64,000 nt of DNA from Bremia lactucae (lineage: Eukaryota > Oomycota > Peronosporomycetes > Peronosporales > Peronosporaceae). Below, piece after piece: positions 1 to 64,000 of this stretch (the stretch's first letter is position 1; each line of letters opens with the position of its first letter). The notes beneath the pieces were generated by a model, which saw only the letters and a list, made by a program, of their open reading frames with translations, was not told the DNA's origin and did no database searches. Location of the stretch: contig NC_090610.1 of NCBI RefSeq assembly GCF_004359215.1, positions 4,450,463 to 4,514,462 on the forward strand. Reading direction: 5' to 3'. The position numbers and the translations under genes are program-made.

Positions 1-640
1 AAGCGACATCTTCAGCGCTATTGGTCTGACATACGGCTTCTATCAAATTCTAACGAATTACTCTGACGTTCCTTTCACTGCGGTCATCACCGCAAGCAGG
101 ATGATTTGGGAGTGGCTAGTCATGCCACAAGCCTTAGGAAGGCCCAAGCTACATTCAATCGGATGTATTTACACAAGTACTTCGCCCGCTTCGCGATTTC
201 GCACCCAGCTATTTTAACGACATATTTTTTACAGCCGCGCTAAGCATTAGCTTAGCGCTACGAAGGTGCACCTTTGGATTCAAAGCTGTTGTTTCAAGTC
301 ATACGCGAGGAAAAATGTATGTGAACTTGAAGAAATTTGTCGTCTGTGCTTCGAGATTTTAGTACTTGGTTGCTACGTCATCAAGAAAGGTGTCCGCGCT
401 CATCCTGATAACCTCTCATCAATATGCTTCTGGCCGAAACCCAGGAACCCGACAAAATTACGAAAATGGCTCGGCCTAACGCACTGCCAAAGTATACAAA
501 AAATTGAGCGATTCAGACATCGTCGACATTGCTCAAGAAGGACGCCGTCTGGTTGGAACGCAAAACATCAAGCGACCTCCGACTCCATGATGAAGAGCTT
601 GTCTGAAGCAACGGTATTGATGCGGCCTGACGAGGATTGA
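1..640 (+). pseudogene. Ty3/Gypsy reverse transcriptase relic
   Basis: Decayed piece of a retrotransposon polymerase. Translation of 1-195 gives a palm-like stretch (YGFYQIL, then PFTAV, then WEWLVMPQAL), where intact elements have GFYQI, PFTA and WLVMPQGL. The expected YxDD active-site segment does not follow: it is deleted. The frame from 266 to 640 resumes in the RT thumb/connection (VLGCYV.KKGVRAHPD, then RKWLGL, then SLSEA.VLM.PDE). Frameshifts separate the pieces. The fragment enters from outside the window, so its true 5' end is unseen. It lies in the same direction as the RNase H relic that follows. Family assignment is firm; it is clearly not functional. Confidence 0.8.
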
Positions 641-727
641 AAGCGCGTCGTGAGCTTCCAGTCACGACATATGAAACCTGCAGAGAGGAATTATCCCGTC
701 CATGATTAGGAGCTTTCGGCTATGCGT

Positions 728-860
728 TGCGCGTTCATCAAATTTAGGGTATATTTACTCGGCCAGAAGACGTTTTCGATCTATACAGAGCGATACGCGT
801 TCATCTACTTCAAGGTATTTTTACTAGGCGAGAAGACGTTTTCGATCTATACATATCATG
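728..860 (+). repeat. Tandem duplication of about 66 bp in the RNase H relic
   Basis: Two diverged copies of a unit running from gcgttcat to cgatctatac lie head to tail (about 728-795 and 796-858). Both encode the LLG(Q/E)KTFSIYT segment of RNase H, so a normally single motif occurs twice. Confidence 0.8.
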
Positions 861-1120
861 CCTCATTGCGCACCGTCGTCAAGAGTACAGTATGGCTCGT
901 TGGTTGTCGTTCTTTGCTGAATACAACTTCGTGGTGCACAACAAGCCAGGCAAGAAAAACGTTCTTGCTGACGCGTTGTCTCGTCGCCCAAATTATGATT
1001 CTCGACGTGCTATGGGTCATCAGCTAGATAATGCTGATGACGACGATGAAATTTGTGGATGCTGTATTGATATGGGATTTATTGCGATGGTTTCGCGTCC
1101 TGTACTACCGATCCAGACTC

Positions 1121-1285
1121 CGATCGCTGAGTCTTTTGCGAACGGCTCATTTTACGCGGGAATCATCAATCATCTCCGGTCGCTGAGTCTTTTGCAACGG
1201 CTCATTTTACGCGGGAATCATCAATCATCTCCGATCGCTGAGTCTTACGTGAACGACTCATTTTACGCGGGAATCATCAAATGGT
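1121..1285 (+). repeat. Three tandem copies of a unit of about 56 bp
   Basis: Three copies of a unit from tcgctgagtctt to cgggaatcatcaatc begin near 1121, 1178 and 1232. The second unit lacks one base relative to the first, shifting the frame. They sit just downstream of the RNase H motif, in the linker to integrase. Confidence 0.85.
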
Positions 1286-1472
1286 TTTCGACATCCTAGT
1301 GAAATTTACTCGCGAAGATGGCGAAGCCAACACGCAAAACATCAAACTCTTTCGCGCTTGATAATCCAGTGCTGACGTCCACGATGGACGTCTTCGATTC
1401 TTCGCGTGTTGTCATCCCTGTTAATGACGACCTATAAGTTCATTTGGTTCATGAGCCCAGCCCAACAGGTGA

Positions 1473-2640
1473 CTATCTGGGTCGCAAAAAGACGGTTGCG
1501 CCATATCTCTCGTATTTTTCTGGCCGCGAATGAATAAGTACATTTAAACTGGGCACGCTCTTGTGAGATTTGCCTGCTTGTGAAGTCTGCCCCATCACCG
1601 CGGTTGTCTCCGCCGAAACATGAGCGAAGACCGGGGCAAGATGCACCATTTTGCTAAATCGTTCCACAAGGACCAAGACGCTCGTACGTTGTGTTCATCG
1701 GGCGAAATACAAAAGATGAAAATCATGCTGGCTGAACTCAAAGTTCCGTAGCAATTGGAAGCGGTTGCAATGGCACTTGTAAGGATGATCTTCATCGATT
1801 TAATCTTCAGACATCATGGATTACCTGAGTCCATCGTTTCGGACCGCGCCCCGCGTTTCACGACCCTCTCTATGCTTAATTATTTCATCGCTTAAACATC
1901 CGATTGCTAATGTCCACGGCGGCACATCAGGAGACGGATGGGCGAATGCAGCTCAAGATCAGAGTGCTTGAAGATGTCTTGCGCAGTTATGCGATATCGT
2001 ACTCGTCATAGAGATCGTTTCTTCTACTTGCAGAATTTACCATAAACAACGCCGTCCATGCGTCAAAATATTTGAAGCCGTGCATGCGACAAACAAATTG
2101 AGGTCATTATTCGTCAACAAAGCGAGGCATCCTTGCATTTTGGTGCTTCTTGCTCTATCAACTTCGAAACACCCGGTCTCCATGCTTGATGCGGGAGTAT
2201 CTACCGATGGCAATGCGCCGACACGTTTGATGATTGATTATGTTCAAGACAAGGTTGCTACCCATACACCATGTGACGTTAATTTAGTGGCCAACGACAT
2301 ATCCGGTCCTGACGCGATGCATCCCATCGCATCTGCCGTCGCTAATTTTGCGCCCCAAGAGCATACTTCGCCTATTAGCTCGGCTGTAGTGACCGACTTC
2401 CTGCTGATACAACTAGAATCACATGACTCGTGCGCGATGTACTGCAACAGGCAGTCAACCGACAAAAGAAGAAAGAAGTCGGAAGAACCTGTTGAAATAT
2501 CAGGAAGGCGACAGAGTACTGTTATCGACGAGCGGTTTATCGAATATAGCAGTGACAAATTCGGGCGCTAATAACTTAGCGCCATGATACATTGGCTCGT
2601 TCAAAGTTATTAAAGCTCACGGTAAATTGCTAACACCCTA
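1473..2640. pseudogene. Scrambled integrase relic
   Basis: Pieces of a Ty3/Gypsy integrase in conflicting orientations. The minus strand near 1625-1676 encodes VERFSKMVHLAPV, the strand after the first catalytic Asp. The plus strand from about 1801 encodes RHHGLPESIVSDRAPRFT, which carries the second catalytic Asp. The plus frame 2080-2571 resembles the decayed C-terminal half (ATNKLRSLFVNKARHP; normal elements have ASTG.TPF.VN..RHPR). The direction change inside one domain means a local inversion. Assignment of the last part is tentative. Confidence 0.6.
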
Positions 2641-4409
2641 GACATCCTGAGAACGGCGATTGTGGTGACCGACGATGCTTTCTACGATCCAGCGTCGTGC
2701 ACCCGATGCATCGACTGGAGGAGTAGACTAACGGTGGAAGTTCTGCAACGATGAGCGCCGATATGAACAATTGAGCACCTGATCATTCGATCAACGAGCT
2801 GCGCCTTCTCTGAGCCAAAACCGAAGAGATGAAGAACGGACTACTGGATGCTCGGGAAATGGTCGAGAGTGCTTGTGATCCCACGGCTGCTGCGACCGCG
2901 GGGCCGCTTGAAGGATGGACCGGAGCGAACGGGTCTATTGAGCGTCTTCGTCAACTTGAGCCTGTTGCGTTCGGAGGACCTCGGCAGAACGAGTTTGCGC
3001 GGGCTGGACTGAGACCCAGGCGTCGACAGCGTCGTCTTCAAGGGATTTCGGACTTTGAGCCGGCGCAGAAGAGCGGAGAAGGTTCTATATGAGGTCCACC
3101 GGTAGATAAGCCTTGAGGCGCCCAACATAGAATTTTGCGTGCAAACGCATATATGTAGCTCGGGAATATGCAGGTAGTTCGGCCATCGGTCGCGACTGCG
3201 TGAGCGATCGCGACAATCATATGGCAGCCGGTGGGGACTGCTTCAACAACTACGGCTACTATAATTATGCTCTCGCGTCCGACGCATCACAGACTCTTGC
3301 AGCTCCGAGAGGCTTCTCTCGAAGCGAACGATGCACGTTTGAAGAAACTGAGACATTCCTCGTGCGCGCAATGAGTCGTCCCACTTCTGTCGAATTGTAC
3401 GCATTCCGCGCAATTGGCGCGTTGGACAACCTTCGCGGACGTGAGCGTAGCACATTCGCCACTGCTCACGGGTCATGGAACAGATGCGACGGTGTAAATC
3501 GCTAATAGCGTGCTCCCAACGTCTGCCTCGCGTTGTTCTAGCCCGGACGCGAAGGACATTTTTTCACGTCGACTGGCATTCCAGCGTATAAATATTACCG
3601 AGAATTTTTGCAGCGCGTCATCGGTGCACGAGTTGTCAGTCGCTTTCCCTCTCATTGCGCGGAATCGCGCGAAGAAAGCCTTCATGAATTTTGGTGAAAT
3701 AGGCTGATCAGCACCACCAAGACTATACAAGGCCGAGGCTTTAAGTCTTCATCCATGACTCGCGGGGCCTGCTCTCCTCGGGCTGTCGCCTGACGACCCA
3801 AGCCGCTGCGTACACGGTCAAGGTTCATGCTGCTCAGTGTTGCTAACTGAGCAGGGTCGGCGATATCCCATTGGAATTCTCGTTAAGGATTTTTTGAAAT
3901 TGAAGCTGTGGTAAGCGCAACTTAATAGGGGGTGATGTAATGGGAACTATTACATAAGTAGCTTTAGTTTTAATACATTTTATCATAAGTTAGGGGCTAT
4001 AATATTAGGGTGCCAGAATCAATAAAATTAGCCAATGATGAGTCGACCTATATATGAGTGGTACCCAAGAGCAAGCGAACAATTTCGTACTTTGAACGAA
4101 TATAAAAAAAAACTAAAATCATTACAAAGTTAATTTTCCCTTATAAAAAAGTGCTTTCACAAAGCTTTATTGTGTAAGACGGTACCGGGCTCCCACTCCG
4201 TTACAACACGTGCTTGCAAGGTTTGTCAAAGCGTGAAGCTGAGTCCTTCGTTTTGTTCTCCATTACAACCTCTATCTATCCCGGCAGTGTTGGCAGTCCG
4301 TATCAATAAACGACGTCTTTGGGAACCTAAAGATGCTGATAGTGATGGCAACGTTACTAGTAGAGTTAGCAAAAGCCCCGTTGCTACTGCTGAGTTGTCT
4401 TTATGCTGA
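2641..4409. other. Unassigned stretch, probably eroded repeats
   Basis: Short overlapping frames occur on both strands (for example 2829-3092 and 3200-3505 plus), but none shows a recognisable domain or a clear start context. The 2829-3092 frame has an Arg-rich tail (RPRRRQRRLQ). From 3890 on the DNA becomes AT-rich with no long frame. I see no gene I would defend. Confidence 0.4.
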
Positions 4410-4660
4410 TTAGAATGTCATCAGTATCCTTCGCATTGACTGTTCAGTCCATGTGTGATGAGCAAGAGTCAGGTCATCCTTTGATCGACCGATACCCTCC
4501 ACCTTTGAACTGGAGTTACACTCTAACAAAGTGGTATGCGTGAATGACGTAATCCATTTACAAAGAACTGTATGTTTAGTTGAAGTATGCACCGAAAATT
4601 TGATTCGCAATATCTCGCATTGGCAAGAACTCATTCCAACTTCTAAACGAGTGGACGCAT
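4410..4660 (-). pseudogene. Integrase relic fragment
   Basis: The minus strand encodes a decayed stretch comparable to the integrase segment after the catalytic core (KFSVHTSTKHTVLCKW, then LTLAHHT), where intact copies have NNSVHASTG.TPFY.NG..HP. A similar decayed version occurs on the plus strand at 35.7-36.0 kb (SLTSYTIFCEW-like, then LALAHH), supporting a common origin. No working gene. Confidence 0.55.
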
Positions 4661-5779
4661 CGTCAGGACACGATTCGCATGTTCTGTCTGACCATCTGTT
4701 TTAGGCTGATCAGAAGGTCATAACTTTAATTGTGTTCCAAGCGAACGGAGCACGGAGTCTTATAACTCCACTAAGACCGGGGATCTCGATGCGATACCAG
4801 TTTTTCACGGGGTAACCCATGGAGTTGAATATCGTGTCGATACAGACACGATCACACTCGAAGGTTGTGATCGGTTCTCAGACTGCAACATTGTGAGCGT
4901 CCACAATGGTAAACCAGTGAGCAGATAAAGCTTTCACTCAAGATGAGAATGCAGCCTTCGCAGTGCGCGCCGGGCGCACTGATAATAAAAACAATACCGA
5001 GTCAGCAGGAGAATTCCCGCAGGCAAGGTAAGTTGTGGTCCACCTCGTGCAGATTTCCATCGCTGATGCGGTGGACTGACAAAAACGGAATGCTGACCAA
5101 AAATATGAGAGCAAACGATCTAGTCCTGGTGTCTACGGTAAATCTACTCAATGTTGCAGTAATGAATGTGGGCAGTAATACATTATTGCCTGATTGTTTT
5201 ATTGAATTGCTAAAACAATGCATACGCAATGCATACACGATCAAGCTCTCTCTTACGATGTAGACATCCTACTTTTTACGTCGGACGTCTCCGCGCTACC
5301 AGTACGAGGCTTCTTTTAGGTGCGGATCACAGCGGTACGATTTTAAAGCATTCGCTAGAGACTTATGGTCCCAGGTCGGATGTTTCACTTCATCCTTGAA
5401 GGATGAAATGTCCGGATAAGCTGCCGCTAGCTCATTGCGAAGGGATTCAAGCGCTCGCTCAGTTGCCAATTGCTCAATTGCAAACTTCGCTCGGTCTCCC
5501 GAACGCTTGATGCAAAGACCGTTCACCGTCGTATAAGTCATGACAACGGTCACGCTTATGATTCACGTCATTTCGCAATCGCCGGAGGGTGCGACTGTGA
5601 TCATGTTAAGAAACAGTCGGGCCCGACAAGTAAGTCGGAGCCGGTCCACCATCCTGCTCTTCATCGGTTAATGGACTCGAGTGTTCAGAAGTGCTTTCTA
5701 GGGGAGCGCTTCCTGAAACACCGCGAGTTTAAAGGAGTCATTTCGTTTGATGGCGAGGGCATCCGCACTCGAATACTAG
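4661..5779. other. Unassigned spacer between retroelement relics
   Basis: No domain recognised on either strand. The frames at 4943-5263 plus and 5296-5553 minus are short and have no supporting context. Likely eroded retrotransposon or captured DNA. Confidence 0.35.
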
Positions 5780-6630
5780 TTAGGAGCCTCGCTTCCGACT
5801 GTGGAGAAATGTTCCGGGTCTCGTCCAACCGGATGACAAGACCCACCTTTGATCTACATGGACCATCGAAAAAAGCACTTCGCGCCTTCGTAAACTTGGT
5901 ATACCGGCTAGGAGATACGTCCTTGAATAGGGATCCTTTGGGGAGTACGTCTCCCTACGGGCATGAACTGCGTCCTTAACGCAGCAGGGACATGAGTCTC
6001 CCCATGATAAGCAAGGTTTACCTGCCTCTCTAGAAATTTGGTGCAATTTGGAGCGTGTACCGATCATAAATCTCTCTTGAAACGGGAAACGTACCAAAAC
6101 CAGTTTGTCTAGCTACGCTTTGTACAATCTATACAGAAGTATCCCAAGATTAAAACAAAATATTCACAACCTTGGTACGCTATGTCAGTGTACCATCGTG
6201 GTCGAATTAAGGCATCAATAAAAAAATGTTTTCGTCCATTCCAGGTGGATGACTCGAAGGAAGGAATTGTGTATTGTTCGTTGATCATTCCAAACCAACG
6301 AACATAGGTGCTTTTAGCGGGCAAGCCAAGTTTCTTTTGGGGAGCGACAGCCAAAATATTGCAATATCTCCCCCTTTAGCTAATGTTAGCATTTGAGCTA
6401 ACATTTCTTTTAAAGTGATCTTTACTATTACTTCGTTCCTGGTGATGCACGTTAACATCACTAGCATCGTCACCATTACGAGTCATTACAGGATGACTCT
6501 GCAACGGAGGTTCAAACGAATTAAACAAATTAGCGGACAACTCTTTAATTGTTAAGCCAGAATCCACTGGTTTCGCTGCATCACCCCCAGGCGAACTGAG
6601 GACTTTTGCAGATGATTTTGAGTCGGACAT
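5780..6630 (-). pseudogene. Antisense ORF relic of a family C element
   Basis: Broken minus-strand reading frames beginning at an ATG at 6630 (MSDSKSSAKV) and continuing in shifted frames to about 5780. Recognisable blocks are a segment near 6340-6180 (RWFGMINEQYTIPSFESS, then FFIDALIRPRWYT) and a Cys block near 6000 (GKPCLSWGDSCPCC). The same blocks occur at 36.2-36.9 kb (PLFESS, FFINAVLRCRWC) and at 46.0-46.5 kb (FYLDAFLKHRW, GLPCLTWGDSCPCC), always between pol and the 3' LTR and opposite to pol. Here the family C LTR at 6913 lies just upstream of the ATG, as expected for that layout. Function unknown; this copy is dead. Confidence 0.65.
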
Positions 6631-6912
6631 TTAACCCGGCTTATAAGTATACACCCCATCGGAGCTGGAGGCGTGTCCGTTCCCGCAGTAGACGCTCAGG
6701 TATCTTCTGTTGTTTTTGCTTTATCTGCAGCCACAAATGGTCGTGTAGCTGTCAAATAACCATTTTAGAGGCGACGCGCACGGGTTTGTTAACCTGCGCA
6801 AATCGGCTGGAATCAAATAAACCAACATATACTTCCTTACAGAGAAACCATAATAGTACTCTCTGTCACTCTACATCATCCACAATAGTGACCGTTGGTC
6901 AAAAGGTAAAGA

Positions 6913-7375
6913 TGTTACGGGATGTGCCGTTACATATATATTATTATCGTTAAAAGGAATAAGAAAGAAGAGCAGAACTATTATCTTTCGATCATTTACC
7001 TTTTATTTCAAGTATTAACATACTCGGTGTTATTCTTCGCAACTATTCTGTTCATTGTTTAAATTAAGTCTTTAAATCAACCTTCCCAGTCGCTGCTAGA
7101 CAAGCGAATGGGCGGTAGACAATGATTTGTAATACATACTAAGATTAATATATTAAATCAGTTCACGAAAATAGCAATACCTAGGAACCTAATTTTATTA
7201 ATTGAATTTTTTCTCCCTATACTAAGTACTGACTGACCTTCAGTTGCTAACAGCTCTAAGCAGCTTAATACACTTACGTTGCGCACGTGATGTACTCGTA
7301 GGCACCTCACATTCATTGTTATTAGTGCAGGTCGGCTGGTACTGAAGCAGTACTAGCGAAAGGTGCCCAAGTACA
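6913..7375 (+). repeat. Family C LTR
   Basis: Starts TGTTACGGGATGTGCCGTTACAT, a mutated form of the palindromic start seen at 38634-38655, and ends gaaaggtgcccaagtaca, matching the opposite end of the 38177 copy (ggtgccctgttaca in this orientation). Plus sense, so it is the 3' LTR of the relic to its left. No target duplication was found. Confidence 0.65.
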
Positions 7376-8818
7376 CAGACTGTCAAAGTCCAAGTCTTGA
7401 TACCTAAGTTCCATGAAACTATAGGTGCGATTAGACGAGACCCAGCCGATAAGCGAACGTGATCAGATTACCTTTATGCGCTCTAAGCACCTCAGCATAT
7501 CACGATTCCCTTTATGGAAACGATGTCGAGCATAAATTACAAGACGCCTTGAGTCAATTAGAATTGATGGTTCTCAAAGCCCTTAACAGTCGCCTTAGCG
7601 ACTTACAAGCCGATCTTTTTTACTCACGCCCCGTGCCAGTAAGCAAAGGGCTCTTTGGGGCTAGACCTGTTTATCCTCACCTCCTAGATGCCCAACATAG
7701 CCTAATTCTCCCCAGTAGGGCGTCCCACCCCAACTGAGTATCGGCGTTTTCACGCAGCAGACTATGGTATGAGGTGGGCTTAGTGCTCTTTCGAGCTTTG
7801 CGTGGGTTGCGACGGACAAGCCGGGCAAAGGGTGCTTACGTATCAATAGCATCTACGGATTTGTATGCTTTCCGACAGCTTGAAACTCCTCTTCTTCCTC
7901 GGCAAAGCCGGGGTCCAAGATTTTCGGTCTATTAGAAGAACTCGATGTGCTCGGAAAATACGATAATGCCCCTCTGTACAAACGCGAGAGGATTTAAAAT
8001 TCAGCTCAGCGTTTAACGCAATGTCACCGCCGCTTCAAAAGTAGCGGGGTGGGATCATAAACGTTTCGTTCGGGTTACGCCCCCAATGGGTCTTGCTGCA
8101 TAGCAGCAATTAGTGTTTGCGACTCTAAGGCATAGCCCAGTAGGGTCCTTTTACCCTGATAGGCAGATAGGCTCGCGATCTTACGCGAAAAGACCGATTA
8201 GGCGGTGGAAGCAGGGGAAACATTTGCTGTTTCAGCGTATTTCCACGAGGGAAATGCGACGTTTATGGACGTTTTACATGTAATAGGTCATTCTCTGGTT
8301 GTCCTTCAATGTCTTAACATTCACAACAAGAAAGCGAGCCTTAAGCTCCGGAACAGGTACGTTAACATACCAAGTTGGCATTGATGCCGCTAAGTAGTCC
8401 TGGACCTGTCTGAAAGAGTAAATTCATTGTGCAAAAAAGGCTTCTAGCCTTGCATCATGCACCTTTTAGCCCTGAGGCAGAATATGATCCATTTGCCCAG
8501 GCCAAACGAACCCTTAAGCTTTTCAAACGCTAAACGTTTCGCCTCAAAGAGGTTAAGGAGAAAACTTATCCTCACAGTGGGCAAGTCCTTTAAAGACTCA
8601 GGCATAGATTGACTACCGGTGCTTCCAGGTGTGGCGGAACTACCTCGCTCCTTAAGTTAGAGAAAGACTTTTAGACTAAAGAAAGTCACTTTGTTCTATA
8701 GAACTAGTTAGTGTAATACACTAATGTCCGATAGCATATACCGTAGGAAGGCTTAGTCTTCACTGATCGAAGCGCAAGCCGTAGGAAGGCACGACGCTGT
8801 TTCGATTAAAACAAGAAC
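7376..8818. other. Unassigned spacer
   Basis: No convincing gene. A frame at 7459-7737 has no recognisable domain. Short repeated words occur (cccagtaggg near 7710 and 8139; ccgtaggaaggc near 8742 and 8778), suggesting degenerate repeats. No RNA gene could be recognised by eye. Confidence 0.4.
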
Positions 8819-9254
8819 TGTGACGGGGCACTACTGTCTTGTACTGCTTCAGTACAAGTCACTTCGCACTGCCTCGGTGCGAGTGGTGCCTCACGTCACT
8901 TCACGTACACTAGTACGTGCAGAGGAAGACTCTCTTTAAATCACTTGCTTTAAAGAGGGTTGACTGAAATTGTTCTTACTATAATTCAGTTCTTCTGTTT
9001 CTATCTATTTAAAACTAAATTAATTATAAACTAATACAAAACATGTAATAAAGTTTTATCGGTCTCTCTTTGCGCGCGTCCAGCGCTGACTGGACCGTGG
9101 AGAAAGTAGATATAATGGGCTATATCTACCAATAAATAAGCAATTAAAATATTACCATGTAAAGTAATATTCTCCAAACATTATCTACCTTTTAGATAAT
9201 AAATTAATGAACAACCTTAAGTGTCAATTTCATGTAACGATACACCCCGTTACA
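8819..9254 (-). repeat. Family A LTR (436 bp)
   Basis: Full-length LTR aligned end to end with copies at 45475 and 48605. On the plus strand it runs from TGTGACGGGG to CCCCGTTACA, so the two ends are inverted repeats. Minus sense, judged from the polypurine tract beside the 45475 copy. The 5-bp flanks (agaac / ggtta) do not match and no internal sequence adjoins, so it is a lone or recombined LTR. Confidence 0.8.
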
Positions 9255-9260
9255 GGTTAA

Positions 9261-9772
9261 TGTGTAGAGAGCTAAAGTTGCCCTATGTTTCAAAATCCCC
9301 ATTAAGGACACTTTACGTACTTAAGAGGATGGTCAATTACTAAAGTGAATAATTATACCCACCACTTGAGTGTGGTTCACATTGTGAGCCATCCTTGTGT
9401 ATGTGATGCACATGGGTGCATTCACATTATGAGGGATGATGCCTAGCATCATCCGTGACGACTGCTAGCGTCTTCCACGGAACGAGGAATTTAGAGTAAT
9501 ATGCTCGCCACACATATCAGTGCATATCTACAGAGATGGCATTAATGATTGGTTAAATAGGTTTCATATTAAATACGATTAAATATAAATCAGTCTGAAA
9601 ACTACTTCCTAGTTCACAAGTGCGCACGTAGAGCCGGGTTACCGCTCCGTGACGTTACTTAAACTAAGGCTTCTAGTTCGTTGGGTGAGGTCGCTTTGGT
9701 ATACACCAACTACCTCACTCTACGTGAGAAAAGACGGTTAAACGTTTCCTCATTGTAGTGCGTGGCAGAAAC
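9261..9772 (+). repeat. Family B LTR, degenerate
   Basis: Aligns with the LTRs at 49832 and 58309. Shared blocks are gctaaagttgccct, accacttgagtgtggttcacattgtga, a gatgatgc/gcatcatc hairpin, tcagtctgaaaactacttcc and ggtgaggtcgct. The 3' end is eroded. It lies 6 bp after a family A LTR with no coding sequence between them, so both are remnants. Confidence 0.7.
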
Positions 9773-10486
9773 TGAAATTTATTAATGGTCTTAAATGAAA
9801 AAGCTTAACTCAAATTACCCTAAAAATAGATTCAGCCACGAGATCTTTATATGGTGGCTGCCACGCGTAATATCCATAATAAATCAAATTTTAATGACAT
9901 TAACCTTTTAGGAAAAAAAATCACCCATAATTTAAATTGTACCACGTTAACTGTTTAATAACCGAAGTCTGCCCAATTACTAAGTGACTCGTTGAGTCTA
10001 AAAGTCTTCCTCTGACTCAACGAGCTAGGTAGCTCTGCTTCATCTTGTGCTAAACCAATGTAAATAGACCGCCATGAAATCTCTCTCCGTTGCTTAATGT
10101 ATTACGATTGCTCCATATATTATGGACAATAAGCTGATGCCACACGACGATTACATATTATCGATATGCACATTGAGAGGCCAAATTGCCCATATTTTAT
10201 CTAATAAAATCGGGGATCGTATCTTGCTGATGAAAGCATTATTAAGTGTTGCGGCTCTAAAAGCATAAAGCGCCATGCGGTCGCTCCATGCGCGTCGCTC
10301 AACTCGTTTCGTTCGTTTCGTTCGTTTCTGACGATTTACAGTAGGATCATATCGTGATTTGCCATACTGCTATTGAACTTGCGAATTTGATTTGATTTCT
10401 CCCTCGGGTTAGGGCCATACACAAACGTATTATTTGTATCTTGTATGTCGTCCAATTGTAATTGTATTTGCATTGAGGAAGATCGT
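9773..10486. other. AT-rich spacer and trehalase upstream region
   Basis: No gene seen. A short repeat of cgtttcgttcgtttcgttcgttt lies at about 10303-10328, some 160 bp before the trehalase start, and could be part of its 5' region. No clear TATA box or oomycete initiator was identified. Confidence 0.4.
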
Positions 10487-12445
10487 ATGGTCTCGTATAA
10501 CGGAAGCTCTCGGGCCCCCACAGTCTCCCTATCGTTGTTGCTGATTCTGTCGGTTGGAAACTCCCTGGTAGCTAGCCGCCGGAGTATTCGTCCTCATCTC
10601 TTACAGACTCGAAGTATGTCCCTTCGGACCGTAAACGGTGCGATTGCTTCGAGCCGGAAACAGCAACTGCAGCAACTCCAACGTATTTATTGCCAAGGCG
10701 AATTACTGCACGAGGTGCAAATGCAAGAGCTCTTTACGGATAGCAAACACTTTGTAGACATGCCCATCAAGGCACAGTCATCGGTGAGCAACGTACTGAC
10801 TCAATTTCAAGAGCTTAAAGCGAGCTTTGATACGAAGCCGAAGGGAGCAGAGTGGAAAGCGCAACTCGAAACGTTTGTCGAACGACACTTTGATCCTCCA
10901 GGAAGTGAGCTAGTGCCTATCGCCCCGCCAGACTATAAAGAAGGAGTCGTGCCGCCAAAGATTATGAAGATCAGGGATGAACGTCTACGGGACTGGGCGA
11001 TGGAGCTGCACAAATTGTGGAATGTGCTCGCGCGAGTACCTGCCTCTGCCTCGTCGGACCAAACGTCTAGGACCTCTTTCCTTCGTTCTCTTCCTATTCT
11101 TTCAGCGCCAGATGCTTCGCAAAATGTACTGGCACGTCAATTTAATGGAGAGAACGTGCTTGTCGTGCCTGGTGGTCGATTTCGCGAGAGCTACTACTGG
11201 GACTCGTACTGGATTGTGCAGGGACTTTTGGTCAGCGGACTACACCAAACCGCCCGAGGAGTCGTGAATCACTTGCTTGAATATGTGGCTGAATTTGGTT
11301 TCGTACCTAATGGTGGACGCGTCTACTACCTCACGCGTTCACAGCCTCCAATGCTCTCGGATATGGTGCGCGTAGTCAGTAAGATAGAGGGAGTAAATGA
11401 AACAGACAATAGCGCTTGGGATCTACAATACTTGCAAGCGGCGTTGCCTTTGCTTGAGCGGGAATACGAGTTTTGGATGCAACGTGGCCTTCACGGACAT
11501 GCTATTGAAATCTCATCCGGAGGTGAGACTTTTGTGCTGAATCGGTACGTGGCGCACAGTGGCATGCCTCGACCTGAATCATACCGTGAAGACCTTTATA
11601 CAGCGTCTGTGTCACACATCAATGAAAGCGATTACAGTTCGCTGTACAACGAAATAATAGCCGCTGCCGAAAGCGGCTGGGACTTTTGCAGCCGATGGTT
11701 TGATGATTTCTCTACCTTAGCTGCTACTCGCACGTCGCAAGTGATCCCTGTCGATCTAAACTCCATTTTACACCGAATGGAGCTTAATGTTGCCAAATTT
11801 TACGAGGTTCTGGGTAATCCCGTTGCCTCCGCAAGATTTCAAGATGCTGCAAAGGCTCGCGTAAAAGCGATGGATGCTATTCTGTGGAGCGAACCGGATG
11901 GATGCTGGAAGGATTATATTCTTGAGTCTAGTATGCATTCTTCAGTGGTTTCTGGGTCAGATTACTTTCCATTGTGGAGTGGAGCGTTTGATGCCTCAAA
12001 TTCTTCTCGACTAGATAGAATAGTTACATCCTTGAAAGCGTCTGGTCTAGTACAGGAGGGTGGTATTCAATCTACGACGTCCATTACGGGGCAACAATGG
12101 GATGCGCCAAATGCTTGGCCACCGTTGCAGGATATCATTATTGAAGGCTTGCAAGCAGCGGACACGGTATCATCACGCGCTCTTGCGAATCGCCTTGTGC
12201 AAACATGGGTGAAGGCTGGCTTAATAGCCTGGCAGGAAACGTGTCTTATGTTTGAAAAGTACAACGCTCTTCAGATTGGTGGTGTAGGCGATGGGGGTGA
12301 GTACGCGTCGCAATTTGGTTTTGGCTGGTCGAACGGTGTGATTCTGACTGTTCTCACCAAGTATCAAGAACAGATAAACTTAGACGATTTAGCTGAAAAT
12401 GCTCGCTCTAACGATACGTGTCATAAATTTCCCAATGAAGGATAA
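10487..12445 (+). CDS. Secreted trehalase, GH37 family
   Basis: Hydrolyses trehalose to two glucose molecules. An in-frame ATG exists at 10445 (666 residues), but I prefer 10487 (652 residues) because it gives a textbook signal peptide (basic start, then VSLSLLLILSVGNSLVA), so the enzyme is probably secreted or periplasmic-like. Numbered from 10445: the first GH37 signature PGGRFRESYYWDSYW begins at residue 242; the second, QQWDAPNAWPP, has its Trp at 552. The likely catalytic acid is D413 in ESGWDFCSRW and the likely base E604 in FEKYN, both by analogy with bacterial TreA. The glycine-rich GGVGDGGEYASQFGFGWSNG close is intact. Single exon, complete, no sign of decay. In oomycetes it could use host or self trehalose; that is inference. 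Confidence 0.93.
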   Translation: MVSYNGSSRAPTVSLSLLLILSVGNSLVASRRSIRPHLLQTRSMSLRTVNGAIASSRKQQLQQLQRIYCQGELLHEVQMQELFTDSKHFVDMPIKAQSSVSNVLTQFQELKASFDTKPKGAEWKAQLETFVERHFDPPGSELVPIAPPDYKEGVVPPKIMKIRDERLRDWAMELHKLWNVLARVPASASSDQTSRTSFLRSLPILSAPDASQNVLARQFNGENVLVVPGGRFRESYYWDSYWIVQGLLVSGLHQTARGVVNHLLEYVAEFGFVPNGGRVYYLTRSQPPMLSDMVRVVSKIEGVNETDNSAWDLQYLQAALPLLEREYEFWMQRGLHGHAIEISSGGETFVLNRYVAHSGMPRPESYREDLYTASVSHINESDYSSLYNEIIAAAESGWDFCSRWFDDFSTLAATRTSQVIPVDLNSILHRMELNVAKFYEVLGNPVASARFQDAAKARVKAMDAILWSEPDGCWKDYILESSMHSSVVSGSDYFPLWSGAFDASNSSRLDRIVTSLKASGLVQEGGIQSTTSITGQQWDAPNAWPPLQDIIIEGLQAADTVSSRALANRLVQTWVKAGLIAWQETCLMFEKYNALQIGGVGDGGEYASQFGFGWSNGVILTVLTKYQEQINLDDLAENARSNDTCHKFPNEG

Positions 12446-14546
12446 CAATACATTAATCGTGGCATTTCCACGCAAATTTGCCAATATGTTTGATCTCAAT
12501 TTCCAATATCCCCGTGGACAAGATGAAGAGGCGGGATTGCGTGCAACACCAAACACCCCAGTTGTTCCAGCTGACTGACTCCCCCAGCTTAGGCAAGACA
12601 TTTTTTATTGTAGTGTGGATTAACATGAGCAAAGAAATTCAGATTAGCGTGCATGCATTCGGATTTTGTGCTTCTTTTTAATTTGTCGGAAGGTTCTCCA
12701 CATGTCCGACCGATGATCATTTATTAGCCGGCAAAGGTGTGAAAACGTTAGATACAAAATTAATGCAGAGACTTGTTAGTTAGCAATCCCAGGAGTGTGT
12801 TATTATTCTTACCGCAATACGAAAAATGTCTGCTGTCATATATGTAATGTTGAGATGGTGTGACTTTGCGTCTAGGGGCTAAGAAAAAGGTTAGTCAAAT
12901 TGTTACTACAACTAAAAATTAGGCCGCTGCTATATGTACAACCCCATTTGAGCGCAACCATCGGATTGGAGGAGCTTGCGAACAAACCGCGGTAGAGAAA
13001 CTCCTTGGAGAGTTTAGGCAGTTGGATCATTACTGCTCAGAGATTTCAATAAAAAGTTTACAGTTTCCTTAGAAAATTAATGGAAAGCTGTTCCGGCTTC
13101 ATCAGTGTACTTCCTGGTGATTTCTCGGTCTACCGATCTGAAGCCAATCTTGGAACTTCACTGGAAGCCAACTTTGGACGCTTCACACCGAACTGGGCGT
13201 TTTCCGGCCATTCGCTGGGAACATGTACCTTGCAGAGGACAGAATTTGACATTTGAAGTTGTGGTACGGTAGAACTGCAAGTGGACGTTGCATTATGGAA
13301 AGGATGCTGCGGCTCGAAATGATATACCACAAGACCTTATTGCGCTAATTTCACAGCGCAAGCATTGGCTAAACGGCAATCTTTGTGCCAAGCTTTTCAG
13401 TAACTTAAATTGGCGTATCTTATCGGAAATTAATCACTAGTGCATGCGCAAGCTGGCCTTCTCGATTTTCTACCTGTATTATTTGCTGAATACGACATTT
13501 TTGTTTTTAATGCCGGCAACTTTCTGCTTGATGCTTTGTTTCATTCAATTTTAAGGCTTCCAGAAAAACCGACTTGGATTTGTTACCACGCCTCAATACA
13601 CACAAGCGGTGCGGGATGGTTCAGTAAGAAATCATAATTTGTTGTATCTATTTCGGCTACTGGTGGTGATAATTGTTACTCTCGGCAACAGTCTAAAACA
13701 AAAGAACTTGCGTAAAACGCGCTTGGCGTGTACATGTCAATGCAAGTTACTGTCCAGACCGCCGTGCATACAACTCTTACGGGTGGGGTCTTTATTGTTC
13801 GCCCAACACTGCAACGCGAACTTCATCACATTCTTCTGATGTATGCACACTATATAAATAACACTGCCTCTTAACTTTGTAAGCATTTTTACGATTTATT
13901 CTTTTTGCATTAGTGGCCAAAAATAATGGATGTTTCACATTTCGATGAGATTCCGCTAAAATGTGCCGAGCTGTGTGACTGATGCTACAAGCATTCGACT
14001 GGTACAAGTGTACAAACGCAGAAAACAGGTGTTACAAATTTCAATGAACAATTCAATTAAAAATTATAATGCCGACGATGTCAGATGAATATCATTTTCC
14101 CACAGAGCTAATGTTACTAGCAGAACAATGCTCAGCTTAATAGCCTTTATCATTTCATATTTCGCTATTATTAAGCCTCGCATCACAGCGTTTGTGTTCA
14201 GCCCCGTCATCGCGTCGCTACGTCAATGCCGCCACATCGGCTTCGTAGCTGACAAAGTTCATATGGGGATGTATTGCAAATCCCTATACGTCGGCACCTC
14301 GACCACTCTCGTGTTGTCGACATTGCACCGTTCTAATTTAGTCTTTTGCCAAAATGTGCCAAAAAGTGGTACTTAAGACTTCATCTTTTGTAGTGTAAGG
14401 GAATTCTGTAATACCAAACAACAGCCTACCCAGAAGCGCACTCCAGAAGAGACCGCACCGGCGCGAACTTTCAGATTTAATCCGTCGGACCTTCACTCTT
14501 GTATCCCGCGTCCAGCGGCGCGCACTTCAAAATCTAGTCTCTCATT
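12446..14546. other. Intergenic region with a retroelement scrap
   Basis: Spacer between trehalase and the ubiquitin protease. Apart from the RNase H scrap at 13440-13600 I see no gene. The last 150 bp before the next start are GC-richer and contain ccttcactcttgtatcc near 14490, which loosely recalls an oomycete initiator. Confidence 0.5.
13440..13600 (+). pseudogene. RNase H scrap of a Ty3/Gypsy element
   Basis: Translation gives FLPVLFAEYDIFVFNAGNFL, then LDALFHSILRLP, a decayed copy of the RNase H end seen at 0.9 kb (WLSFFAEYNFVVHNKPGK, then ADALSRRP). It is one of the few transposon traces inside the gene island. Confidence 0.5.
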
Positions 14547-17500
14547 ATGGAGAGCTCGGAGATGGCGTCGCCAGTGCCCCCACCTGACGCACAATTGTTA
14601 CACACGAGCTCGACCTCGCCGGCACGCGATCTGTCGCTTCATGAAGTTGGTGTTACAGAAGCAGTTAGCAGCAGCATCGATTTTAACAATGCGGATGTAG
14701 ATACCATTGCCGCAGAGGATGATGAGTCTTGCTCAGAAGTCAGTATGCGCGAAACAAACAGGACCACAACAGCCTCTTTATCTGCTCCAAACGCGCCCAC
14801 GCCGCTGGATGCCACCACTTCACCGTCACTTCTGTCTACTAGGTCCTCCAACGACCACTTGATTACTGAATTTCCTGGCGCCTCAACTCAGCAACAGGAT
14901 GATAGCGAGGGTACAGACGTCGTGCCGCAGCTGGTAAGGATAGACAGCGCGCGCATCGCCCCGACGCTCGAGCGATCCCACACATCTAGTGAACTTCTTG
15001 GTTTATCTTTGAAATCAAGGCAAGTGGCTGAGTCAGCATTTTTGAGTTCGTCGTCTGGATCCGCCCCGTCGTTTGAGATCGAGAGTGTATCGCTCCCTAT
15101 TGAAGGCATTACCGAGGCAGAGTTTGACAAGACGATTCACACTGTCTTTTCGGTTGAGGTGAGACTGCAGGGAGGTCTTCAGTGGATTATACGCAAGCGA
15201 TACTCAGATTTTCGAGAGCTACACGAACGCTTAAAACGAACTAGTTCGCCTGTGAAGCAGTTGTACTTTCCCAAGCGTCATGTATTTCGCAATCGTCATC
15301 AAAGCGTAGTGGAACAGCGACGTAGTGAGCTGGAGAAGTATATTAAAGAGGTGTTGGAAATTCGACCGCTTATACGCGTGCCACTTTTTAATTTTTTGGA
15401 GGTATATGCACACATGGAGTCATACGAGCGAAAACTGCAACGACACAAGAAGGAACTGGAGTCAGAACGAATGAAAAACATGCTGCCATTTGAGCGATTG
15501 GAGGACTTTTCAATTGCTTTTAAACGGCTGTGTTCCTCCAAATATCTATATCACGGAAGCTCATCAAAAATCGATACTGAGAGCTTGCGTAGCTCGACGA
15601 GCAGTTCGGCGCCGCCTTCATCGGGAGCCCAGGGCGGACGACCACCAACTTCGCCAATAAAGGAGACGACAACAGCTATCCAAGAGCCTTCGAAGGGAAG
15701 CACAACAGACGAGCACGGGAACCGCCACAGTGTCATAATGCACACGGCTGGATCGCAAATTTGCATAAGTCGCGCTTCCTTTCGTCGAGACATTCTTGGT
15801 GTTTTCCCGGATATGCCGTCGAGCTTTGCGATGCGATTTATGAAAGCCGTTTCCGACCGTCAAGGCTCAGACATCAACATGGACGAATTTTTGCGCGCGG
15901 TTGCAATTTTAAACTGTGGTACAATGGAAGACAGGCTGCAGTTTATCTTTAATATGTGCGACCTAGACCACGCAGGAAAAGTGCAAAGCACAGGACTTAG
16001 TAACTTTTTGGTATCGCTGCATGGAAGACACGTGCTGGATCGGCCGGAGAACCGTCGTCTGCTGAGTGAAGGTTTCGATCAGGGCCGAGTACGCATGAGC
16101 TGTGATGATTTTATTAAGATAGTACCAGATCTTGAGGCACACCATACGCTCGTTGACTGGATGAAATCTTTTGCCGATATTTTGTGTGAAACGGCTGATC
16201 CTCAGCTCTTAGAGTCGCAAGAGGAGTTTAATCCTATAGTGCAACAGAAAATTTTAGCTAACGAGACACATTTCAGTTTGAAAGAGGTAACAGTCTTGCG
16301 CGACGCCTTTAATAATTATCGTGCCTCCGGAGGCGGCGATGCCGTGGATGTGGACGCCCTTACCAGCGATTTTCCACTGGAGATGTCTGAAGACCGGTTT
16401 TGCCGTGTGTTTGCAAGCTTTGGCTCGCGCGCCAACGGGTCTGAAATTGATGTTTTTAGCTTTGTAAGTGCTTTGTCAATCGCTTGTCGGGGCACGACCA
16501 AGGAAAAGGCTGAGTTTGCTTTCAAGCTTTTTGCAAGCGCTGGTGATGGTTCGTTTATGACGCGTGAGGACATCTACGGTATGCTTAGGCTGGACATTAC
16601 TCAAAATTCAGAGCTGGAAAGCCAAATTACATCTATTATTGAGAAAAAACACTTGGCTCTGAACGCCACGAAAAGCTTATCATCATCGTCTCTCATGGAC
16701 AGCATGGGTCCAAGGACACCATCAGTATCGGGATCGGAATTGGGTATTTTTGTTGATGGTCTTTTGAAAGGCTACGGACAGAGAAGAAGCATTCGTGACG
16801 TAAGCACGGCCTCGACAAAGGCTTTAATGCTAACGCTTGATGAATTTACATTGTGGGCTATTAAGCAGAAGTATGAGATGTCAACGCTGCGAATTATGCG
16901 TGAAGTTGCTTTCATTGATCTTGGATTAGTTCCGTCGACAAAGGAGGAAGAACTTTTAATTGCAACGGGGTGCTACACCCCTTATGATCCTGCCACGTTG
17001 GTAGAGGACGATCGGTGGTATCTGGTCGAGCGCAAGTGGTTTATCCACTGGTGTAGATATATACAAATCCATGTAAAAGAGTCTCTAGCACTATCTCATT
17101 CTGCTTCAAACTCCACGTTGATCACGACTTCAGCTTCTACGTCAACTCCAAGCACGTCGAAAGTACAAGTCATTGGCAGCAATACTCCACAAAAGGACAA
17201 CTATATGAAGAATCTTAAGGGGGAAATTGTACGCCCGAAGTGCATCAATAATTATCCTCTACTAACAAGTGATCGTCGTGACCGAATCCTAAAGACATCC
17301 GATGGCATAAAATTTGGTCGGCATTACTTTATTATATGTGAACAATTGTGGATGGCGCTTAAGTTGTGGTACGGGGGTGGCCCAGAGATACAGCGGCGAG
17401 TTGTGATTGCAAGTAACGGCGAACCGGTGCTAGACATTTGGGAAACAAAATCGAAGCTTCTGAAGAAAAAGCTTAAGGAAACAGAGACCCCTTCCATTGA

Positions 17501-20276
17501 TTTAAATAAAAAAGAGGATGGCGAAGATGTAGAAGATGATTTTTCATCTGTTCCTTCCGAAGAAGAATCTCGTCGAAAGCAGGAACTTGCTCTTCCCCGC
17601 CGAATGCGATCGGGAGGCTCGGTTGGACTTGCAAATCTCGGGAACACTTGTTATATGAATTCTGCTTTGCAGTGCCTCACTAACACGAAGCTACTAGCCG
17701 AATACTTTCTTTCGGGAATGTATATGGAGGACATTAATCGTACTAGCACACTGGGACTGCAAGGCAAGCTAGCGGAGGTCTATGGTAAACTTGCAGAAGA
17801 TATGTGGTGTGTTAAGCAAAAATCGATCTCTCCGCGAAATTTTAAGAAGTCCATTGGTAAATTTAACGAAGCATTTCGTGGCAATGATCAACAAGATGCC
17901 CAGGAGCTTCTTGCATTCCTTTTGAGTGGATTAAGCGAGGATCTAAATAGGATTCATGACAAGCCTTATATAGAACAGCCAGATAGTGATGGGCGTTATG
18001 ATGGTGACCTTGCCGATGAATGGTGGCGAAATCATCTTAGGCGTGAGGTTTCAATTATTGTTGCGCTGTTCACAGGCCAGTATAAGTCGCTCTTGACATG
18101 CAGTGTTTGCGGCTTTAAGTCTGCACGATTTGAGCCCTTTACTTTTCTCCAAGTTCCGCTGCCAGAACCCAAGCATAATACGGTAACAGTGCAAGTTATG
18201 CTAGCTAACGGTGTCACTCCGATGAAGGTTTCGGTGCGATTAAGTATCTCAGCGACGATATTCGATTTGAAACATGAGCTAATGAAAATGTGCCACGAAG
18301 AATTCAATTTGCCAGAAGTCTCGGAGAGTGATATTAAACTGTGCGAATTTAGTGGATGTATGATTTTGAGCTTTAAAGCTGACAATCGTCGAATAGGTCA
18401 AATACGCAGTATTGATCGACTTGTTGCTTTTCAATTAGAGCCGCTCGGCCCAGAAATGTATGAAGCGACCCGACATCGCCGCCCATCGTGTGTCCAGGCG
18501 GTTGGGTCAGGAGGTATTAAATCTGATGACGATGATCACTCCAATTTTTATGAGAAGCTGGCTAAAGGCGTGCTTGTCGATTTTCGAATGCGAACGCAAT
18601 CGCAAGACTATATTCCCGCTGTTGTTTTAGAGCCACCGGCAGCCCACGCTGACTACGATGATCAATCAGTAGTACGTGTGCGTCTGTGCCGCACAGAGGA
18701 TGAAATGAAGGTGCCGCTGAATCGGTTGCGACCACGCCAAGCGCGGCTGCTATACATTCCATTGCTTTCGCGTAAACTAAGCTACTCCGCGGTGTACTTT
18801 AAGAATCCATTCAGGCCTGTGCCTTTCGGCTCTCCGAACCTTTTGCGACTTTGTCCCGAGATGACGAGTGGTCTGCAATTGTATCAGCAAGTGTGGGAAC
18901 GTGTGAATAAATATGTGGGACCGAACGCTACACCCCCGACTGAGTGGCAAGAGAATGAATCGCAAAATCTGGACCTTCTAGTCACGAATAACATCGATAG
19001 CGTATTTGCGGGCTTAAAGGACACATCTGAGAGTATTAGTTCAAAGTGCGGGTTTTTGCTACGCCGCGTCGAAAATAAAGGACTTACTGATTCGCGGTCT
19101 TCATGGCTGACACGCAGCTTTGGATTCACTATTCCATGCACATCGGAGCGCTTGGACATTTTGGAAGATGAAGCTATTGCGATTGACTGGGATCTGAGTG
19201 TATTTCAGAACCGCGAAATGATGGACAAGATGAAACACGTGGAAAATCATGACAGTGTAGCTCGAAACGAGGCAATTGACAAGGGCCCTGTGCCTCTTAA
19301 ACACTGTTTGGATGCATTCACGAGCGAAGAGAAGATAAGTGAGGGCTTTTGCTCTAGCTGTAAGCAACACCAGGAGATGACGAAAAAGCTAGAAATTTGG
19401 CGCCTACCTCCAGTTATGGTGGTGCACTTGAAGCGTTTCCAGTACACGCAGACATATCGGAGAAAGCTTGCGTCGCTTGTGGAGTTCCCAATTCATGACT
19501 TGGACTTGTCATGCTGCGTTGCTCCTCATGATGAAATTCCAGAGAAATATCCGATGAAGAAACGCAGAAATTCTCTAGGTGGGGTGGCAAACCCTGCACG
19601 GAAGCTCTTTAAACTTAGGTCACGCGGCGAATGTACCACAAGTAATGTATCTACTCCTCCAACTATCACAGAAGAAATCTCTCCCAGGGTTGTGATGAAC
19701 AAGCGCGAAGAGAATTTATCCGAGTCGGCAAACATAATTATCGAAGAAAATCCCGAAGGTAGCAAATTGCCTGCAGAAGCGCCTGAAAAAGCCTCAGATG
19801 TATTGCTGTCTACCACAAAGGAACATTGCTCTACCGTGACGGACAGTGAATTCGCCTTCACATCTCCAACGGAGAGTGATATTGAGGCCGCGGCCGAAGC
19901 AGCAGCAGTGCGCAACCGTGTGCGCCGTGGATACACAAACTCAAACTTGGACCAATCGCGATGCCTGGAGACCAAGTATAATCTGTATGGTGTTGTGAAT
20001 CACCAGGGTGCGTTAGGCGGTGGTCATTACACGGCCTATGCGAAAAATTTTGTGGATGACCAATGGTATTACTATGATGACGAGCGTGTTCGTGTTGTAG
20101 AGGACCAACAGGTTGTAAGTCCGTCCGCTTACTTGCTGTTCTACCTTCGCTCAGATATGGACGACGTATTAGTGAAGGACTTGTTTCCAAAAAACTTGAA
20201 ACCTGGCAAAATCACAGATGAGGACATTGAACGCTTTGTCGAAGACGGTGACGACCACCGCTGCAACATTATGTAA
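14547..20276 (+). CDS. PX/EF-hand/DUSP ubiquitin-specific protease, USP32-like
   Basis: Deubiquitinase of the UCH/C19 family, 1909 residues in one exon. Domain order: acidic Ser-rich N-terminus; PX phosphoinositide-binding domain about 178-290 (RKRYSDF, then an Arg-rich PFKRH-type loop); EF-hand region with loops at about 437-448 (DRQGSDINMDEF) and 472-483 (DLDHAGK); DUSP domain about 795-970 (DRWYLVERKWFIHW, PKCINNYPL, EQLWMALKLWYGGGP); USP catalytic domain with the Cys box GLANLGNTCYMNSALQCL (C1035), an insert holding CSVC and CSSC zinc pairs, a ubiquitin-like stretch about 1212-1268, and the His box GALGGGHYTAYAKN (H1827) followed by WYYYDDE (D1844). The protein ends CNIM, a CaaX box predicting farnesylation of C1906. 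Human USP32 has EF-hands, DUSP, USP and a CaaX end but no PX, so membrane targeting seems doubled here. Catalytic residues are present; active enzyme predicted. Start taken as the first ATG. Confidence 0.93.
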   Translation: MESSEMASPVPPPDAQLLHTSSTSPARDLSLHEVGVTEAVSSSIDFNNADVDTIAAEDDESCSEVSMRETNRTTTASLSAPNAPTPLDATTSPSLLSTRSSNDHLITEFPGASTQQQDDSEGTDVVPQLVRIDSARIAPTLERSHTSSELLGLSLKSRQVAESAFLSSSSGSAPSFEIESVSLPIEGITEAEFDKTIHTVFSVEVRLQGGLQWIIRKRYSDFRELHERLKRTSSPVKQLYFPKRHVFRNRHQSVVEQRRSELEKYIKEVLEIRPLIRVPLFNFLEVYAHMESYERKLQRHKKELESERMKNMLPFERLEDFSIAFKRLCSSKYLYHGSSSKIDTESLRSSTSSSAPPSSGAQGGRPPTSPIKETTTAIQEPSKGSTTDEHGNRHSVIMHTAGSQICISRASFRRDILGVFPDMPSSFAMRFMKAVSDRQGSDINMDEFLRAVAILNCGTMEDRLQFIFNMCDLDHAGKVQSTGLSNFLVSLHGRHVLDRPENRRLLSEGFDQGRVRMSCDDFIKIVPDLEAHHTLVDWMKSFADILCETADPQLLESQEEFNPIVQQKILANETHFSLKEVTVLRDAFNNYRASGGGDAVDVDALTSDFPLEMSEDRFCRVFASFGSRANGSEIDVFSFVSALSIACRGTTKEKAEFAFKLFASAGDGSFMTREDIYGMLRLDITQNSELESQITSIIEKKHLALNATKSLSSSSLMDSMGPRTPSVSGSELGIFVDGLLKGYGQRRSIRDVSTASTKALMLTLDEFTLWAIKQKYEMSTLRIMREVAFIDLGLVPSTKEEELLIATGCYTPYDPATLVEDDRWYLVERKWFIHWCRYIQIHVKESLALSHSASNSTLITTSASTSTPSTSKVQVIGSNTPQKDNYMKNLKGEIVRPKCINNYPLLTSDRRDRILKTSDGIKFGRHYFIICEQLWMALKLWYGGGPEIQRRVVIASNGEPVLDIWETKSKLLKKKLKETETPSIDLNKKEDGEDVEDDFSSVPSEEESRRKQELALPRRMRSGGSVGLANLGNTCYMNSALQCLTNTKLLAEYFLSGMYMEDINRTSTLGLQGKLAEVYGKLAEDMWCVKQKSISPRNFKKSIGKFNEAFRGNDQQDAQELLAFLLSGLSEDLNRIHDKPYIEQPDSDGRYDGDLADEWWRNHLRREVSIIVALFTGQYKSLLTCSVCGFKSARFEPFTFLQVPLPEPKHNTVTVQVMLANGVTPMKVSVRLSISATIFDLKHELMKMCHEEFNLPEVSESDIKLCEFSGCMILSFKADNRRIGQIRSIDRLVAFQLEPLGPEMYEATRHRRPSCVQAVGSGGIKSDDDDHSNFYEKLAKGVLVDFRMRTQSQDYIPAVVLEPPAAHADYDDQSVVRVRLCRTEDEMKVPLNRLRPRQARLLYIPLLSRKLSYSAVYFKNPFRPVPFGSPNLLRLCPEMTSGLQLYQQVWERVNKYVGPNATPPTEWQENESQNLDLLVTNNIDSVFAGLKDTSESISSKCGFLLRRVENKGLTDSRSSWLTRSFGFTIPCTSERLDILEDEAIAIDWDLSVFQNREMMDKMKHVENHDSVARNEAIDKGPVPLKHCLDAFTSEEKISEGFCSSCKQHQEMTKKLEIWRLPPVMVVHLKRFQYTQTYRRKLASLVEFPIHDLDLSCCVAPHDEIPEKYPMKKRRNSLGGVANPARKLFKLRSRGECTTSNVSTPPTITEEISPRVVMNKREENLSESANIIIEENPEGSKLPAEAPEKASDVLLSTTKEHCSTVTDSEFAFTSPTESDIEAAAEAAAVRNRVRRGYTNSNLDQSRCLETKYNLYGVVNHQGALGGGHYTAYAKNFVDDQWYYYDDERVRVVEDQQVVSPSAYLLFYLRSDMDDVLVKDLFPKNLKPGKITDEDIERFVEDGDDHRCNIM

Positions 20277-21806
20277 AATAAATTCGGAGTTCGTGCATCA
20301 ATTTTAAATTTGTTAGCGCAAATAGTGACCAAATTAAGTTGGAAGCTCTCAGGTATTTTAAATCGATATTGCACAACCTGCACTAACTGTTCCGTGCAGA
20401 GCACCCACTATCTCCTTTTAATGCAATCTCTTTCAACACCAAAAATGTGTTCGAAGACATTCTCATCATGTAATTTCATCTTGGATCCACTTTTATTAAA
20501 AATTCTTGTGCGTAGGAAAATTCAGTGCGCTGTTGGCGTATTTCGAGACCATGTTTACGACAAAAAAGTCAGCTAATTCGTTCCGTTGCTCATCAAACGC
20601 TTCAAATCTAAGAAGCGCTGCCGGAGCTGTCAAGTCTGCCTGCTGCCTTTTTTACGATGCTGTGTGCAGTGAAATTGCCTTGTACAGCGTTTAATTTTAC
20701 AATCAGAAGTGGATGCTCGCTTGTACTTCTAGTCACATTCATTCGATTACAGTGACTATTTAGCTGGACTTCTAGCAGCATTTTTATTAAATGCAGGCTT
20801 GTAGAAAGGATTTTCGCTATTTTCTTTACTATTGCAACTATTTTGTACTGGAATCACAGCTGTAGTCTTCGTCACTGTCGTCGCATGCTAAACACGAAGC
20901 AGACTTCGTAATTTTCGACTAGGCCATGAAGTTGCTGAAAATGCATTTAATCTCGGCGAAAGCGCACAGAGCAATACCTGCGTCGGTGTGAGTGCTGACA
21001 TTTTAAAGCTCTTACATATACCAAATAGCCTGGTGAAATCCGGAGAGCATTCGTTGCTGCAACACGGAACGAACGATCAACCCCACTGCTATTTAGAATG
21101 ATTGCAGATTTTCTTACAAATTCACATCGGATACTGCCTTCAATGTAGATGTCATTTAGATTTTGTCTGACCTCAGAAATGTTTAATCGGTAAAATTAAG
21201 TTGCACCTTGTCGAATTCTGCAGATATTGGACGAGAGATGAGGCCTGTACAAGTAGAAAAGTTGTAACGCGAGCCGGTGACCTCGAGGTGGATAGCATCA
21301 ACGCCATGATTATCCGTAAATAGCACTGATGTAATGAAAGTTGGCATAGCGCGTATCTCGTACGACTAGTGTCCTTCCTACGACGTTGAGAAGCGAAGCT
21401 TATCGCGAAACACACTTGGCGCTGTGCTGGTCGTAATTTTTGGCTCAAATCGAGAATAACTTAGTCTATCGGTTTGCGGGTAATCATTGCTGAAAGTCGC
21501 ATAGGAGCACGCGGCGCCGTTGGTGCCTAAGCATCACCTTTATCGGCCAATGCCCCGACAACATAACTACAAACATTATATCACCAATTTTCTGTCTTCC
21601 GCTTAAGCTATCGGATCTTACCTAAGCAGCTAAGACTATTGCTACAAGCAGGCGACTTCCTTCAGCACTTCCGTGACGTTTCATGATCCACTTTAAATAG
21701 TTCGAAGTCAAGGTGTGCTACACACAGCTATTTAATATTTGAAACAGGTTTTCACACGAAAGGCGCACCTCTGCTGGTACATAGCATCTCCGTATCTTAA
21801 CTTATA
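20277..21806. other. Intergenic region
   Basis: 1.5 kb between the ubiquitin protease and the E2 gene. Only short frames without domains. No LTR sequence recognised. It probably contains the 3' UTR of the first gene and the promoter of the second. Confidence 0.5.
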
Positions 21807-22618
21807 ATGGTAAGCAATTATACTCCAGCGTATGCGTTGTCCGTCCCTTCATTGCATACCATTTGCGTGGCTTGTGTATTCATAAGCATTGAATATATCA
21901 TTGAACTTTATAGCTCTCACGGGAGAATTTGCCGCCTCAAGTAGCCCAGCGCGTGGCTCGTGAGCTTCGGAAGCTCGTAATGCAACCTTTAGATGGCATA
22001 CGATACCTGCCTCAACGTGAGGAACAGCTTAGTGAGATTTATGCCGAAATTCGTGGACCGGAGCACACGCCCTACGAAGGTGGCTACTTTAAAGTCAAAC
22101 TGACACTCACAGTGAGCTTTCCAGAACAGCCGCCTCGCGGCGTATTCTTGACCAGAATCTTTCATCCCAATGTGTCCCAGCCGGCAGGAGACATTTGCGT
22201 CAATACGCTGAAGAAGGACTGGAAAGTGACACTTGGCCTGGCTCATGTGCTACAGGTGATTCGTTGTCTGCTTATCGTCCCATTCCCAGAGTCGTCGTTA
22301 AATGATGAGGCAGGAAAGCTGTTTCTCGACAGTTATGGTGATTATGCACGGCGTGCTAAGCTTTGGACAAAGATTCATGCATCAAGTCGATTCACTGCGG
22401 ACGTGGATTCCGAAAAAATGAGTGGAAAGACTATTACGACTCAAAGTGCTACTAGTCGGCATAGCAACAGCGGCAATCAGCATAAAAGACCTGCTGACAA
22501 CGGCCCAAGCCTGGAAGGCATGGAAGAATCGACCAAAAAGTCGACCTATGTCAGTGATGTGGAAAACTCTCTCAAAAAGAAAAAGAATAACAAGAAGAAG
22601 AGCATCACGCGATTGTAG
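21807..22618 (+). CDS. UBE2S: Ubiquitin-conjugating enzyme E2 S (UBE2S-like), two exons
   Basis: E2 that in animals builds K11-linked ubiquitin chains with the anaphase-promoting complex. The main frame from 21929 has no ATG, but matches UBE2S from its ENLPP start. I infer a first exon that is just the start codon: ATG at 21807-21809, intron 21810-21913 (104 bp, GTAAGC to TTATAG), then MLSREN joined to LPPQVAQRVAREL. The UBC fold shows YEGGYFKVKL, PPRG.FLT.IFHPNV, and the active-site Cys in GDICVNTLKKDW (residue about 96; C95 in human). The C-terminal tail is Lys-rich (SLKKKKNNKKKS) and ends TRL, like the human tail ending RRL that docks on the APC/C. About 235 residues; complete. The tiny exon is inference. 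Confidence 0.88.
21810..21913 (+). other. Intron directly after the ATG of the E2 gene
   Basis: GTAAGC donor immediately follows ATG at 21807-21809; acceptor tttatag ends at 21913. Splicing restores a frame beginning M-L-S-R-E-N-L-P-P, matching the expected N-terminus. Confidence 0.65.
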
Positions 22619-24079
22619 AGCAGTCAGTATGCAAAAGTTACACCTATTGCACCTTCACATGTCGCCGTTTCGTTTCAAATGCCTCATGGCAATCAAAAAT
22701 GATTTTTGAACTCATTTATAATTTATCTAAGCTGTCAATGAACCCTACATACCTTGTTTGCTAGTGCATTTCGCAAGTTCCAGCTTATGGCACGTTGCAC
22801 CCATAGAGATTTTTTTTGGTATTCAATTGACCATAGAATTTAACATGATTATGGCCCTTGCCTATTGTTCCTCCTGACCTAAATCCAACGTTGCCTAGAA
22901 TACAACGCCTAATTCATGATATCGATGCAGATTACTGAAGATTCAAGATATGCCAACACAGGTTATATCAGCTACGGAAATGGCGTAAGGAAAATGCACA
23001 GATACTTAACTCGTATCCTTTTTACTATTCGAGCAGGTACTCTGTCGTGAATGTTTGATTGATATGCTGCGCCATATATTACAAAATTAGTGATCTGATG
23101 CAATTTTAATTCATAAATCATCGAATAATTCTCAAACATAAATTTTCCTTTTGCTCTTAAAGCTATCTCGATTCCAGTAGGCGGGGACTATCGTATTTAT
23201 GGACGTTATAAGCTCCATAGGCGCATATGTAAATGGCATGTAATCCACAAGTCGCTGGTGCAAAACTACAATTCAGCTATGACGCTGTACAGAATTTTTC
23301 CAGGATTCTGTTAATAACGGTATATTTGCGTGATCGAAGAAAGGGGTTTACAAAGTGCGCCGAAAAAGATTAAAAAAGCTCCACTTCATAATATAACAGA
23401 TCCTCTTGCAAGCGAGAATAGCTCGGTGAAATATCGTCAATGAATTTCGCTGAAAATTTTGCTCAAAAATTGCGAGTTGGCCTCTACGGAAATAGTGAGC
23501 CGTGAAGCCCCAGAATATATATTTTTAATAATGCGTCAATTTTGCAAGCCTAAATAGACATTTCTCGAGCCGAAATTGTATTTTGGCCGAGCAAATTGGA
23601 CATGGTGCATAATTTTCGCACCAGTAGGCTCCAGATGCACGCTACTTCAAAGATCAGTGGCCTTTTGTTTGTTGGACGGACAGATTCGAGAACTGCAGCT
23701 TGGATTAAGTTTAGTCTACCCATTTAATAATATAATGTAATGACCTCCTTCTTGTTTTCGAATTGGTGACCGTTACTTGCTGCTGCTACCTTGGGATATA
23801 TGATACAGTTAATGCGCTTCATCACTATTTTAATCGAGGCGCCGCTCTCAATCGTTTCAATGAGTTGCCAATATTTAATACTTTGTTCATGCGGCTTTTG
23901 ATCATTTCGACTGTCGATCGCTTCATCACAAAATCCACAACAATCCATAGTCTTGCAACTGAACTATTCATGTCCTCACTGTCCATCAAAAATAAATTTC
24001 CCCATTTTTTCAGCCCTGCTTATATTTCAAACTGCAATTTGAGCTTCATCTAATTTATCTCGTTCGGCATCCATGATAA
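22619..24079. other. Intergenic region between convergent genes
   Basis: 1.46 kb of AT-rich spacer between the ends of the E2 gene (+) and the WW protein gene (-). No frame with a recognisable domain, no LTR match. Confidence 0.5.
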
Positions 24080-26200
24080 TTAGTCGTCCCAATCGGAATC
24101 ATCAGACGAAGATTTATCCCATTCATTGCCACTAAGCCTTTCGTTTTGAGTCACAGTCATCATTGAATTCTGACGCATGGTAGTCCCAACACGTTGACTC
24201 TGGGTTGCAGCTTTAGTTAACAACTTTGCTTGCGCCTTTTGCGCAGTCTGACGATTGCAATGCGTGCACATTCCATTAGCTTGAAGTAATTGATATCCCC
24301 AACCACCACATCTTGAGCAGCGTCGTCGCATTTGAGCGGAATCGACGATGAAAGCGAGACGAAGTCGATTGCAATGAGCACAAATACCATTCTTTTCCAC
24401 CAGCCCTACGCCAATTCCCTTGCAGTGTTCGCACTTCGTTAATTTTGGTAAAGCCTGCTGGCCGACTGACAGATTTAATTCGTATGAACTCGCCAGCGTC
24501 GATTCTGCGCTGTAGGCTACTAATGCTGCTATGCTGTCCGTCAATGGTGGAGAAGTTGAAGGCATAAATTGATACCCTGGCTGCACCGTTCCTGGTGAAT
24601 ACACTGGCATTGGCACAACAGGCATTTGCGTGTACGGATTGTAATATCCATACGGTGGTAGTGGCGACATTATCACGTACGGATATAATGGGAACAATCC
24701 CCCGTTAACTATTGGCTGGTCTGGTGCAGCCTGACTAGAGAGCGGTTGCCCATGCATGGTATGCCCACCAACATGACCAGAGCTAGAATCTGCTTCACTT
24801 GTATTATTCACACGCTGTACGTGCTCGGAATGAACATTCTCATTTTTGTTACTTTCCAGACTTTGAGCCGCAAATGCTGCTTCCATCTTTGCGATCCGCC
24901 GTTGCTCACGACAAGATTGATTTCCTTCTAGCTTTGATTCAATGCTTAGTACTTGTTTTTGTGTGGTTAGACTGGCCTCTGACGGTAAAGTGGCTCCTCT
25001 TGCGCTTAAAGTCGCTACGGCCAGTTTTCCATCAAGCATCCTGCGAGCTCGACGCTCTATACGTGCTTCTTTTTTTTCCTGTTTCGTATGGGCCAAATCT
25101 AATTCAGCTTCCGTGTTGGCGTTATGTGCGTCAATTATTAAGCTCTCAGAATTGCGGCCAAGTTGGCCATTCTTGTGTTCCTCTACACGAATCGACTTGC
25201 CAGACTTGCTTTTCTTATGTTTTTTCTGCGCCTTGCGTTCGAGAGCTGACACATCCAAAACATCCTCAGCAGGCGCTTTTGACCTGTCTGCAGAATTTAA
25301 TTGCCACGATGCAACTGGATTCGTATCCTCGGTTATGATGGTTGTATCGAATAAATTCGTGTCCTTTTTCTTCTTCGACTTGGCTGACTCATTCTCTTGT
25401 CTTTTTTTCTTGTCATCCTCTGCATCTTGCTCCAATTTTAAGTGTTCTGTGCGCTCCTGACTTTGTCGCTTTTCCGTTTTTTTCTCCTCCATTTCTTTCT
25501 GGATCTGCTGTCGTTTTTGATGTTTCTCCGATTGTTCCCGCTCGCCGCCATGATGTTTCATGACAGTACCCTTCTTTTTCATATTATTGGCTACTTCGGC
25601 CATGAAGTCATCCTCGGCAACACTTACTCGCTTGGTTATCATACTTTTTTTTCGTTTTTTCCGTAAGAAACGTAGCCGCTCTGCCGCGCTCATACCAACT
25701 GTCTCACCCTCATATTGCTCCTCAAGAGTTTGAGCCTGCATCTCTGGAGTATTCTCCTCCTCTTTGCTTCGTATATCAAGCATAGAAGGTAATTTCATCG
25801 TACCCATCATGGGACCCTGGAGTCTTCCCTCGAGCGACGCTTGAATCTTCTGGAATATGGCGTGCTGGGGCTTGGTGATTGCATCCGTAGCCATCTTTTC
25901 TCTTAGGCTCTCACCGTGATTCTTCTGCAATTGCGGCGTGCTTTCTGTGTTTAAAGATAGTTTTTGCTTGAGGCTCGCGACTTGTTCGATAGATATTTCT
26001 TCCTTTCGGGCCCGGTTCCGCTTGCCTACTTTAAGTCGAAGCTCAGACTCGTTCTCGTCAGGAGGTTCCCACCTACTTTCCTTTGTTGTGGCATTACAAT
26101 AATAGACATGTCCATCAGGAGACGTAAATGCTTGCCACTCGTTCTTTCGAGTGACGTGCTGCTTCGAAGTCCTCGTCGACTTCGTTTTGACCGACGACAT
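24080..26200 (-). CDS. WW-domain, Lys/Glu-rich protein with paired zinc ribbons
   Basis: Predicted 706-residue protein starting at the ATG at 26200 (MSSVKTK), chosen over an upstream in-frame ATG at 26299 because the upstream part looks like leader sequence. A WW domain lies at about 20-48 (EWQAFTSPDGHVYYCN, W22, W44, then EPP with P47), which binds proline-rich ligands. The middle (about 150-430) is strongly charged and probably coiled-coil. A Pro/Tyr-rich segment (LPPYGYYNPYTQMPVVPMP) follows, then two repeats of the DnaJ-like zinc type CxxCxGxG...CxxC at about 587 (CEHCKGIGVG, ICAHC) and 627 (CSRCGGWGYQ, MCTHC). The end is acidic (SSDDSDWDD). WW plus charged regions suggests an RNA-processing or transcription adaptor, but this is a guess. 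I do not recognise an ortholog. The stop of the next gene lies only 185 bp upstream of its ATG. Confidence 0.8.
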   Translation of the reverse strand: MSSVKTKSTRTSKQHVTRKNEWQAFTSPDGHVYYCNATTKESRWEPPDENESELRLKVGKRNRARKEEISIEQVASLKQKLSLNTESTPQLQKNHGESLREKMATDAITKPQHAIFQKIQASLEGRLQGPMMGTMKLPSMLDIRSKEEENTPEMQAQTLEEQYEGETVGMSAAERLRFLRKKRKKSMITKRVSVAEDDFMAEVANNMKKKGTVMKHHGGEREQSEKHQKRQQIQKEMEEKKTEKRQSQERTEHLKLEQDAEDDKKKRQENESAKSKKKKDTNLFDTTIITEDTNPVASWQLNSADRSKAPAEDVLDVSALERKAQKKHKKSKSGKSIRVEEHKNGQLGRNSESLIIDAHNANTEAELDLAHTKQEKKEARIERRARRMLDGKLAVATLSARGATLPSEASLTTQKQVLSIESKLEGNQSCREQRRIAKMEAAFAAQSLESNKNENVHSEHVQRVNNTSEADSSSGHVGGHTMHGQPLSSQAAPDQPIVNGGLFPLYPYVIMSPLPPYGYYNPYTQMPVVPMPVYSPGTVQPGYQFMPSTSPPLTDSIAALVAYSAESTLASSYELNLSVGQQALPKLTKCEHCKGIGVGLVEKNGICAHCNRLRLAFIVDSAQMRRRCSRCGGWGYQLLQANGMCTHCNRQTAQKAQAKLLTKAATQSQRVGTTMRQNSMMTVTQNERLSGNEWDKSSSDDSDWDD

Positions 26201-26385
26201 TCGTGCTAGACACTTAGCAATCGAACTTATTGAAATAAAAGAAGCAGGTGGCTTTCGAAAATCGTACCTGTGCTTACATGTATAAAACGTCATGAGCACA
26301 TAATTTTTGGCAAAAAACGAGAAGCAGGGACGTAAAACTCAATCTTTTGTTACTTGTTTCAAAAGCTACGGTAGCAAACTGTCCT

Positions 26386-29300
26386 TCAACACAGTTCGTC
26401 TTCGATAATCTCATCCTCTTCCTCGTCATCGCTAAGATCATTAAACCGGATTCCAAGCCTTTTCTCGAGCTCGGCGATCGACTGCTGCAGCGCGTCCATG
26501 GCTTGATCGCTATCACTATCCGAGTCAATATTTAGCGCTTCATTCGGATCAGTTACAGATAACAAAGTCTTGGCAGCTGGAAGTAAAGTTGACGTCGAAT
26601 CCTGATCCTGAATACTTGATCGAAGAGCAGCCCGAGGTGAAACAGAACCTTCACTTTTCGTTTCGGAGTGTTCCAGGGTAATTTGTGATGTAGATGCACT
26701 TTGACCCTGCAGCAGCGAAAGGTTTGAAACATGTCGAGGCGAAGATGATTTGTGATCAGACTCGTTCAGAGAATCAAACTCATCTATTGCTTCGCTCCTG
26801 TCCTCGGACAATACTTGGATGTGGTTAGATGAAAGTGGGTCATCTAATTTTAGTTGCAAGATCTCGCTTGCTGCGAGGGTCGTCAGTTTTTCGTCACTTC
26901 CTGTAAGTATGCGCGAAACATCTTGTATCGATTGGGTGGCTTCGTTTACAGCTTGCGAGAACGTGCGGACATGACGAGGTGAGATTTCAGATTCGGTGTC
27001 TGAGACCTTCATTGCTTTATCGTCAGCCATTCCGACATTTTTATCAAATGATCTTGATCCTTGCCAGTAAGAAAGATTCTCCTCTGCATTCGCAATTATA
27101 CCTCTAGCATGGTCCTCGAAGCTTTGGTCACTGCTACTCATACTGCTGACATTTCCCAGTCCTTTTTCTAATTTACTCGCTTCTTTCATCGTTCTTGGCA
27201 ACAAAACACTCGCAGAACTCATGCTGCTGTCAGTGCTAGGTGGCCCTTGCATTGTTAAGCAAATTGCACCTTCCGAGGAAACAGAGTCAGAAGAACGCGG
27301 GAAAGAAGAGTTCTTATTTTCAATTTCACCGCCAGATAAGCCTTCATTTGAAAGTGTGTTCCACCGGGTAGGGGCTTCGTTCCTTCCAGACTCAAATATA
27401 TCCTGACTGTCATAGCTACAAGGGCTATAATTTCGCCGATCCCTTAAAGGCGCTGCTTCATGATAAGAATTCTTACTGGTGTGATCTGAAAAATGACCAT
27501 TTAGATGCGACTGCGCACGAATGTCGGTCAGATCGGCGTGCTGTCGAATATCATTTGCGTTAATGCTAACCTTATCATCCAACTTGCCGCGATCTTCGTG
27601 CTCTCTTTGGTGAGCACGTAGGGTGGCTTCTAAACTCAGCAATTCTTCATCTTTGGCTAGATGCTGTTCCAAAACTTTATTTTCATATTCCTGACGGATG
27701 CGCTTCTCATGGTTTTTATGTGTGCGTGCTTCACGCCGGCGTAATTCAAGTTTGATTTTACGCGAATGCTCTTCATCATTTTTCTTCCAGCTTTCGATCC
27801 TTCGCATATATTCCAGCTCCTGCTGTTTAAGTCGACACTCAAATTCTGTACGAAGCTGTGACAACCTTTTTTCCATTTCGTGCTGCTTTTGAATGCATCG
27901 AACGCGGTCTGATGTCTTTAACTCGACTTGCGCTAAATTTTCTTCTCGCTTGCGAGACAAAAGTTCAAATTCTACGCGCTCCTTATACATCGCAAGAATG
28001 CTTTCCAGCCGCTGATATTCTTTTAGAAGCCTTTTCGTCGCTTCCTTAAGTGTCTCATTGGCAAATGTCTCCATATTGCTAAGACGGTCAAGTCGTCGCT
28101 TCTGCGTTTCGTAGTCAAGTGTCTTTGATAGTAGTATCCTTTCCTTTTCAGCAGCAGTAACTTCTTTTTGCCGGCACTCTTCAGCATCAAGCACTATATT
28201 CCGCTCCTTCATCCACTTTTCATGTTCTGCTTTCAACTTCCTTGTTTCTTCCTCGATCTGATCGAAACGATGTTGCTTGTCAGCTAGCACTGCTTCCTCT
28301 AATGCAATTCGAGACCGCTCCTGACGTCATTGTAAAACATTAGATAGTACCTTGGGCATTCAGCCAAGCAATCTACTTACATTTATCAGAAATTCTACAG
28401 CGGATTGTGGGTAATGCGCATAAGCAGGATATAATCCTTTTGGCAATGGCCGATAGTTTTTAAATTCTGACTTCGGTTGATCTAAGCCTCCGCTCAACGT
28501 AAATTCTTTCAAATTCACTTGTTCGCTTAACTTCATCACCAGCCGAACAAATTTTTGAATGTCAATCGCATTTTGTTGATGAAAAAATTGCTCGATCGAA
28601 ATTCGGTCACGTGCAGCTAAGAGAGCTGTTCGGTAGTACGACAAATAAGCCAATACAGCAACGTAGATTAATTGAGGTGTGTCTGAATATGCGAAGAAAT
28701 GATCCCACACACACATCCATTCGTTCTCACTTAAAACTTCAGTAAAAACAGTCTTGAGCAAAGTCCAAGCATATGTCTCCGATGTAACCTGATAGCGTGT
28801 AAAATGGTCAAAAAGCTGAGAGTCTCGCCGAGCCAAGTCAGTCTCGATTGCACTCATAGCGAACACAGGTGGGTACGGAAGGCTTATTAAAAAATTGTCG
28901 CACCAATGAATGAGTACGCTAACGCTTGCTTCGAAAGCTGCAAGATCATTCTGTCGAAAAATCTTAACAAACGGATACACAACTGCAGGTAGATAGCTAA
29001 CTACACCAAAAGCTGGACAATAGTAAGCTATTGCCGATAGAATGCGATGGAGACGACGAAAGGTGCGACTATCTTGCAAAGGATAATGATCCTTCAATCG
29101 AGCGAAATTCGGATGCTTGCCTTTTGCCACCAATGACCGAAACGCGTCTTCATTTTTGGGCAGACGAAGAAGAAATCGCCAGACGAGAACGCGATATTTT
29201 TTCGGAAATTTGCCATTGATCTTTAAGCTGCCAACGAGTCGCGTGCGATTTACTTCGATCTCTCCAGGTGTTAGTTCGGCTAGTGGAGAAGCTAAAGACC

Positions 29301-30881
29301 TCTTGCGTCGAGCTCGAACTTTTTTCCGACGAATTAAGGATTCTCGTTCTTTATCTTTCGAGTACGGCATAGTAAATGGCCCTTTAGTAGCATGAAATCG
29401 AGCTCGTTCGGCATTTGTTGATTGCACGGGTGTCAATTCTCTATGAACTGCTGCTGTTATGTCACCATGAGACCGCTTAGGAGCACCACTATTACGTCTT
29501 GAATACTCACCAAATAAACTGTCGATTAATTTTGATGGGACTGGGCGGCCTTGCTCCGGGAATTCTCTGTTAAATTCTCTAGTAGGATCAAGAGTTAGCG
29601 ATTTCATATGCTGCAGCCCCGACCGAGTACGCAATTGAGCATATTCTACAGGCCCTTCTCCTTTCCATTGTTTGTGCGCACGAGCGGCAGTTTCTCTTGC
29701 AACTGCCATATCGTACAAGAGAAGAAACCCATCGCTACAGTAAAATTAAATAAAAATATCGACTGCCATCCATGATCGATTCGAAACATCATACCTCGTG
29801 CAGGCTGCAAGATATCGGCCATGACACTCAATATCAAATGCAGATATACTTCGACCTTGGTGCGAAATGTCTAGTTGTATCTGGGGATTTTTCGCAGCAA
29901 CATCGAGAAAAAAAAGTTTTCCATTATCTGCTAAAATGCTCACTACAGTTTTGCACCCAGGAAGAAACGCGTGCTGCTCAGATACGGACCATTTAGTATA
30001 TAAACAATCTGATAGCCATACGTGCAGCCTTTTTCGTACTTACATAAACGACTTGTTTTATGGGCGCTGGGAGTTCGATAATCCGAATCATTGTCTGAGA
30101 ATAGAAGTCCCACACGTATATACACGGAGCTCGACCACTGTACAGAAAAAATGGTAAGAAGTTCCACGTGCAAGCTATCTATTTATTACCTGGCCACGAG
30201 CACTTGATTATTGTCCGAGACAGCGATCTTCTGTAGTCCTACTGACTGCTCCTCCGCAGGTAAGGAGAATTTGTATTGCAGCGCAAGCGTCTCGAGCTCC
30301 CAGATCATAATTGCATTGTCTTGGAAGCATACAGCAACGAGATCTTCACTAGCAACAAATACAGCCTCCTCCACACCAGGGCCTGCATTGAGTACTCGAT
30401 ACCTCGACCAGTCCTTCGTGTCCCAAAGTATGACTGCGTCGTGCGAAGCCGTAAGCGCTAACTTTCCCGACTTTTGAAAGGATAAACGCCGAGCTGGCAT
30501 TCGATGACCTCGAAGCGTACTGATTAGCGTCTGTGACTGCACGTCGATACAGCGAACAGTCTCGTCCTCGCAGGTTACGAGCAATTCTGTCTTCCGCTTG
30601 GGATTAAAACAGCAGCTAATGATAGGTACACCCAAGTGCTGCACTAATGAGTAGCGATTCATTGTTACGAAAAAGACAAAGATGCGGCCACGTTCGTCAG
30701 CAGCCGCCAACAGCTCGCCCGAGGAATTGAAGGCTACGGTGCGAAAAGTTGTTGGCCGCTTATCGTATGAGTTTATGGGTATGTTTCGTACGCAAGAGAG
30801 CAACCCTTTGCTGCTAACTAAGGGTCGTCGTGGCCAGATTACGCCATTCTGCGCTGCGCGCAGCGCCAGTGTCTGCACCAT
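26386..30881 (-). CDS. TBC1D31: TBC1D31-like WD40/TBC/coiled-coil protein, five exons
   Basis: Best assembled as one gene of 1417 residues: exons 30881-30190, 30137-30044, 29973-29795, 29734-28381 and 28320-26386. All junctions are GT-AG, keep frame, and introns are 53, 70, 60 and 60 bp. Exons 1-3 encode WD40 repeats (FNSSGELLAAADERGRIFVF, AVILWDTKDW, AIMIWELETL, HGRYLAAC). Exon 4 holds a TBC domain about 480-700 (FPKKYRVLVWRFLLRLP, VYPFVKIFRQNDLAAFEA, WCDNFL, YAWTLLKTVFTEVL). Exon 5 is a long coiled coil (about 774-1025) and a Ser/Asp-rich tail ending in acidic residues. The whole order and many motifs match animal TBC1D31 (WDR67), a centriolar-satellite and ciliary-base protein. The IxxDxxR motif with the arginine finger of active RabGAPs is not visible, so it is probably a scaffold. 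Retention fits an organism with flagellate zoospores, which is inference. Confidence 0.87.
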
Positions 30882-31056
30882 TCGGATTCGACCCTTTCAA
30901 TAAGTTAATAAGCATTTCAGGATACCAACAGGTCACTCAGTGTCTACTTTATACTTCTGAATTAATGAGGTAATTAATTTTTCATCGATTCGGAAAAAAC
31001 AGTAGATCAGTCCCAAAGTGTCGGTGACGAATATTACAAATTCTCTCATTGCAATA
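30882..31056. promoter_or_regulatory. Shared divergent promoter region
   Basis: Only 175 bp separate the start of the TBC1D31-like gene (minus) from the proposed start of the next gene (plus), so the two probably share a bidirectional promoter. No specific motif is claimed. Confidence 0.5.
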
Positions 31057-32543
31057 ATGCAGCATTTGGAGCAGGATGAGACGTTATTGCACGTCGTGGA
31101 CGATGTTGGCAATGATGAAGAGGAAGTAGAAATTTTCCCAGCCAGATCTTCAAGTTCTACCCGCGTTTCAGTGCACTCCAGCGATCGTTTGTCGCTAACT
31201 CCTCTTGCGCAGCGTCGCTGTGTGTCTAAGGAGATGCTTGAGCAGATGCCAACGCTCAGCATTGACGTGCGTACGCCCATATACCATGCAATTTTCAAAC
31301 ATTAGACTGACAAATAAAAGCTCGTACGATAGGCTCGCTACCATGATGTGGCCGTGTGCAAGCCTTTCGGATGCTTTTACCTGATGCAGCTTATCGAGAA
31401 GTCCATCCAGGTGGGAGCGCTGTTTTCACCAAAGCTCTATGTGCCCAAGGAGGTATGGCAGCAGGATAGAGTAAGACTTGCAGGAATATCGCTTAAAGTG
31501 GAAGTATTTCACCAACTTAAACAAGGCCTCGAAAGGATAAGCGTAAGTAAGAAAAAGTTTGGAGATTTGTTAAAACAAGCTGACGAAGTGGTGCTATTTC
31601 TACGATTTTTTTCTACAGCATGCACTTCCTATATTGTCAGACTCGGCAAATGCTGCATTTGTGAAAGAGCTGGATGCGTTGTTAGAACTTGCGGGACAGG
31701 AGCGGATGCACTTAACTCGGCTGTTCCCATTTTTGCCTCAGGATAAAAGCGACCTCACTCCACAGATGAGGCGTCGAGCAAGTAGCTCTGAAGTGAGTTT
31801 TACGAAATTGCAAAAAAGTACTGTTGTAATTTTTCAGATTCTATGTGTATAGGTGGAAGTTGGATCTACCGAAACTTCCTCTTCTGGTATATATATTGGC
31901 AAACTGACGAATCTAGCGTTTGGTTTCGGCCGTATGGTCAAGAAACAGGCAATCTCTGCCGTTGAACGTGTTGGAGCTGCACCAATCATTTCTGTGTACG
32001 TGTCGAAGGGAAAAATAATAGTCGTGGCAGCGCTGATGGTGACTTAAATATTGACAACAGATCCATTCACGAACTGGATGAGTATGCAGCTGTCCTTTGT
32101 ATGTTTTTCAATTCCACACGGAGTATTGGTACGACAGTTTTGCGACTGACAGGAGCTACAATTCTTTAAATGGCATTCTTTGTGCGAACTGCGTCAATGA
32201 CGACAGAGAATTTACTGGGACTCCAAGCAGATGCGGATGGTGCTCAAGAACAAGTCAATGACGCTCCGACCGAAGTAAAGAGTGCTCAATTAGACTCAGC
32301 TACTTTAAAGAAGCTGAAAATCTTCGGTTAGTCTTTTTCATCTTGTTTAACTTACAGCTTGCAAATTGCCAACTTACTCGCGTTGAACAAGCAGCGATTT
32401 TTCTGGACGAGGTTGTCATTGAACTTGTAATGCGAGACGTTCAGACTCTCTTGGAATTGTACATGCGAAGACTGACGCGTCAGTTTGGCGAGTTTACAAT
32501 TAAGCCGACGTTGATCAAGCGTCGTCCCTCTGTAACAACTTAA
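31057..32543 (+). CDS. Unrecognised conserved-looking multi-exon gene
   Basis: Start at ATG 31057 (MQHLEQDETL). Exons 31057-31266, 31333-31542, 31619-31792 and 31853 onward are all phase 0, with introns of 66, 76 and 60 bp and donors GTGCGT, GTAAGT and GTGAGT. Visible protein blocks: an acidic start, KPFGCFYLMQLIEKSIQVGA, KLYVPKEVWQQDRVRLAG, KELDALLELAGQERMHLTRL, and FGFGRMVKKQAISAVERVGA. The frame breaks at 32011-32015; inserting one A in the AAAAA run would continue into HELDEYAAVLC. After that several short frames occur, including one at 32171-32330 (FFVRTASMTTENLLGLQ) and a terminal block 32355-32543 (VEQAAIFLDEVVIELVMRDVQ). The splicing of this 3' part is unresolved. I do not recognise the family; helical and soluble by composition. 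It could be a true gene with a sequencing indel or a decaying one. Confidence 0.6.
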
Positions 32544-32642
32544 ATCTATATATACATATATAAGGGAACCATTAATCTCCACTCCCCTCAGTTTGTAACT
32601 ACATGATTAGCTAATTTCCAAGCTAAAATACATCTTAAGCTG

Positions 32643-32795
32643 TGTAACGGGGTGTATCGTTTCATGAAATTAACACTTGAAGGTTGTTAATTAATATACT
32701 ATCTAAAAGGTAGATAATATTTAAAAAACATATCTTACAATAGTGATATTCGAAAAGCTTATCCATTGGTAGATACAGGCAATTATATCTACATG
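32643..32795 (+). repeat. Family A LTR, truncated
   Basis: Begins TGTAACGGGGTGTATCGTTTCATGAAATTAACACTT and matches the first 150 bp of the 48605 copy (and the reverse of the ends at 9254 and 45912), then breaks off in gag sequence. It marks the right boundary of the gene island, about 100 bp after the last exon. Confidence 0.8.
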
Positions 32796-33140
32796 CTGGT
32801 TACGGTGTTCATGCAAGGTCTTACGGATGCTCCCGTGAAGACCCGTCTGTTCCGCTTGGAACTGGATACGCTTGAAGAAGCAATATTCGCTGCGGAACAG
32901 GAGGACTTTAGTTTAAGATAGACTCATGCTAGTTTGTCATCGTATCGTCCTCCAAGATGACACGAGCTTGGAGGTCCAGAACCTATGGACCTCTCTTGCG
33001 TCGAAAGCGAGAGACCTCGCTTTTCGAACAATAAGCGATTGCAGAAATGCAATCGCTGTCAAAAGTTAGGTCCCTTCGCTAACGAGTGTAGTGCCCATGC
33101 CCAGTACCGCGGGGTACTGAACGTATTATGAACAGAATGT
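32796..33140 (+). pseudogene. Gag C-terminal fragment
   Basis: Encodes VFMQGLTDAPVKTRLFRLEL, then AIFAAEQEDFSL, then a knuckle-like CNRCQKLGPFANEC. This is the end of a Ty3/Gypsy Gag. The His expected in the CCHC zinc knuckle is replaced by Pro. Stop codons interrupt the frame. Confidence 0.75.
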
Positions 33141-33289
33141 CAAATAAGGCAACGGTCGCGGGTCCGACGTTGTTGCGAAATCGCAACAGCGAGGCGGACC
33201 GCCAAAAAACTGTCGGGGTCAATAGGCGCAGCTCCCTACTGATCCAGCAACATCAAGAGAATTTGTAAATCTCTTGACAAAAGTTGCTT

Positions 33290-33610
33290 CAGACACACAA
33301 TCGTTTGTGTCTCTGCACCTGGTGATGAGGTATCCCTCATCCCCTTGAAGTTAAAAGTAACAAATGATTTGTCGCTTAGAGCCCTAGTGGACTGTGGGGC
33401 GTCAAAGAACTTGATTCGTCGCCAGTCGCTAGAGGGTCGTAGGCTCGAGTATGTTGAGCGCGACATCCCTCCAACGAAGATGACGGTGCGTCTAGCGACA
33501 GGCGCATCGATAACAGTGATGAAACGCGTAGTGCTTCCGGCGGCTGAGCGAATGCACAGGCAGCGCCGAAGGTCCAACACTCGAATAAGTCGAGTGGATT
33601 GAGACATGAA
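33290..33610 (+). pseudogene. Retropepsin (protease) fragment
   Basis: Contains ALVDCGASKNLIRRQSL, the D-C-G-A-S active site of a Ty3/Gypsy aspartic protease, then an ATGASI stretch. Continuous with the gag fragment upstream in the same orientation. A stop ends the frame at 33602. Confidence 0.75.
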
Positions 33611-33724
33611 TGTACGCGTAGCGGGCGAAATTCAAGGAGTATACCGGTTGTCCAAAAGGGGCAATACCATGATCCTAGGTCGAGTAGAGAGTCGACCGCA
33701 GAGGACCCGACTGTGATAGCGCTA

Positions 33725-34860
33725 TCACAGTCGAAAGACGTTGAGAGAATAAGTCCCCACATACTTGAGGAGAAACCTCCTTGAATAGTTAATGCTGAAG
33801 TGACTAGACTTCAGTATCCTGTGGAATTGATCCCTTGGCAGCCTGCTTTCGATAAGTGTAAGAACCTGACGAACGTGAGTTTTCTGAACTTCCACGTCCG
33901 CCTTTCCGACCATGACCCGGCTATGGACGAATACATCGTCAAAACAACTCGGTGCGAATTCTCGCACCGGTCACAACAGATTCGTTACGCATCTGTTAAA
34001 TAATGCAGGGGCGTTACTAATCCCCTGTGGCATTACTAGTCATTCCCAGAGCATCACACTGGGAGGGCTCCCTGCTGTGTACGGAATGTCCCGTTCACGC
34101 ATAAGGATCTGATAAAAAAAAATCCATTCATCAGATCCATAGACGAAACGATGGTACTCTTAGACATACCATCTATGATTACGTCTTTTCTAGATATCGA
34201 CGTTCAGCCGGTATTGTTGCAGCATTCAGTTTGTTGAATGCGTGAACTATCCACGACCCTCCTGTGGCCTTTCGCACACAGAAGGTCGGAGAGCTATTTG
34301 GGGAGGTTGACTCCCTTACATGACCCACTTTTAATCGATCGACAAAGAATATATCGATCGCAAGTACTTGTTCACGAGGCAGTGGCCACTGCTTCATGAC
34401 ACAGTACTTCGAGCCCGGTTCGAGCCCGGTCTCATGTCGAGTGCCTCTATCCTTAGGTAACTCGCATGGAACTACTTCAAAGAATACATATCTGAATTCA
34501 ATTAAATCCTTGTATAAAGGATTAGTCTTAAGTGACTCTCAGGAATGAGTAGTATATCTCTCAATCCGAGTCTTCACATTGAGGACACTTCCGTCCATCG
34601 ATGAGCTGCTGATAACCCGTTCGTTCTCTGCAAAAGTTACCGCTGACCGAACATCGGTTACGTATTCGTCCTCTGTGACGAGTACGCAGATCTGCTTGAT
34701 TCTTCCAAGAACCGCTTCGAGTTCGAGGGTTGGTAAATGAGTTATCTCATAAGTTGACTTCAGAGGCGAATACAGATCAAGAGTATAAGCGCCTACTCTT
34801 GATCCGTCGTTAACCAAGACATTCAATGCCTCGAATTCTTCCTGGGATATATCCACACGA
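33725..34860 (-). pseudogene. Reverse transcriptase, inverted fragment
   Basis: Minus-strand RT: linker at 34856-34539, then KQWPLPREQVLAIDIFF and VRESTSPNSSPTFCVRKATG (34397-34179), then the active-site motif FDDVFVHS near 33935, followed by a thumb-like KTHVRQVL. Stops and frameshifts throughout. It is opposite in direction to the gag and protease on its left, so a breakpoint lies near 33.7 kb. Confidence 0.75.
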
Positions 34861-35289
34861 CGTGCAGAGGAAGGTTCTAAGTACCTACGAAGTCTTACCT
34901 ACTTAGGTAAATTTAAGGCTTCATAATAGAGAAAATAGTAAAACCGTATTAATATATTTAGTTCCTACGTAACGATCTTCTATCTACTACTGACTTTGTT
35001 ATATTAATAAATTACTATGTAAGGCGCCTATTTGCGCACCGCAAAATCGTGCCTTGTAACGATTGGCGGGTCAATTCAAACTTTAATCAACCAAACTAAA
35101 ATCAATCAATCAATAGAACTGATGTCTTGTTGCGTCAATATTGTTAGATTTGATTATATAGGAGATTTCAAGTCAAAATTATTAAAGATAATAATTTTGT
35201 ACTTCTTTCCTTATTTGCTCTTAAAGAAAATAAAATAAGTTATTCCCTTTAAAGGGAATATCATTCATATAACGGGACACTCTGTTACA
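34861..35289 (-). repeat. Family C LTR, truncated at one end
   Basis: Matches the 38177 LTR from gtgcagaggaagg to the end ataacgggacactctgttaca. Shared blocks are gtattaatat, acgatcttctat, ttgcgcaccgca and gtcttgttgcgtc. The outer end on the left is missing. It abuts the inverted RT fragment directly, so gag and protease of that minus element were lost. Confidence 0.75.
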
Positions 35290-35639
35290 CTTAGACACTA
35301 CATGACGTTGATTTGCTCATAAACATTTGGTAAGGGCATGCGCAGATTGTACGATCAAGCGTAGGATTCGATAAAAATGCAAACATTGATGGACAAAATA
35401 GGTGATAAAATTTTACATCGTACGGAGGCAATGGCGGGCGGCGATACAATGAAGCGTTGCAACTAAACATCTGTCCAGCCCTACAATACCCGCGAAATGC
35501 GGCTGATCTTAATTACGGGTGGCAAACTTGTCGAAAGATCAACATGAGCTAAAGCGTTCCAATTAATATCATCAGTAGTATAATATGTGAACTGAAGATA
35601 CTAAACCTAACGTGCAAATCTTATCATCGAAAAAATACT

Positions 35640-36110
35640 TCGCGGATACGTCCACTCTTTTACGAGTTGGAGCGAATCTTGCCGATGGCAGAATTGCCAT
35701 CAGCAATTCAATGCATACCTCAGTATATCATACACCATTTTTTGTGAATGGCTAACGTTATCCACGTATACCCACCTTGTTGAATGTACCTCTTATATAA
35801 GGGAGGGTGGGACTCGCTCGAGCAAAACAAAATCTAGCTCTTGCTCATCACATATTGAATCAACAGTCAATTCAAAGGATACCAAATGTTGATTCAATTG
35901 ACATTGAAGTCGACAAGCTTAGTAATAGCGGTAAGGTTATTGCTCGAATGAGAGTCTTAAAGGGAGCATGCTTCTTTAGGCGCATTGCCTGCACCCTTAA
36001 AGCGGCAGCGACATCCCCCTCCTCACGAGAGACAAAATAACTCTGCCTCTTTGAATAAACAGTGCAGCTTGTAGCGTGCACCGACTATGGTCTGATTTCC
36101 GAACCGGTCA
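35640..36110 (+). pseudogene. Integrase relic
   Basis: Plus-strand remnants comparable to the integrase region after the catalytic core: a block near 35720 (SISYTIFCEW-like) and the frame 35807-36040 (LARAKQNLALAHHI). It is followed at once by a minus-strand antisense relic, the same tail-to-tail layout as elsewhere. Heavily eroded. Confidence 0.5.
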
Positions 36111-36165
36111 CGGTAAAAACAACTAGTTTGTCAAGCCAGGCCTAGTGGCCTAGGCTTTGCACATT

Positions 36166-36910
36166 CTACGAATATTTCCCAAGCTTAAACAAATAAGTGA
36201 CATTTTTTGCACGCTTGCATGTGCACCATCGACACCGTAAAACAGCGTTGATGAAGAATTCTGTTTCGATCTCACCAGGCTTGTGAAGCCTGGATGATTC
36301 GAACAACGGAATTTTGTAGGGTTCGCTGGTCATTCCACACCAACTAAGTAGGTAGCCCGTAGAGTGCATTCAGGGTTTCTCTTCGGCAGCGAATTGCGAC
36401 GCATTGCGGTCCCTCTCTCGTTGGTTTATGCTAACATTTACGCTAACATTTCTCTCGGAGAGACCTTTAAGATCACTCCACCTCGGTGATGCATGCTAGC
36501 ACCACCAGTAGCATTCTTACCACCGAAGTGACTTTTACGGTCACGTCGTCCTGGTAATACATTTTGGCATAATTAGAGTAATCGTTGTCCATGGAGTCAT
36601 CACAAGATGACTCCACACCAAAAAAGTATGACGAGTTTAACAACGTCCATATGACCTCTTGGTTGTCACGTTAGAACCCTAAGGTTGGACGGACCCGCCC
36701 ACCCGAGTGAACTTCAAGCCTTAACAGTAGGACGATGACTTTGACTCGCGCCAGTGACCTCCAATTGGAGTAGGAGGTGACGTGCCCCCCACAGTAGACT
36801 CATGAGCGTTTACTAAGACATTGGCATCACTAACAGCTACACTGAGCCGTGTAGCTGCCAGCTTTGCGGCATCACAGGCTGCGCGCACGGGTATCGATAC
36901 CATGCGCAAT
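36166..36910 (-). pseudogene. Antisense ORF relic of a family C element
   Basis: Minus-strand frames starting near 36909 (RAACDAAKLAATRLSVAVSD, then ANVLVNAHESTVGG) and continuing, frameshifted, to a block at 36369-36166 (IPLFESS, FFINAVLRCRWC). The first block is comparable to the shifted frame at 39.0 kb (KLEATRIRAAIGNANVSADT), the second to 6.3 kb and 46.2 kb. The upstream word taatagtactctctgtcactctacat (36968) is also found upstream of the 6.6-kb relic (6851). Dead copy. Confidence 0.6.
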
Positions 36911-37206
36911 TATTAGTTGGAATTAAAACAAAACCAAGAAGTGCTAATTTACAGAGAGAGACGTAATAGTACTCTCTGTCACTCTACATTCGTCATGTAA
37001 GTAGGCTGCCTTTGAAATCAGAAAGACCTGATTTTTTATCATCTACCAACTTCATAGTAGTATTACCCAGTCTGGATTCAGCACCACCACTTTGCTTGCA
37101 AACGGCTTTTGCTGAATCGTCGCCGCCATGAAATTACTGTATGCTCTAACGATTTACGAGTTGCAATAAAATTTATATAAAACGTGAGTGTTGATGAGAG
37201 GCTTAA
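36911..37206. other. Upstream region of the antisense relic
   Basis: Holds the conserved word taatagtactctctgtcactctacat shared with 6.85 kb, so it is probably the old 5' region of the antisense ORF. No coding sequence recognised. Confidence 0.4.
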
Positions 37207-37785
37207 CGTAACAAGACACCTTTTGCTAGTTCTGACAACAGTACGTGTCAACCTACACTTAATTATAGTGTAGGTGATGGGTCAATTACTTCACGTGCAC
37301 TGACGTGCAAAGGAAGGTTACAAGAAGCGAAGAGGTCTTAGCTACTAGAGGTCGATACTTGGCTTTAGTATAGAGAACGAAGTAATATTGTTTTAAAATT
37401 AAGTTTTTTTATAACGATCTTCTATCAACTAGCTTCAACATATTAATAACTAATTATGTAACTGCCAATGCCGAGTCGTGTCTTGTAACGATTGGCGGGG
37501 TTGATTTCAACTTCAATTAACTAATTAACTAAACAAATTAACCAAACTAATGTCCTATTGCGTCAGAATTACCAAATTTAACCAAACTAAAAACCTAAAC
37601 TAATTAACCAAACTATTGTCCTATTGCGTCAGAATTACCAAATTTGGTAATATTGGAAGTGTTAAGGCAACATTAATACAAAATAAAAACTTTGTACTTC
37701 TTTATTCATTTCCTCTTATAGGTAATAATATTTTTTTATTATTATTATAGGACATAATATTTATGTAACGGGACACCCCGTTATA
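37207..37785 (-). repeat. Family C LTR with an internal duplication
   Basis: Ends with the family C palindrome tgtaacgggacaccccgttata and begins cgtaacaagacacc. Longer than the other family C LTRs because a segment containing aatgtcctattgcgtcagaattaccaaattt-like sequence is present twice (about 37541 and 37607). No target duplication seen. Confidence 0.75.
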
Positions 37786-38176
37786 TCGGACAGCTGCAGG
37801 CTTCTTGGCATTTGTTGAATAAAAATCAATGCATCCAAGCTTTTAAGGTTGTCGAGTAACGCTTGAAGCGGTGAACGGCCAACCAGCATCTTGACCCTGC
37901 GCAAGCGACGCACAGTGTAGACATTCTGGCCTGTCGCATGTAGGTCGGCGTGTTGTTGTCTTAAAGAGGTCAGTATGTGACTAGGTTGAACGCCTGCTCG
38001 CTTTAACGCTACAATAGACGTTTTGCCACCCTGAGTTAGCTTCCTCCACTTCGGATAAGCCGAAGCGTGTACAGAGACCTCGTGGTTATGATTCGCACAA
38101 ACAACAGTGACCTGCCACTCAGATCGGTTGGTTTCAATTTTGCTAATCCGTAGGCGGAATGGACAACCTACTCTAC
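37786..38176 (-). pseudogene. FAR1/MULE-type transposase fragment trapped between LTRs
   Basis: A frame of 142 codons (38189 to 37761) whose middle reads GCPFRLRISK, then WQVTVVCANHNHEVS. This is the FAR1-like, WRKY-related zinc-binding block (C...HNH) at the start of many Mutator-like transposases. It continues SILTSLRQQ-like, as in the segment before the MULE catalytic domain. No catalytic core remains. The ORF edges lie inside flanking LTRs, so start and stop are accidental. It sits exactly between two family C LTRs, as a slice of older DNA. Confidence 0.6.
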
Positions 38177-38655
38177 TGTAACAGGGCACCTTTCACTAGT
38201 ACCGGTAAGTACTAGTTTACCTTACACTGATTACAGTTAAGGTGGAATGCCTCGAAACTTAACCTACACAAGGGTACAGAGGAAGATTTCTAAGTAGCTG
38301 AGGGAGTTTAGCTACCAAAGGTAATTCAAAGGATTACAATTAGGAAAAAGTAAAAACTGTATTAATATAATTAATTTCCTACGTTACGATCTTCTATACA
38401 CTACTGAACTTATTATATTAATATCTCACTAAGAATGGCGCCTCCTTGCGCACCGCACAATCGTATCTTACAAGGGTTGATAATGACTTTAATTAATCAA
38501 TCAATAGAGCTTATGTCTTATTGCATCAGTATTACCAAATTTGTTTATATTGGAACTATTTAAGTCAAAATTAAAAAAAAAGATGATAATTTGTACTTCT
38601 TTATTTATTTCCTCTTATAGGAAGTAATTCTTATGTAACGGGACACCCCGTTACA
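38177..38655 (-). repeat. 3' LTR, family C (479 bp)
   Basis: Runs from TGTAACAGGGCACC to CCCGTTACA. The right end (38634-38655) is a perfect 9-bp inverted repeat with a 4-base centre. The internal neighbour tcacccaccccata reads on the minus strand as a purine-rich tract before the LTR, showing that the element lies to the right. Confidence 0.85.
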
Positions 38656-38978
38656 TCACCCACCCCATAACCAACATTCACTATAGTGACTGATATAGGG
38701 TGACAGGATATACTATTACAGCCCTCCTTTTATTAGCTTGTAGCTCCTTTCCTATAAGTTATCAAAGATTATTTGTTATTGGATTACAGTAAGAAATAAG
38801 TTAGCGACGATAGAACGAACACAGTCGACGTGCAAATCCTATAAGTTAGCGAGGGTTATAAGTTCTCGAAGAATCTTTTATCAGGGGGAGGACTGTAAGT
38901 CTTTCCCTGTAATTTTTCTTTATTGGTTAGAATCGAAATACCGATTTAGAATACATTATTGATTTTGACCAAAACAAC

Positions 38979-39460
38979 ATGGCGACTAACAAGTCAATGC
39001 GCGAAGGCCGTGAGGTCGCAAACTGGAAGCTACAAGGATCAGAGCAGCTATTGGTAATGCAAACGTTTCAGCAGACACTTTTGCATCTACCGCGGGAAAT
39101 ACGTCACCCTCTACTCTTATTGTAGGTGACTGGAACATGTCATCTGTTGATGACATTGCAGGTGACGGTGACAAGTCACCTGCTACACCAAGTCACCGGC
39201 ATCGCCCGACTCAGTGTCTACTGTAAAGGCCGCCGAATCTCCCGAGGCCGAGTCCATTAAACCTTTGGGTTCTAACGTCAACCAGAGGTGATGACGAGTT
39301 TGTTCGATTCGTCGGACCTCTTTGGTTGGGAGCCATCATCAGACGAATCCGTGGGCGATGACCACGCTGGTGATGTTATAATGCGTCAACAGGAACTAAG
39401 TGGTCACGAAAAGAAGAGAGCTGCTGGTGGTGCTAGTTTGCATCACTAAGAAAGGAGCGA
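38979..39460 (+). pseudogene. Antisense ORF relic of the family C element
   Basis: Plus-strand frame opening at ATG 38979 (MATNKSMREGRE), about 320 bp inside the 3' LTR and opposite to pol. The frame shifts after about 15 codons; the next frame reads KLEATRIRAAIGNANVSADT, comparable to the 36.9-kb relic. It runs toward the integrase end at 39.46 kb. Its start resembles that of the family A antisense ORF (MANNSMRY). Function unknown. Confidence 0.6.
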
Positions 39461-40230
39461 TTAAAGGGATCGCTCCAAGGGCCAAGTTAACGTTAAAGCT
39501 AACATCAGCCAACTGGAATGGGACCGCAATACGTTCCGTTCGCTCCTGAAAAGACCTTGGTTGCTCTGTAGGGATAACCTAATTCGTTGGTCTGGTATGA
39601 CCAACCATTTGCCAAAATTCCGCCGTGAATCAAGGGTCTCGAAATGTTCAGACAGCAGCATCGGCCGAGCCAACGCATGCGCCTTGACCAAAAAGCTTGG
39701 GAATTGACATTGTCAAGCTTAAGGCAGTCGAAGGTGACTCGACCTGGGACCAATTCGTGGGGTAACCAATGGAGTCGAAACATCGTGTCAATAAAGATAC
39801 GAGCACAGCTTTTGGCTGTGATCGACTCCGGTACTGCAGCAGGATGTATCATTTTGCAAAAATGATCAACAAAAGTAAGAATACCATTTTTCTTATGTTT
39901 GTCGTCGCGAAATCCGAAGACGAAGTCCATGGACAAGACTACCAACACTCCACCTGAACAGGCAGAGGCTGTAACGCAGCAGGGGATGAAGCACTGAGCT
40001 TTATTCGTTGACAGACTTCGCAAGTACGTATGAACTTGCGGACGTACTCATACTTGCGTGGCCAGTAGAAGTCGCGACTTATCGTGAGATAGGTCGTCTC
40101 ACATCCACGATGACCACTTATTGGTGCATCGTGGCACTTATACATGACGCAAATCATTATGGGTGGGGATGACGACACGAGGTGTGTCGCCAGCAATGAC
40201 AGTGTAATACAGTAACCCACTGCGTGTTGT
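39461..40230 (-). pseudogene. Integrase, decayed
   Basis: From right to left: the HHCC zinc domain (CHDAPISGHRG, then CEVCQRIK) at 40150-39960, then the core start SMDFVFGF with the first catalytic Asp and TFVDHFCKMIH near 39920. The second Asp region is degraded (HELVPGR where DR is expected), and the rest is frameshifted. Non-functional. Confidence 0.8.
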
Positions 40231-40483
40231 GTATCGATCTTTTGAGGATCTATACAATTTCGACAATTCTGTAAGGACTGTTAGGATGGATATCTAAGGT
40301 AATTCATCGACCCTTTAGAAGCCTTAACTTCTTGATAAGCTCTTCTAACGTCGTCGAGTAATGCTGACGACGGAACGCTTATTGCTGCAACAGCGGCTTT
40401 ATGCTCACGGTTGATTTGCGCAGTCGGCTCAAATCGCGCCGGCGCGAAAGGGCATCAGCCACGATATTAAGTCGTCCCGATTT

Positions 40484-40770
40484 TTATTGCACGGAGACCT
40501 TATATTTCGCGAAGAAAAACAACCATCTCACCATTCTTTGCGAGACGTGCGGACTGTTTACGGCCGTGCGTAAAGACGCATGGTCCATATGTACAATGAA
40601 CGTTCTATCTCCCAAGAGAAAGACCCTAGATTTTGCCATTCCGTATTTCATGGCAAGGATTTCCGCGTCATGCACTGGATAATTGCGTTTAGCTGTTTGA
40701 AGCTGACGCGATCGATAGCAGACGCCGCGCTCTACGCCATCGCTGGCCTCCCATAACACATAAAAAGGTC
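40484..40770 (-). pseudogene. RNase H domain
   Basis: Encodes ASDGVERGVCYRSRQL, then KRNYPVHDAEILAMKYGMAK, then HMDHASLRTAV and RWLFFFAKYKV. The catalytic Glu (VHDAE) and Asp (MDHASL) are visible. Upstream it runs into the hairpin and minisatellite, which disrupt the join to RT. Confidence 0.8.
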
Positions 40771-40804
40771 GGTCTTGGTCAGCAATCGCCAGAATTGGCG
40801 ATTG

Positions 40805-40843
40805 CCTTCGAGGGTATCAAGCTTTGCTTGATACCCTCGAAGG
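40805..40843. repeat. Perfect 18-bp hairpin
   Basis: Arms 40805-40822 and 40826-40843 (ccttcgagggtatcaagc and its exact complement) are separated by three T. It lies in the RT/RNase H junction, directly before the minisatellite. The related RT sequence at 47.9 kb has only one arm. Confidence 0.9.
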
Positions 40844-40845
40844 AA

Positions 40846-41123
40846 AGCATTTTCTTCAACAAAGAAGAAATGTGTACATTTTTCTTCAACAAAGAAGAAA
40901 TATGTGTACATTTTTCTTCAACAAAGAAGAAATATGTGTTCATTTTTCTTCAACAAAGAAGGAATATGTGTACATTTTATTCAACAAAGAAGAAATATAT
41001 GTACATTTTATTCAACAAAGAAGAATTATATGTACATTTTATTCAACAAAGAAGAAATATATGTACATTTTTCTGCAATTTGTGTACAATTTCTGCAACA
41101 AAGAAGAAATATGTGTACTGTCA
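40846..41123 (+). repeat. Minisatellite of 30-32 bp units
   Basis: Eight clear copies of a unit built on cttcaacaaagaagaaatatgtgtacattt start at 40857, 40887, 40919, 40951, 40982, 41013, 41044 and 41096 (position of caaca), plus a partial unit at about 41082. All three plus frames are open because the unit lacks stops, giving spurious K/E/I-rich ORFs. It interrupts the RT/RNase H region. Confidence 0.9.
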
Positions 41124-41129
41124 ATTCGG

Positions 41130-41935
41130 CATAATTGATTGAGTACTTGTGCAGGTACGCCGCTAAGCCGGCACCTTTCGAAGTTTCTTTACATGGACTG
41201 GCAAACGCCAATCGGTAATCGCCTTGATCTTTTCCGGAAACGGGCGTACGCTGTATATACCCACATGCACCCAAGAAGCGGTATATCGCTTGCAGCGAAT
41301 ATTCACTTCTTGAAATTTGCGTACAAGCTGTGCTTGCGAATAAGTGTAAGGACCCATTAAAAGTGGGTACAATGTTCTCCAACATCGACTTTCCGTTCAG
41401 GGCCCTGCTATGAACGAAGACGTCATATGAATAGCGCTGCCAAAATCCGCACCGATCTCAACAGATTGGTTGCACATCTATTAAATGTCGCAGGGGCATC
41501 ACTAAGTCCTTGTGGCATGACTAGCCACTCCCATGGCAAACCGTTTGGGGTGCTTACTGCTGTGAACGGAATATTTTGTTCACGTTTAAGGATCTGATAG
41601 AATCCATTTATCAGATCCATTGACGTAGAGAAGGTACTCGTTGACATACCATCATGATTACGCCTTTTCATGGTATTGGCGTTTAAGTCGGTAACATTGA
41701 AGCGTTCAATATTTACTGGAACAATCCACCATCCTCCTGTTTCCTTACGCACATCAAAGGTCGGAGAGCTATATGGGGAAGTTGATTCCCTCATATGGCC
41801 CGGTGCTAAGCGATCGGTGAAGAATTTGTTGATCGTCAATACTTGTTCACGAGGCAATGACCATTGCTTTATGAAACAGAATTTCGAACCTGGGATTTGG
41901 TCGATTTCGTGTCGAGTGTCTTTATCCTGAGGCAA
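41130..41935 (-). pseudogene. Reverse transcriptase, decayed
   Basis: Palm and fingers at 41935-41423: KQWSLPREQVLTINKFF, VRESTSPYSSPTF, STSMDLINGFYQIL, PFTAV and WEWLVMPQGLSDAPATFNR are clear. The YxDD segment is degraded near 41430-41400. The thumb continues at 41385-41130 with KKLRKVPA- and AAYLHKYSINYAEL-type motifs in shifted frames. Same arrangement as the 34-kb copy. Confidence 0.85.
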
Positions 41936-43300
41936 CTCGCATGGTACTGATTCAGGGAAGACATCCTTAATCTCTACTAAATCCTAATATATAGGGCTCA
42001 TCGTCAAAGACTTCCAGGATTGGGACGTGAAATGTTCAATTGGAGTCTTCTCATCAAGGACACTTTCGTCCATCGAAGAGCTCCTGAGAACCGTTCGTTC
42101 TCAGGAAATACTATTGCTGACCTAATGTCGGCCACGTAATGTCATATGTGACAAGTACGCAGATATGCTTGACTTTGCCATTACGCAGATCACGCAAGAA
42201 CCGTTTCGGTCCTAGCGTTGGCAATTAAGATATCTCCGAAGTTAACCTCGGAGGCGCTATTAGATCAAATGTATAAGCGCTAACACTTGATCCATTCTTT
42301 ACTAAGGCATTTGTTGTCTTGGAGTTCTCTATAGAAATTATTTCCAAAGGTACTTGAAAACCTTTGACCACAAGTTTTCGGGAACTTATCTCCACAGATT
42401 TTATTTGGGAAGTATCCTCCTCAACGCCCCATAACCAATCAACAATATCTTTAATAATTTAAAAAAATAATTTAAATATTATTATTTATATTTATATTTT
42501 CGAAAGAATATAATATTGCTCAATAATCTTTCTTAAATAATATAAAGTTAACAACAAATATTTTTGTTATTATATATGTAAATTTAAAAATACAAATATG
42601 GAATAACTGCTCTAGCTGTAGTTGCGCTACCACAGCGAGATCCTCTACGATCGACTCTCCAGTCGATCTAGACTTTCACACTGCCTCGTATTGACAGGTG
42701 CGTTAAAGATTTCTTGGATGTTGCTTTTCAAGCAAGCATCCTTGTTTCGTAACACTCGACTTATTAGAGTGGTCGAACTTCGACGCGGCCTATGCTTGTG
42801 CACAGCCGTCGGGATCTATCTCCACAATGTGTTGGGTATTCACACTGAGGTCTTGTGCAGTTCTGCTAACGACAGACCCACAACTAAGGCCATCGCACTC
42901 ACTCGTAGGACATCCACACGCTTGTGGACCCTCCAAGACGTTCATCAGTTTGCCATCTGATGAACAAGAGACAGGCATTGTCACGGCTTGATGCTGCCAA
43001 TTTATACATGATTCTTACTTTCTGAGCCATGGTAATCCAACGATGACATCAAATTTGTCATCCAAATCTAGTACGATGAAATCATCACCGTACTGTTTGT
43101 CTGTTAACGTGTATTAGATACCAACTTCACGTTTCTTTACCGTTACAGATGCGCTTATTGCTAAGCTCACTGTCATCCTCGTTAGATAGACATCGCGCTC
43201 AATAAATTTAAGTTTGCGATCTTCTAGCGATTGGCGTCAAATAAATTATTCGACGCCCCACAATCGACTAGGGACTTAAGTGTCAACTTATTTGAACTTT
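41936..43300 (-). pseudogene. Protease and protease-RT linker, decayed
   Basis: Near 43270 the minus strand encodes LVDCGASNNLFDANR, the retropepsin active site, and near 43050 IVLDLDDKFDVIVGLPWL, the typical end of Ty3/Gypsy protease. The 42.6-41.94 kb part is the variable linker; 42.42-42.60 kb is very AT-rich. Stops are frequent. Confidence 0.75.
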
Positions 43301-43529
43301 TGTTTTCGGGTTGATGTGGTTAACCTCATCCCTAGGGGCAGTTACACACAATGTTTGTGTGTGGGGAGCAACTTATGTCAAAAGACCAACATATTCTTTT
43401 GACGTTGCTGGATCAGTAGGGCATTCCGCACCTAATGACCCCGAACGTTTTTCGACGATCCGCCTCGCCGTTGCGATTTCGCAACAGCGTCGGATCAGCG
43501 TCCTCAACTGTTACATGCGCGAGGTCGGT

Positions 43530-44621
43530 CTATTCGCTCAGTTGTTTTAGGCACTGGCCGTGGAGCACTACACTCATATGCGTAATCGCCCGTCTTTTGA
43601 CAACGATTACATTTTTGTAACCGTTTATAACTTCTCGATCTCTACCTACGAGGGATCCATGGGTTCTGAACCTCCGTTCTCTTGTCGTCTCGGTGGACGA
43701 TATGCACCCGAGTGGACGATAGCCTTTCAGGCTAAAGTCTTCCTGTTCCGCTACAGAGATCGCTTGGTCGAGGGACTTTGATTCTAGCCGGAACAAGTGG
43801 GTCTCAATAGGTCCGTCTGCAAGACCTTTAATAAACTCAGTTACCCGTGGTTGTTCATCAACTGGATGACCAACGATACAACTGACCAGGTATCGTGCAT
43901 GTTGGGCATAGGCCTGAATGTCACGCTTGCCCTGCTCTAAATCCAGGAGCTCGGCTCGAGCCCTGAATTCGGCACGTGGCAGCTCAAATGCGTGTCTGAG
44001 CCGGGTCTTAAAGACCTACCTCAAACGACCCGAAAACTAATGGGTCGTGAAGCTTGAGCCCCAAGGCCCGATATTTGGCACGTCCGGCTAAGTTGGACAT
44101 GCCAAATTTCACTTTCCTCGCATGATCAGTGCTTCGTTGAGCTTCTATGGCGTCGTCTAACTCGACGAACCATCTCAAAAGGGAGTCGCCTTTGACTACC
44201 ATAAAGTTAGATATTTCGATCTTTAAGATTTCGGGTCGACGCGAAAGCGTCGGCCAATTAGCAGCATTTACATGCTGCTGTCTCAACAGTTCCAGTTGTT
44301 GAGCACCCTGGTATTTTAACATCTTCCGCGTGTTGAGAGCCTTGCAGGTGAAGCAAGGCTACATTCTCTTGCCTCATCGAGTTCGTGTTGAATAAACTAG
44401 GTAATGGCCGCATGGTGTTCATCACTGCCCAGAGTGTACAGCATACCACCAACTGCTGGCCCGCCTACGACCGAACTCATTCGTTCGATCGCTCTCCATT
44501 CGAGGTCACTTAAATGAGTTAACCCTTCATGCGTTGCGTGATAACCTTCTACAAGGGCTAGGTAGCTCCCTCCTTCTTCATCCAACATGTCCATGTTGGA
44601 TGGAACGTGCGTAGGTCGTTG
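43530..44621 (-). pseudogene. Gag, decayed
   Basis: The N-terminal part at 44322-44008 encodes RRPEILKIEISNFMVVKGDS, then LLRWFVELDDAIEA, the Gag capsid region. The end at 43796-43530 has AISVAEQEDFSLKGYRP and, in a neighbouring frame, CNRCQKTGDYAYEC, a zinc-knuckle whose His is replaced by Asp. It matches the 32.8-kb gag fragment (AIFAAEQEDFSL). Confidence 0.75.
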
Positions 44622-44625
44622 AACG

Positions 44626-44645
44626 GACTTCAAAGTGCTACCAAG
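44626..44645 (-). other. Primer-binding site
   Basis: On the minus strand the base run after the LTR end (TTACA) is cttggtagcactttgaag. The tggtagcactt part fits the complement of a tRNA 3' end (aagtgctacca). The family B element at 50366 has the same word at the same place. Confidence 0.65.
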
Positions 44646-45133
44646 TGTAACTGAGAACCTTCCACTAGTACTGATAAGTACTAGTTGACCTTTCCCTGCT
44701 TACAGCTTAGGTGAAATGCCTCAAAACTTCACGTACACCAGGGTAGAGAGGAAGGTTTCTTAGTAGCTAAGGATCTTTAGCTACCAAAAAGTAATTAAAT
44801 GGATTAAGAATTAGGGAAAGCAAAACTGTATTTATATAGTTAATGTCTTCATAACAAACTTCTATCTACTACTGAACTTATTGCATTAATATCCAACTAA
44901 GTGTGACGCCTCCTTGCGCACCGCACAATCGTGACTTGAAACGGTCGGCGGGGTTGATTTAGACTTTTATCAGCCTATCAATAGAGCTAATGTCTTATTG
45001 CATCAATATAACCAAATTTGGTAGTATTGGATCTATTTAAGTCAAATTTAATTAAGATAATAATTTGTATTTATTTATTAAATAAATACAAATTATTATC
45101 TTTTTTCCTCTCAAAGGAAATAATATTTATTAT
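44646..45133 (-). repeat. 5' LTR, family C, outer end truncated
   Basis: Begins TGTAACTGAGAACCTTCCACTAGTACTGATAAGTACTAG and aligns with 38177-38620. The terminal palindrome is missing; similarity stops near 45133. Confidence 0.75.
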
Positions 45134-45474
45134 TCCTCTCTAGCCTGCGAGCGTTCGAAATCGTGACCGTTGGCGTCTCCATTCTTCCGGTCACCGATGA
45201 TGGAAGTGGAGGACACTCTCTTCCGGGTCGACGCCCTAGCTGCCAGGTTTGGTAGCTATAGTTGGTGATTTGGTGTGTGGTTACACTAAGTTCTAGAAGG
45301 CTCTTAGTTTGGTTCGCGCAGGTTACAGCAATATCTCAATTCTAGATTGATAAAGCTATTGATGAAGCCCCCGGCGGGGGGGACGAAACGCGTCTGGCGC
45401 ACGATTGTATATAGAAGTCTTTTTTTAACCATGATATCTCTCTTTCTTACAACCTACCTTACGCGTACGCAGTA
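45134..45474. other. Unassigned spacer
   Basis: No frame with a recognisable domain and no LTR match. Possibly host DNA left between two insertions. Confidence 0.4.
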
Positions 45475-45912
45475 TGTAAAGGGGCACTGCCGACTTGTAC
45501 TGAGTCAATACAAGTCCACTTCGCATAGCTTCAGTGCGAGTGGTGCCTCACGTCACTTCACATACACTAGTACGTGCAAAGAATTTTTTTTCTTTAAACA
45601 CATGCTTTAAAGAGGGCTTAAAGTAAATTGTATTTAATTTATTAAGTTCTTCGGTTTCTATCTATTTAATACTAACTTATTACATACTAATACAATAATG
45701 TAATAAAGTCTTATCTGTCTCTCTCTTTACGCGCGTCCAGTGCTGACTGGACCGCGGAGCAAGTAGATATAATGGCCTATATCTACCAATGAATAAGCTT
45801 TCCGAATATTACTATGTAAAGTAATGTACTCCAAATATTATCTACCTTTTATATAGTATATTAATTAACAACCTTTAAGTGTTAATTTCATGTAATGATA
45901 CACCCCGTTACA
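45475..45912 (-). repeat. 3' LTR, family A (438 bp)
   Basis: Runs from TGTAAAGGGGCACTG to CACCCCGTTACA. On the minus strand the sequence just outside its right end, ttaagggaggggtga, is a polypurine tract before the LTR start, so this is a 3' LTR of a minus element lying to the right. Confidence 0.85.
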
Positions 45913-46029
45913 TCACCCCTCCCTTAAATGACAATCACTCTGACTGTAATTGAATATAGTGGTCACTATAAGACCACTTAATTGAAAACGAAGTCGATTG
46001 GTCAGAACCATCATTTTCAATTCTATCGC

Positions 46030-46510
46030 ATGGCTAACAATTCCATGCGGTATGCGAATAGTGCGGGACCTTCAACTACAGACAATAATGTGTCGCGGCT
46101 TGCTCTTGAAAAAAAGCCTTCACTTTTGCCCGAACGGCTGCTCAGTAGCTTGTCGGGAGAGACTGCTCCTGTTAATAGATATCTTTTTTTATTGCGACAA
46201 AGCTACATATCATTGATCCCAGCGAAGAACATTCGCGCTGAGGAAGATTTTTATCTCGATGCTTTTCTTAAGCATCGATGGCATAGTGAAAACAACAAGA
46301 AAGTTAGAATATCGTTGATGTAAGCCTGGAACGCGTTTATTCGCAATGTCAAAGACCTAACGCGATTCGCATTAAGTTTGAGAAAAGAACTCCAACCGGT
46401 GCAAGGTTTAAATTGCATCGATTATCTCGTAAGGCAGGACTTCCATGCCTCACGTGGGGTGATTCCTGTCCGTGTTGTGTCGACAGCACGAAACGAGTGA
46501 AAGGGGATGT
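46030..46510 (+). pseudogene. Antisense ORF of the family A element
   Basis: Plus-strand frame from ATG 46030 (MANNSMRYANSAG) open to a stop at 46321, then continuing in shifted frames to about 46500. Blocks include LPERLLSSLSGE, RYLFLLRQSYISLIPAKNIR, EDFYLDAFLKHRW and GLPCLTWGDSCPCC. The same Cys block occurs at 6.0 kb. It begins 118 bp from the 3' LTR and runs toward the end of pol, which finishes on the other strand near 46514. About 97 codons are intact before the first stop, the best preserved family A/C copy here. I recognise no domain; the Cys-x-Cys-Cys block might bind metal. Confidence 0.65.
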
Positions 46511-46513
46511 CTA

Positions 46514-48177
46514 TTACCTTTCTCCGCCCTGGGGAAGGGACCGCATCTCTATCGAGATGCGCGATGCAATTGACGTTTTCATATCAAAATTCCAGCCACC
46601 AGGGGCGCGTGTTTTCCGATGGACCTTCTGATCCATCTGATGGGTCTCGTCATACTGACGGGCGAGGCCCTCAACGTCTACCAGCTGGGAACGAGGATCC
46701 GAGCTGTCATGCGAAGGTGGATAACCGCGCCAGCGAACCAAATATTTCGTCGCTGCCCCTTCACATCACTCTGATTACGAATATGTTCCACAATGAAACG
46801 TTGACCATCGTGGAAATCCACCAATGGTTGTGGTGGAGGAGGGAAAATTAGATCCGACCCGTGCGTCAGATCTAACGTCGAAGATTGACAAACTCGACCG
46901 CTACCTTCAGGTATTGGAGGAGAATTTCGCACACGGGCGCAATAAGCGTCACTGGTTGGAGCAGACGGAGCATGCTCACTACATTAAACGGTTGGAAGAC
47001 CGTTCGAAGAGTGCGAAGTCAATGTAGGAGTCGAATTATCACACTATTCGTGTTGAGCTGTCGTCAGTTCATCGCGGTTTCGTGGATTTTCAGACCCGAC
47101 ATGACATCCAACGTTTAGTAACATCACTCGAAGCACATTAAAATCATACTAAATGATATATTACTCACAAGGTGTATTTCACCACATTAACGGCTTAAGA
47201 GCCGTGTACTTGTTGTGTGATGCGCAAGCGCAAATCATTGTGAGTAGGAACGACGACACGTGGAGTATCGCCGGATATGGCTCTGTAGTACAGTAAGCCG
47301 TTGCGTGTTGTGTATCGATCGGATGACGATCGAAATAAAGCCGGTATATCTTAAAGAAATTATTAGATGGATTCATCAGATGATCTATTAAACGCAGACG
47401 GTTTTATCTTCTGTGTAGGCCTTCTTGGTGTCATCAAACAAAGTTGCTGACAATCACTTGTAATGAGTGTTGCAACAGTGGTATTATTTTCACTAATGGA
47501 GTGCGCAGCAGCTCGAAATCGGGTCGGCGTGATAACGCATCAGCGACGACATTAAGTCAACCTGGTTTATACTTCGCAAAGCAGGATAGCCACCTCGCCA
47601 TTCTTTGCGAGAGGTGTGGGCTGTTTACGGCCGTGCGTAATGACGCATGGTCCGTAAATACGATGAACGGTCTATCTCCGAGGAGATAGACCCTAAGTTT
47701 AGCCAGTGCATATTTCATGGCTAGGAGTTTCTTGTCATGCACTGGGTAAGTGCGTTCAGCTGGTTACAGCTGACGCTATTGGTATCCGACGACGCGCTCC
47801 GCGCCGTCTGTATCGTATTGCAATAAGGCACAGCCGATTGCGAAATCGCTGGCGTCACAGTCCACATGGAATGGCCTGTCTTGATATGCAATCGTCAGAT
47901 GGGCGATTGCATTCAGCTTTGCTTGGTACCTTCAAAAGAACGCTGACAATCAGCGTTTCATAACCATTTTCTCGTCTTTATTCAAGAGATGAGAGAGATG
48001 AATTGTCATCTCGGCATAATTGCGGGAGTTCTTGTGCAAATACGCCGCTAGCCCAAGGAACTTTTTAAGTCCTTTCGGGACCAGGGCGCACGCCGTGTTT
48101 ACTTACGATGCACCCAAGCAGTGGTATTTCGCTTGCAGCGAATATACACTTCTTGAGATTTGCGTACAACTTATGTA
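46514..48177 (-). pseudogene. Family A pol relic: RT thumb, RNase H, chromodomain
   Basis: Minus strand, right to left: RT thumb near 48180-47950 (LAAYLHKNSRNYAEM, then HLLNKDEK), RNase H at 47742-47557 (MHDKKLLAMKYALAKLRVYL, then FTDHASLRTAV), then at 46932-46514 an integrase-terminal chromodomain (LVDFHDGQRFIVEHI, then VRWRGYPPSHDS, then QLVDVEGLARQYDETH). The integrase core between RNase H and chromodomain is missing or unrecognisable. Frameshifts throughout. Confidence 0.75.
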
Positions 48178-48260
48178 CGTGAAGTGGCACCCCACCTTCA
48201 CTGTAATCAGTGTCGGTTGACTAATACTGTTATCATTACTAGCAAAGGGTGCCCGTTACA
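48178..48260 (+). repeat. Family C LTR fragment
   Basis: A stretch ending ctagcaaagggtgcccgttaca matches the terminal 80 bp of a family C LTR. It cuts off the RT relic to its left. Confidence 0.55.
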
Positions 48261-48604
48261 CTAAAAGCAAATACGTGTAAGATTCTAGCCTTTTGATATG
48301 TTGCTCACAAAAATAATTGATTTATGCGAGTTCTATTGTATCAAATTTAAAGTCACATCATTAAAAATGCCGATCGCCCCCTAAGGGTGCATGCATGAGA
48401 ATTAGGCGCAATATAGCTCCGGCCTGGCGGTTGAATCTGTATTCGACGTTCCCTTTAATAAATTAACTATAATTGGTCTGGAGTTAGCACAGCTTCGTCA
48501 CGGTCAATTTATTCGGTTGTCGCCATTAAAAAGGTCAATCACAAAAGTTGCTTCCATTAAGCTGGATACCAAACTCCTTTTAAATTTACTCTCATGCCGA
48601 GAAT
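48261..48604. other. Unassigned spacer
   Basis: AT-rich, no recognisable frame. Left flank of the solo LTR. Confidence 0.4.
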
Positions 48605-49041
48605 TGTAACGGAATGTATCGTTAATTGTTATTAGTACATAAAAATTGTTAATAAATATATTATCGAAAAGGTAGATAATATTCTTGAAATATTACTTAA
48701 CATAGTAACATTCGAGATGCTTATTCATTGGTAGATTTAGGACTTTATATACTGTCTCCGCGGTCTCAGTCAGCACTGGACGCGCGTAAAGAGGGAGATA
48801 GATAAGACTTCATTACATGTTTTGTATTAGTATGAATTTAAGTCACTAAAAAGATAGAAATGGAAGACCTTAATTTAATTAAATACAGTTGACCTTTTAC
48901 CCTCTTTAAAGCAAGCATTTTAAAGAGAGTCTACCTCTGCACGTACTAGTGTACGTGAAGTGACGTGTAGCACCACTTGCACTGGAGCACTGCGAAGTGG
49001 ACTTGTAGTGAAACAGTACAAGTCGGCAAAGCCCCGTTACA
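48605..49041 (+). repeat. Solo LTR, family A, with 5-bp target duplication
   Basis: Runs TGTAACGGAATGTATCG to GGCAAAGCCCCGTTACA (437 bp). Flanked on both sides by agaat (48600-48604 and 49042-49046), a perfect target-site duplication. So it is a true solo LTR produced by recombination within one inserted element. Confidence 0.92.
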
Positions 49042-49046
49042 AGAAT

Positions 49047-49831
49047 GGTCTGCCTATAAATCTTGGCATTACCATAGTTCTTGATGAGACTCACAGTTTC
49101 ACTAACTTCACGCCGCAAATCATATGGCGGCTGTACATGACTGCGAAGTCATCTCCACTTCAACCTGGTCCGACAAGTGTCAACCAGACCATATCTTTAG
49201 AAACTTGATTCATATGCGCCTATATATTACAAAAAAAACTTGAAATAACCGTTTGAGGCACCTTAGGCACCTTTATATTCATCTGGTAACCAAAAATGAA
49301 ATGGATCCGCATCTATTTTAAATAATATAAATTCAGATAGTACGAATTCTTGCGCATGACACCCATGGGTGCGACATAGTGCACAGCGAGCTCACAACAC
49401 ACAGACTAGTATAATCAGTATCTGTAGAGTGCCGCGCGCTATTAATTCATTCTCGCTTTACCACACATCCCCGAGTCGGCTTCCAACAAGCTCCTCTTGC
49501 ATGATCGGTCCCTCTGCAAGCTAAGTGCCTGCCAGCTGCTTACACAGAAGCTCCTAATTTTTGTAGAAAGTAAAAGCTCTGTGTCTCATTTTTAAGGTAC
49601 AACATGAATACTTCCTTGATGCATTTGGGTCAATGAGCAATCATATCAGCTCAATTGGGCTTTTCTTTCGAGCAGAACACTGCCGTTGGGAGCTGTTTAA
49701 TTATAATTTATAAAGATCTTCAGTGATAAGCTCACATCGCGTGATTTAAGCTGCAGTAAGTCAGCTTCCGCCTTTTTGGGTCGTTCAGCGTACCAGACCA
49801 TAACAAGCATAAATTTAGCCGCTTAGACGCG
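49047..49831. other. Spacer, possibly host sequence
   Basis: No ORF with a recognisable domain and no LTR match. This is the target DNA into which the solo LTR inserted. Confidence 0.45.
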
Positions 49832-50363
49832 TGTAACGGGCTAAAGTTGCCCTAATAATACACAGTCCCCGTTAAGTACACATGGTGTGCTTAAGGGGAT
49901 GGTCAATTACTTAAAGAAATCAATTAGACCCACCACTCGGGTGTGGTTCACATTGTGACCGACCCTTGTGTATATGATGCACATAGGTGCATTCACATTA
50001 GGAGGGATGACGGCTAGCATCACCCGTTACGCGAGGTATTTAGGAAGATACGCTCGCAATACATATTAGTGTTACCTACCGAGATGACATTTTTGATTGG
50101 TAAAATTACGTAAATGTATTTAATGCGATTAAATATAAATCAGTCTGACAACTACTTTCTGATTAGTAAGTGCGCACGAGAAGCCGGATTACCGCTCCCG
50201 TGACGACACTTTACTAGAGTACTTAGTGCGTTAGGTGAGGTCGCTAAGGCGCCCACCACAACTACCTCACAGGACGCAAGAGAAGCCGGTCTAATCGCTT
50301 CCTGGCTGTGCTATGGTGTGTGTCAACGTAGAGTGTGGCCGCATTACGACGTGCCCGCCTACA
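49832..50363 (+). repeat. 5' LTR, family B (532 bp)
   Basis: Runs TGTAACGGGCTAAAGTTGCCC to GTGCCCGCCTACA, with TG...CA ends that are imperfect inverted repeats. Followed by a primer-binding site and gag. Confidence 0.88.
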
Positions 50364-50382
50364 CTTGGTAGCACTTGAAATC
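50364..50382 (+). other. Primer-binding site
   Basis: cttggtagcacttgaaatc follows the LTR end directly; tggtagcactt fits the complement of a tRNA 3' end. Same word as in the family C element at 44626-44645. Confidence 0.65.
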
Positions 50383-50495
50383 TTTCCAACGACCCGCATC
50401 TCTGCGTGTGTTCGTGAGGATGAGCCTCAACATCGATTGGGCTCATTTCTTCCGCCTCCCACATCTCCGAACATCATCGGGAGGTGGCAGGGCAT

Positions 50496-51231
50496 ATGGC
50501 GCAGGGACTTGGTGAACAAGCCCTGGCCAGGTTCCTGGGTAGTCCTCCTAAGCAACATGTTGCTCAGTTGGAGCAGTTTGAGGCATTCGCGCTCGGACGG
50601 CGGGGAGCCATGTCCGAGGCACAAAGCCATGCTGCGGCAGAGTCCGTCACTCAGACTCAGAATGAGCTGAGGCATGAGCAGGCTCGGAGCGAGGCTCTCA
50701 ACAGGACTGTTGAGGTGCTCTCTGCCCGGCCGCATCAGCCGAGGCCCATTCGGATAGATCCGCCCAAGTTCGATGGAACTGCGGCGCACACGATTGTCCA
50801 CTGGCTTTTAGCCGTGGAGCAATGCGGTGTCGCCCAGCGTATCGAGGACGACAGCCGGATGGTGCCGTTCGCCATGTCGCACCTGCGCAGTAAGGCCTCA
50901 AAGTGGCTTTAATTGGCGCTTATGGCGGACAGAAAGGCGTTTTCGACATGGGCGATCTTCAAGGAAAGATTCGTGCCATGTACCAGCCGCCGAACAACGA
51001 AGTGTTAATTAGGCGCGCTTCTTTGGCGAGCGACAGGCGAAGCAATATCTGCAAGAGTATGTGCAGGAAATGCGCTCGCTGTCGGCGTCCATTACCGTAG
51101 GTCCGATTCCAGAGCACATTAAGGTGCCCACGTTTATAAACGGACTACGGCATGGCCCATCGCGACAGACCCTTTTAAGAATGGTGCCGTCGATGATGCG
51201 AGAGGCAAGCCAAATTGCCTTAGTTAAGTAG
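50496..51231 (+). pseudogene. Gag, family B, frameshifted
   Basis: First frame from ATG 50496 (MAQGLGEQALARFLGS) to 50912 includes RIDPPKFDGT and HWLLAVEQCGVAQRI, the capsid start of this lineage. After frameshifts near 50905 and 51010 it resumes with VPTFINGLRHGPSRQTLLRM and ends at a TAG at 51229. The start codon is uncertain (an in-frame GTG lies 12 bp upstream). A related fragment occurs in reverse at 59.5 kb (MNRLRHGSSRQALFRKVPS). Confidence 0.75.
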
Positions 51232-51639
51232 CAGTCCTGCAACAGTGCCTCGGCGACAGCTTGGTATAAGCCGTAGACCGAGAGGTCAGATGCCACTTCC
51301 ATGGAGTTGGGCAATGCAGACGTTGTCTGATATAAAATGCGGCATGCGCGGCCATATGATGGCTTGCTGCTATACCAGGGTGTCTGCTGGGGCAAAGATG
51401 TCCAGCAAGAAGACCCCCTTTCCATTGGGCGATGGCAAGAACCAGCGCGCGAGACGCATGAGTTCTGCATCGATGAATGAGGGATCGGAAAATCCAGGAG
51501 CACAGTAGGGGCGCGATGCCCTACTGACGCGGACTCTGAAGCTACCCTTAAGTTCAGAGTTGTCGAACAAATGGGTAGCATAGTCCCTGAGGTCTCAAAA
51601 TTTCGGACCTCAACCCTGCTGGTCCATAGCGCTCAAGTA

Positions 51640-51940
51640 CGAGGCTATTACCAGGTGATGACCCTCCTAGTGGATTCGGGTGCATAACAAAAATTTATAA
51701 AACTTGCGGCTCTAAGAAAGAGACCGGCGATGTTTGAGTCGCTTTGCCAGGATGGCAAGCGAGAAGAGGCGACCGTTCGTTTGGCGAACGGCGCGCTCGT
51801 TAAGTCTGAGGGATTTCAGATAGAACTCGCCTTCAGCTTTAGTGACTTCTCTTGTAAAGAGAAGTTCACAGTGCTAGGTATGAAGAGTCCGTATGACTTC
51901 ATCCTAGGCATGCCATGGTTGGTGTTTTGCCAACCATAGA
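51640..51940 (+). pseudogene. Retropepsin, family B, interrupted
   Basis: LLVDSGA (active site) is followed immediately by a stop at about 51685. The C-terminal part continues at 51730 (REEATVRLANGALVKSEGFQ) and ends FILGMPWL, the typical close. Dead by the early stop. Confidence 0.75.
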
Positions 51941-52163
51941 TAGACTGGCGTACACGCACAGTTGCTTTCTCTATGCAGGATACCGGAAAGGATGTGCTCC
52001 CACGAGAAGGTTAGCAACTGATGTTGTGTCGAACACAGTTGAGGTTGCGTTGACGGAATGACAAACGTCACCAATTCCTACCCAGCTCGTGGAGGCTGGG
52101 GTTGTGAAATCGGCAATGCCAAGTAGTCATGTCTCTCATAGTCCTGCATAGAGCCGAGAGCCT

Positions 52164-53110
52164 GTGGCAGTAGACAGCGAGCTTACAGGAAGTCAAGCGT
52201 CGTATGAACTGGCACAGTGCGTAGAGTCTGGTGCGGTTGGAAGGGATGCGTTTGCCAGGAGAGCAACGACACCCGCTTCCCAGTCAAAGGTCGTGGTGAC
52301 TCGAAGAACGAGTACCCAACAGATTAGGACGATCAAAGGCACGTCTAAACGAGTGACTTTTGAATTAGTTCCTATTTAAAAAAACGGGCCTTCGAACGAG
52401 GTGTTTGGGGCCGTCAAAGACGAAATCGCGGAGGCATCCTTAGTTGAGGTGCTCCGGCAAGTCCTTAAATCTGTCGAGGAGATGGTAACTCTCCCGGAGA
52501 TGTCTTGGGATCTGTTTCTTGCCGAATTAAAGGAAGGAAAGATTCACGAAACAGTCACACCAGTTCCAGAAGAGAACTTGGTGGGCTGTTGCTTGTGGTC
52601 CACAATGGACGAGAGCGTCCTAGAAACGAACGAAAAGAAACGGCACGCTGCTCAAGGCTGGAATGCCTTGAGAGACAGTCCATTCTTTAAGGTTCTGTGG
52701 AAACATCGCGATGTGTTCCCAGAAGTGCTGAGCCGCCTACCAGCAGATGTGGGCATCGGGCACGAAATTGACCTCGAACCTGGCACCAAGTATTGTGTGA
52801 CCAGGCAATGGCCGTTGCCGAAAGAACAAGTCGATTATAGCGATGAATTTTACGACAAGCGAGCCAAGGCGGGACATGTGCGTGAGAGCAAATCGCCTCA
52901 CTACAGTCCGATCTTTTGTGTGCGTAAAGCCACTGGTGGATGATGCGCGGTTAATGCTTACCTTACAATAATCTGAGCACGGCGACCATACCGGCGCAAA
53001 TGCCAATCGCGCGAAAAGATGTTTTGTTAGACTCCATGGGAAAGTCAACTATCTTTTCCGCGTTGGATTTAAAGGATGGTTACTGTCAGGTACTCATGAC
53101 AGCGATGGCT
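52164..53110 (+). pseudogene. Reverse transcriptase, N-terminal part only
   Basis: Frame 52401-52943 encodes the linker and RT fingers (GIGHEIDLEPGTKYCVTRQW, then HVRESKSPHYSPIFCVRKAT). A TGA replaces the Trp codon expected after TGG. The palm start SMGKSTIFSALDLKDGYCQV is in a shifted frame near 53035-53090. The YxDD motif, thumb and RNase H are absent: sequence jumps to the integrase zinc domain at about 53110. Confidence 0.8.
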
Positions 53111-54144
53111 TGTTATGGCATCAGCTGTCACCTTGTGCTCCCTTGAGAATCTATGTGCCTCACGACACAGATCTCAGGCTAATGGTCCTTCACGAGCTCC
53201 ATGATGCACCATCTAATAGGCATTTAGGCCGTGAAAAGACATTCTTACGAGTGTCAGAGGAATTTTGGTGGCCACACCTATATAGACGGGTGGCCAACTA
53301 TATTCGCTCTTGCGAACAGTGCGCGCGCATTAAGCCTGCACCGTCCAGCAGTGCGCCACTGAAGCCGCTACCGATTCCATAGATTGTTGGAAGTCAGTAA
53401 GTCTGGAGTTCATGTTTGGCATGCCGCCCGATCATAAGGGTCGGACAGGGCTCGTCGTCTTTGTAGACAGACTGAGCAAAAATGTTCATTTAGCACCATG
53501 CAAAACATCGATCACAGGCAAGGAGGCAGCTGGATCATGTATACCGACTACACGGGATGCCCGATTCCATAGTATCGGACAGGGATCCACGTTTTACGTC
53601 TGGTATATGGCGACATGTGTTTGAGCTGTTAGGGAGCAAGCTTCACATGTCGACCGCAGATCATCCCCGTACCAATCGGGTCGTGGTGGATGTCTTACGC
53701 ACTATAGCAGCTCCCAAAGAGTGGAGCAAGCAATTGCCCCTTGTAGAGATTGCTATAAATAAAAAAGTCCACGCCAGTACGGGTGAGATAGCGTTTTATA
53801 TTTACGGACTGCGCCATCCTCGGACGCCAGTCTCGTTTGTGCGCAGCCCGAGTCTTAGTAGGGGAGGGCCCCTCACTATGCTCGGTGCGAAAGAGGGACA
53901 TAGTTTCGTCAATATGACGATGACCCTCGAGAGTATCATGTCATCGACAGAAACTGGCCCTAGTGACCCTGCCAGTTTAGCAGTGGTCAATAAAACTACG
54001 TCCTATGACCGACCTCTCGGCGGTATCATAGGCGAGTTTGATGCTAAACGCGTGAGCGAGGCTCAACGCTTTGTGGATGAGCGATTAGCCATCACACGAA
54101 AAGTCCGTGACGCGATGGCAAGCGCACAGGACAAGCAAAAATAA
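53111..54144 (+). pseudogene. Integrase, family B, left copy
   Basis: HHCC zinc domain at 53180-53330 (HELHDAPSNRHLG, then CEQCARIK). Core from 53406: the first catalytic Asp is replaced by Glu (LEFMFGMPPD, codon 53406-53408). The second Asp is present in SIVSDRDPRFTSG. The third residue is lost: relative to the right copy, 21 bp are missing at about 53670 (HPRTNRVV instead of HPQTDGQTERANRVV), removing the catalytic Glu. The frame ends at a TAA at 54142, shared by both copies. Confidence 0.85.
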
Positions 54145-54264
54145 TATGCGGACCGAAATGGTCGCAAAAATAATGAACTCTTTAGAGTGGGTGAAAAAGC
54201 ACTTTTGAGTACTGCTATTCCTACTTAAAATGCAATTTCTGTACTACCTGGAGGTGCTACAAAG

Positions 54265-54480
54265 TTGTTGCCGCGTTTCATTGGGCCCTTTACGGTGGTA
54301 GAAGAGGTTGGAGACCTAAATTATAGGCTCACCCTTCTCTCGTATATAAAGACGCACCCCGTATTTTACGTGGGTCGTCTTAAACGGTATGTAGACCCAA
54401 ATGAGGTCACATACCCCATCCGTCTAAGGAGACCGATGGTGACGCCGACTGTGAGTCGAGCGTCGTTCGGGTGAGGGGGA
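54265..54480 (+). pseudogene. Integrase C-terminal GPF module, left copy
   Basis: Encodes LPRFIGPFTVVEEVGDLNY, then HPVFYVGRLKRYVDP, the GPY/F-type integrase end. One C is missing in a C-run near 54417 relative to the right copy, shifting the last residues. It overlaps tail-to-tail with the antisense ORF that ends at 54424. Confidence 0.8.
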
Positions 54481-55191
54481 CAGAGAAGGCGAAAAACTAT
54501 CAGCCGATCGACTCCTCCCACCACGAATAGGACTCGGAGAGCGAGGGGCATCACGCGAGTAACGCGGCTCTCTCAGCATTATCCTCTTAAAACGTTCCAA
54601 GCGAGTCTTTAGGCGTTCATAACCCTGACGAGCCTTCGCTCGGACATCATGAAGATCCAAGATCAGTCGCGAGACTTGACCCTCGAGATCCGCAATACGT
54701 CGTTCAGCAGCGCTCAACGCCTGAGACTGAACGGACGAAGGTAAGGCAGCCGCGAGTAGGTGGGGATCACCACTCCTAACGGGCGCCGCCTGCACTGATG
54801 GATGCGGGTAGGAATCAACGTTTTCTTTTTGGAAGGTTGCTTGCCCACCGCTCCGTGAGGCAAAGGTATGAGATCCTCGTCCAATAGAAAGGTTATCCGA
54901 AGAGTTTCGACTCTTGTGAACCGATCGATACCCTACGTATTGATGTGCCCGGCGTGATGGCTGCCTATGAAAAGGAGCACCAGCTGAGGCCTCTTCGCTA
55001 ATCTTAAATGGACTAGCAGAAGCAGCGTTGTGAGAAGTAACAGGGGGTACAATACCGCCCATGATTTCTTTCACACGCAAGCGGGCGAAATTAATTCGTT
55101 GCGACCGCTGTTTCATCGCATCAAAATGCGGATGAATGCGGCGGAAGAATTCCGCCTCGTATTGGTCGGGCGTTTTAATTGAACGCAGCAC
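54424..55191 (-). CDS. Antisense ORF 2 of the family B element (left copy)
   Basis: Open for 255 codons opposite to pol, ending inside the 3' end of pol. No ATG at the frame start (the first codon is GTG); it may continue an upstream exon or frame. Blocks: TPDQYEAEFFRRIHPHFDAM, FARLRVKEIMGGIVPP, a Ser/His/Arg-rich middle, a coiled-coil-like segment (ALSAAERRIADLEGQVSRLI, then GYERLKTRLERFKRI) and a Ser/Arg/Pro-rich end (SRDAPRSPSPIRGG, HSRRHHRSP). Composition suggests a nucleic-acid-binding or nuclear protein; no domain recognised. Nearly identical in the right copy (56681-57448). Confidence 0.7.
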   Translation of the reverse strand: MLRSIKTPDQYEAEFFRRIHPHFDAMKQRSQRINFARLRVKEIMGGIVPPVTSHNAASASPFKISEEASAGAPFHRQPSRRAHQYVGYRSVHKSRNSSDNLSIGRGSHTFASRSGGQATFQKENVDSYPHPSVQAAPVRSGDPHLLAAALPSSVQSQALSAAERRIADLEGQVSRLILDLHDVRAKARQGYERLKTRLERFKRIMLREPRYSRDAPRSPSPIRGGRSRSADSFSPSLSPSPERRSTHSRRHHRSP

Positions 55192-55271
55192 GACCGGGAT
55201 CGGGAAAATACGCCCAAGCGATTTTCCCTGAGCCTTCCATGGCTTAAAGACGCCTTAATAACTATGTGCGT

Positions 55272-55824
55272 CTAGAAGAGCGCGCTATAGGAGCGACGCT
55301 CTTGGTCCAAAGGAGACCATTTAGATGGAGGGGGCATTAGTGATATGCCACCCGTCACATAGCCACGTTCTGAACAACTGGCTTGTGACACCGATTGAGC
55401 AAGTTCACGTGTCGTCGACGGAGCTTTAGGCTCAGAATTCTCGAAGTCAGAACCATTATGGATGATGGTCTGAGCATAAGGCGTTGTGGTTTTACCCAAC
55501 GAAGAAGCGGCTGCGGCTTTATGGGCAGCGCTCTCATTAACCGTCGCTGCGCTATCCAGCACAGACGACGAGACAGCATTCGTAAATAATGCTGTCTCCA
55601 TGTTGTGAGCCATGAAAGAAGTTTGGATGGGCAATAATGCGCCATCATCCTTCCTCATGAGCTCGTTGTCCGCATCACTACTATGAGGTGACGGCAACGG
55701 TGTCGACTCATTGTAGTCGACAATGAGCGACGGATCAACATCCTCACTGTTAAAGTGGGATGGATCCTTTAGCCCTGTTAACGCGACAGCCGCAGTGGCT
55801 GTCTGCGTTCCGACTAAGGCATTN
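55272..55824 (-). CDS. Antisense ORF 1 of the family B element (left copy, 5' end cut by the N)
   Basis: Open from the N at 55825 to a stop at 55272. Begins NALVGTQTATAAVALTGLKD, continues VDPSLIVDYNESTPLP and ends SKWSPLDQERRSYSALF. It is the only copy in which the N-terminal block (NAL) reads in frame into the rest; in the copies at 58.1 and 62.7 kb one base is missing there. The frame upstream of the N belongs to the joined integrase and is not part of this ORF. Confidence 0.65.
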
Positions 55825-55825
55825 C
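55825..55825. other. Single N at a sequence join
   Basis: The only ambiguous base in the window. Left of it the sequence matches up to 58078 of the right copy; right of it the sequence restarts at the position matching 53588. It therefore joins two copies of one 2.25-kb segment end to start. Confidence 0.95.
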
Positions 55826-56400
55826 GTTTTACGTCTGGTTTTTGGCGACATGTGTTCGAGCTGCTAGGTAGCAAGCTCCACATGTCGACCGCAGATCATC
55901 CCCAGACCGATGGCCAAACAGAACGTGCCAATCGGGTCGTGGCGGATGTCTTACGCACTATAGCAACTCCCAAAGAGTGGAGCAAGCAATTGCCCTTTGT
56001 GGAGTTCGCTATAAATAACAGTGTCCACGCCAGTACGGGTGAGACACCGTTTTATATTAACGGACTGCGCCATCCTCGGACGCCAGTCTCGTTTGTGCGC
56101 AGCCCGAGTCTTAGTGGGGGAGGGCCCCTCACTATGCTCGGTGCGAAAGAGGGACATAGTTTCGTCAATATGACGATGACCCGCGAGGGTATCATCTCAA
56201 CGACAGAAACTTGCCCTAGTGACCCTGCCAGTTTAGCAGTGGTCAATAAAACTACGTCCTATGACCGACCTCTCGGCGGTATCATAGGCGAGTTTGATGC
56301 TAAACGCGTGAGCGAGGCTCAACGCTTTGTGGATGAGCGATTAGCCATCACACGAAAAGTCCGTGACGCGATGGCAAGCGCACAGGACAAGCAAAAATAA
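55826..56400 (+). pseudogene. Integrase, family B, right copy
   Basis: Starts in mid-core (RFTSGFWRHVFELLGSKLHM) and keeps HPQTDGQTERANRVVADVL with the catalytic Glu, then FVEFAINNSVHASTGETPFY. It lacks the zinc domain and first Asp because of the join at the N. Ends at the same TAA as the left copy. Confidence 0.85.
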
Positions 56401-56520
56401 TATGCGGACCGAAATGGTCGCAAAAATAATGAACTCTTTAGAGTGGGTGAAAAAGCACTTTTGAGTACTGCTATTCCTACTTAAAATGCAATTTCTGTAC
56501 TACCTGGAGGTGCTACAAAG

Positions 56521-56787
56521 TTGTTGCCGCGTTTCATTGGGCCCTTTACGGTGGTAGAAGAGGTTGGAGACCTAAATTATAGGCTCACCCTTCTCTCGTA
56601 TATAAAGACGCACCCCGTATTTTACGTGGGTCGTCTTAAACGGTATGTAGACCCAAATGAGGTCACATACCCCCATCCGTCTAAGGAGACCGATGGTGAC
56701 GCCGACTGTGAGTCGAGCGTCGTTCGGGTGAGGGGGACAGAGAAGGCGAAAAACTATCAGCCGATCGACTCCTCCCACCACGAATAG
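56521..56787 (+). pseudogene. Integrase C-terminal GPF module, right copy
   Basis: Same GPF and HPVFYVGRLKRYVDP motifs as the left copy, but with the intact C-run, so pol reads on to IDSSHHE and a stop at 56785. The last 107 bp overlap the end of antisense ORF 2. Confidence 0.8.
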
Positions 56788-57448
56788 GACTCGGAGAGCG
56801 AGGGGCATCACGCGAGTAACGCGGCTCTCTCAGCATTATCCTCTTAAAACGTTCCAAGCGAGTCTTTAGGCGTTCATAACCCTGACGAGCCTTCGCTCGG
56901 ACATCATGAAGATCCAAGATCAGTCGCGAGACTTGACCCTCGAGATCCGCAATACGTCGTTCAGCAGCGCTCAACGCCTGAGACTGAACGGACGAAGGTA
57001 AGGCAGCCGCGAGTAGGTGGGGATCACCACTCCTAACGGGCGCCGCCTGCACTGATGGATGCGGGTAGGAATCAACGTTTTCTTTTTGGAAGGTTGCTTG
57101 CCCACCGCTCCGTGAGGCAAAGGTATGAGATCCTCGTCCAATAGAAAGGTTATTCGAAGAGTTTCGACTCTTGTGAACCGATCGATACCCTACGTATTGA
57201 TGTGCCCGGCGTGATGGCTGCCTATGAAAAGGAGCACCAGCTGAGGCCTCTTCGCTAATCTTAAATGGACTAGCAGAAGCAGCGTTGTGAGAAGTAACAG
57301 GGGGTACAATACCGCCCATGATTTCTTTCACACGCAAGCGGGCGAAATTAATTCGTTGCGACCGCTGTTTCATCGCATCAAAATGCGGATGAATGCGGCG
57401 GAAGAATTCCGCCTCGTATTGGTCGGGCGTTTTAATTGAACGCAGCAC
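56681..57448 (-). CDS. Antisense ORF 2 of the family B element (right copy)
   Basis: 255 codons, same as the left copy except for a few substitutions (one visible: SSNNL for SSDNL). Upstream, an ATG frame on the same strand starting near 57500 (MEGSGKIAWAYFPDPGR) stops after about 21 codons (RAAFN), just where this frame begins. So ORF 2 may be reached by a frameshift or by splicing, or the ancestor of all these copies was already broken. Confidence 0.7.
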   Translation of the reverse strand: MLRSIKTPDQYEAEFFRRIHPHFDAMKQRSQRINFARLRVKEIMGGIVPPVTSHNAASASPFKISEEASAGAPFHRQPSRRAHQYVGYRSVHKSRNSSNNLSIGRGSHTFASRSGGQATFQKENVDSYPHPSVQAAPVRSGDPHLLAAALPSSVQSQALSAAERRIADLEGQVSRLILDLHDVRAKARQGYERLKTRLERFKRIMLREPRYSRDAPRSPSPIRGGRSRSADSFSPSLSPSPERRSTHSRRHHRSP

Positions 57449-57528
57449 GACCGGGATCGGGAAAATACGCCCAAGCGATTTTCCCTGAGCCTTCCATGGC
57501 TTAAAGACGCCTTAATAACTATGTGCGT

Positions 57529-58178
57529 CTAGAAGAGCGCGCTATAGGAGCGACGCTCTTGGTCCAAAGGAGACCATTTAGATGGAGGGGGCATTAGTGA
57601 TATGCCACCCGTCACATAGCCACGTTCTGAACAACTGGCTTGTGACACCGATTGAGCAAGTTCACGTGTCGTCGACGGAGCTTTAGGCTCAGAATTCTCG
57701 AAGTCAGAACCATTATGGATGATGGTCTGAGCATAAGGCGTTGTGGTTTTACCCAACGAAGAAGCGGCTGCGGCTTTATGGGCAGCGCTCTCATTAACCG
57801 TCGCTGCGCTATCCAGCACATACGACGAGACAGCATTCGTAAATAATGCTGTCTCCATGTTGTGAGCCATGAAAGAAGTTTGGATGGGCAATAATGCGCC
57901 ATCATCCTTCCTCATGAGCTCGTTGTCCGCATCACTACTATGACGTGACGGCAACGGTGTCGACTCATTGTAGTCGACAATGAGCGACGGATCAACATCC
58001 TCACTGATAAAGTAAGATGGATCCTTAAGCCCTGTTAACGCGACAGCAGCAGTAGCTGTCGGCATTTGATTAAGGCATTAGACACTGCCGGCGTGGTAAC
58101 GCGGCGCGTGCGCTTAATGCGAGGTTGAGTAGGCGTCTTCGCAGACGACCCACCAACGTGGCCCCTTTTCGGTGGCAT
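57529..58178 (-). CDS. Antisense ORF 1 of the family B element (right copy, one frameshift)
   Basis: Starts at ATG 58178 (MPPKRGHVGG, then KRTRRV), a basic start resembling a nuclear localisation signal. This frame ends after 47 codons (stop 58037-58035); the neighbouring frame opens at 58065 and continues 178 codons to YSALF at 57529. Comparison with the left copy shows one missing base near 58055. Ser/Thr/Ala-rich middle (NALVG-like, AAHKAAAASSLGKTT) and a conserved end. No domain recognised. It begins 131 bp from the 3' LTR and points toward pol. Confidence 0.7.
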
Positions 58179-58308
58179 CTTTGGAGCCGTGTGTGTGAAC
58201 ACAGGTCGCTAGAGTGATTGAGTGAACTAGCGGCGCGTAAAGGTGCTCGCAGTTCCTCGCTCTTTTATACAAATTTAAAATGTAAATTTGTTCTTTAAGG
58301 GGGGATGG
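58179..58308 (-). promoter_or_regulatory. Probable promoter of the antisense ORFs, and polypurine tract
   Basis: On the minus strand a TATAAAA box (58269-58263) lies about 85 bp before ATG 58178, with ttcactcaatcac between them, which loosely resembles an oomycete initiator. On the plus strand the same 130 bp ends in aaggggggatgg (58297-58308), the polypurine tract that primes plus-strand synthesis next to the LTR. The inverted copy at 62609-62738 is the same. Confidence 0.6.
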
Positions 58309-58841
58309 TGTAACGGGCTAAAGTTGCCCTAATGTTACACAGTCCCAGTTTAGTACACTTGGTGTACTTAAAGGGTATGTCAATTACCTAAATAAAGTAA
58401 TTAGACCCACCACTCGGGTGTGGTTCACATTGTGACCGACCCTTGTGTATATGATGCACATAGGTGCATTCACATTAGGAGGGATGACGCCGAGCGTCAT
58501 CCGTTACGCGAGGTATCTAGAAAGATACGCTCGCAATATATATTAGTGTTATCGACAGAGATGACATTTTATGATTGGTCAAAATCGGTATTTATATCTT
58601 ATACGATTCAATCTGAATTAGTTCGAAAATTACTTCCTACTTGGTAAGTGCGCACGAGGAGTCGGATCACCGCTCCTGTGACGACACGTATACCAGAGTT
58701 CTTAGTGCGTTGGGTGAGGTCGCTACGGCTCCCACCACAACTACCTCACTGCACGCGATGGTATACGGTCAAACAGTTTCTCGCTGTGCTAGGGTTCGTG
58801 CTTAAGTAGAGCGTGGCCGCATTAAGACGTGCCCGCCTTCA
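58309..58841 (+). repeat. 3' LTR, family B (533 bp)
   Basis: Runs TGTAACGGGCTAAAGTTGCCC to CGTGCCCGCCTTCA. Aligned with 49832-50363 and, reversed, with 62086-62608. Differences from the 5' LTR are numerous, including in the agtcccagttt region. Confidence 0.88.
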
Positions 58842-59410
58842 TGTTCAGCCAGGTATGAATGACAAACTAAACCGCCTTTAAAGTTAAGTGGTCCGTTAAT
58901 TTGGTCTCTTATTCAGAAAATCAAGAGCGTTAACACGCAATCAAAGATGTTTTTGTGACATGGGAATATGTATTTAAAGAAATGCAGGTGACGGTTTAAC
59001 CAGACTCGTTCGATAAGCGAAAGCTATTGATGTACATAAATATTACGTACGCTCATAGCAGACATGTTTTTGGGTTGTGCTGGCCGATCAAGTAGCAAGG
59101 TGACAATGTTCATAATAGGCATGATCGCTAGCCCGGCTCAACTCCTCTTATTTCGAGTGAATGATCTCTCGCATGCAGATGCAGTCAATTTGGCGTTGCT
59201 TAAAAAAATACATGACCGACAACCCAGATCACATCAAGGACTTAATGGCTTTATATTAATTTCGTGTGGAATGGAGGGCACATACAGCGACAATTATATG
59301 TTGAATTACATTATCCTATGTGCTTGAAGATGGGCTTACTGTCGAGATTGCAAACCGGAAAGTGAGTTGCATTTTGATTTTATCTCGATCCTACCGTTAA
59401 CTTTATCCTA
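58842..59410. other. Unassigned spacer
   Basis: AT-rich, no frame with a recognisable domain. A frame at 59064-59327 has no supporting similarity known to me. Confidence 0.4.
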
Positions 59411-59680
59411 CCATTATGCATTTTCCATCATTCGGTGCGCCTGCTTTCACACGTAAAGTCCGCGACGCAATGGCAAGCAAAAAGAATACGCGGACCGAAA
59501 TAATCGCAAAGGCAATTTGGATTGCCTTTTCCATCGTCGACGGCACCTTTCTAAAAAGGGCTTGTCGCGATGAACCATGCCGTAATCTGTTCATAAAGTT
59601 GAAACCGAGGCTCTTAACTATCATGCGAGGGTGGATACCCTCGCTATCGAACGAGATAACTCGTTCGGACACCTACACCT
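59411..59680. pseudogene. Chimeric scrap of family B integrase tail and inverted gag
   Basis: Plus strand near 59450 encodes TRKVRDAMASKKN, the integrase tail seen at 54.1 kb (TRKVRDAMASAQDKQK). Right after it, the minus strand encodes MNRLRHGSSRQALFRKVPST, the gag block seen at 51.1 kb. The two are fused head to head, so a rearrangement joined distant parts of one element. Confidence 0.65.
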
Positions 59681-59689
59681 TCGCCACAA

Positions 59690-60692
59690 CCATTGGTGGA
59701 TTCCCACGGTGGTCAACGTTTCCTTGTGAAACGTATTGGGAGGAGTTCCGTCCAGGCATCGCTCAGAAGCATTCCGGAGGAGTACTGGGAAGTAGTGTCC
59801 ATGGACTTTATTAATGGGGTACCAGTGTCGAAAGGCTATGATGCTATTTGCGTCGTCGTAGACAACTTTTCAAAGATACCCTTCTAAGCACCAACGTATA
59901 CGACTGCTTATTCGAAAGACAACGTAAAAGTTATTCTTCGACGCCGTAGTCCGACATAATGGACCACCGAAAAGTATCATCAGCATTCGGGATCCAAATT
60001 TCACGGCAAAGTTTTGGAAGTCCCTAATGAACATAATGGTTAGCATGACGACCGCGCACAGGGCGCGAGCAGATGGACAAACAGAACGCCAAAACTTGGT
60101 GCTAGAAAACGCTTTCCGCTGACTAAGATCGTACAGTGGTAGAAGTTGGGCCAAGCTGCTTGGTACTGTAGAGTACGCGCACGCCACGTCGGTGAGCGCG
60201 TCTACTAAGCTCACCCCGTTTGAGATCTATACCGAAGGAAATATATCCAATCTGATGTCGCACGAATACAGATACTGTGATGGTCTCAATTTACAAATAA
60301 TCCCAATTTCGCCTCAATGTTCGCCAAAGATCGTCAAGATCTAGTACGTAAGGCACGTGAAAACCTTCAAGGTGGGCAGCAGAAGTATTATGAACTATAT
60401 AAGTAAAAACCTCACCTTTAATGTCGGTAACTTAGTTCTGCTGGATACCAAGAACCTACCACTCAAGACAGGGAACGCTCATATTAGGTTAAACAAAGCA
60501 AAGCTCGCGGCCAAAAAGGTTGGACCGTTTGAGGTGAACAAGATGATCAACCCGAATGTGGCCAAGTTGAAGCTACCGCGAAGTATGAAGGACTGCACTC
60601 ATCCTTCAATGTTGACATACTATCTCCATACAAGCCGAATGCATCGGGGTTCGCTGGACGACCGATTCCGAAGGCATGACCATTTATCTTAA
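59690..60692 (+). pseudogene. Integrase of a second Ty3/Gypsy lineage
   Basis: Core with all three acidic positions visible in shifted frames: SMDFINGVPVSKGYDAICVV, then VVDNFSK (59790-59880); RDPNFTAKFWK (about 59990); and RADGQTERQNLVLENAFR (about 60065). The C-terminal module at 60357-60660 reads NVGNLVLLDTKNLPL, then KLAAKKVGPFEVNKMIN. No chromodomain seen. The motif wording differs from families A-C, so this is another lineage. Several stops; dead. Confidence 0.75.
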
Positions 60693-62085
60693 GGTCACAT
60701 ATTGGAGAAAAACTTCACATTGTGGAAAGGTTGCTTAGTCTTCGTCAGCGCAGCCGCTAAATAGGACGACTAGCGAAATGGCACGGCCTCCCGGAGTGCA
60801 ATAGTACTTGGAGCGCGAGAAATCTATCCGCCACGATTCGCATTGAAAGCGACTAGTACAGGACTTTCAATACCGCCTACGCGAAGTCAAGTCAGGGGAG
60901 ATGTCAAGCCGCCAGATACGTGCGGCACGACAGAGCACGTACCCAAGTATAATAGATTTCGTCGGCTCGAAACTTGACTCCGTCGTGGCAAGTGTTTATA
61001 TTAAGCTTTCCGCTGAAATTTGTCAAATAATGTTGCCAAGTATACAAGTTCTAACTAGGAAGGGCTTGTCAAATAACACGAGTGATACAGCCAGGCGAGG
61101 ACTTTCATGAAAATAATAATAAGTTTGGTTAGTGGGTTCTCTTAGATCACCTAAATGTAATTTAAATTGGATTGAATAACCCGCGTATCGGTGCGCGCAA
61201 TTCTTCACGCGAAGGCCTTAGGCGTTCTTATTATTAAGAGCAGTCGATATATTATTTTTTTTCTTTTATACAAAATAAGCAGGCTCTTACGCTGTAAGGC
61301 TTTGCTTTAGCTGCAACGTTTAATGATCTGGCACAAGGAAAGTTGTCGCAAATGAAATAGTCTTAAAGCGCCTTGTCAAAGCATACCTCTAATTTACCCC
61401 TAAAAACGATCCGTGATGCTGCAATGGTAGATGACAAAGTCTTTCGTATTAAGGTATCACAACTTAATTACAGCGGATCTTACACTTAAAGGCAAACTTG
61501 ATTCAAATATAATTACATTTAGAAAATAAGAAGTTAATATATTCCTTACTTAAACTCTGCAAAGCTAAAAAATGGTATAAATTATCATTTATATATTTTT
61601 TCAGTCTATATTCTTCTGTTGAATCCTTTGGAGGTGGTGAAGTGAAGCAAGTCCATATTAAAGCTTTAATAAGATCACATTCCATGTTTTCAGCTATTCG
61701 CAGCCGTTTGGTCATATTCCTAGTGGACAAGATATATATACATACACACATCTATCCGCTCAATAAATTTATGATTTGAGAGGAACGTCGATATTATTGG
61801 GCTATAGCAATGTTATGATAACATTTAGACCGTAAGAAAAAACTCAAATATAGCGCAAAAAATGCGAGAGTGTGTAACATTTCCGTCACATATCAACTTC
61901 ATGATTTGAACTTCCAACCCGTGAACTTCATCTCCGGATACTACTCAAAACGAAACGGGCCTCGAATTACTTTCTTACCGTACCATCAGGTACGTCGAAG
62001 AAAACTTGATAGCTAGCATTGGGGAAAGCGTCCTGACCTCGTCAACAAGGCTTCCCAAATAACCATGCCAGGATGCTATCATAAC
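60693..62085. other. AT-rich spacer
   Basis: No gene recognised. Frames such as 61503-61751 minus lack known motifs. The last 5 bp before the LTR are ataac. Confidence 0.4.
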
Positions 62086-62608
62086 TGTAGGCGGGCACGT
62101 CGTATTGCGGCCACGCTCTTCTTAGACACACACCCTAGCACAGCGAGGAAGCGGTTAAACCAGCTTCTCTTGCGTGCAGTGAGGTAGTTGCGGGGGCGCC
62201 TTAGCGACCTCACCCAACGCACTAACTACTCTAGTAAAGTGTCGTCACGGGAGCGGTGATCCGGCTCCTCGTGTGCACTAACTAAGTATAAAGTTTTCAG
62301 ACTGATTTCGATTTAATCGCATTAAATATGAATACCTATTTTTAACAATCTTAAAATGTCATCTCTATAGATAACACTTATATGAATTGCGAGCTATCAT
62401 TCTAGATTTTTCACGTAACGGATGACGCTAGCCGTGATTACGGATGACGCTAGGCGTCATGCCTCCTAATGCGAATGCACCTATGTGCATCACACACACC
62501 CGAGTGGTGGGTCTAATTACTTTAATTTAGTAATTGACTATCCCCTTAAGTACACCAAGTATACTTAACGGGGACTGTGTAACATTAGGGCAACTTTAGC
62601 CCGTTACA
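62086..62608 (-). repeat. 3' LTR, family B, inverted copy (523 bp)
   Basis: Plus strand runs TGTAGGCGGGCACG to GCCCGTTACA, the reverse of the 58309 LTR. Followed by ccatccccccttaaag, the complement of the polypurine tract, so the element lies to the right on the minus strand and leaves the window. Confidence 0.88.
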
Positions 62609-62738
62609 CCATCCCCCCTTAAAGAACAAATTTACATTTTAAATTTGTATAAAAGAGCGAGGAACTGCGAGCAGCTTTACGCGCCGCTAGTTCACTCAAT
62701 CACTCTAGCGACCTGTGTTCACACACACGGCTCCAAAG
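62609..62738 (+). promoter_or_regulatory. Probable promoter of the antisense ORFs, inverted copy
   Basis: TATAAAA at 62648-62654, then ttcactcaat at 62691-62700 as a possible initiator, and ATG at 62739. Same layout as 58308-58179. Confidence 0.6.
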
Positions 62739-63388
62739 ATGCCACCGAAAAGGGGCCACGTTGGTGGGTCGTCTGCGAAGACGCCCACTCAACCTCGCAT
62801 TAAGCGCACGCGCCGCGTTACCACGCCGGAAGTGTCTAATGCCTTAATCAAACGCCGACAGCTACTGTTGCTGTCGCGTTAACAGGGCTTAAGAATTCAT
62901 CTTACTTTATCAGTGAGGATGTTGATCCGTCGCTCATTGTCGACTACAATGAGTCGACACCGTTGCCGTCACGTCATAGTAGTGATGCGGACAACGAGCT
63001 CATGAGGAAGGATGATGGCGCATTATTGCCCATCCAAACTTCTTTCATGGCTCACAACATGGAGACAGCATTATTTACGAATGCTGTCTCGTCGTCTGTG
63101 CTGGATAGCGCAGCGACGGTTAATGAGAGCGCTGCCCATAAAGCCGCAGCCGCTTCTTCGTTGGGTAAAACCACAACGCCTTATGCTCAGACCATCATCC
63201 ATAATGGTTCTGACTTCGAGAATTCTGAGCCTAAAGCTCCGTCGACGACACGTGAACTTGCTCAATCGGTGTCACAAGCCAGTTGTTTAGAACGTGGCTA
63301 TGTGACGGGTGGCATATCACTAATGCCCCCTCCATCTAAATGGTCTCCTTTGGACCAAGAGCGTCGCTCCTATAGCGCGCTCTTCTAG
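62739..63388 (+). CDS. Antisense ORF 1 of the family B element (inverted copy, one frameshift)
   Basis: ATG 62739 gives MPPKRGHVGGSSAKTPTQPR, then KRTRRVTTPEVSNALI, stopping after 47 codons at 62880-62882. The second frame carries VDPSLIVDYNES through to SYSALF and a stop at 63386. The same single missing base as in the 58.1-kb copy separates the frames, so these two copies share an ancestor already shifted. Orientation is opposite to the inferred pol of this element. Confidence 0.7.
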
Positions 63389-63468
63389 ACGCACATAGTT
63401 ATTAAGGCGTCTTTAAGCCATGGAAGGCTCAGGGAAAATCGCTTGGGCGTATTTTCCCGATCCCGGTC

Positions 63469-63939
63469 GTGCTGCGTTCAATTAAAACGCCCGACCAATA
63501 CGAGGCGGAATTCTTCCGCCGCATTCATCCGCATTTTGATGCGATGAAACAGCGGTCGCAACGAATTAATTTCGCCCGCTTGCGTGTGAAAGAAATCATG
63601 GGCGGTATTGTACCCCCTGTTACTTCTCACAACGCTGCTTCTGCTAGTCCATTTAAGATTAGCGAAGAGGCCTCAGCTGGTGCTCCTTTTCATAGGCAGC
63701 CATCACGCCGGGCACATCAATACGTAGGGTATCGATCGGTTCACAAGAGTCGAAACTCTTCGGATAACCTTTCTATTGGACGAGGATCTCATACCTTTGC
63801 CTCACGGAGCGGTGGGCAAGCAACCTTCCAAAAAGAAAACGTTGATTCCTACCCGCATCCATCAGTGCAGGCGGCGCCCGTTAGGAGTGGTGATCCCCAC
63901 CTACTCGCGGCTGCCTTACCTTCGTCCGTTCAGTCTTAG
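63469..63939 (+). pseudogene. Antisense ORF 2 of the family B element (inverted copy, premature stop)
   Basis: Same frame as 57448-56681 but a TAG at 63937-63939 replaces the CAG (Gln) of the other two copies in PSSVQSQALS, cutting the coiled-coil and Ser/Arg tail. Coding similarity continues past the stop to the window edge at 64000. Confidence 0.8.
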
Positions 63940-64000
63940 GCGTTGAGCGCTGCTGAACGACGTATTGCGGATCTCGAGGGTCAAGTCTCGCGACTGATCT

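What the first reader, a model, noticed from the sequence alone, without database searches (positions are those of the whole stretch)
53111..58308. Antisense gene pair between pol and the 3' LTR of a Ty3/Gypsy element
With the 5' LTR at 49832, gag, protease, RT and integrase all on the plus strand, two long ORFs (about 180-230 and 255 codons) lie on the minus strand between the integrase end and the 3' LTR. They start beside the LTR behind a TATA-like box and meet pol tail-to-tail with about 107 bp overlap. They recur in the inverted copy at 62.7-64 kb. Extra antisense ORFs are known from some plant Ty3/Gypsy elements, but I know of no described oomycete example. ORF 1 has a basic nuclear-signal-like start; ORF 2 has a coiled coil and a Ser/Arg-rich end.
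Basis: partly seen in the sequence, partly recalled or inferred. Interest (0 to 1): 0.85.

Follow-up and report, generated by a model that had tools for sequence, protein, structure and literature searches.

The report
Antisense gene overlapping retrotransposon chromodomain
A family of jumping genes, probably of downy-mildew water moulds, carries an extra gene read backwards from its tail, whose last part shares its DNA, on the opposite strand, with the chromatin-reading end of the element's own enzyme gene.

Summary
The antisense coding region is real, but it is one gene, not a pair. The window holds an old, broken copy: LTRs 85% alike, most of RT missing, the antisense frame cut by frameshifts and a stop. 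Across 46 genomic copies the antisense frame has only one stop found in 30% or more of copies, at codon 494; copy L014 is open for all 493 codons. Related proteins, some about 480 aa long, occur in Peronospora effusa and P. farinosa, with evidence for the same position between integrase and LTR. No Pfam family or solved structure matches. The TATA box and the 107-bp overlap are private to this copy. In the family the overlap is about 578 nt, and its opposite strand encodes the chromodomain of pol (PF00385, best E 9.7e-11). The relatives' proteins stay compatible with that chromodomain opposite them. The chromodomain faces a disordered antisense stretch; the antisense long helix faces the pol linker. 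Best reading: an antisense accessory gene of the kind known from plant Tat elements and fungal Boty, encoding an unrelated, probably nuclear regulatory protein. Transcription and function are untested. New variant of a known kind.

The parts
49832..50360 (+). 5' LTR
   Evidence: 85% identical to the 3' LTR over 534 columns
58309..58838 (+). 3' LTR
58297..58308 (+). polypurine tract beside the 3' LTR (named by its look)
   Evidence: sequence printed
56681..58178 (-). antisense gene, one frame of about 493 codons in the family, broken in this copy by frameshifts and a stop
57529..58077 (-). the finding's ORF 1: upstream fragment of the antisense gene
56681..57511 (-). the finding's ORF 2: rest of the conserved core, long helix and SR-rich end of the antisense gene
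57064..57249 (+). decayed chromodomain of pol, on the strand opposite the antisense gene
   Evidence: tblastn E 3.5e-26 with an internal stop; Pfam Chromo in the same frame of other copies
53100..53102 (+). place of the missing RT/RNase H stretch of about 1.19 kb
   Evidence: comparison with L071
53590..55823 (.). direct duplicate of the 3' part (antisense gene about 99%, integrase part 90-94% alike), ending at a single N at 55824
62495..64000 (.). inverted duplicate of the antisense gene and LTR start, 99% alike
58262..58269 (-). TATAAAAG, private to this copy
   Evidence: 1 of 36 copies with sequence there

Best explanation
A chromodomain-bearing Ty3/Gypsy family carries one integral antisense accessory gene of about 480-493 codons that starts about 130 nt inside the 3' LTR and runs towards pol. 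Shown: the family-wide open frame, its conservation in other genera, its place between LTR and integrase end, and an overlap of about 578 nt whose opposite strand encodes the end of pol with its chromodomain. Supported but indirect: in the overlap the constraint is partitioned, the chromodomain facing a disordered antisense stretch and the antisense long helix facing the pol linker. Inferred only: the protein (basic NLS-like start, conserved helical core, likely coiled coil, Ser/Arg-rich tail) is made from an antisense promoter near the 3' LTR, forms oligomers, enters the nucleus and regulates transcription, RNA handling or integration of the element, much as HBZ does for HTLV-1 and as has been proposed for the Grande and Retand antisense proteins. 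Likelihoods: gene real and integral 0.95; double coding with the chromodomain kept across genera 0.8; nuclear regulator 0.45. The figure below is for the whole statement.
For: 46 copies: the only stop present in 30% or more of copies is codon 494, in 36 of 39. 19 related proteins in three searches, including P. effusa P0006, 481 aa, 49% identical over 90% of the query. Position kept: the C-terminal end of P. farinosa P0008 matches the antisense of the integrase end at 56721-56575 (69% over 49 aa, E 6e-20), and the upstream part of P0001 matches the LTR/polypurine stretch (E 1.5e-5 here, 2.6e-6 in the inverted copy). An LTR start lies 100-193 nt from the antisense ATG in 58 of 71 loci. Chromodomain on the opposite strand: Pfam above cut-off in 3 of 6 sense ORFs scanned across the overlap and tblastn hits in 60 of 71 loci. 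Compatibility of nine relatives plus L014 with that chromodomain: 29-36 of 39 residues against a background mean of about 10.5. Changed residue pairs keep the sense residue more often opposite the chromodomain than in codons 1-303, Fisher p 0.0002-0.02 in 6 of 7 relatives.
Against: No antisense RNA or protein was seen; none could be tested. Within the genome no frame-specific selection is visible. Only 1 of 32 full-length copies, the reference itself, has neither stop nor frameshift. One of seven relatives (P0005) gives p 0.13 in the compatibility test, and the relatives are not independent. DNA of the Peronospora copies could not be read, so double coding there is deduced from proteins. The structure models are poor (mean pLDDT 47 and 46.5). 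11 of 71 loci have no LTR start within 400 nt and 2 gave no hit.
Confidence: 0.5

Rival explanations
1. The antisense RNA, not the protein, is what matters: transcription converging on pol gives double-stranded RNA that feeds small-RNA silencing or tunes the element.
For: An overlap of about 578 nt with pol; proposed for plant antisense ORFs in PMC7264820 (parts 1-2 of 3 seen).
Against: RNA alone does not need a 480-codon open frame kept across genera, nor a conserved protein core in codons 171-303 where no sense frame lies opposite. Both could hold together.
Confidence: 0.2
2. The antisense frame is a by-product of composition or of coding on the sense strand and makes no useful protein.
For: Neutral pattern within this genome; part of the antisense conservation in the overlap can be ascribed to the chromodomain opposite.
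Against: Codons 1-303 have recurrent stops in every sense frame opposite them, yet stay open and are conserved across genera, most in residues 171-303 (79 of 133 identical to P0006; 69 of 152 in residues 1-170).
Confidence: 0.05
3. The antisense gene belongs to another mobile element nested in the Gypsy, or is a captured host gene, and is only a passenger.
For: Opposite orientation; no similarity to other Gypsy proteins found.
Against: It reaches into the pol chromodomain, sits at a nearly fixed distance from the LTR in 58 of 71 loci, and the position is kept in P0001 and P0008. No relative outside such elements was recognised among the 19 proteins, though most could not be placed.
Confidence: 0.08

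Closest known systems
Antisense additional ORFs of plant Tat-type Gypsy elements (Grande gene23, RIRE2, Retand)
   Same: Long antisense ORF between pol and the 3' LTR, kept in most copies; Grande protein nuclear and transcribed from its own promoter (PMC7264820 parts 1-2 of 3; PMC11963269 passages).
   Different: Protein unrelated at Pfam level: no Transposase_28 (PF04195) match in 16 relatives. Here the gene overlaps the pol chromodomain; such an overlap was not mentioned in the passages I saw.
brtn, the antisense gene of Botrytis Boty elements
   Same: Antisense gene between pol and the 3' LTR of a non-plant Gypsy (PMC7264820; PMC8365987 passages).
   Different: Sequence not compared here; host is a fungus.
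Chronos Gypsy elements of oomycetes
   Same: Oomycete Gypsy with a chromodomain at the 3' end of pol (PMC5348765, abstract and passages).
   Different: Chronos has dual RNase H; the one copy with RT/RNase H sequence here (L071) shows RT_RNaseH only. The word antisense does not occur in that paper's main text.
HBZ of HTLV-1 (and ASP of HIV-1, recalled)
   Same: Antisense gene started near the 3' LTR; HBZ is nuclear (PMC11963269 passages).
   Different: No bZIP family match; no evidence of common descent.

Membership tests
Antisense additional ORF between pol and 3' LTR (aORF-3R class) | long antisense ORF in that place | tested here: met
Antisense additional ORF between pol and 3' LTR (aORF-3R class) | present in most copies of the family | tested here: inconclusive
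   Copies were found by searching for the gene itself, so copies without it would not appear
Antisense additional ORF between pol and 3' LTR (aORF-3R class) | transcribed antisense from its own promoter | not testable with these tools
   no RNA data held
Retand antisense proteins | Transposase_28 domain (PF04195) | tested here: not met
   not among the families matched by 16 relatives at E up to 1
Chronos | chromodomain at the end of pol | tested here: met
   PF00385 above cut-off in L030, L021, L034
Chronos | dual RNase H (Gypsy type plus plant-like) | tested here: inconclusive
   only RT_RNaseH families in the one copy with sequence there; the stretch up to the integrase was not scanned in one frame
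Chronos | RT phylogeny | not tested
   no tree built
HBZ-like bZIP factors | bZIP domain | tested here: not met
   no bZIP family at E up to 1 in Pfam scans; no related PDB chain

The most novel reading that the evidence does not exclude
About 0.6 kb of the same DNA codes on both strands for two parts the element needs: on one strand the pol chromodomain, which may steer integration, on the other the tail of an antisense nuclear protein. The two sets of constraint are interleaved so that each folded part faces the other's loose linker, an arrangement kept between this genome's family and that of Peronospora. It would be a retrotransposon counterpart of HBZ or ASP and a natural case of antisense overprinting that can be read position by position.
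Probability: 0.4. Interest if true: 0.8.

Novelty: new variant of a known kind. Interest (0 to 1): 0.62.

Why it matters
Antisense accessory genes are known from plant and fungal Gypsy elements, with functions still open. An oomycete case with an unrelated protein would show that the arrangement arises repeatedly. The overlap with the chromodomain ties the antisense gene to the part of pol thought to steer integration, and makes antisense overlapping coding testable by codon analysis on public downy-mildew genomes. It also matters for annotation: the P. effusa and P. farinosa relatives stand in databases as unnamed proteins.

Tried and rejected
Within-genome N/S test on 46 copies: changes are spread evenly over codon positions (singletons 359/371/360) and the drop from single to shared variants is alike in the gene frame (odds ratio 0.77) and the five others (0.77-0.86), so it cannot decide. 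TATA box as the family's promoter: rejected, private. Inverted and direct copies as independent support: rejected. Two genes: rejected. Pfam, PDB sequence and PDB fold searches of the protein gave nothing usable (best fold match E 5.1). Viral contigs held no confirmed relative. Searching this genome with P0007 and P0006 for deeper subfamilies listed places that largely repeat the family already found. Literature: in the rows shown by nine answered searches (several listed only part of their matches) I saw no paper on an antisense gene of an oomycete Gypsy element; the library lacks most subscription papers.

Rows dropped: of 71 loci (several overlap in place) 48 passed the filter (at least 1000 nt covered, at most 20 N, not contained in another); L002 and L003 were then dropped as near-duplicates of the window copy, leaving 46. 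In one search, 2 of 12 proteins (P0004, P0011) end before the 39-residue stretch is complete, score 19, and are left out of the 29-36 range. Searches scored only the candidates sharing most words (7998 and 7994), so distant relatives may be missed.
Full report
Where it lies. The window is G000:C1:4450463-4514462 of a 115.9-Mb, 220-contig genome. The named protein relatives are all from Peronospora, so a downy mildew is likely; Bremia lactucae would fit (inference, assembly size recalled; passages of PMC6570648 report a Gypsy-dominated Bremia genome).

The element. LTRs lie at 49832-50360 and 58309-58838 and are 85% identical over 534 columns, so this is an old insertion. A polypurine tract precedes the 3' LTR. 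Pfam finds the integrase H2C2 domain (4.7e-20) and an SH3-like integrase end (1.7e-14) on the plus strand. About 1.19 kb of RT/RNase H present in copy L071 is missing near 53100. The 3' part is present twice head to tail (53590-55823 and from 55825), joined at a single N, and once more inverted at 62495-64000. The antisense gene is about 99% alike in the three; the integrase part of the two direct copies is 90-94% alike. Other listed copies are 86-90% identical to the window. The three therefore look like local duplications or assembly joins of an already broken copy.

One gene, not two. The two minus-strand ORFs are fragments of one frame. Other copies hold it unbroken or nearly so: L014 525 codons stop to stop (493 from the ATG), L016 504, L032 490. 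In an alignment of 46 copies (48 of 71 loci passed the filter, 2 near-duplicates dropped) the antisense frame has 129 stop cells in 21,270 codon cells, 36 of them at codon 494, the only codon with a stop in 30% or more of the copies. By the same threshold the one other antisense frame printed has 42 such codons and the three sense frames 31, 32 and 20. Among 32 full-length copies only L014, the reference itself, has neither stop nor frameshift.

Conserved beyond this genome. Three protein searches returned 19 proteins in all. Seven carry a name: six from P. effusa and one from P. farinosa; the other twelve come from unnamed sources. None named Phytophthora was listed, but two of the searches scored only part of their candidates. 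P. effusa P0006 has 481 aa and is 49% identical to the query. The start MPPKRG is shared by most relatives that reach it (MPLKRG in P0006), and a core (about residues 171-303, with PIPVVL and NET) by all that span it, with few changes. The place is shared too. The C-terminal end of P0008 reads, in a shifted frame, into the antisense of the integrase end and matches the window at 69% over 49 aa (E 6e-20). The upstream part of P0001 matches the LTR/polypurine stretch (E 1.5e-5 at this copy, 2.6e-6 at the inverted one), with gaps and stops. In this genome 58 of 71 loci have an LTR start 100-193 nt from the antisense ATG on the other strand; 11 have none within 400 nt and 2 gave no hit.

Is it under selection? 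Within this genome the test is silent: singleton changes fall 359/371/360 on codon positions 1/2/3, and the shift from single to shared variants is similar in the other five frames, as expected of copies that died on insertion. Between genera the frame is kept. Over codons 1-303, 148 of 285 aligned residues are identical between L014 and P0006. With 49 of 821 singleton replacement changes making stops, the 137 differences should have made about 8 stops if unconstrained; P0006 has none. P0006 is a called ORF, which favours this outcome, but the open frame of the family here does not depend on that. Identity is higher in residues 171-303 (79 of 133) than in 1-170 (69 of 152).

The overlap with pol. 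The window's 107-bp overlap ends at a private stop. In the family the sense frame has no recurrent stop before antisense nt 907 (stop there in 42 of 46), giving about 578 nt of overlap. That frame encodes the chromodomain of pol. Of six sense ORFs scanned across the overlap, Pfam Chromo is above its cut-off in three (L030 9.7e-11, L021 3.2e-9, L034 2.6e-7), below it in two (L016, L027) and absent in one (L012); in L030 an integrase SH3-like match, below cut-off, is in the same frame. A chromodomain is found by tblastn in 60 of 71 loci. In the window it lies at 57064-57249 with an internal stop.

Double coding in other genera. DNA of the relatives could not be read, so I asked whether their antisense proteins could have the chromodomain opposite them. 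L014 and nine relatives span the place; they allow 29-36 of 39 chromodomain residues at their best position, against a mean of about 10.5 over all positions. The 17-residue motif around the two tryptophans fits fully in P0006 and seven others, 14-16 in P0007, P0009 and P0018, and 10 in P0004, which ends too early. Counting only residue pairs that changed, the sense residue is still possible in 68-87% of pairs for antisense residues 304-376 and in 48-59% for residues 1-303; Fisher p is 0.0002 to 0.02 in six of seven relatives and 0.13 in P0005. The relatives are not independent of each other. For residues 377-420 compatibility is 43-59% in six relatives (7 of 8 pairs in the truncated P0018), while antisense identity is 68-80% in five, 24 of 44 in P0007 and 6 of 10 in P0018. 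So the chromodomain faces a loose antisense stretch, and the antisense long helix faces the linker of pol.

The protein. Basic NLS-like start, conserved acidic motif, helical core, Ser-rich linker, long helix, SR-rich tail. Pfam gives only weak matches, mostly to coiled-coil families and all below cut-off; the best PDB match is E 0.6, in the helix. The models are poor overall (mean pLDDT 47.0 and 46.5), apart from about 40 residues of the helix at 366-435 of P0006 and moderate helices in the core; the fold search gave nothing. A nuclear regulatory role is inference from composition and from Grande gene23 and HBZ (PMC7264820 parts 1-2 of 3; PMC11963269 passages).

Promoter. A stretch around TTCACTC flanked by CGCTAG and CTAGCG recurs in many of the rows printed. 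Whether it works as an initiator is unknown.

Against what is known. Antisense ORFs between pol and the 3' LTR are known in plant Tat elements and in Botrytis Boty (PMC7264820, PMC8365987 passages). The closest oomycete group that I met in print, Chronos, has a chromodomain and dual RNase H, and the paper's main text does not contain the word antisense (PMC5348765). L071 shows one RNase H type only, so Chronos membership is open. A brown-alga study describes other chromodomain Gypsy lineages (PMC12477816 passages). I saw no report of an oomycete case in the searches named under Tried and rejected.

Noticed in passing
window 55824 and 53590-58100: The two head-to-tail copies meet at a single N; identity between them varies from 90% to 100% along their length, which could be an assembly join or gene conversion.
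   Followed up: partly
G000 contigs C1 (four places), C6, C16, C165, C179: Eight listed places share the same score, identity and stop pattern over ORF 2 (272 codons, 1 TGA, 1 TAA), as if one broken copy had been multiplied recently.
   Followed up: no
window 60704-60811 +: Weak second chromodomain-like match (E 0.002, with a stop), perhaps a relic of another Gypsy element.
   Followed up: no
L069 5958-9284 +: An open frame of 1109 codons beside an element copy; nature unknown.
   Followed up: no
about 25-60 nt upstream of the antisense ATG, rows: A short inverted repeat, CGCTAG ... CTAGCG, around TTCACTC recurs in many copies beside the antisense start.
   Followed up: no
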